Shown here: positions 1-26,458 of the stretch, in pieces
Layout of the letters: the number at the start of each line of letters is the position of its first letter
Position numbering within the stretch: the first letter of the stretch is position 1
IMG/VR virus record: IMGVR_UViG_3300023084_000105
Coordinates: 1 to 26,458 of that record
DNA length: 26,458 nucleotides
Strand: one strand, 5' to 3'
Source of the DNA: a virus
Program-made: the position numbers and the translations under genes
Notes under the pieces: generated by a model
The model's input: only the letters and a program-made list of their open reading frames with translations
Told to the model about the DNA's origin: nothing
Databases searched by the model: none

Positions 1-440
1 TGGCGCCGTCGAAGAGGCCCAGGGAGATCATTGTTGATAGTAATGGGTTTGGCGCTGGGGTGTTGGACCGTTTGCGCGAGGTTGGGTTGCCTGCGCGGGG
101 GTTGAACGTGTCTGAGCGCGCGATGAACAAGGAGATCTATTTAAATTTGCGCGCTGAGCTGTGGTTTAAGGCGAAGCAGTGGTTGGAGGGGATGGATGTT
201 AAGCTGCCCCGGGATGACGCGCTGTGGGCTGAGCTGGCGGCGCCGAAATATTTCTTTACGAGTTCCGGCAAGATCCAGGTGGAGAGCAAGGAGGCGATGA
301 AGAAGCGGGGGGTGGCGTCGCCTGACCGGGCTGATGCGTTGTGCCTGGCGTTGGCGAATGATCACACGACGATGGCTTATGGGAGTGCGGCGAGCGGATG
401 GGATCAACCGCTGCGCCGCGGTATTCGTGGGGTGGTTTAG
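1..440 (+). CDS. terL: Terminase large subunit, C-terminal part (5' truncated by window edge)
   Basis: The reading frame is open from the first complete codon at position 3 to the TAG at 438-440, so only about 145 C-terminal residues are visible. The large terminase is the ATP-driven DNA packaging motor and its C-terminal RNase H-fold nuclease cuts the concatemer. The visible part shows the typical late nuclease motifs: a hydrophobic strand ending IIVDSNGFGAGVLDRL, in which the Asp is a probable metal ligand, and SPDRADALCLAL near the end, with the last conserved Asp residues. The ATPase domain would lie upstream of the window. The gene ends 3 bases from the stop of a convergent minus-strand gene. 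The codons are G-rich. I am confident of the family but cannot assign the packaging type (headful, cos or pac) from this fragment. Confidence 0.88.
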   Translation, partial: APSKRPREIIVDSNGFGAGVLDRLREVGLPARGLNVSERAMNKEIYLNLRAELWFKAKQWLEGMDVKLPRDDALWAELAAPKYFFTSSGKIQVESKEAMKKRGVASPDRADALCLALANDHTTMAYGSAASGWDQPLRRGIRGVV

Positions 441-456
441 GCTCTAGAAAGAGCCT
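439..456. terminator. Hairpin between convergent genes (possible weak bidirectional terminator)
   Basis: AGGCTC and GAGCCT form a 6-bp perfect stem around the loop TAGAAA. The hairpin spans the 3-base gap between the terminase stop and the stop of the minus-strand gene. There is no T-tract on either side, so intrinsic termination would be weak. It could instead block converging polymerases or protect 3' ends. Confidence 0.35.
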
Positions 457-701
457 GCACCGTTGTATGTGCCGAGGTCGCGCTGTTGATCGCGCCACTC
501 GGCGTCGCTGTCGCTGGGGAACAGCTTGTCGAGGTCGAACGTGGGGAGGTTTTCCCCGCGCTTGTTGAGTTCGTCGCGGTAGCGATTGGCGTAAACGCCA
601 TTCATGTGCGACTTGGTGTGGCCGATTGCTCGGCAGTTGGTGATAAGCGCGTTGCGCAAGTAAGTGTAAAGGGTTGAGTTTGGTAGTGATGAAAGATCCA
701 T
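444..701 (-). CDS. Small hypothetical phage protein (85 aa), antisense to the structural genes
   Basis: The 85-residue product begins at an ATG with a near-perfect Shine-Dalgarno sequence, AGGAGGT at plus positions 706-712, which argues strongly that it is real. The N-terminal half looks helical and polar, with an RDELNKRGENLP segment near residues 42-53. The C-terminal third is acidic and Asp-rich. No signal peptide or membrane segment is seen. A promoter can be read upstream at 736-764. The gene is convergent with terminase and divergent from the structural operon, so it may be expressed at another time, perhaps early. I do not recognise a named family and no function is proposed. Plus-strand ORFs over the same interval look like shadows, because only this frame has a good ribosome-binding site. 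Confidence 0.75.
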   Translation of the reverse strand: MDLSSLPNSTLYTYLRNALITNCRAIGHTKSHMNGVYANRYRDELNKRGENLPTFDLDKLFPSDSDAEWRDQQRDLGTYNGAGSF

Positions 702-735
702 GCGGACCTCCTATGTTAAGTGGACGAATAAATAC

Positions 736-764
736 ATGTTAACATATTGTTAACAATTTGTAAA
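736..764 (-). promoter_or_regulatory. Promoter for the 85-aa minus-strand gene
   Basis: On the minus strand a TTTACA (-35, plus 759-764) is separated by 17 bp from TAACAT (-10, plus 736-741). The -10 is preceded by TGT, giving an extended -10 (TGnTAACAT). The start codon is about 35 bases downstream. Two GTTAAC palindromes (738-743 and 749-754) overlap the promoter and could be operator half-sites. The TGTTAACAT element recurs upstream of the other minus-strand gene. Confidence 0.5.
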
Positions 765-784
765 GCCTTAATTTTTTAATGAAA

Positions 785-812
785 TTGAAAAACGCGGTGA
801 AATCTGTATTAT
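785..812 (+). promoter_or_regulatory. Sigma70-like promoter of the structural operon
   Basis: TTGAAA (785-790; 5 of 6 consensus) and TATTAT (807-812; 5 of 6) are spaced 16 bp apart. This predicts a start near 819 and a leader of about 16 bases, with GGAAAG at 824-829 as ribosome-binding site before the ATG at 835. It lies in the only substantial AT-rich gap before 25 kb of tightly packed plus-strand genes, so it is the best candidate late promoter. Confidence 0.6.
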
Positions 813-834
813 GTGGCTATGATTGGAAAGTTTT

Positions 835-999
835 ATGAGCCTATACAAGAATATCCAGAAGAAGCGAGCGCGCATTAAGGCGGGTTCCGGGGAGAAGATG
901 CGCAAGCCTGGCTCTAAGGGTGCGCCAACCGCCGCGGCATTTAAGGCTGCAGCTAAAACCGCAAAGAAGCCTAAGAAGGCGAAGAAAGGTAAAAAGTGA
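835..999 (+). CDS. Small lysine-rich protein (54 aa)
   Basis: This 54-residue protein starts at an ATG preceded by GGAAAG. It is extremely basic: the N-terminus reads MSLYKNIQKKRARIKAG, followed by GEKMRKPGSKGAPTAAAF and a Lys/Ala/Pro tail ending KKAKKGKK. The GEKMRKPGSKGAPT segment is one I recall from small proteins of marine phages near head genes; that is recollection, not a search. The composition suggests nucleic-acid binding or a disordered virion component, but no fold is evident. It is the first gene after the predicted late promoter, and its stop overlaps the next start by one base (TGATG), implying translational coupling. Confidence 0.75.
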   Translation: MSLYKNIQKKRARIKAGSGEKMRKPGSKGAPTAAAFKAAAKTAKKPKKAKKGKK

Positions 1000-1103
1000 T
1001 GTCAGCAGCAACAACGACAAAATTGCCCTGCAATGGTTGCCCGGCGCCGAAGGCGTGCGCGAATGCGGGTGTTTGCATTAAGCGCGTAACGAAGAGCATG
1101 TGA
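999..1103 (+). CDS. Cys-rich micro-protein (34 aa)
   Basis: The ORF begins in the TGATG overlap with the 54-aa gene and ends at 1101-1103, one base before the next start. The 34 residues contain four cysteines in the pattern C-x2-C-x5-C-x5-C (PCNGCPAPKACANAGVCIKR), followed by a basic tail. The spacing could support a small zinc knuckle or a disulfide-linked mini-fold. I recall similar short Cys/Lys peptides in phage structural operons but cannot name a family. Tight coupling on both sides and the regular Cys pattern argue that it is a gene and not a chance ORF. Function is unknown. Confidence 0.6.
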   Translation: MSAATTTKLPCNGCPAPKACANAGVCIKRVTKSM

Positions 1104-1104
1104 T

Positions 1105-1704
1105 ATGGGTTTGCTTGATGACCTGGCTATGGGGTTTGGCCTCAAGGAGCGTACCGAGGATTACGACGCGCGCACTGCGCGTACAATTGCTGCGAGAAAA
1201 GTTGCAGCGGATCGCGGCGACAGTATGGACGCGACGTACCTTGCGCAAGCGCGCAACCCTGATCACCCGTCGTATTACGGTAATTATGCGCCAGCGATGG
1301 CAGCGCACGATAATTATTTATATGGGGTCGGTGGAACGACGTATATGCCGCAGGTCGCAGATCAGTCAGATGATAACAACTTTTTGCAGAACCTGTTGTT
1401 CAGCGCGCCTATGAGTGAGGATAATCCTGTCAGCCCTCGCCGAGTAGCAATTGGCCCACTTGATTTACAGGAGCCTATAACCATACCGACGCCTCTTAGC
1501 TTAGTGTCTAAAATTTTAGGTGGGTTTGCTTCTGCGACCGGCGGCAACGACCCGTTAACATCGACCGCGTTTGACAAGTACAACGAGGATGACACCGCAG
1601 AGAGTTTAGCTGGCATACCGAAGTCAAATTTCTTGAGCGATTGGGATCTTGCGACAATGGCTGCAAAGGCTAATCGTGACCTGGATACAGGAGGCGTGTA
1701 CTGA
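1105..1704 (+). CDS. Hypothetical protein (199 aa) with MGLLDDL N-terminus
   Basis: The 199-residue product starts one base after the previous stop, with GAAGAG at 1091-1096 as a weak ribosome-binding site, and ends in a TGATG overlap with the next gene. The N-terminus MGLLDDLAMGFG is a short amphipathic segment that resembles the MSVLDDI and MSVLDTI starts of two genes further on. The middle is Asn/Tyr/Asp-rich (HPSYYGNYAPAMAAHDNY), and residues near 128-150 include a mildly hydrophobic TPLSLVSKILGGFASATGG stretch. No catalytic motif is visible. It may be a minor virion or injected protein given its neighbours, but this is inference only. Confidence 0.75.
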   Translation: MGLLDDLAMGFGLKERTEDYDARTARTIAARKVAADRGDSMDATYLAQARNPDHPSYYGNYAPAMAAHDNYLYGVGGTTYMPQVADQSDDNNFLQNLLFSAPMSEDNPVSPRRVAIGPLDLQEPITIPTPLSLVSKILGGFASATGGNDPLTSTAFDKYNEDDTAESLAGIPKSNFLSDWDLATMAAKANRDLDTGGVY

Positions 1705-1931
1705 TGGCGGCGAAAAAGAAGGTTTCCGCTGCTCGTAAATACGCCAACGGCACGACGTATAAGGATTCCAAGGGCAAAACGCACAAGCGCGTCGCCCATC
1801 CCGGGACGAAGCGCGGCGACGCTTATTGCGCCCGGTCGAGCGGACAAAAGAGCAAGGACGGCACGAAATCGCCGAAATTGCGTGCGCGTCGTAAGGCGTG
1901 GGGCTGCAGAGGTAAAAAATCGGTCAAATGA
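1704..1931 (+). CDS. Small basic protein (75 aa)
   Basis: Starts in a TGATG overlap and has AGGAGG about 10 bases upstream (1688-1693). The product is strongly basic, with a KDSKGKTHKRVAHPGTKRG segment and a C-terminal half reading GDAYCARSSGQKSKDG, then an Arg/Lys run, AWGC and a lysine tail. Two cysteines (in YCARS and WGCRG) flank the basic region. I recall proteins with this HPGT-x-RGDAYCARS signature in marine phages, usually of unknown function; no search was made. It may bind DNA or be a small virion component. Its stop overlaps the following ATG by 4 bases (ATGA). Confidence 0.75.
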   Translation: MAAKKKVSAARKYANGTTYKDSKGKTHKRVAHPGTKRGDAYCARSSGQKSKDGTKSPKLRARRKAWGCRGKKSVK

Positions 1932-1942
1932 GCGTACTAGAC
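1926..1942 (+). repeat. 17-nt direct repeat at a gene start (copy 1; copy 2 at 2540-2556)
   Basis: The sequence AAATGAGCGTACTAGAC occurs at 1926-1942 and again at 2540-2556. In both places it contains the start codon of a gene overlapping the stop of the preceding gene, and it encodes MSVLD. The bases next to it diverge quickly. Confidence 0.9.
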
Positions 1943-2545
1943 GACATTATCCGCGGCGCCGGTGCATTTTTTCAGCGCCGCGCAATTGATGATGCGGTGC
2001 GGGTTGCGCGCAACCCTGGTAGCCGTGAAACTGTCGTCAGGATGTCGCCTCGCAAATTTTTGGATCTAGCGGAGCCTGGATACAGCGACGAGAAGATGCG
2101 CAACCTGCCTGACCCGGAGCAGGGTACAAAGTGGGAAAGCCTGCCATATCTTGGCGCTTACAACCAGGGCGACGGCACTTTGCGTGTAGATCAGCACGAG
2201 GGGCGCCACAGAGCGCGTATGCTGGCGGCAAAGGGCATACAGGACATGATGGTTCGGTTTAATCTGTTAGAAGGTGGTGACGGCCCTGCGTTGCGCTGGG
2301 GGCAGGCTGATGACGCTGCCAGATCTGCGTATCCGCGACGCGTTGTTGATGAAGTGGGCGTTATGGAGTACCCTATGGTCGACAGCTTGGTGTATCCCTT
2401 GGGAAATCTAAGCACTGATCGTGCGCGTGTTTATGTGCGTCCGGCAAAGCCTAAGACACCTATGGAAGAGGAAATTGATCGCCTGATTGAAGAGGAAGAG
2501 ATCAGGAGCTTGATAAATCAAATTTTGAGTGATTACGAAAAATGA
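1928..2545 (+). CDS. ParB/sulfiredoxin-like GRHR-motif protein (205 aa), polyvalent-type
   Basis: The central segment RMSPRKFLDLAEP (about residues 38-50) followed by DGTLRVDQHEGRHRARML (about 82-99) and then a strand MMVRF matches the layout of ParB/sulfiredoxin-like domains seen in phage polyvalent proteins. In these the (H/G)-x-G-R-H-R-A motif sits at the phosphate-binding helix. Known relatives of the fold include nucleases, kinases and NTP-binding proteins, so the activity is open. The N-terminus MSVLDDIIRGAGAFFQRR is an amphipathic helix shared in style with the next gene. The C-terminus (about 178-205) is a Glu-rich helix. It overlaps its neighbours by 4 bases on each side, so expression is coupled. 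It is a free-standing small protein, whereas this domain often sits inside giant injected polyproteins. Confidence 0.55.
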   Translation: MSVLDDIIRGAGAFFQRRAIDDAVRVARNPGSRETVVRMSPRKFLDLAEPGYSDEKMRNLPDPEQGTKWESLPYLGAYNQGDGTLRVDQHEGRHRARMLAAKGIQDMMVRFNLLEGGDGPALRWGQADDAARSAYPRRVVDEVGVMEYPMVDSLVYPLGNLSTDRARVYVRPAKPKTPMEEEIDRLIEEEEIRSLINQILSDYEK

Positions 2546-3393
2546 GCGTACTAGACACCATTGTTAAAACCGTAATCAGGTCAGCGCGTAAGCCTGGCAT
2601 TGAGATGGCTGACAAAATCCTGGAGCTGCGCCGGCAGGGTCGCGCGAACGAAGTGACCAACGAGATGATGGAGAAAGCTGACCAGGCGTACCTGTCGCAA
2701 AATTACCCGCTGCCCATGGACTTTGACAGCCGCATGCAGCGCGCGATGGATCTCGGTTATGACCTGGACGTGTTTTACCGAGGAACGCCGCGAGAGATGA
2801 GCGCAGAGCGTCCTAGTGATGTTTGGAGCAGCGATAACCCTTACGTCGGGTCGACTTATTCAGCGTACAGGCCAGAGCCGCCGAATGTGGCGTACCAAGG
2901 TGGCGCGGTTTTAACGCCTGTTGTAACGCGTCCTGGAAACCCGGCGGTTATTGACGCAAAAGATAACTTGTACGGATTGATCCCGCACAGCTCTGTCGCT
3001 GAGGCTGGCCTTGTTCCGCCGAGCGGACAGCCTGACGCAGCGTCAAGAACATTCGCGACAAATCAGCTGCGCGATATGGCGTTAGATTATTCTCCCCCTC
3101 GTGGCTATGATAGCGTAGAATTCCAGAACATCATTGATCGTGGATCGCAGCAGCTTGGAACGTTTTCTAAGAAGGATGGCAGGTTAATACCTGACATTGA
3201 AGCTCAAAAGGCGGCAAGCGTACCATCTCGGGTGCGTGTTGGGTTGCCAGAGGACATGCGCAGTATCTTTGGACGCTTTGACCCGGAGATGCGTCACTTG
3301 CGGCACCTGTCCTCCGGAGTTGCCGGGGCAGGCGCATTGCCGTATATTATTCAACAATATCTAGATGAGGCGGAAAATGAGCAACGCAGGTAA
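2542..3393 (+). CDS. ADP-ribosyltransferase-like protein (283 aa), polyvalent-type
   Basis: Residues about 58-84 (SRMQRAMDLGYDLDVFYRGTPREM) match the start of ART-like domains in phage polyvalent proteins, where the usual form is YHGT; here it is YRGT. SSDNPYVGSTY (about 96-106) fits the second NAD-binding strand, and RGYDSVEFQNIID (about 187-199) the late conserved block. The region DMRSIFGRFDPEMRHL (about 238-253) and a small hydrophobic stretch GVAGAGALPYII close the protein, as in known relatives. ART enzymes move ADP-ribose from NAD to proteins or nucleic acids. Activity is uncertain because the His is replaced and no clear ExE is visible. The start shares 17 nt with the preceding gene start and overlaps its stop by 4 bases. 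Confidence 0.6.
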   Translation: MSVLDTIVKTVIRSARKPGIEMADKILELRRQGRANEVTNEMMEKADQAYLSQNYPLPMDFDSRMQRAMDLGYDLDVFYRGTPREMSAERPSDVWSSDNPYVGSTYSAYRPEPPNVAYQGGAVLTPVVTRPGNPAVIDAKDNLYGLIPHSSVAEAGLVPPSGQPDAASRTFATNQLRDMALDYSPPRGYDSVEFQNIIDRGSQQLGTFSKKDGRLIPDIEAQKAASVPSRVRVGLPEDMRSIFGRFDPEMRHLRHLSSGVAGAGALPYIIQQYLDEAENEQRR

Positions 3394-4663
3394 ACTTGTT
3401 CTTAACGCGCTGCGCGGAGCAGCTGACGAGATCATCGATCCGCTGGAGAGCTTTTTGCGTCCCGCAGGATCTGATCCGCGGTATCGCGGTGCGGCGCCTA
3501 ACCGGACGATGAGCTACGAGCGATATGAGCCACGCAAGACGCCGGAAAGAATGTCGCGCTTGCAAGCGCAGCTAGAGGACGAAGCAAGCCCGTTGGTTGC
3601 GAAAATCACTGAGTACGTTAAAAAGGGTGAGACTTTAGACGGCCCAGATTGGTATAATACCGAAGAGCTGCGTGATTGGTTTATCGGCGTGCACGGCGCT
3701 GAAGAAGGTGACAAGCGCTGGCGTGACTTTGGTCGCCTTGTTGGTACGACATCTACGGGTTCAAAAGTTCCGCCCAACATTCGTAACGCGTCATTTTACA
3801 TGGCGCTAAGCCCGGAAGATCGTGTGCGTGTCGGCACGGCGGTTGCGCAGGGTGGAGGAACGCCTGCGGCGGTTGCAGAGAAACTCGGCATCCGGGTGCC
3901 TAACATGCCCGACAACTACCAGTACGGCCACAAAATGCAGCGCAACCAGGCGAGCAACGTTGTTTCGTATGAATCCGGAGGCTGGAACCCTGAGATCCCA
4001 GAGGGTTTGAGCGGGACGGAGTTGAACGATTATCTGAAGGCTAACCCGAAAGTGAAGGGGTTTGGCAATGACTTGCTCGGCGACGATAAAAATATCGCCG
4101 CAGACAAGCATTTTATGCGTATTTTAGCTATGGGTGACGGCGGTGGAGACTTCCTGTCGGCGCAGGCGCAATTGTCGGCTGAAAATTTCGACGTTGCCGC
4201 GCGCGCCATTGGACCGCGAAACATCAAGAACTACGTCGCGACGCGTATCGTGAACGGTAAGCCTGTTCGCGAGGTAAACCTCAAAAGAGCCTTTAAAGAT
4301 GGTAAGCTAAAAGACCCGTCAGTGTTTCAAGGCATCCCGACTGCGTGGGCTGACACGCCGAGCGGCACTGAGTATGCAGAGCTAGAGCGGTTGGCCGGGA
4401 TTATGGCAAAACGTTTCAATATGACGCCAGCACAGTTCCAGGCGTCGCTGTGGATGGGCGCAGGAGACGTCACAGGGCTTGCTGACGAGAGCCAAGGCAC
4501 ATTTATGCAGCTACTACGCGGAGCGATCAATAGGCGCGCTGCAGAGCGCGGTATCGAGCCGCAAGACATGCTGATGGACTTTATTAAGAACCGCGCGGTG
4601 CTGTCTGCGCCGTTTGCGATCCCGGTTGCCTCGGGCGCGATGAGAGAGCGGGGGCCACGGTAA
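3377..4663 (+). CDS. DUF7178-like polyvalent-type protein (428 aa)
   Basis: The frame is open from an ATG at 3365, but the ATG at 3377 is preferred because GAGGCGG lies just upstream and it gives the AAATGAGC start context of the two preceding genes. The protein carries DWYNTEELRDWFIGVHG (about 91-107), RWRDFGRLVGTTSTGSKVPP (114-133) with NIRNASFYM, YGHKMQRNQASN (183-194), KVKGFGNDLLGDDKNIAADK (225-244), and late YAELERLAGIMAKRF with FQASLWMGAGD. I recall this order from a domain of phage polyvalent proteins annotated DUF7178. The fixed Asp in DKH and the helical layout suggest a helix-hairpin-helix DNA-glycosylase-like fold, but that is speculation. It overlaps the ART-like gene by 17 bases and the next start by one. 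Confidence 0.55.
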   Translation: MSNAGKLVLNALRGAADEIIDPLESFLRPAGSDPRYRGAAPNRTMSYERYEPRKTPERMSRLQAQLEDEASPLVAKITEYVKKGETLDGPDWYNTEELRDWFIGVHGAEEGDKRWRDFGRLVGTTSTGSKVPPNIRNASFYMALSPEDRVRVGTAVAQGGGTPAAVAEKLGIRVPNMPDNYQYGHKMQRNQASNVVSYESGGWNPEIPEGLSGTELNDYLKANPKVKGFGNDLLGDDKNIAADKHFMRILAMGDGGGDFLSAQAQLSAENFDVAARAIGPRNIKNYVATRIVNGKPVREVNLKRAFKDGKLKDPSVFQGIPTAWADTPSGTEYAELERLAGIMAKRFNMTPAQFQASLWMGAGDVTGLADESQGTFMQLLRGAINRRAAERGIEPQDMLMDFIKNRAVLSAPFAIPVASGAMRERGPR

Positions 4664-5721
4664 TGGATTATTTGCAGGCTATACACAATCCAAATTTGCC
4701 TCCTCACATGCGCCCAGGATATGTAGGCGTCGACTATCTTGGTTTTCCTATGTATCAGAACCTCGACGGCTCTTTGATGTCAGAAAACCCTGAAGCAGCT
4801 ACAAGCCGTGACGTGACATTTATTGAGCGTGCAAAGGATTATTTAGTCGACAGCGGCGTGCCTAAAACGTCAGTAAATCGCTTGCTAGGCGGCAACCAGC
4901 TTGGTGACGGTGCTGGGTATCCAACGAGCACATTAGACAAGATCATGAACAATATTGGTCTGGCTAACGTAATGCCTGTCACCAGCACAGGTATCGGCGC
5001 AGCCAAAGTTGCCAGCGGTGAGCCTGAAGGTATGATTGACCTGGCACTGGCGCCTTTAGACTATTTCGGCCTCCGCCATGCCTATCGAGCAGCGCGTCAG
5101 GCTCCGGAGCTAGTGGAGCTAACACAAAGCCCTCAGACGCGCACATACTTTCAAGACATCTTGAAGCGTGCGCAGGACAGCCAGGGGCCGATTGGCAAGC
5201 AGGTGGACGTGTATGAGCCGGAAGAGTACGAGGGCATGACGCTTATGGCTAGTCCAAATGCCGACGCTGGCTTTGCAATCACGCCTGAAGGTGAGATCGT
5301 TTCACTTGTTAAGAACGCGGACAGCTCTATGAAAGGTTTTGCGTCAAAATCACTTGCAGAGGCGGCGCCAAATGGCGGCGTTTTTCTCAACGCGTTTGAC
5401 ACGTTCTTAACGGACTTATATGGAAAGAATGGCTATAGAGCTGTTTCGAGGATTCCCTTTGATGAAGATGTTATGCGGGATAGCATCGGGGATGAGGCGA
5501 CAGATGCGTTCATGGATGCCGCAAGGGATTACAATGAGGGCAAGCCGGACCTGGTGTTTATGGTGAAAGATCCAGACACTACATCGTATGTGCGAGGCGA
5601 AGGAGAAATGCTAGATGATTACATGGTTGCGCGGGGTCGTTTGGACCCGTTTGTTGAGCGTGAGAGACGCCTTTACGAAGACGACATCTTACGACGTTTA
5701 CGAAGATTATCCACAAGATGA
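4663..5721 (+). CDS. GNAT-like polyvalent-type protein (352 aa), C-terminus apparently frameshifted
   Basis: The start ATG overlaps the preceding stop (TAATG). The N-terminal half (1-130) is a linker with the motif PGYVGVDYLGFPMYQNLDG. Residues about 186-276 read GMTLMASPNADAGFAITPEG, then a strand EIVSLV, then GGVFLNAFDTFLTDLYGKNG and YRAVSRIPF. This order (strand, dGxiv strand, LxAFDxxLxxxY, GYRxVxRxPF) matches a GNAT-like acetyltransferase variant in phage polyvalent proteins. GKPDLVFMVKDPDT (about 293-306) is its usual ending block. The last residues (RRLRRLSTR) look aberrant. A 10-nt direct repeat 25 bp apart (5672-5706) shifts the frame, and the other frame continues to 5794, directly before the portal start. 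The true or ancestral protein may have ended there. Confidence 0.6.
   Translation: MDYLQAIHNPNLPPHMRPGYVGVDYLGFPMYQNLDGSLMSENPEAATSRDVTFIERAKDYLVDSGVPKTSVNRLLGGNQLGDGAGYPTSTLDKIMNNIGLANVMPVTSTGIGAAKVASGEPEGMIDLALAPLDYFGLRHAYRAARQAPELVELTQSPQTRTYFQDILKRAQDSQGPIGKQVDVYEPEEYEGMTLMASPNADAGFAITPEGEIVSLVKNADSSMKGFASKSLAEAAPNGGVFLNAFDTFLTDLYGKNGYRAVSRIPFDEDVMRDSIGDEATDAFMDAARDYNEGKPDLVFMVKDPDTTSYVRGEGEMLDDYMVARGRLDPFVERERRLYEDDILRRLRRLSTR
5672..5706 (+). repeat. 10-nt direct repeat flanking a frame-shifting 25-bp insertion
   Basis: TTTACGAAGA occurs at 5672-5681 and 5697-5706, an offset of 25 bp. Collapsing one repeat unit with its spacer joins RRLYED in the annotated frame to YPQDDVIRDIPRRYIEGL in the next frame. 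That frame stays open to a TAA at 5792-5794, one base before the portal ATG. Confidence 0.6.
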
Positions 5722-5795
5722 TGTAATTCGTGATATACCTCGTAGGTATATTGAAGGATTGAAGCGTCGAGACGCGGAGAGAAAAGGAAAATAAA

Positions 5796-7895
5796 ATGGC
5801 CCAGGATATGTCCTTTGAAGACTTTTTCGAGACGATGGACGAAATAGAACTCCAAGGGATCGTCGGCAAAGAAATCGATGACGCGGTCGATTACGTCGAC
5901 AATTGGGTTAGTCCGATCCGCTCGTTGGCTACCAAGTATTACCGGGGCGAGCCTTTTGGCGATGAAGAGGAAGGCCGCAGCCAAGTTGTCAGCATGGACG
6001 TACGGGATACCGTACAGGCGATCATGCCATCACTTATGCGGATCTTTCACGGCAACGAGAAGACGGTGCAGTATGTACCGCAAGGGCCGGAAGATGTTGC
6101 CGCGGCGAAGCAGGCGACAGATTATGTTAACTACATCGTAAATCGCGACAACAACGGCTTCCTGGTGACGCACGCTGCGTTTCAGGATGCATTGATTCGT
6201 AAGGTCGGTATTATCAAGGCATACTGGGACGATAAAACCCAGTTTGAGACGCACGATTTTACTGGCTTAGATGACCAGGCATTGGCTATTCTGCAAGCAG
6301 AAGAAGGCGTAGAAGTAAACGTCCTGCAGTCAGAAACCATTGGGGAGCCTACCATAGATGAAATGGGGCAGATGGTCATGCCGCCACAAGTTCATGCTGT
6401 TCAAGCGACGTACACGCGTCCGGATGGCCGCGTTAAGATCGAAGCGCTACCGCCAGAAGAATTCCTAATCAGCCGTGAAGCAAAAAGCATAGAAGAGGCT
6501 GACTTTGTTGCCCACCGTCGCATCGTCACTATCTCTGAGTTAGTGCAGATGGGCTATGACGCTGAGCAGTTCGAGACAATCGGCAGCGTGCACGATGACA
6601 TGGAAATGAACATTGAGCGCACGACGCGCAACCCGGCGCTACATCACGAGATGAACCAGCGCCATGACGACGCGATGCGCAAGATTATGTATGTGGAATC
6701 GTATATACGCGTTGACTACGATCAGGACGGGATTGCAGAGCTGCGTAAGATCTGCACCGTTGGTAACTCAAACGAAGTAATTATGAACGAACCGGTCGAT
6801 ATGGCGCCGTTTTGCGCGTTCTGCCCGGACCCCGAAGCACATGACTTTTTTGGCATGTCTGTAGCTGATACGGTGATGGACATCCAGCGGATCAAAAGTA
6901 ATGTGATGAGAAACACATTAGACAGCTTGGCGATGGCGATCCACCCACGCATGGCGGTGGTTGAGGGCATGGTTTCGTACGAAGATGCCATGAACACCGA
7001 GGTTGGTGCTATAATCCGCCAGCGCGCCGCCGGCCAGGTGCAGCCGATCACGATGCCGTTTGTGGGGCAGCAAGCGTTTCCAGTTCTGAGCTACCTTGAC
7101 GAGATCAAGGAAGCGCGCACGGGCGTCACAAAGGCCTCGCAGGGGCTTGATAGCTCTGCTCTGCAGTCAACGACTGCCGCAGCCGTTAACGCGACTGTGA
7201 CGCAAGCACAGCAGCGCATAGAGCTAATCGCGCGTATCTTTGCAGAAACTGGCATGAAAGACATGTATCGCATGATCCTGCGCTTGATCGTTAAGCACCA
7301 GGACCGTCCGCGCATGGTGCGTTTTAATGAGGATTTTGTTGAGATCGATCCGCGCGTGTGGGACACAAACATGGATGTTTCAGTAAACGTTGCGCTGGGT
7401 CGCGGCACTGATGTAGATCGCATGAACATGTTAATGCAGATCGGAAACATGCAGAAAGAGTCAATCATGCAAATGGGTCCAATGAACCCAGTAACTGACT
7501 TGTCAAAACTTACTAATACTATGCGCGAGTTTGCAGTGTTGGCTGGATACAAAGACGCTAACCAGTTCTTTAATGATCCGGAAACATATCGTCCACCGCC
7601 ACCGCAGCCAAAAGAACCTAAAATTGAAGAGCAGCTAGTCGCAGTGCAGATCCAGGAGATCCAGGCAAACATGCAGAAGAAAGCTGCAGAACTGCAAATT
7701 GAGCAAGAGCGCATCAGAATGGAAGACGACCGGAAGCGTGATGAGCTAGACGCGGAGCTGTTTATGAAGGCGGCAGAGATGCAGGCGAAGTATGGCACGC
7801 AGGTCGACGTTGCGCAGATCAGATCAGAAATGGAAATAAATCGTGAGGTGTTGAAGGCGCAAAACGATGTCATCAAAGGATCGCTAGATGACTAA
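5796..7895 (+). CDS. Portal protein (head-tail connector), P22-like
   Basis: At 699 residues the length fits the large podovirus portals of the P22 family, which form a dodecameric ring at one capsid vertex for DNA passage and tail attachment. Visible family features are the early DYVDNWVSPIRSLATKYYRG helix and an ATDYVNYIVNRDNNGF segment (about 107-122). The sequence DYDQDGIAELRKICTVGN (about 307-324) follows, then a long crown/wing region. Residues about 608-690 form a Glu/Lys/Gln-rich coiled coil beginning after a Pro-rich PPPPQPKEPK linker. This probably builds the barrel that reaches into the capsid. AAAAGG lies just upstream of the ATG. The 3' end overlaps the next gene by 8 bases. A long minus-strand ORF here is a codon shadow. 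Confidence 0.9.
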   Translation: MAQDMSFEDFFETMDEIELQGIVGKEIDDAVDYVDNWVSPIRSLATKYYRGEPFGDEEEGRSQVVSMDVRDTVQAIMPSLMRIFHGNEKTVQYVPQGPEDVAAAKQATDYVNYIVNRDNNGFLVTHAAFQDALIRKVGIIKAYWDDKTQFETHDFTGLDDQALAILQAEEGVEVNVLQSETIGEPTIDEMGQMVMPPQVHAVQATYTRPDGRVKIEALPPEEFLISREAKSIEEADFVAHRRIVTISELVQMGYDAEQFETIGSVHDDMEMNIERTTRNPALHHEMNQRHDDAMRKIMYVESYIRVDYDQDGIAELRKICTVGNSNEVIMNEPVDMAPFCAFCPDPEAHDFFGMSVADTVMDIQRIKSNVMRNTLDSLAMAIHPRMAVVEGMVSYEDAMNTEVGAIIRQRAAGQVQPITMPFVGQQAFPVLSYLDEIKEARTGVTKASQGLDSSALQSTTAAAVNATVTQAQQRIELIARIFAETGMKDMYRMILRLIVKHQDRPRMVRFNEDFVEIDPRVWDTNMDVSVNVALGRGTDVDRMNMLMQIGNMQKESIMQMGPMNPVTDLSKLTNTMREFAVLAGYKDANQFFNDPETYRPPPPQPKEPKIEEQLVAVQIQEIQANMQKKAAELQIEQERIRMEDDRKRDELDAELFMKAAEMQAKYGTQVDVAQIRSEMEINREVLKAQNDVIKGSLDD

Positions 7896-8133
7896 ATCTA
7901 AGCAGCAGATCATTGACGATGGAAAGATGGCAGAGCGTCTTCTTGGCGACACAGATCTGGAGCGATTTTTTGAGGAAATGGAAACAGAATGTTGGACCCA
8001 GTTTAAAAGTTCGACATACAGTGACACAGCCGCCAGAGAAGCGGCGTATACGAGAGTAGCGGGAATTGAAGCAGTGCGCACCTATCTCAGGGCAATGGTC
8101 GATAATGGGACTATTGCGCTAAAATCGAAATGA
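7888..8133 (+). CDS. Small hypothetical protein between portal and scaffold (81 aa)
   Basis: The 81-residue protein overlaps the portal 3' end by 8 bases, so it is translationally coupled. It looks fully helical and polar, with MAERLLGDTDLERFFEEMET near residues 14-33, a WTQF motif and a second helix VAGIEAVRTYLRAMVDNG near 57-74. Small helical proteins at this position in podovirus head operons are common but poorly characterised. A role in head assembly is inferred from position only. No membrane segment, signal peptide or catalytic motif is visible. Confidence 0.75.
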   Translation: MTKSKQQIIDDGKMAERLLGDTDLERFFEEMETECWTQFKSSTYSDTAAREAAYTRVAGIEAVRTYLRAMVDNGTIALKSK

Positions 8134-8154
8134 TAGCATAATGCGGAGATAGAA

Positions 8155-9147
8155 ATGGCAGAAACCAACAACCCACAAGGGATTGGCTTGTCAGAAGCAC
8201 AAAACGCAATCAGCGCCATGATGACACCCCCTGCGGATACTGTCGAGGTAGCTGAAGCAACAGCATCTGAAGCCACAGAGGAGCTAGTTGAAGAGCAGGA
8301 GCTTGAGGCTGGTTATGAAGCGGCGGAAGAGGTCGAAGAGTACGAGGAGCAGTCAGAGTACGAGGAAGAATACGATTCTCAGGACATACTTTCCATGCTT
8401 GTGGAGGTAGACGGCGAAGAGAAAACCGTAGACGAAATCAAAAATGGCTATCTAAGACACAGCGACTATACCAGGAAAACGCAAGCCCTGGCGGAAGAAC
8501 GCAAAGCGGTCGACCAGCGAGAGCAGGCAATCCAACAACAAGAGGCACAGTACGCTCAATTACTTCCAGCGTTAGCGCAGAAAATTGAGTCGATGGCGGA
8601 ACCAGAACCAGATTGGGACAAACTGTACGACACAGACCCCGCACTGGCGCAACGAGCAGAACGTAAGTACAACCAGCAAAAGCAAGAGCGTGAGCAACAG
8701 CTAGCTGCGATACGACAAGAGCAAGCTCGCTTGCAACAACAGAACCAGCAGCGCTTGGCGCAAGCCGAGGCGCAATACGAAGCGGAGCAGCGTGAGCTGA
8801 TACCACAGATTATCCCGGAATGGCGTAATCAGGACGTGGCGGCAAACGAAGCCTTGGAACTACGCAACTACCTGCTAGATGCAGGATTTGTTGACCAGGA
8901 CATCCAGGGTCTTAAAAATGCAATGCTGATCAAGATGGCGCGACAATCCATGCTCTATGAGCGCGGGAACGCAAAATTGAAAAAGGCAAAAGTGAAGCCG
9001 AAAGGTAGCACAAAAAAGCCGCTCAGAGCTGGATCTAACAATAGCCGACCTATGACTAAGCCTCGCGGACAAGCTGAAATGCAACAGCTAAAACGTACAG
9101 GCCGAATGCAAGATGCACAGGCTGCAATCAAACAATTGCTCAAATAG
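8155..9147 (+). CDS. Scaffolding protein
   Basis: The ATG is preceded by CGGAGAT. The 330-residue product has the composition of a tailed-phage scaffold. It has an extremely acidic N-terminal third (Glu-rich from about residue 40 to 75). The EVDGEEKTVDEIKNGYLRHS segment follows (about 88-107) and leads into a very long Gln/Glu/Ala/Arg helix or coiled coil (about 113-215). The basic C-terminus is rich in Lys and Arg (from about residue 275) and ends in a short helix. Scaffolds line the inside of the procapsid and bind the coat protein through a basic C-terminal helix. The position between portal and major capsid protein supports the call. No protease motif is visible, so it is probably not a fused maturation protease. 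Confidence 0.8.
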   Translation: MAETNNPQGIGLSEAQNAISAMMTPPADTVEVAEATASEATEELVEEQELEAGYEAAEEVEEYEEQSEYEEEYDSQDILSMLVEVDGEEKTVDEIKNGYLRHSDYTRKTQALAEERKAVDQREQAIQQQEAQYAQLLPALAQKIESMAEPEPDWDKLYDTDPALAQRAERKYNQQKQEREQQLAAIRQEQARLQQQNQQRLAQAEAQYEAEQRELIPQIIPEWRNQDVAANEALELRNYLLDAGFVDQDIQGLKNAMLIKMARQSMLYERGNAKLKKAKVKPKGSTKKPLRAGSNNSRPMTKPRGQAEMQQLKRTGRMQDAQAAIKQLLK

Positions 9148-9156
9148 GAGGCCACT

Positions 9157-10110
9157 ATGGCAATCGTAGCAAATACATTTACATCGCACAGCGCGGTGGG
9201 TATCCGCGAGTCACTCGCCGATATCATCTCAAGCATTTCACCAGAAGAAGTGCCAGCACAATCTAACCTTGGCTCAGAGAGCGTTTCTAACACTTACTTC
9301 GAGTGGCAGACAGATTCTTTGGCAGCTGCGTCGACTACAGCGCGCATCGATGGTGATGATGTCGCGTCATACGACAGTACATCAGCGACCACACGCGTTG
9401 GTAACTATACGCACATTCTACGCCGCACAATGATCATCGCCGACAACCTTGGCGCACAGGATCTTGCGGGACGCAATGATGAGTACGCATACCAAATCGC
9501 TAAGCGCGGCAAAGAGCTTCGCCGGGACATCGAAAAGACGATCCTGGATAATAATGCTCAAGTGGCCGGGTCATCTTCTACAGCTCGTGAAACAGGCGGC
9601 ATTGGCGCTTGGATCGCGACAAACGAGAACGTCGGCACAGGCGGCGGCTTGACAACTGGCAACGGTACGACAGCTCGTACAGACGGCACGCAACGCGACT
9701 TAACTGAAGCTATGGTCAAAGACGCAATGCAGCAAGCCTTCACAACAGGTGGTCAGCCAAGCATCTTGATGGTTGGTCCGCACAACAAAACTGTCGTGTC
9801 AGCTTTTGCAGGTATCGCGGCACAGCGTTACCAAGCGCCATCAGACAGCCCAACTACGATTATAGGTGCTGCTGATGTATACTTGTCCGACTTCGGCACT
9901 TTGAGCGTCATTGCTAATAGGTTCCAGCGTGAGCGTGACGCCCTACTACTTGACCCAGAATATGCGTCAGTATGTAACCTGCGTCCAATCCAGACTGTAG
10001 AACTTGCCAAGACCGGCGATGCTTCTAAAGCCATGGTGCTCTGGGAAGGGGGCTTAAAGGTACTTAACGAGGGTGCACACGCAATCGTGGCAGACTTGAA
10101 CGTATCATAA
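9157..10110 (+). CDS. Major capsid protein, SU10/DUF5309 type
   Basis: A strong ribosome-binding site (ATAGGAGG) precedes the ATG, as expected for the most abundant virion protein. The 317 residues resemble the SU10-like (DUF5309) HK97-fold capsid family. An N-terminal arm with VGIRESLADIISSISPEEVP and a strand FEWQTDSLA is followed by VGNYTHILRRTMIIADNL. Next come the long spine helix with YAYQIAKRGKELRRDIEKTI, a Gly/Thr-rich loop, and the P-domain ILMVGPHNKTVVSAFAG. The strands LLLDPEYASVCNLRPIQT and MVLWEGGLKVLNEGAHAIVA close it. No decoration Ig domain is fused. A hairpin/terminator lies directly after the stop, a common way to set capsid stoichiometry. Confidence 0.9.
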   Translation: MAIVANTFTSHSAVGIRESLADIISSISPEEVPAQSNLGSESVSNTYFEWQTDSLAAASTTARIDGDDVASYDSTSATTRVGNYTHILRRTMIIADNLGAQDLAGRNDEYAYQIAKRGKELRRDIEKTILDNNAQVAGSSSTARETGGIGAWIATNENVGTGGGLTTGNGTTARTDGTQRDLTEAMVKDAMQQAFTTGGQPSILMVGPHNKTVVSAFAGIAAQRYQAPSDSPTTIIGAADVYLSDFGTLSVIANRFQRERDALLLDPEYASVCNLRPIQTVELAKTGDASKAMVLWEGGLKVLNEGAHAIVADLNVS

Positions 10111-10117
10111 TAACAGC

Positions 10118-10154
10118 GGGGCGGCTTCGGTCGCCCCTCTCGTATGAGGTTTTT
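10118..10154 (+). terminator. Post-capsid hairpin pair with T-run (terminator or attenuator)
   Basis: GGGGCGGC (10118-10125) and GTCGCCCC (10130-10137) pair around a TTCG tetraloop (C-UUCG-G), giving an 8-bp stem with one G-U. A second, weaker stem CCTC (10136-10139) / GAGG (10146-10149) is followed directly by TTTTT (10150-10154). The two stems share bases 10136-10137, so they compete. The GAGG is also the ribosome-binding site of the next gene. Confidence 0.65.
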
Positions 10155-10457
10155 ATGCGTCGTATTTTTGACCAAGATCCTATGACAGGTATTACTCGCT
10201 ATTGGCACATGCGCGATAACGGTGAGTTTGTTATTGAGACACAGCAAGACGTGCAGTCACTCGTTGATATGAACAAGCGTGACCAAAACAATCAAAAAGA
10301 TGGGTGGGGCGACGGTCGCCATGTAGCCAGGATTCCTCTGCCAGTTTACTATGACTTGAAACGCAAGGGCATCATTGATGATCCAAAGGCGTTTATGAAG
10401 TGGCTGAGCGACAGTGAGAATGAGCGCGTGCGGACCAAGACCGGTAGATTAATATAG
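10155..10457 (+). CDS. Conserved-type post-capsid protein (100 aa), function unknown
   Basis: Starts at an ATG directly after the T-run of the preceding terminator, with GAGG at 10146-10149 as ribosome-binding site. The 100 residues begin MRRIFDQDPMTGITRYWHMR and contain VQSLVDMNKRDQNNQ, a HVARIPLPVYYDLKRKGI block, and a C-terminal W-L-x-D-S-x-N-E-R-VRTKTGRLI. This arrangement (FDxDPxTG at the start, HVAxIP in the middle, RTxxGRI at the end) is one I recall from phage genes lying just downstream of the capsid gene, where it remains a protein of unknown function. A head-completion role is inferred from position. No membrane segment is seen. Confidence 0.75.
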   Translation: MRRIFDQDPMTGITRYWHMRDNGEFVIETQQDVQSLVDMNKRDQNNQKDGWGDGRHVARIPLPVYYDLKRKGIIDDPKAFMKWLSDSENERVRTKTGRLI

Positions 10458-10464
10458 GACAACG

Positions 10465-10473
10465 TGGTATAAC
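10465..10473 (+). promoter_or_regulatory. Possible extended -10 internal promoter
   Basis: TGGTATAAC forms an extended -10 (TGnTATAAC), 25 bases before the ATG at 10498. No good -35 is visible at the right spacing. It would boost the tail genes after the attenuator. The following ribosome-binding site TAAGGAG is strong. Confidence 0.25.
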
Positions 10474-10497
10474 TAGGCCAATCTTAAGGAGATCAAC

Positions 10498-11184
10498 ATG
10501 GCAATTACAACTTATGCAGAATTGCAAACTGCAATCGGAGATTGGCTGAACCGTGCTGATCTTGATCAAAAAATTCCAGACTTTATTAGCCTGGCAGAAA
10601 GCACGTTAAATGACGTATTGCGTAGCGCTGACATGGTTGCGTCCAATACAGCCGCCATCACGTCAGGCCGCGCTACATTGCCGTCGGATGCGCTAGAAGT
10701 TGTATATGTCCAGGTCGCGTCTACAGAAGATGAGCCGCTTGAGCAAATTACGCCGCAACAGCTAACAATGCTACGTCGTACGCGTACACGCGATGCAGCA
10801 AACCCGCGTTTCTTTGCAATTATTGGGCGCGAGTTAGTCGTAACACCTTCGCCTTCTGGATCGTTGTCAATGGACATAGACTACTATCAGCGCATTCCAG
10901 CGCTAACGTCTAGCAACACGACAAACTGGCTTTTGACAGACGCACCGCACGTTTATCTTTACACGTCATTGCTTCATGCAACGCCGTTCCTAATGGATGA
11001 TGCGCGTTATCAGGTGTTTAACAATACTGTATCGCAGCAAGTAATGGCGGCAGTTAAGTCGCAGCAAACGCTATCGTTTGATGACGTTAAATCTGCTGGC
11101 TTCTCGCTGTCTGCGCCTGCTGACGTTGCATCTGCTCAACAATCTGCATTGGCTGCTGTTAGCAACGCTGCAAACAATGGGTAA
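10498..11184 (+). CDS. Adaptor / head-completion protein 1 (228 aa)
   Basis: AAGGAG precedes the ATG. The start MAITTYAELQTAIGDWLNRADL followed by IPDFISLAESTLNDVLR resembles proteins annotated as phage adaptor proteins, which sit under the portal and join it to the short tail, as P22 gp4 and T7 gp11 do. The middle contains LPSDALEVVYVQV and VVTPSPSGSLSMDIDYYQ, then PALTSSNTTNWLLTD and APHVYLYTSLLHATPFLMDD (about 137-165). The final third is Ala/Ser-rich and helical. The next gene is a diverged paralogue sharing the same blocks. The neighbourhood (after capsid, before fibres) supports the call. Confidence 0.7.
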   Translation: MAITTYAELQTAIGDWLNRADLDQKIPDFISLAESTLNDVLRSADMVASNTAAITSGRATLPSDALEVVYVQVASTEDEPLEQITPQQLTMLRRTRTRDAANPRFFAIIGRELVVTPSPSGSLSMDIDYYQRIPALTSSNTTNWLLTDAPHVYLYTSLLHATPFLMDDARYQVFNNTVSQQVMAAVKSQQTLSFDDVKSAGFSLSAPADVASAQQSALAAVSNAANNG

Positions 11185-11192
11185 GGTAACTT

Positions 11193-11810
11193 ATGCCTAG
11201 CACATACCAAGAGCTGAAAGATGAGGCGCTAAGTTTCATCAACAACATGGCAGCGGAGCAAAGCATCGATACGTTTGTTGATCTGTGCGAGGCCGATCTG
11301 TCGCGTAGGTTGCGGCATTGGCGTATGGAAAGGCGATCAACGGCGGTTCTAGACACACAGTATACAGCGTTGCCGAATGACTTTAACGCACCGTTACGAT
11401 TCTCTCTTACTGGCGATAACTTTTACAAGTTAGATATGGTTTCACATTCAGAGATTATGGCGCGCCGTGAGCAAAATAATAACACAGCTGGGCGACCAAA
11501 AGTCATAGCTATGACGGCAGATACATTTGAAGTGCAGCCATCACCTGACCAGGAATACACCTTAGAAATGGTTTATTATTCTAAGGTTCCAGCATTATCG
11601 GCCTCTAACACGTCAAATTGGGTTTTAGAGTATTATCCAGACGCGTATCTTTATGGGACTTTAGCGCACTCGGCTCCATACTTGCACGAAGATTCAAGAA
11701 TGCAAACCTGGTTGTCTTTGTATAATAGCGCAATTGATGCTATAAATACAGAAAGCGAGCGAGCCGAATTTGGGCGCTCTAATATGAAAATGAACATAAG
11801 GAGCTTTTAG
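11193..11810 (+). CDS. Adaptor / head-completion protein 2, paralogue of the preceding gene (205 aa)
   Basis: The 205-residue product begins MPSTYQELKDEALSFINNMA and has LCEADLSRRLRHWRM, LPNDFNAPLRFSL, and VQPSPDQEYTLEMVYYSKV. These are followed by PALSASNTSNWVLEYY and PDAYLYGTLAHSAPYLHEDS. These blocks align in order with those of the upstream adaptor-like gene (PALTSSNTTNWLL, YLYTSLLHATPFLMDD), so the two are diverged tandem copies. In related short-tailed phages I recall successive small proteins (adaptor, stopper) at this place, so the copy may form a second ring or a closure layer. The gene ends directly at the start of the next one, with a TAG-ATG junction. Confidence 0.65.
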   Translation: MPSTYQELKDEALSFINNMAAEQSIDTFVDLCEADLSRRLRHWRMERRSTAVLDTQYTALPNDFNAPLRFSLTGDNFYKLDMVSHSEIMARREQNNNTAGRPKVIAMTADTFEVQPSPDQEYTLEMVYYSKVPALSASNTSNWVLEYYPDAYLYGTLAHSAPYLHEDSRMQTWLSLYNSAIDAINTESERAEFGRSNMKMNIRSF

Positions 11811-12242
11811 ATGGCGAGTTTTACAAAGGTAAACGATTTCGTCAAAAACATGGCGAACGCGATGGATTTGGACGCAGACACGTTGGCGGTTGCGTTATCA
11901 AACACTGACCCAACGGCGGGAACAGATGTAACAGCGGATGGTAATGGTGTTTTAGCTAACATCACAGAGATCGCTTACACAAACTTGTCATCACGCACAC
12001 TGGCGAATGTCACCAGCACACAGGCATCAGGAACATACAAGCTATCTGCGGACGATCTGACGTTAACTGCATCAGGTGGATCAGTTGCAGCGTTTCGCTA
12101 TGTTGTGATTTACAACGACACGCCAACATCACCAGCCGATCCTGTGATCGGATATTACGACTACGGGACATCCTTGACCTTAAACGATGGTGATACGTTC
12201 ACAATCGACATCGGGACAAACGGCATCCTAACAATGGCATAA
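11811..12242 (+). CDS. Beta-rich virion structural protein (143 aa)
   Basis: Begins immediately after the preceding TAG, with AAGGAG upstream. The first 25 residues (MASFTKVNDFVKNMANAMDL) look helical. The rest is a string of Thr/Ser/Gly/Asp-rich beta strands with FRYVVIYNDTPTSPADPVIG then YYDYGTSLTLNDGDTFTIDI at the end. The sequence style is that of small phage virion proteins such as a decoration, stopper or tail-completion protein. The YNDTP...IGYYDYG...LNDGDTFT block is one I recall from unnamed phage structural genes. Position between adaptors and fibres fits a minor head-tail structural protein. Confidence 0.65.
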   Translation: MASFTKVNDFVKNMANAMDLDADTLAVALSNTDPTAGTDVTADGNGVLANITEIAYTNLSSRTLANVTSTQASGTYKLSADDLTLTASGGSVAAFRYVVIYNDTPTSPADPVIGYYDYGTSLTLNDGDTFTIDIGTNGILTMA

Positions 12243-12254
12243 TGGAGGGTCATC

Positions 12255-13295
12255 ATGGCTAAACTTTTTAACAGAGCCAAGATGACGACATCCACAACTG
12301 GAAGCGGAACCGTTAGTCTATCTGATGCAGCGGTAGGCTTCCAGACATTCGCGGCAGCGGGTGTTTCTGACGGGGATGTTGTACAATACGTTATAGAGGA
12401 AGGTGGCAATTTTGAGATTGGCACTGGTACTTATAGCAGTAGTGGAACATCTCTAACTCGTAGTCCAACAGAAAGCAGTAACTCAAACGCAGCTATTACT
12501 TTAGCTGGTGCAGCAAAAGTATCAATCACCGCAGTAGCGGCAGACCTTAATCGTCTACAGCACGACGGGTCAGACAAGGTTACAGTTTCGTCAACGGGTG
12601 CATCTGTAACAGGCAACTTGGCGGTATCTGGTACGGTTGATGGGCGCGATGTAGCGGCAGATGGAACGAAGTTAGATAATATAGAAAGTGGAGCTACAGC
12701 AGATCAAACTGCGTCAGAAATTAAAACAGCTTATGAAAGTAATAGCGACACTAACGCATTCACAGATGCTTTGCAGGCAAAGCTAAATGGCATTGAGGCA
12801 AGCGCAGACGTTACAGATACAGCAAACGTCACAGCCGCAGGCGCATTGATGGACAGTGAGGTGACAAACCTTACGCAAGTCAAAGCGTTTGATAGCAGTG
12901 ATTACGCTACAGCAGCTCAGGGTTCGACAGCGGATGCGGCCTTGCCTAAAGCTGGCGGCACGATGACAGGCTCTATTCGCTTAGACCAGGACAGTTTGTC
13001 AGCAAGCGGCGGCACATTAACAATTGATCTGGATGCAGCGAACAACTTTAAAATCACCATGTCAGCAAGCACAACATTTGCATTCAGCAATGTATCGGCG
13101 GGTCGTGGCGGTAATCTTATCATTGTGCAGAACGCAACAGGCGGTTATTCTTTTACGCTTCCAGCGGCATGTAAGACACCTGTTAACGGCGCGTCTATTG
13201 TGCAGGCAACCAATGCAAACGAGATCAGCATTTTGTCTTACTATGTGGTCGATAGTTCAACCATCTTGGTTAATTATATCGGTGACTTTGCATAG
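12255..13295 (+). CDS. Tail fibre protein (346 aa)
   Basis: GGAGG precedes the ATG. The N-terminus MAKLFNRAKMTTSTTGSGTV, with FQTFAAAGVSDGDVVQYVIE and a GNFEIGTGTYSSSGTSLTRS block, is a common virion-anchoring head of marine phage fibres. The middle contains VDGRDVAADGTKLDNIESGA, TADQTASEIKTAYESNSDTN and FTDALQAKLNGIEASADVTD, a collagen-like/trimeric shaft segment found in many phage and bacterial fibres. The C-terminal third (KAGGTMTGSIRLDQDSLSAS onward) is a beta-rich trimer tip. It heads the fibre array and is probably the main tail fibre or a fibre attachment protein. The host receptor cannot be inferred. Confidence 0.8.
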   Translation: MAKLFNRAKMTTSTTGSGTVSLSDAAVGFQTFAAAGVSDGDVVQYVIEEGGNFEIGTGTYSSSGTSLTRSPTESSNSNAAITLAGAAKVSITAVAADLNRLQHDGSDKVTVSSTGASVTGNLAVSGTVDGRDVAADGTKLDNIESGATADQTASEIKTAYESNSDTNAFTDALQAKLNGIEASADVTDTANVTAAGALMDSEVTNLTQVKAFDSSDYATAAQGSTADAALPKAGGTMTGSIRLDQDSLSASGGTLTIDLDAANNFKITMSASTTFAFSNVSAGRGGNLIIVQNATGGYSFTLPAACKTPVNGASIVQATNANEISILSYYVVDSSTILVNYIGDFA

Positions 13296-13304
13296 GGGGC
13301 CGTA

Positions 13305-14783
13305 GTGCAGCAAATTGGCTTCCAAAAGAAAGTAGAGTGGAATACATCGGTTTCGACGAACCGTAGTACCACAACTACGTTCAATACCTCACGCAGCACA
13401 ACCACCACTTTTAATACAAGCCGTAGTACGTCAACAACGACTACGACGACCTTTAACACGTCCCACAGCACCACAACGACTTTCGCGACTAGCCATAGCA
13501 CGACTACCACTTTCGCCACTAGCAAGGCCACTACAACGACTTACACGACGTATTACAACACGTCACACGCTACAACGACAACATTTAACACCAGCCACAG
13601 TACGACGACTACGTTCAACACGACCCGTGCTACGACTACCACTTACACAACGTATTATAATACTTCACATAGTACGACGACGACCTTTAATACGTCACGC
13701 GCTACGACAACGACGTATCAGACTAGCCATACTACAAGTCACAGCACAACGACGACTTTCAATACAAGTCGAGCTACTACTACGACATACGCAACAAGTC
13801 GAAGTACAACTACTACATATCAAACATCGCACACAACATCGCACAGTACCACTACGACGTTCTCGACAAGTCGCAGTACCACTACAACGTACAATACGTC
13901 ACGATCTACGACTACGACTTACAATACGACGCGATCTACAACGACAACCTACACGACTACTTTTGCAACATCGCGGTCAACTTCAACATCGCGGTCAACG
14001 ACAACGACATTTAACACTTCGTTCCAAGACTATGTAGCAACAGATTACATGGCGGTAAATTACGTCGTTAATACATCGCAAAGCACAAGCCGATCAACGA
14101 CTACGACGTTTAACACCACTACAACCTTTAATACATCTCGTAGCACGTCACATAGCACAACTACGACTTTTGCAACCTCACACAGCACCACAACGACTTT
14201 TTCGACAAGTCACAGCACTACCACAACCTTTAACACTAGCCGCGCGACTACAACCACTTACACAACCTACTACAATACCTCTCACAGTACTACGACTACG
14301 TTCAACACAAGTCATAGCACGACAACAACATTCTCCACGACCCGCGCGACCACCACAACTTACACGACGTACTATAATACGTCGCATAGCACGACTACGA
14401 CGTTTTCTACATCTCAGGCAACAACCACCACCTATACGACCAGCCACACAACAAGTCACTCAACAACAACGACGTTTGCTACATCGCGCAGTACGACGAC
14501 CACTTACGCAACTAGCCGCAGTACGACCACAACGTATCAAACGAGCCATACGACATCGCACTCGACAACGACGACATTTAATACAACCCGTGCGACGACG
14601 ACCACTTACAACACCACAAGGTCAACAACGACAACATATTCTACAAGCCGCAGCACGACGACTACGTTTACCACAACTTTCAGTACGTCATCGACATTTA
14701 CAACGACTTTTGCTACTACTCGAAGCACCGTAACGACGTTTAATACTTTGCGCGTGACATCATTCTACGACCCTTCATCCTAA
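13305..14783 (+). CDS. Thr-rich decapeptide-repeat protein (492 aa), probable fibrous adhesin
   Basis: A GTG start is preceded by AGGGGG (13294-13299). After a short head (MQQIGFQKKVEWNTSVSTN) nearly the whole protein is a repeat of [FY]-[NAS]-T-S-[RH]-[SA]-T-T-T-T. About 37 copies of TTTT[FY] occur, and some units are enlarged to 14 residues by TTYY or QTSHT inserts. A non-repeat island (residues 240-259, FQDYVATDYMAVNYVVNTSQ) divides it into two halves that match each other unit by unit. Acidic residues are almost absent outside the head, the island and the end (YDPSS). The regular Thr strand with one aromatic and one basic residue per unit suggests an elongated beta-solenoid or fibre. No known family is recognised. 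It lies between a tail fibre and a glycosyltransferase-like gene, so it may be a glycosylated tail appendage; this is inference. Confidence 0.8.
   Translation: MQQIGFQKKVEWNTSVSTNRSTTTTFNTSRSTTTTFNTSRSTSTTTTTTFNTSHSTTTTFATSHSTTTTFATSKATTTTYTTYYNTSHATTTTFNTSHSTTTTFNTTRATTTTYTTYYNTSHSTTTTFNTSRATTTTYQTSHTTSHSTTTTFNTSRATTTTYATSRSTTTTYQTSHTTSHSTTTTFSTSRSTTTTYNTSRSTTTTYNTTRSTTTTYTTTFATSRSTSTSRSTTTTFNTSFQDYVATDYMAVNYVVNTSQSTSRSTTTTFNTTTTFNTSRSTSHSTTTTFATSHSTTTTFSTSHSTTTTFNTSRATTTTYTTYYNTSHSTTTTFNTSHSTTTTFSTTRATTTTYTTYYNTSHSTTTTFSTSQATTTTYTTSHTTSHSTTTTFATSRSTTTTYATSRSTTTTYQTSHTTSHSTTTTFNTTRATTTTYNTTRSTTTTYSTSRSTTTTFTTTFSTSSTFTTTFATTRSTVTTFNTLRVTSFYDPSS
13365..14669 (+). repeat. Degenerate 30-nt tandem repeat encoding STTTTFNTSR-type units
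   Basis: Roughly 37 units of 30 or 42 nt encode near-identical peptides, but the Thr codons ACA, ACC, ACG and ACT and the Ser, Arg and Asn codons are shuffled freely. Few long exact DNA repeats remain. A larger duplication is visible at protein level: unit n of the first half matches unit n+19 of the second. The halves are separated by a unique stretch at about 14022-14081. Confidence 0.85.
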
Positions 14784-14849
14784 TGCTATTATGCAAAAAT
14801 GGTACGGATCGCGGATTAATCGTAAAGCTGCAATGTGGGAGTAAAGCAG

Positions 14850-15743
14850 ATGGAAATGTTTAATCGCGCCTCTATTAAAGAGCGCATTGGCGACGACATA
14901 AAAAAATCCGAAACATTATATCACCTGAAAGATTGCGAAAAGCACTTTCTAAAGTTGGCCAAAAAGTACCGTATCGAACACGCTTACGACGTTGTGGCTA
15001 ACGAATTAACGTATTTTAAAACGATACAATACACAGAATGGGCGCATTGTTTTTCGATGAACCCATTAAATCAAGAAATGCGCGTCCAGCAAATGGAACA
15101 TGCGTCGGTGTCATCAGAAGTCGATCATTATGATTTTCTTGGATACTTTCGTGAAAAGCTAACAGCAAAAACGTCAAATAAGTATCAAGACATAAAGCAG
15201 ACTGATGTAGAGCAACGGGATCACCTGATCGTGCCAGTGGGCAGCAACAAGTTAAAGCAGACAATTTGTCTTAACAAGCTGTGCTACCTGCGCGACAAGT
15301 ACGATGGCAATATCTGGTTTAAGCCTCACCCGTTGACGACACACGCTCTTGTAGGTGAATTGCGCGATATTCTTGGAGATATGGTGCTAGATCGCAGCCA
15401 CGACGTTTATGCGCTACTACAGGACGCAGAGGTTGTTCACACTAGCCATATGTCAGAAACTTGCGTTTATGCTGTCGCGATGGGCAAAGAAATAGACCCG
15501 ATTGACGTGTACAACGAGGTACACAAGGGGTCTTTCTACCATATCAACCGTATGATGTTTTTGTCTAATAATCCTGCGGCAACCATCCAGAGTTGCTTGA
15601 ACGGGGTTGAATGTGGTATTGTCAACCCAGAAATACAGGATGATTGGCAAAGCCGAATGTCGCAATATTTTGAGTACATCTTTGATCAGCGTGAAAAGCG
15701 CAAAGGTCACTATGTATCGACAGTAAAAGGGTACGACTACTAA
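14850..15743 (+). CDS. Glycosyltransferase-like protein (GT-B/capsule-synthesis type, 297 aa)
   Basis: The frame is open from a GTG at 14835, but ATG 14850 is preferred because GGGAG (14837-14841) sits at the right distance. The C-terminal half has the layout of GT-B transferases of the capsule-polysaccharide type. IWFKPHPLTTHALVGEL (about 155-171) carries the K-P-H-P motif. It is followed by a DVYALLQDAEVVHTSHMSET stretch (about 185-204) and YAVAMGKEIDPIDVY, the region that normally binds the nucleotide sugar. The N-terminal half, with HLKDCEKHFLKLAKKYRIEH and EWAHCFSMNPLNQEMRVQQM, is not recognised. It could glycosylate a virion protein, most obviously the Thr/Ser repeat protein upstream. 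Alternatively it might be a structural protein with a relic fold. Its stop overlaps the next start by one base. Confidence 0.55.
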   Translation: MEMFNRASIKERIGDDIKKSETLYHLKDCEKHFLKLAKKYRIEHAYDVVANELTYFKTIQYTEWAHCFSMNPLNQEMRVQQMEHASVSSEVDHYDFLGYFREKLTAKTSNKYQDIKQTDVEQRDHLIVPVGSNKLKQTICLNKLCYLRDKYDGNIWFKPHPLTTHALVGELRDILGDMVLDRSHDVYALLQDAEVVHTSHMSETCVYAVAMGKEIDPIDVYNEVHKGSFYHINRMMFLSNNPAATIQSCLNGVECGIVNPEIQDDWQSRMSQYFEYIFDQREKRKGHYVSTVKGYDY

Positions 15744-16732
15744 TGGCAACAATAGTCACACGCGCAGGCAAGGGTTCAGCCCTTACGCATACCGAAATGG
15801 ATGCAAACTTTACTAACCTAAATTCTGAAATTCCTTCAGAAACGGCGAGTGTATGGAATGAAATTCTGTTTATGAACACTCCCGAAAGAAGGTACGACAA
15901 AAACGTGTACTATAAAGGCGGAAACGCAACACCAAGCGATAGCACCCTAATGAGTACAGGATTAAATTTTGGTGCCGTATCTTGGTCAGGATTTGCAATT
16001 AAATCGCTTGGCGCACCTAATAGTTACTCTTGGTCGCCAAATGTAAGTTGGGGACAGCCAATCACTAATTTGTGGACTGGAGGAACTTCGATAGTCTATC
16101 CAGATCAACCTGGCTACGGAACTTACGCTGCAAACTTCAATGCGGGTACAACTTCACTTCAAGTGGACTACAATTATACCTTAGGGCCATTTAATGTTAA
16201 TGCGTTTTATATGGACGCTTTTAGTTCAGGTTATGAATTTGATAAAATAACCCTGTACGCTTATGTCAATTCTGCTTGGACAGAAATAGATAGCTGGGAG
16301 ACAAACACAAACCAAGATACTTGGAGACTGTTCGATACCGTCAGCGCCTCTTCTTTAAGATGGAAAGCTGAAGGTGCTTCCACTAATTTTGTATTTCGTC
16401 AAATGCAGTTTGCAGGGGTTAATTCTCCTGCCGCATCAAAATATGTCGATACACCAAATAAAAGTTTAGGTTCTAATATTGGGAATAGTTGCACTGCTTA
16501 TGCGGTTGTAAAGGGAACCAATTCTGGATGGACGTTTGGAGTATCACGGAACGGTGGTGCAAACTATCAAAGCCCCGCAACTTCTACAGTGACACAGTAT
16601 GGTGATTATTACGTCTACAAACTGACCTATAATTTAATTTTTCAAGGCTCAGGAACCACACTTGGTATGAGAGTGACGTTTCCCAATGACGCTTCTGCCG
16701 AATTTCACGGCTGTAAAATAGAGGGTTCTTAA
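15743..16732 (+). CDS. Tail fibre / receptor-binding protein (329 aa)
   Basis: The ATG overlaps the preceding stop (TAATG). The N-terminal segment RAGKGSALTHTEMDANFTNL is a short conserved anchor found at the head of many phage tail fibres. The remaining 290 residues are beta-rich and full of Trp, Tyr, Ser, Asn and Gly, with a discoidin-like feel (VNAFYMDAFSSGYEFDKITL, DTWRLFDTVSASSLRWKAEG) and a second beta domain (TSTVTQYGDYYVYKLTYNLI). That suits carbohydrate or outer-membrane receptor binding. From about 15840 the DNA is visibly AT-richer than its neighbours, which suggests the tip was exchanged by recombination. The following gene is a small tail-assembly chaperone-like protein, a common companion of a fibre. 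Confidence 0.75.
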   Translation: MATIVTRAGKGSALTHTEMDANFTNLNSEIPSETASVWNEILFMNTPERRYDKNVYYKGGNATPSDSTLMSTGLNFGAVSWSGFAIKSLGAPNSYSWSPNVSWGQPITNLWTGGTSIVYPDQPGYGTYAANFNAGTTSLQVDYNYTLGPFNVNAFYMDAFSSGYEFDKITLYAYVNSAWTEIDSWETNTNQDTWRLFDTVSASSLRWKAEGASTNFVFRQMQFAGVNSPAASKYVDTPNKSLGSNIGNSCTAYAVVKGTNSGWTFGVSRNGGANYQSPATSTVTQYGDYYVYKLTYNLIFQGSGTTLGMRVTFPNDASAEFHGCKIEGS

Positions 16733-16924
16733 ATGTCAGTCACAGAGCAGGCAGCAAAAGCTGCACGAATTAATAGAGACTTGTTGCTAGAAGAAACGGA
16801 TACTTGGGGATTAAGCGATTACCCCGCCACGCAGGCGCAATTAGATTACCGTCAGGCTTTGCGTGATCTTACAGTACAAGAAGGTTTTCCAGAAAATATA
16901 AATTGGCCCACGAAACCTGAATAG
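16733..16924 (+). CDS. Tail assembly chaperone-like protein (63 aa)
   Basis: The ATG follows the previous TAA directly. The 63 residues match the short phage tail assembly chaperone family (Phage_tail_APC type): a helix ending AARINRDLLLEETD, the segment LSDYPATQAQLDYRQALRDL, and an ending GFPENINWPTKPE with the typical FPxxIxWPxxP. Such proteins help fold or attach a tail fibre encoded next to them, here the receptor-binding protein upstream. The base composition is AT-rich like that gene, so the two probably travelled as a pair. Confidence 0.75.
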   Translation: MSVTEQAAKAARINRDLLLEETDTWGLSDYPATQAQLDYRQALRDLTVQEGFPENINWPTKPE

Positions 16925-16933
16925 GATAAAAAC

Positions 16934-17779
16934 ATGCTTGGCTTTACCCCCATAGCCGCAGCGCCGTTAGCTACAAGTACATCCTTGCAGGGTATTGAGT
17001 TTAGCGTTGATGCGGGCGTTTACGCTGTAAGTTATCAGGGTGCAGGTAAGCTAATTACAGACCTTTATCCGTCTGGATCATACATCCTAGATGGACGCGC
17101 AGTCGATCTGACAAAAGCAATGAATGTAGCGGCTGATGCTGGCACGTTTACACTTACTGGTCAGGACGCAGGCTCAAGACGCGGCTATGCATTTGCGGTC
17201 AATGAAGGTTCTTATGCTGTTACGGGACAAGACCAGACGTACATCGTTCATGTCAGTATCTTGGCAAATGCGGGTACATTTACTGTCACAGGCCAAGAAA
17301 TAGACGTAGACATCAGCGAAACCTTTGACGCGGGGTCGTTTGCACTTACTGGCAGAGATGTAAACTTCGATGTCGGTTACTTATACAGTATTCAAAGCGG
17401 TTCGTTTACTGTCACAGGGCAAGAGATAGATGTAGATATTTCTGAGCTTGTCACCGTAGGTGCTTTTGCACTTGCGGGGTCAGATGTTGACTTCCGCAAG
17501 GCAGTGAAAATATCTGCTGATGCGGGTTCGTTTGCGGTCACTGGAAATACAGCACAATTAACGGTAGATATACCGATAGAGCTATTTGCTGGAACATTTA
17601 CGCTTTCATACCAAAACTTTGATGTTCTTAAAGCACTAAACATTAGTGCAGAAAATGGCACTGTAACGGTTACTGGGAACAATATAACTATACGTGGTTG
17701 GTTGCAGCCTGTCACGCTCTCAGAGACTTGGACTGAGCAAACGGTTTTATCAGAAACATGGACTGAACAAGCTGCATGA
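16934..17779 (+). CDS. Beta-solenoid repeat virion protein (281 aa)
   Basis: AGGA lies upstream of the ATG. After a hydrophobic N-terminus (MLGFTPIAAAPLATS), which I associate with marine phage tail proteins, the protein is built from about nine repeats of 21-23 residues of the type [DN]AG[TS]F[TA][LV]TGQ[DE]-x-D-x10. Two copies contain exactly TVTGQEIDVDISE, encoded by different codons. The end carries a small duplication, LSETWTEQT then LSETWTEQA. The alternating pattern of a Gly-Thr/Ser-Phe strand and a polar turn suits a right-handed beta-solenoid or stacked sandwich in a fibre. No enzymatic motif is seen. It may be an adhesin shaft or a minor tail protein. Confidence 0.7.
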   Translation: MLGFTPIAAAPLATSTSLQGIEFSVDAGVYAVSYQGAGKLITDLYPSGSYILDGRAVDLTKAMNVAADAGTFTLTGQDAGSRRGYAFAVNEGSYAVTGQDQTYIVHVSILANAGTFTVTGQEIDVDISETFDAGSFALTGRDVNFDVGYLYSIQSGSFTVTGQEIDVDISELVTVGAFALAGSDVDFRKAVKISADAGSFAVTGNTAQLTVDIPIELFAGTFTLSYQNFDVLKALNISAENGTVTVTGNNITIRGWLQPVTLSETWTEQTVLSETWTEQAA

Positions 17780-17807
17780 TGTATGTTAGCAGCAAAGGAG
17801 ACATCAC

Positions 17808-18266
17808 ATGGCTATCACGCTAACAAAACCCGTAGTCGGCGGTTCTGACGGCACATGGGGTACAACTTTAAACAGCACACTTGATACCGTTGCCAACTAT
17901 TTGGACGGCGATCTTGAGATTACGCCAGACCTGACATCTGGCTCTTGGAGTATTAGCGGTACGGCGGTTACGGCTACGGCTGCGCAGATAAACATCTTAA
18001 CATCGCTAACAGCTACGTCGACAGAGCTAAATTACACAGACGGCGTAACGTCTAACATCCAGACGCAGCTTGATGCAAAGGCGGCAACTACATCGCCTAC
18101 GTTCACAACCAAAATCGTAACGCCAAAGGTCGAGTTTTCAAACTGGACAATTACGGAAACGGGTGGCGTTTTATACTTTGCGACGGGCGGCGTAAATAAA
18201 ATGAAGCTAGACGCTTCTGGAAACCTTACAGTAGTCGGTGACATTACAGCATTTGGAACGATCTAA
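17808..18266 (+). CDS. Short tail fibre-like protein (152 aa)
   Basis: AAAGGAGA precedes the ATG. The N-terminus MAITLTKPVVGGSDGTWGTT followed by LNSTLDTVANYLDGD is a known head segment of marine phage fibres. The middle has ISGTAVTATAAQINILTSLT, ELNYTDGVTSNIQTQLDAKA, and the end VNKMKLDASGNLTVVGDITA is the classic trimeric fibre strand before an intramolecular chaperone. There is no chaperone domain, so the protein is short and may be a connector between the tail and the larger adhesins. The stop overlaps the next start by one base. Confidence 0.75.
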   Translation: MAITLTKPVVGGSDGTWGTTLNSTLDTVANYLDGDLEITPDLTSGSWSISGTAVTATAAQINILTSLTATSTELNYTDGVTSNIQTQLDAKAATTSPTFTTKIVTPKVEFSNWTITETGGVLYFATGGVNKMKLDASGNLTVVGDITAFGTI

Positions 18267-18988
18267 TGGCGCTACAATCATCTGGCAACGCAATTAGTTT
18301 TAGCGACATCCAGACTGAGTTTGGTGGCGAAAACCCTATTAGCATGTCGGAATATTATCGGGAAGGTGTCTATGTAACGACTAATAATTCTAGCATTGCA
18401 ACATCTGGCGAAACATCGCTTTCTGATTTTTATGACACGGTTCTTGCACAAACTGTTGTTTATGAACTTATTGGCGGCGGCGGCGAAGGTGCTGGTGGCT
18501 ATTTGGGCGGCCACGGTAATGATGGTGATGACACGTCGATTGCCTCAGCTAGTGGAACTTCTTTCAGCACTGTAACATCGACAGGCGGTGTTGGCGGGAC
18601 GCAGCCTGCACCTTTTAGCGGCAGCTTTAGAGTTGGTGAGGCAGGTGAAGCGTCATTCTACGGGGCAGGCGGTTCTGGTGGTCTAAATTCTGATAGCGGC
18701 AATCAAACACCGGGCTACGCGGCGCCTTCTACATCTTATGGCGCAGGCGGTGGTGGCGGTGGAGCCGCACCATTTAGTGCCAACAACGGCGGTGGGGGCG
18801 GTAAAGCGGCTACAAGGCAGACAGGTACGCTTTATCTAGCGCCTAGCTCTACTATTACCGTAACTATAGGTGCAGGCGGTACAGGCAACGCAGGCGGCGG
18901 TGATGGCGCAAGCGGATATGTCAAGTTTACTGTCGGAAATGACGTGCAAGCATTTACATCATCAGGAACATATACGGTGCCAACATGA
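18266..18988 (+). CDS. Glycine-rich adhesin-like tail protein (240 aa)
   Basis: The N-terminal block MALQSSGNAISFSDIQTEFG with ENPISMSEYYREGV is a recurring phage attachment module. From about residue 70 on, the chain is dominated by Gly-rich runs (IGGGGEGAGGYLGG, GAGGGGGGAAPF, NNGGGGGKAATRQTG, GAGGTGNAGGGDGASG) separated by hypervariable-looking Ser/Thr/Asn loops. This resembles the polyglycine helical sandwich of T4-like gp38 tip adhesins, where variable loops decide host range. It ends with a short strand pair (VKFTVGNDVQAFTSSGTYTV). The stop overlaps the next ATG by 4 bases. A receptor-binding role is inferred from this resemblance. Confidence 0.7.
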   Translation: MALQSSGNAISFSDIQTEFGGENPISMSEYYREGVYVTTNNSSIATSGETSLSDFYDTVLAQTVVYELIGGGGEGAGGYLGGHGNDGDDTSIASASGTSFSTVTSTGGVGGTQPAPFSGSFRVGEAGEASFYGAGGSGGLNSDSGNQTPGYAAPSTSYGAGGGGGGAAPFSANNGGGGGKAATRQTGTLYLAPSSTITVTIGAGGTGNAGGGDGASGYVKFTVGNDVQAFTSSGTYTVPT

Positions 18989-20466
18989 CGTTAATACCAA
19001 TAGACTTACCAGCAGGCGTATATAAAAACGGTACAGACTTAGAGGGCCAAGGTAGATGGCAAGACGCATCCCTTGTGCGCTGGCGTGATAACACACTGCG
19101 TCCTGTTGGGGGATGGAACTCGCGTAAACCTGGTTTTAGCACAAACCCGATACGAGGTTTTCACACTTGGGAAGCGAATGACGGGTCGCGCTTTTATGCT
19201 GGTGGATCGTATAACGAGTTGAAAGTAGCCACAGCCAACAATAACGTATACGCCATCACGCCAACTGGTCTTACAGCGGGTGATGAGCATAGTTCTCTGG
19301 AAACAGGCTATGGTTATGGCGCATATGGCGATGGAACGTATGGCACAGAGCGATCCGCTTTTGGGTCATATTCAGAGGCTAACACTTGGTCTATAGATAA
19401 CTTTGGGGAGTATCTTGTGGCCGTGTCATATGCGGATGGCAAGATGTACGAGTGGCAACTCAACACAGCCAACGCGGCGGCGCAAATTTCTAACGCTCCG
19501 ACAGGTAACCTTGGCCTAGTTGTGACAGAGGAGCGTACAATCTTTGCATTAGGCGCGGGTAACAACCCACGCAAGGTGCAGTGGTGCGACATTGAGGATA
19601 ACACCTCATGGACTGCGGCGGCAACAAACCAAGCTGGCGACATTGAATTGCAGACAGCGGGTCAGATTATGCAGGGTATTCGTACTCGCGGTCAGGTGTT
19701 GATACTGACTGACATCGATGCGCACAGCGCTAGATACAGTGGGCCGCCCTTTGTTTACGGCTTCCAGCGTGTCGGCACGGCATGTGGGGCAGTTTCGCGT
19801 TTAGCAGCGGTAGACACAGACGCAGGCGTGTTTTGGATGGGGCAGCGCGGCTTTTTCCGCTTTGATGGTAACGTAGTACAAGAAATACCGTGCGATGTGT
19901 TTGACCATGTGTTTGACGAACTACAGGATCGCAACAAGTCCAAGACTTGGGCGTGGAACAACTCAGAGTTTGGCGAAGTCTGGTGGTTCTATCAGTCTGA
20001 AGCTCAGTCCGACGATGGCGAAATTGATAAGTACGTTGCATACGATTTTAAAGAGAACCACTGGCATATCGGATCACTGTCTCGCACCGCAGGCGCACCG
20101 CGTGGCGTATTTCGACATCCTTTTTTGCTGGACAGCACTGACGTGTATCAGCACGAAATTTCTGGCACGGGTGCCACGAATATGTTTGCTGAAACTGGCC
20201 CTATACAGCTAGGTAACGGTGACAACATCCTGCACGTTACGCAAATGATCGCCGACGAACGCACAAAGGGTGACGTGCAGCTAAAGTTTAAGACGCGTTT
20301 TTACCCGAATAGCGCTGAAACAGAGCATGGCCCATTCAACCCCGCAACGCCGACAGGATTGCGCTTCGCTGGTCGCCAGTTCAAGATGCGCGTGGAGCCA
20401 GATGACGGCTCAGAGTTTAGACTTGGCATTGTTCGTGTCGATGCACAGCAAGGGGGCAAGCGGTAA
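18985..20466 (+). CDS. Tail hub / DNA stabilization protein, P22 gp10-like
   Basis: The 493-residue product starts MTLIPIDLPAGVYKNGTDLE with a WQDASLVRWRDNTLRPVGGW block. It then shows repeated beta-propeller-like strands: FHTWEANDGSRFYAGG, NTWSIDNFGEYLVAVSYADG, ALGAGNNPRKVQWCDIEDNT, VFWMGQRGFFRFDGNVVQEI and KYVAYDFKENHWHIGSL. These features fit the P22 gp10-type packaged DNA stabilization or hub protein, which closes the portal after packaging and binds the tail spikes or needle. I place it by this pattern and by position before the fibre tip and ejection genes. The 5' end overlaps the Gly-rich gene by 4 bases and the 3' end overlaps the next gene by one. Confidence 0.65.
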   Translation: MTLIPIDLPAGVYKNGTDLEGQGRWQDASLVRWRDNTLRPVGGWNSRKPGFSTNPIRGFHTWEANDGSRFYAGGSYNELKVATANNNVYAITPTGLTAGDEHSSLETGYGYGAYGDGTYGTERSAFGSYSEANTWSIDNFGEYLVAVSYADGKMYEWQLNTANAAAQISNAPTGNLGLVVTEERTIFALGAGNNPRKVQWCDIEDNTSWTAAATNQAGDIELQTAGQIMQGIRTRGQVLILTDIDAHSARYSGPPFVYGFQRVGTACGAVSRLAAVDTDAGVFWMGQRGFFRFDGNVVQEIPCDVFDHVFDELQDRNKSKTWAWNNSEFGEVWWFYQSEAQSDDGEIDKYVAYDFKENHWHIGSLSRTAGAPRGVFRHPFLLDSTDVYQHEISGTGATNMFAETGPIQLGNGDNILHVTQMIADERTKGDVQLKFKTRFYPNSAETEHGPFNPATPTGLRFAGRQFKMRVEPDDGSEFRLGIVRVDAQQGGKR

Positions 20467-21125
20467 TGCCTGTACCCATTCTGCCAACAATCGGACAAAG
20501 CCTAGACCAGTGGGGGCGGCAGCTTACGCAGTACCTGACGCAAAACTTGTCAAAGCTAGGCTTTAAGACTGCAGACGATAACCCATCTGATAATGGCATC
20601 ATCTTATGGGATGAGGTAAACGGCTATCCAGTTGTGTCTAAGGACAATGCGTTTGTGCAGATCGTGCTAGAAGATGGCCACGCCTCGTTTTATCGCACTA
20701 CAGACGTAACCGCTGCCGCAACAAATACGGCTTACGCAATCACATATGACGCGCCAAGCGGTAATGTCGGCATTGATCGTGATGCTACGGATAACAGCAA
20801 GATTGTATTTAGCGAGGCTGGCGAATACCTTGTTATGTTCTCAGCGCAAATATCGTCAACGTCATCTAGCACGGTAAAGTTTTACTTCTGGCCGCGCCTT
20901 AACGGCACAGACGCAGCCAATAACACTATCGTTTACTCACTGCACCAGAATGACGCCACAGTTGTTGTGTCGCGTTCTGCAAAGTTTGATGTCAGCGCGG
21001 GTGACTATTTGCAAGTTATGTGGGCAGTAGACAGCACATCTGGCTTTTTAGATGCATCGGCGGCTACAGCGTTTTCCCCAGCAGCGCCAGCAACGACGCT
21101 GCATATAACGAGGATGCACGGATGA
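20466..21125 (+). CDS. C1q/TNF-like jelly-roll virion protein (219 aa)
   Basis: Starts in a TAATG overlap. Residues 1-40 (MPVPILPTIGQSLDQWGRQL, then TQYLTQNLSKLGFKT) form an attachment segment. From about residue 80 the sequence follows a C1q/TNF-like jelly-roll: NTAYAITYDAPSGNVGIDRD, IVFSEAGEYLVMFSAQIS, KFYFWPRLNGTDAANNTIVY and FDVSAGDYLQVMWAVDS. These are followed by a final TTLHITRM strand. The spacing of F-x-x-x-G-x-Y-x-V and the S-A-G-D-Y turn are typical. Such trimeric knobs cap phage fibres and bind surface ligands. The gene follows the hub, so it may be a hub-bound spike tip. Confidence 0.7.
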   Translation: MPVPILPTIGQSLDQWGRQLTQYLTQNLSKLGFKTADDNPSDNGIILWDEVNGYPVVSKDNAFVQIVLEDGHASFYRTTDVTAAATNTAYAITYDAPSGNVGIDRDATDNSKIVFSEAGEYLVMFSAQISSTSSSTVKFYFWPRLNGTDAANNTIVYSLHQNDATVVVSRSAKFDVSAGDYLQVMWAVDSTSGFLDASAATAFSPAAPATTLHITRMHG

Positions 21126-21135
21126 GGGTTCACGT

Positions 21136-21582
21136 TTGGGCGATAATGTTGTAAGATTGCACGCAAGCACAGGGCTACAGGTCTTGCCAGTGATGGAAAA
21201 CCATGAAGCTGCAATAATTGAGGCGTTACCACTTTTGCGCCCTTCTCTGCAGCGTGATGAACGAAACTGCGACGTGGACACAGCCCTGGATCAGATCCGA
21301 AACGGCAAGGTTACGCTGTGGATGGTCAGGCAAGAGGACAAGTTAGTAGGAACATTTACCACTGTTTCCCTGCAGCACCCTCAAAGAAAGACGCTTTATA
21401 TAGAGCATTTAGGAGGGAAAGACTTGCAGTCTTGGATGAACGAAGCATTGAGCACTTTGAGGAAATTAGCCGATTATGCTAATTGTAGTGCAATAACGTG
21501 TGATGGTCGCATAGGTTTTGCGCGGTTTGCGCAAGACAACGGGTTCAAAGAAATGCACCGCCACTTTGAGATGGAGCTGTAA
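21136..21582 (+). CDS. Small GNAT-like acetyltransferase-type protein (148 aa)
   Basis: The best start is TTG at 21136, with TGAGGG (21123-21128) 7 bases upstream; no in-frame ATG occurs before 21193. The second half reads GKVTLWMVRQEDKLVGTFTT, then TLYIEHLGGKDLQSWMNEAL, then a long helix, AITCDGRIGFARFAQDNG and F-K-E-M. This order resembles GNAT-type proteins in phage structural clusters, where the substrate is unknown. The classical R/Q-x-x-G-x-G/A acetyl-CoA loop is not evident; LGGK may replace it. Its position between the fibre knob and ejection genes is unusual for an enzyme. It could modify a virion protein or be a structural derivative of the fold. Confidence 0.6.
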   Translation: MGDNVVRLHASTGLQVLPVMENHEAAIIEALPLLRPSLQRDERNCDVDTALDQIRNGKVTLWMVRQEDKLVGTFTTVSLQHPQRKTLYIEHLGGKDLQSWMNEALSTLRKLADYANCSAITCDGRIGFARFAQDNGFKEMHRHFEMEL

Positions 21583-22428
21583 ATGGGTTTGGGTAAGACG
21601 ACAGAAGTAAAAACCAACGACATGCACCCGGCATTAGAAAGTCTAATGACGGGTACTTTGGTGCCTTTCGCTGAAACCATCGCGAGCACTCCATTTCAAG
21701 GCTATGATGGAACGTTAACAGCAGACATGACGGATCTGCAAAACCAAGCGATGGCGGGATACGGCTCTCTGGAGCAACCGGGTTCCATTGCTGCGGCAGC
21801 TAATGTCTTCTCAGAACTTGCGAGCCGTGATCCGCAAGCGCAGGCGGATCGTGTTGCCGGTTATACGCAGCAATACGCTGGCAATGTAATCGATCCAACA
21901 ATTAATGCAATGGAAGCGCAGCGAGCGAAAGCGCGCAACATGGAGCAAGCAAACCGAGTAGGTAGCAAGGCTTTCGGTTCGCGTGGCGATGTGTACCAGG
22001 GTGCGCTGGAAGGTGAATACCAAGTCGGACTAGCGCAAACGCTGGGGAACTTGCAAAACCAGGCATTGCAGTACGGCACCACACGGGCGGACACTGAAGA
22101 CGCCGCGCTGCGTGCAGCCGCTCAAGGTCTGTCGACTATTGGCCAGCAACAATTTGGAAACCAGCTGTCAACACTAAGCGCGCAAATGGGTGCTGGCGAG
22201 GCGTTGCGACAGATTAATGAGCAAAAGTTGCAGCTGCCATATCAGCAGTACATGATGAAGCAGCAGTACCCGCTGACACAGTTCGGCGTCTTAACGGGCG
22301 CTGCAGGTGCGTTCCCAAGTTATCCTAATCAGGTAACTGGAACGAAAAATGATCCATTTGGCACTGCTGGCAACTTATTGGCAGGTATCGGTGCGTTTGG
22401 CCAAGGTTTCCCGAAATTTTTCACTTAG
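21583..22428 (+). CDS. Internal virion / DNA ejection protein 1 (281 aa)
   Basis: The ATG follows the preceding TAA directly. The product starts MGLGKTTEVKTNDMHPALES and contains a long Ala/Gln-rich helical region. In it VIDPTINAMEAQRAKARNME and QANRVGSKAFGSRGDVYQGA are followed by LEGEYQVGLAQTLGNLQNQA. Near the end QLPYQQYMMKQQYPLTQFGV precedes a Gly/Phe-rich tail. The pattern of an Arg-rich helix, a G-x-x-A-F-G-S-R loop and a late PYQQY...YPL motif is one I recall from internal ejection proteins of podoviruses, which are expelled into the host envelope before the DNA. It is the first of three consecutive genes of this kind. Confidence 0.7.
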   Translation: MGLGKTTEVKTNDMHPALESLMTGTLVPFAETIASTPFQGYDGTLTADMTDLQNQAMAGYGSLEQPGSIAAAANVFSELASRDPQAQADRVAGYTQQYAGNVIDPTINAMEAQRAKARNMEQANRVGSKAFGSRGDVYQGALEGEYQVGLAQTLGNLQNQALQYGTTRADTEDAALRAAAQGLSTIGQQQFGNQLSTLSAQMGAGEALRQINEQKLQLPYQQYMMKQQYPLTQFGVLTGAAGAFPSYPNQVTGTKNDPFGTAGNLLAGIGAFGQGFPKFFT

Positions 22429-22439
22429 AGGCGTAAAGA

Positions 22440-23807
22440 ATGGCAGCACCGTATTATCCCACAGAACCCGATATCCTACGCCTGCAAGAACTAGGCTTTA
22501 ATGTAGATGACTTAGAACCTGGGATGACTGCTCTTAATGAAAGCGAGCTGGAAGCGCTGTTTGGCGGCATCCCAGCTACCGAGCCTGATGTAGTGCCAGA
22601 ATTAGGCGTGCAGCCAGCATCGTCAAACGTTGCGCCGGAGGTCACGCTTGGCATTGACCCAGCTGGCAATCCGATCTTACCGCCGGAGGACTCCTCTCAG
22701 ACTTTAACCCTACCGACGGAAGATGCGGTTTCCGCTGACGTGCCTCTCCCTTCACCTCCAGCGGGACCGCAACCTACGCCCGACGTTAAAGTGTCGACAA
22801 GTGGCAACACTGACATGCAAGCGTTGATGATGCAGATGCTAAAGGCGCAGCAACAGCCGCCTGCGGATCCCTACGACAACCTGTCGAAGGTTCAGCGCAG
22901 AATGCTTGCGTTTGCTGCAATACAGGACGCTGGCATGGCGCTGCAAGGTAAAGCCGGTGGCAACGTCAATGCATTGCTTAAAGATTTTACAGAGCGCGCA
23001 GACCAGCAGCGTAAGCGTGAAGCATCAGTGCGCCAATCACAAATGCTCATGGGGCTTATGCAGCCTGGCGGAAACGCTGGGGCTTTTGACCTGTCTACCG
23101 TTGAAGGCAACCGTGCGATGGCGCAGCAGATTGCTAACATGATTATGGTAAGTCCTAGCATGGCCGATGCGCTAGCCGCAAAGATGGAATTTCACTTAAA
23201 AGAGGCGGAGCGCTTACAGCAGGAAGGCACTAAGCGTAGAGGTCAGGCAGAAGGTGCTGGGTTTGTTTTAGAGACGTCAGCTGAGTTGCGTCAGATGATT
23301 GAAAACAATCCTAACATTACTGGCATTAAGGGCATGCTGCTTTCAGTTATTCCGACAACAGAGGCTGCAGAGGCTCGTTTAGACGTCGAGACACTACGTT
23401 CTCGAATGGCTTTGTCGGCATTGCTTAATATCAAAGAAAAAGGCGCTACACTCGGTGCGGTGTCAAATCAAGAACTTGCATTGCTGCAAGCTGATGTTGC
23501 AGCACTTAATCTAAATCAAAAAGACACAGCAGTTTTGCGTGATTTGACGCGTATCGATAAACGTTATCAAACAATTGTGCAAAACTTGTATGCAGACAAC
23601 GCTAATAACGAGCGTGGCCTTGATGAGCTAGACAGAATTTTTGGCGGTAGACCTGATTATGTAACAGCAGGTGACGCGCCGCAGATCCAAGTGTACACAT
23701 TTGACAATGTTCCAGAAGGCGAAATTTTTAAAAGTCGTGACGGAAGCATTTATCGTTATAACGGCGGTGACAAGAAAAGTAACGGTGCGTGGACAAAACT
23801 TAATTAA
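22440..23807 (+). CDS. Internal virion / DNA ejection protein 2 (455 aa)
   Basis: Residues 1-125 are a disordered, Pro/Glu/Asp-rich arm (PPEDSSQTLTLPTED, PLPSPPAGPQPTPDV). Residues about 140-300 are helical and Gln/Met/Ala-rich (SKVQRRMLAFAAIQDAGMAL, EFHLKEAERLQQEGTKRRG). A later block ALLNIKEKGATLGAVSNQEL, ALLQADVAALNLNQKDTAVL is a helix-turn pattern I associate with phage internal proteins. The C-terminal 40 residues (GEIFKSRDGSIYRYNGGDKK) form a small beta domain. No lytic transglycosylase motif is seen. It stands between two similar genes and is probably ejected with them. The Gly-Glu-x-F-x-x-R-DG ending may be a packaging or docking element; that is conjecture. Confidence 0.65.
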   Translation: MAAPYYPTEPDILRLQELGFNVDDLEPGMTALNESELEALFGGIPATEPDVVPELGVQPASSNVAPEVTLGIDPAGNPILPPEDSSQTLTLPTEDAVSADVPLPSPPAGPQPTPDVKVSTSGNTDMQALMMQMLKAQQQPPADPYDNLSKVQRRMLAFAAIQDAGMALQGKAGGNVNALLKDFTERADQQRKREASVRQSQMLMGLMQPGGNAGAFDLSTVEGNRAMAQQIANMIMVSPSMADALAAKMEFHLKEAERLQQEGTKRRGQAEGAGFVLETSAELRQMIENNPNITGIKGMLLSVIPTTEAAEARLDVETLRSRMALSALLNIKEKGATLGAVSNQELALLQADVAALNLNQKDTAVLRDLTRIDKRYQTIVQNLYADNANNERGLDELDRIFGGRPDYVTAGDAPQIQVYTFDNVPEGEIFKSRDGSIYRYNGGDKKSNGAWTKLN

Positions 23808-23818
23808 GGGGCTTGCGT

Positions 23819-26047
23819 ATGGCTGGACCGATTGAAATGACAGATGCAGGCAAGGATACAGGCCTTCCTGTTGAAGCCCTGCAGACAGCGCCAGAGCGCG
23901 AAGGCTATGACATTGTCGAGGATTTTGGCAATGGATCAGCGATCTATCGCAGCAAGACATCAGGCAATGAGGTTTTTGTTGACAGCAACAGTGGCTACTC
24001 ATCGCCAGATCCCGACATAATCAAGTTGGCGCGAGAGGGTGGTCGGCAAGCCGTAGGCCAGAGATCGCAGGAAGGCTTTGCAGGGCAAGGTGTCCGCGAC
24101 ACAGCTGGTGGCCAAGCGCAGCGCATCATGAACCTGGGAGACTACATGCCCGGGTTGCGCGGATACCTGCCAGGCATTGCAGAGGCCGCGTCAGGAGGCA
24201 AAGTGTCTCCGGAGCTGTACGACATGGCAATTGAAGATTATCGCACTCAGAACCCCGTACAATCGGTCGCAGAGGGCTTTGGCGGCGCTGGGGGCATAGG
24301 CGCGATCCTTGGCCTGCCTGCAGTCGGCGGTAACCTACTGCGCCGCATAGTTCTCGGTGGCGCAGCTGGCGCAGCTGGTGGGGGCACTGAAGGCGCTATC
24401 GCTGGTTATGGTCGCGGCGGTGCAGAGGGTGCCGCAGAAGAAGCTGTGCCAGGCGCTATTGGTGGCGGCTTGTTTGGCTTGGCGTTACCGGGCGTCGGCG
24501 CTGGGATCTCTTCAGCGTACGGGCGTTACCTGGAGAAACCTGTGCGCAGCGTGCTGGAGGACATTGGGTTTAAGGGCAAGGCCGCAGAGGTGGCCAAAGA
24601 TTTTATAGCAATGGATTCAGCGACCGCAGTGCAGAGCGCAGAGAAAGCAGGCCCATACGGTAGCATTGGCATGCTTGGCCCTAACACTGAGGCGCTGCTT
24701 GACACTGTCGCTAATACGCCAGGCGAAGCGCGCAAGACAGTGATCGATAATGTCACCGATACCGCGCGCAAAGCATCCAACGATCTGACAGATACAGCTG
24801 ACGACGTGCTAGGAAAGCCTGTAGGCGACCTAGAGATGCAAAAGCGCACAATTATGGACAACAGCCGCGAAGCGCGCACAGAAGCCTATGGAGAGGCTTA
24901 CAGCGTCCCTGTGGACATCGGCACTGCAGAGGGCGCCCAGCTTGCAGACCTGTACAGCCAAGTGCCTGCTCGCATTTTAAACCGCGTCAACGAAACATTG
25001 CAGTTGGAAGGGCTTCCAACCTTAGTGCGCGCAGGACGTTACACAGAGGCGCAGCTGAACGAGCTGATGTCGAGCGGCCAGCAGCTAGGAAATCTAGACG
25101 TCCGCAGTATGCCGGACGGCTCATACACTGTACGCAGCGTGCCTAGCATTGAAAACATAGACGACTTATCACGGCAGCTATATAACATGGCCTCCGGCAT
25201 TACCGAAGATCCTGGCGCGAAATCAGCGCTGCGCGGTCTGGCGACACAGATGCGTAAGGTAGCGGATGAGGTGAGTCCTGCATTCAAGCAGGCACGCCTG
25301 GAAGGAAAGACGGCTATCGATCAGAAAGCCGCTGCAGAACTCGGTGATAGCTTACTGAATCCTAAAGTAACGCGCCAGCAAATTGCTGACGAATTAGCGA
25401 ACATGGGTGACGTTGAGGTTGCCCAGGTCAAGCAAGCGTTGCGTAACAGGTTAGACGAGATCGCAGCCAATGCGAAAAACCCGCCAACCGGGCGGCAAGA
25501 GCAAGAAGTCATTGAGGCTTTGGCGCAACTGCGTGCAATGAATACGCGTGCAGTTGCGTCAAAATTACGCTCTGTGCTCGGTGCCGAGGACTTTGAAAAG
25601 TTCTCCAACCAAATTGCGTCAACCACTGGCGCGCTAATGATGAACGCGTCTATCGCTGCCAACTCACGGACCTACATTCGGAACCAAGTTGAACAACGGT
25701 TCCGGGAGATCATTGGCGAACCTATGGGCGATGCAATAAGAAACCAGGGTCTAGTCGGTGCGGCGACCGAGCGCGGCATGCGTGGCTTCTTTGGCCCATC
25801 GCAGTCGGAGCAGGTGCAAGAGGTGGCCGCAGAGATGGCGCCAATCTTGACGCAGCGCATGACCCCGGAAGATCTGCTACGCCAGGCGCAGGCTCTTGAG
25901 CGAGCAACGCCGGCAATCACACGCGCGCAGCGTGGGCGTCGTCAGGCACGGCAAGCGGTAGGCGCGCTAGGCTTTGGACCCACAGTCACGCAAGGTGAAG
26001 AGGACAGCCCAACGCGCCGTCTACTACTTAGCCTTGGCCTTCGTTGA
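23819..26047 (+). CDS. Internal virion / DNA ejection protein 3 with glycine-zipper region (742 aa)
   Basis: A TTG at 23813 is also in frame, but ATG 23819 is preferred because AAGGGG (23806-23811) lies 7 bases upstream. The N-terminal 60 residues are acidic, with FGNGSAIYRSKTSGNEVFVD. A YDMAIEDYRTQNPVQSVAEG helix is followed by a Gly/Ala-rich hydrophobic region (about 154-235) with several GxxxG patterns (FGGAGGIGAILGLPAVGG, GGAAGAAGGGTEGAIAGYG). This region could insert in the host membrane. The rest is almost wholly helical and charged. At 742 residues it is the longest gene, but far below tape-measure length for a long tail. It fits a large P22 gp16-like ejection protein. The 3' end overlaps a convergent minus-strand gene by 24 bases. 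Confidence 0.7.
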   Translation: MAGPIEMTDAGKDTGLPVEALQTAPEREGYDIVEDFGNGSAIYRSKTSGNEVFVDSNSGYSSPDPDIIKLAREGGRQAVGQRSQEGFAGQGVRDTAGGQAQRIMNLGDYMPGLRGYLPGIAEAASGGKVSPELYDMAIEDYRTQNPVQSVAEGFGGAGGIGAILGLPAVGGNLLRRIVLGGAAGAAGGGTEGAIAGYGRGGAEGAAEEAVPGAIGGGLFGLALPGVGAGISSAYGRYLEKPVRSVLEDIGFKGKAAEVAKDFIAMDSATAVQSAEKAGPYGSIGMLGPNTEALLDTVANTPGEARKTVIDNVTDTARKASNDLTDTADDVLGKPVGDLEMQKRTIMDNSREARTEAYGEAYSVPVDIGTAEGAQLADLYSQVPARILNRVNETLQLEGLPTLVRAGRYTEAQLNELMSSGQQLGNLDVRSMPDGSYTVRSVPSIENIDDLSRQLYNMASGITEDPGAKSALRGLATQMRKVADEVSPAFKQARLEGKTAIDQKAAAELGDSLLNPKVTRQQIADELANMGDVEVAQVKQALRNRLDEIAANAKNPPTGRQEQEVIEALAQLRAMNTRAVASKLRSVLGAEDFEKFSNQIASTTGALMMNASIAANSRTYIRNQVEQRFREIIGEPMGDAIRNQGLVGAATERGMRGFFGPSQSEQVQEVAAEMAPILTQRMTPEDLLRQAQALERATPAITRAQRGRRQARQAVGALGFGPTVTQGEEDSPTRRLLLSLGLR

Positions 26048-26200
26048 CTTTTTAGCAGCTGGTTTTGCAGCCGGCTGAGCCGCTAGCAGCTCCTCAATCA
26101 GCTCCGCAGCCTTAGCGCATATGTGCATCATTGCGCCACGGTTGGCGATGCGGTGAGAGCGCTTTAAGTTATCGATTAGCTCGCGTTGTTCGTCAGTCAT
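26024..26200 (-). CDS. Small Lys/Ala-tailed protein (58 aa), minus strand
   Basis: This 58-residue gene starts at an ATG (plus 26198-26200) with AAGAGGAT upstream on the minus strand and ends at TAG (plus 26024-26026), inside the 3' end of the ejection gene. The N-terminal 40 residues (MTDEQRELIDNLKRSHRIAN, then RGAMMHICAKAAELIEELLA) form a plausible amphipathic two-helix unit. The tail AAQPAAKPAAKKSTKAKAK is histone-H1-like. It may bind nucleic acid. A promoter with the same extended -10 as the other minus-strand gene lies upstream, so the two may be co-expressed. No named family is recognised. Confidence 0.65.
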   Translation of the reverse strand: MTDEQRELIDNLKRSHRIANRGAMMHICAKAAELIEELLAAQPAAKPAAKKSTKAKAK

Positions 26201-26232
26201 AAAGATATCCTCTTGTAAGGTTAACGTGCCTT

Positions 26233-26261
26233 ATGTTAACACTAGATATGGGTGCATGCAA
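26233..26261 (-). promoter_or_regulatory. Promoter for the 58-aa minus-strand gene
   Basis: On the minus strand TTGCAT (plus 26256-26261) lies 17 bp from TAACAT (plus 26233-26238), which is preceded by TGT (extended -10). The ATG is 33 bases downstream of the -10. GTTAAC palindromes occur at 26220-26225 and 26235-26240, one overlapping the -10. The arrangement closely mirrors the promoter at 736-764. Confidence 0.45.
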
Positions 26262-26307
26262 TTTATTGCACACTGTATAGACTACCTTACCTGTTCTCAT
26301 GGACTAA

Positions 26308-26334
26308 CCCCGCGTTCACCGCGGGGCTTTTTTT
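26308..26334 (+). terminator. Rho-independent terminator of the structural operon
   Basis: CCCCGCG (26308-26314) pairs perfectly with CGCGGGG (26320-26326) around TTCAC, and is followed by C and seven T residues (26328-26334). This is a strong intrinsic terminator on the plus strand, placed after the last ejection gene and before the next rightward gene. Confidence 0.85.
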
Positions 26335-26347
26335 ACTTCGCATACAA

Positions 26348-26356
26348 TGTTATAAA
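26348..26356 (+). promoter_or_regulatory. Extended -10 promoter for the next rightward gene
   Basis: TGTTATAAA is an extended -10 (TGnTATAAA), 24 bases before the ATG at 26380, and lies just after the terminator. No good -35 is evident, because the T-run of the terminator occupies that place. Confidence 0.35.
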
Positions 26357-26379
26357 TGTGACCAACAAAGGATGGTGCA

Positions 26380-26458
26380 ATGGATCGAAGAACTGCAGCA
26401 AGTGCACATGACCGCATTGACGGCCTAGAAAAACAAGTGATTGAGGTAAAGACCGAGG
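26380..26458 (+). CDS. Start of a small coiled-coil-like protein (3' truncated by window edge)
   Basis: ATG at 26380 is preceded by AAAGGA at a suitable distance, and the frame stays open to the window edge. The 26 visible residues (MDRRTAASAHDRIDGLEKQV, then IEVKTE) are a heptad-like amphipathic helix. Short proteins starting in this way are often phage lysis-cassette or membrane-anchored coiled-coil proteins, but too little is visible to assign a function. It follows the structural terminator with its own probable promoter, so it belongs to a separate transcription unit. Confidence 0.55.
   Translation, partial: MDRRTAASAHDRIDGLEKQVIEVKTE

What the first reader, a model, noticed from the sequence alone, without database searches (positions are those of the whole stretch)
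1928..5794. Four coupled genes that look like split modules of a phage polyvalent protein
Seen: four consecutive genes with 1-17 base overlaps carry, in order, a GRHR ParB/sulfiredoxin-like motif, an ART-like YRGT...SSDNP...GYDSVEF pattern, a DUF7178-like pattern and a GNAT-like AFDxxLxxxYxxxGYRxVxRxPF pattern. Known: such domains are usually fused in giant polyvalent proteins delivered with phage or conjugative DNA and thought to counter host defences. Inference: here the same toolkit is kept as separate small proteins in the late operon next to the portal. Separate expression would let each be packaged or evolve independently, and may define a modular injected counter-defence or host-takeover island.
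Basis: partly seen in the sequence, partly recalled or inferred. Interest (0 to 1): 0.85.

Follow-up and report, generated by a model that had tools for sequence, protein, structure and literature searches.

The report
Phage effector toolkit as separate genes
Next to its DNA-portal gene, this bacterial virus carries four or five small overlapping genes whose products match pieces that other phages fuse into one large protein, thought to be injected to subdue the host cell; here the pieces are made separately, and no experiment has yet shown that they are injected.

Summary
Four genes overlap by 4, 17 and 1 bases (1928-5721) just upstream of an SU10-type portal gene, and a conserved fifth small gene (5615-5794) overlaps the last.

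Assignments, strongest first:
- G4 is a GNAT: its AlphaFold model hits GNATs in the PDB, and its domain sits in giant phage proteins and in VG15/MuF-type minor capsid proteins.
- G3 is a helical domain with no solved relative. It lies beside terminase or portal in dozens of viral contigs and is fused to lytic transglycosylase/lysozyme or ART elsewhere; its fold recurs in 'ART-PolyVal' giant proteins.
- G2 is a divergent ART-PolyVal relative with Arg in place of the catalytic His.
- G1 (ParB/sulfiredoxin-like) is the weakest call: one motif and one distant match.

Limnohabitans phage DC33 and relatives read ART, G3-like, GNAT in one polypeptide; an Octadecabacter podovirus fuses a ParB-like segment to ART; another contig fuses G3 to ART. 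All four in one protein were not found.

Solo polyvalent modules beside virion genes were already described (Iyer 2017), so this is a new variant of a known kind. Packaging, ejection and counter-defence remain inference.

The parts
1928..2545 (+). G1, 205 aa, ParB/sulfiredoxin-like (HEGRHR motif); tentative
   Evidence: No Pfam or NCBIfam family, no meaningful PHROG hit and no relative in viral contigs. Best Smith-Waterman match is the ParB-like segment of Octadecabacter DB virus 2 gp6, upstream of its ART: score 59 against a shuffle mean of 35.6, sd 6.0, reached by 2 of 1000 shuffles.
2542..3393 (+). G2, 283 aa, divergent ART-PolyVal-like ADP-ribosyltransferase with YRGT in place of YHGT
   Evidence: phmmer E 1.7e-21 to L032, 5.9e-11 to L089, 1e-7 to L088, 1.4e-6 to L078 (small local database). 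These relatives hit PF18760 just below its cut-off. G2-family profile aligns with the ART-PolyVal region of DC33: hhalign probability 94%, E 1.2e-7.
3377..4663 (+). G3, helical polyvalent-type domain, DUF7178-like (ORF opens at 3365; likely start ATG 3377)
   Evidence: 76 loci in viral contigs (36 after removing near-copies), near terL or portal. AF2 pLDDT 89.5, pTM 0.86. No PDB fold match. BFVD matches to SleB and ART-PolyVal-like giant proteins.
4663..5721 (+). G4, 352 aa: N-terminal extension (about 1-150) plus GNAT acetyltransferase fold (about 157-302)
   Evidence: AF2 model; all 50 listed PDB fold hits are acetyltransferases of the GNAT/GCN5 kind. phrog_2563 E 1.1e-7. Domain found in giant phage proteins and in VG15/minor-capsid fusions.
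5615..5794 (+). G5, 59 aa small gene overlapping the G4 3' end by 107 bases; alternatively a frameshifted tail of G4
   Evidence: AAGGAG upstream of ATG 5615; 16 synonymous and 2 non-synonymous codon changes in the non-overlapping part against L003.
1927..1948 (+). Repeated gene-start sequence AATGAGCGTACTAGACnnCATT at G1 (protein MSVLDxI)
   Evidence: Exactly two copies in the window; none expected in shuffles.
2541..2562 (+). Second copy of the gene-start sequence, at G2
   Evidence: not found elsewhere in the viral contigs.
5796..7895 (+). SU10-type portal protein, which anchors the position of the cluster
   Evidence: PF23899 E 2.3e-206.

Best explanation
The cluster encodes, as separate proteins, modules that other phages fuse into polyvalent proteins: a ParB/sulfiredoxin-like protein, an ART-PolyVal relative, a helical DUF7178-like domain and a GNAT acetyltransferase. 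They are read from overlapping stop/start sites next to the portal gene, probably off one late mRNA. The likely working is that the products enter the capsid near the portal during assembly, leave with the DNA, and modify host proteins (GNAT, and ART if active) or nucleic acid (ParB-like) at the start of infection; G3 probably serves as a carrier or virion-associated core, since relatives attach it to lysozyme or transglycosylase. Shown: gene structure, selection, GNAT fold, G3 family and its fusions. Well supported: ART relationship, module order. Tentative: ParB relationship. Inferred: co-transcription, packaging, ejection, host targets.
For: Overlapping genes under purifying selection. G4 GNAT fold. 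GNAT domain in dozens of giant proteins and behind a VG15 domain in the minor capsid protein next to the portal in Microbacterium phage Caron, and in the minor capsid protein of a Methanobrevibacter virus. G3 fused to SLT transglycosylase (L069, L070, L072), whose PHROG hits include internal virion protein with endolysin domain, or to phage lysozyme (L031, L046), and to ART (L032). G3 fold in BFVD 'ART-PolyVal-like' and SleB giant proteins. DC33 order LPD22, ART (661-850), G3-like motifs (from about 924), GNAT (1363-1559). ParB-like segment then ART in Octadecabacter DB virus 2 gp6, two small genes after terL, with the ParB slot held by GNAT-like segments in L088 and L089. Separate PBECR5 polyvalent RNase genes near G3 in L065 and in phage CRP-901.
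Against: No virion proteomics was found for any relative. G2 has Arg where this ART family has His, so it may be inactive or altered. The G1 assignment is weak and not seen in a second genome. The profile-profile score between G3 and the DC33 segment (24.5) was not above the best of 60 column shuffles (25.0). No fused form holds all four modules in one protein.
Confidence: 0.68

Rival explanations
1. G3 is an ordinary virion component (core or ejection protein) needed for assembly or DNA entry, and G1, G2 and G4 are accessory genes that merely sit in the late operon and act inside the producing cell, for example against superinfecting phages, without being packaged.
For: G3 is widespread and highly conserved (94% identity to L003, against 86% for the portal), near terL or portal, while G2 and G4 in this split form were found in only a handful of contigs. 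Linkage to structural genes alone does not prove packaging.
Against: The G4 domain is fused to minor capsid proteins and a G2-like ART to G3 in other phages, which ties them physically to virion-type proteins.
Confidence: 0.2
2. The genes are products of a recent break-up of a fused polyvalent protein and are decaying or partly non-functional, with the Arg-for-His change in G2 as a first sign.
For: YRGT replaces YHGT in the window and L003; G4 evolves faster than G2 and G3.
Against: dN/dS is well below 1 for G2, G3 and G4; starts are regular; the GNAT tree does not place the window clearly inside the fused forms.
Confidence: 0.07
3. The resemblance to polyvalent modules is only partial: G1 is not ParB-like and G2 is not an enzyme, so only G3 and G4 belong to the polyvalent repertoire.
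Against: G2 aligns with ART-PolyVal segments by two routes.
Confidence: 0.1

Closest known systems
Phage polyvalent proteins (Iyer et al. 2017, PMC5512222)
   Same: Same kinds of domain (ART, GNAT, ParB/Srx, uncharacterised domains), same position among late virion genes.
   Different: There, two to fifteen domains are fused in one polypeptide; here each module is its own gene. Iyer et al. already report solo DdrB-like ParB and solo GNAT genes near virion genes, so the split state as such is not new.
Giant protein of Limnohabitans phage DC33 (XLZ15523.1, 3125 aa) and relatives
   Same: ART, G3-like and GNAT segments in the same order as genes G2, G3, G4.
   Different: One polypeptide with LPD22 and a long further C-terminal half; no GRHR-type motif seen.
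Octadecabacter Antarctic DB virus 2 gp6 (493 aa) and L088/L089
   Same: ParB-like segment before an ART, shortly after terL in a podovirus; pre-ART and C-terminal motifs shared with G2.
   Different: Fused; ART keeps His; in L088/L089 the ParB-like slot holds a GNAT-like segment instead.
MuF/VG15-type minor capsid proteins with C-terminal effector domains (Microbacterium phage Caron gp4)
   Same: Carries the same GNAT family next to the portal gene.
   Different: G4 has no VG15/MuF domain; its N-terminal part matches no library model.
T4 Alt and internal proteins
   Same: Model for separate, packaged and injected host-modifying proteins.
   Different: No sequence relationship tested or claimed; comparison from PMC5512222 and general knowledge.

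Membership tests
Polyvalent protein (Iyer et al. 2017) | Several disparate domains in one polypeptide | tested here: not met
   G1-G4 are separate ORFs with their own starts and stops.
Polyvalent protein (Iyer et al. 2017) | Domains drawn from the polyvalent repertoire | tested here: met
   Met for G2, G3 and G4 through fusions and fold hits; G1 tentative.
Polyvalent protein (Iyer et al. 2017) | Encoded among late virion genes | tested here: met
   Directly upstream of the SU10-type portal and downstream of a terminase-like fragment.
Polyvalent protein (Iyer et al. 2017) | Packaged and injected with the DNA | not testable with these tools
   Needs virion proteomics.
ART-PolyVal (PF18760) | Score above the curated cut-off | tested here: not met
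   G2 has no Pfam hit at E up to 10; relatives score 20.3 (L032) to 31.1 (L088) against 31.2.
ART-PolyVal (PF18760) | His-Tyr-Asp active site (PMC5512222, section on ARTs) | tested here: not met
   Strand-1 His is Arg (YRGT); Tyr106 of the second motif is conserved in all four aligned sequences, and GYD is present in G2.
GNAT acetyltransferase | GNAT fold | tested here: met
   AF2 domain residues about 157-302; PDB hits up to probability 0.99, TM-score to target up to 0.58; best E-value 0.007.
GNAT acetyltransferase | Acetyl-CoA-binding motif A | tested here: inconclusive
   KGFASKSL in the window and RGIARTLL in Caron lie at the expected place but are not canonical.
DUF7178 (PF23802) | Score above the curated cut-off | tested here: not met
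   G3 16.1 bits; L057 22.4 against 27.
ParB/sulfiredoxin superfamily | Conserved G-x-H-R motif and fold | tested here: inconclusive
   Motif present; no profile hit; fold not predicted.
MuF polymorphic toxin | N-terminal MuF/VG15 domain | tested here: not met
   No such hit in G4.

The most novel reading that the evidence does not exclude
Split effector modules carry a short shared N-terminal leader that addresses them to the capsid, so that any module placed behind the leader is packaged; gene-by-gene swapping then replaces domain shuffling. The leader is MSVLDxI in G1 and G2, and similar within-genome sharing of the first 15-30 residues is seen between G3 and a PBECR5 gene in phage CRP-901 and between G3 and its neighbours in L065.
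Probability: 0.15. Interest if true: 0.75.

Novelty: new variant of a known kind. Interest (0 to 1): 0.48.

Why it matters
Polyvalent proteins are hard to study because many activities sit in one giant chain. A phage that makes the same modules as small separate proteins would allow each to be expressed, knocked out and sought in the virion on its own. G3 adds a widespread, highly conserved phage domain without a solved relative, linked to lytic enzymes and ARTs.

Tried and rejected
1. G3 as a helix-hairpin-helix DNA glycosylase, suggested by the ADKHFMR motif: no glycosylase among the 50 listed PDB fold hits and no TM-score above 0.2 in that list.
2. G3 and the DC33 middle segment by hhalign: score 24.5, E 0.043, null maximum 25.0. 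Hence I rely on the motif series TSxGxxVxxN ... LxG ... D4R, found in G3 ORFs, in GNAT-bearing giant ORFs and in three ORFs that are broken parts of the same giant family. It was never seen in 20 rounds of shuffled proteins, but it was chosen after seeing both alignments. A comparison with a single DUF7178 segment (L159) gave nothing.
3. L138/L139 as a second natural split of the GNAT: the reading frame is broken between the ORFs, so an assembly or sequencing error is as likely.
4. A general N-terminal leader shared by G3 and all its neighbours: no enrichment over core genes (6.7% against 6.9% at p up to 0.05); only individual pairs stand out.
5. The G1/G2 start sequence as a mobile cassette: no other copy in viral contigs.
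6. Direction of change (split to fused or back): GNAT tree unresolved, with long branches; several 'solo' labels there are contig ends.
7. DNA similarity to phage records and a scan of bacterial genomes for G3: no DNA match, and one genome contig only.
8. RNA families and promoter or terminator patterns: none beyond chance.
Full report
What is there. The window is a 26,458-base virus record with an SU10-type portal gene at 5796-7895 (PF23899, E 2.3e-206). Immediately upstream lie four overlapping genes, G1 1928-2545, G2 2542-3393, G3 3377-4663 and G4 4663-5721, with overlaps of 4, 17 and 1 bases, and a fifth, G5 5615-5794, that overlaps G4. G5 is real by codon use: 16 synonymous and 2 non-synonymous changes in its own part against L003; I cannot exclude that it is reached by a frameshift from G4. 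G2, G3 and G4 are under purifying selection (dN/dS 0.063, 0.067, 0.147). The order G2-G3-G4-portal recurs in L002 and L003. G1 could not be followed in another genome, because the related contigs begin inside G2 or later.

G4. A profile of the family found GNAT structures at low significance (1q2y, E 0.0088; that 1q2y is a GNAT is from my own knowledge). The AlphaFold model has a confident C-terminal domain with the strand and helix order of a GNAT, and the PDB fold search returned GCN5, PCAF, phosphinothricin and other N-acetyltransferases throughout the listed hits (best probability 0.99, TM-score to target up to 0.58; best E-value 0.007). The same domain occurs inside proteins of 2000-3500 residues in many viral contigs, behind a VG15 domain in the minor capsid protein next to the portal in Microbacterium phage Caron, in the minor capsid protein of a Methanobrevibacter virus, and in small proteins of Nostoc and Haloarcula phages.

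G3. It has 76 related loci in viral contigs (36 after removing near-copies) and only one in the bacterial genome collection. Its neighbours include terminase and portal genes. The model is confident (pLDDT 89.5, pTM 0.86). No solved structure resembles it, but predicted viral proteins do, among them a SleB cell-wall hydrolase and three ART-PolyVal-like proteins of 906-1477 residues. In L069, L070 and L072 the domain follows a transglycosylase SLT domain; for L069 the PHROG matches include 'internal virion protein with endolysin domain'. In L031 and L046 it follows a phage lysozyme; in L032 an ART follows it. L032 shares the C-terminal tail of L031 and L046, which suggests that the ART was inserted or lost within one protein lineage (inference).

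G2. No library model recognises it directly. It matches L032, L088, L089 and L078, and those carry sub-threshold or borderline ART-PolyVal hits. The family profile also aligns with the ART-PolyVal region of DC33 (hhalign probability 94%). Iyer et al. (PMC5512222) give His-Tyr-Asp as the active site of this ART class; G2 has Arg in place of His and keeps the Tyr and a GYD. Activity is therefore uncertain.

G1. The evidence is the HEGRHR motif and a Smith-Waterman match, reached by 2 of 1000 shuffles, to the segment of Octadecabacter DB virus 2 gp6 that precedes its ART. That segment is itself ParB-like by eye only. In L088 and L089, orthologues of gp6, GNAT-like segments occupy the same slot. 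A separate protein that looks ParB-like (239 aa, EGNHR) lies near G3 in L012-L014 and L016, also without a Pfam hit.

Fusion test. I find ParB-like then ART (Octadecabacter DB virus 2), G3 then ART (L032), and ART, G3-like, GNAT in that order in DC33 and its relatives. The G3-like part of DC33 rests on a motif series with near-equal spacing (WY; TSxGxxVxxN; LxG-D4R about 109 residues later; QAxxW) found in 42 of 63 fetched ORFs above 1500 residues and never in shuffled sequences; the profile-profile score alone is not significant. L159 holds DUF7178 above its cut-off, GNAT and a sub-threshold ART in another order. No protein with all four was found.

Mechanism. Polyvalent proteins are thought to be packaged and injected (PMC5512222). 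The fusions of G3 to lytic enzymes and of the GNAT to minor capsid proteins make packaging and ejection of these products the most economical reading. No proteomic data were found; the paper on the Octadecabacter phage does not mention mass spectrometry or gp6.

Novelty. Iyer et al. report solo ParB and GNAT genes near virion genes and argue that polyvalent proteins were assembled from solo modules. A run of four modules, partly collinear with the domains of fused proteins, next to the portal is a new variant. The shared start of G1 and G2, limited to the first residues, and similar pairs in CRP-901 and L065 may be packaging leaders; this is a weak lead, since the group test was negative.

Noticed in passing
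window 13305-14783: 492-aa ORF made almost wholly of S/T-rich repeats (RSTTTTFNTS type), with DNA periods of 30 and 102 bases; no Pfam family.
   Followed up: partly
window 23813-26047: 744-aa ORF with a glycine/alanine-rich hydrophobic stretch, without a Pfam family; by eye it looks like an internal virion or ejection protein.
   Followed up: no
window 21136-21582: 148-aa ORF that by eye resembles a second, small acetyltransferase; no Pfam hit.
   Followed up: no
L065 6616-8004 and L081 9009-10568: Separate PBECR5 nuclease genes next to or near G3 in other phages, including Roseobacter phage CRP-901 gp66, with N-termini resembling that of G3 in the same genome.
   Followed up: partly
L078 2752-4233, L088 3056-4660, L089 1206-2693: Orthologous proteins with near-identical ends in which the middle slot is ParB-like or one of two GNAT-like segments, a clear case of domain exchange.
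   Followed up: partly
L080 (record PQ492659.1): Limnohabitans phage DC33 is labelled Inoviridae in its record although it has a 39-kb genome with a 3125-aa polyvalent protein; the label looks wrong.
   Followed up: no
window 444-701 (- strand): 85-aa ORF on the opposite strand between the terminase end and the late genes, not examined.
   Followed up: no
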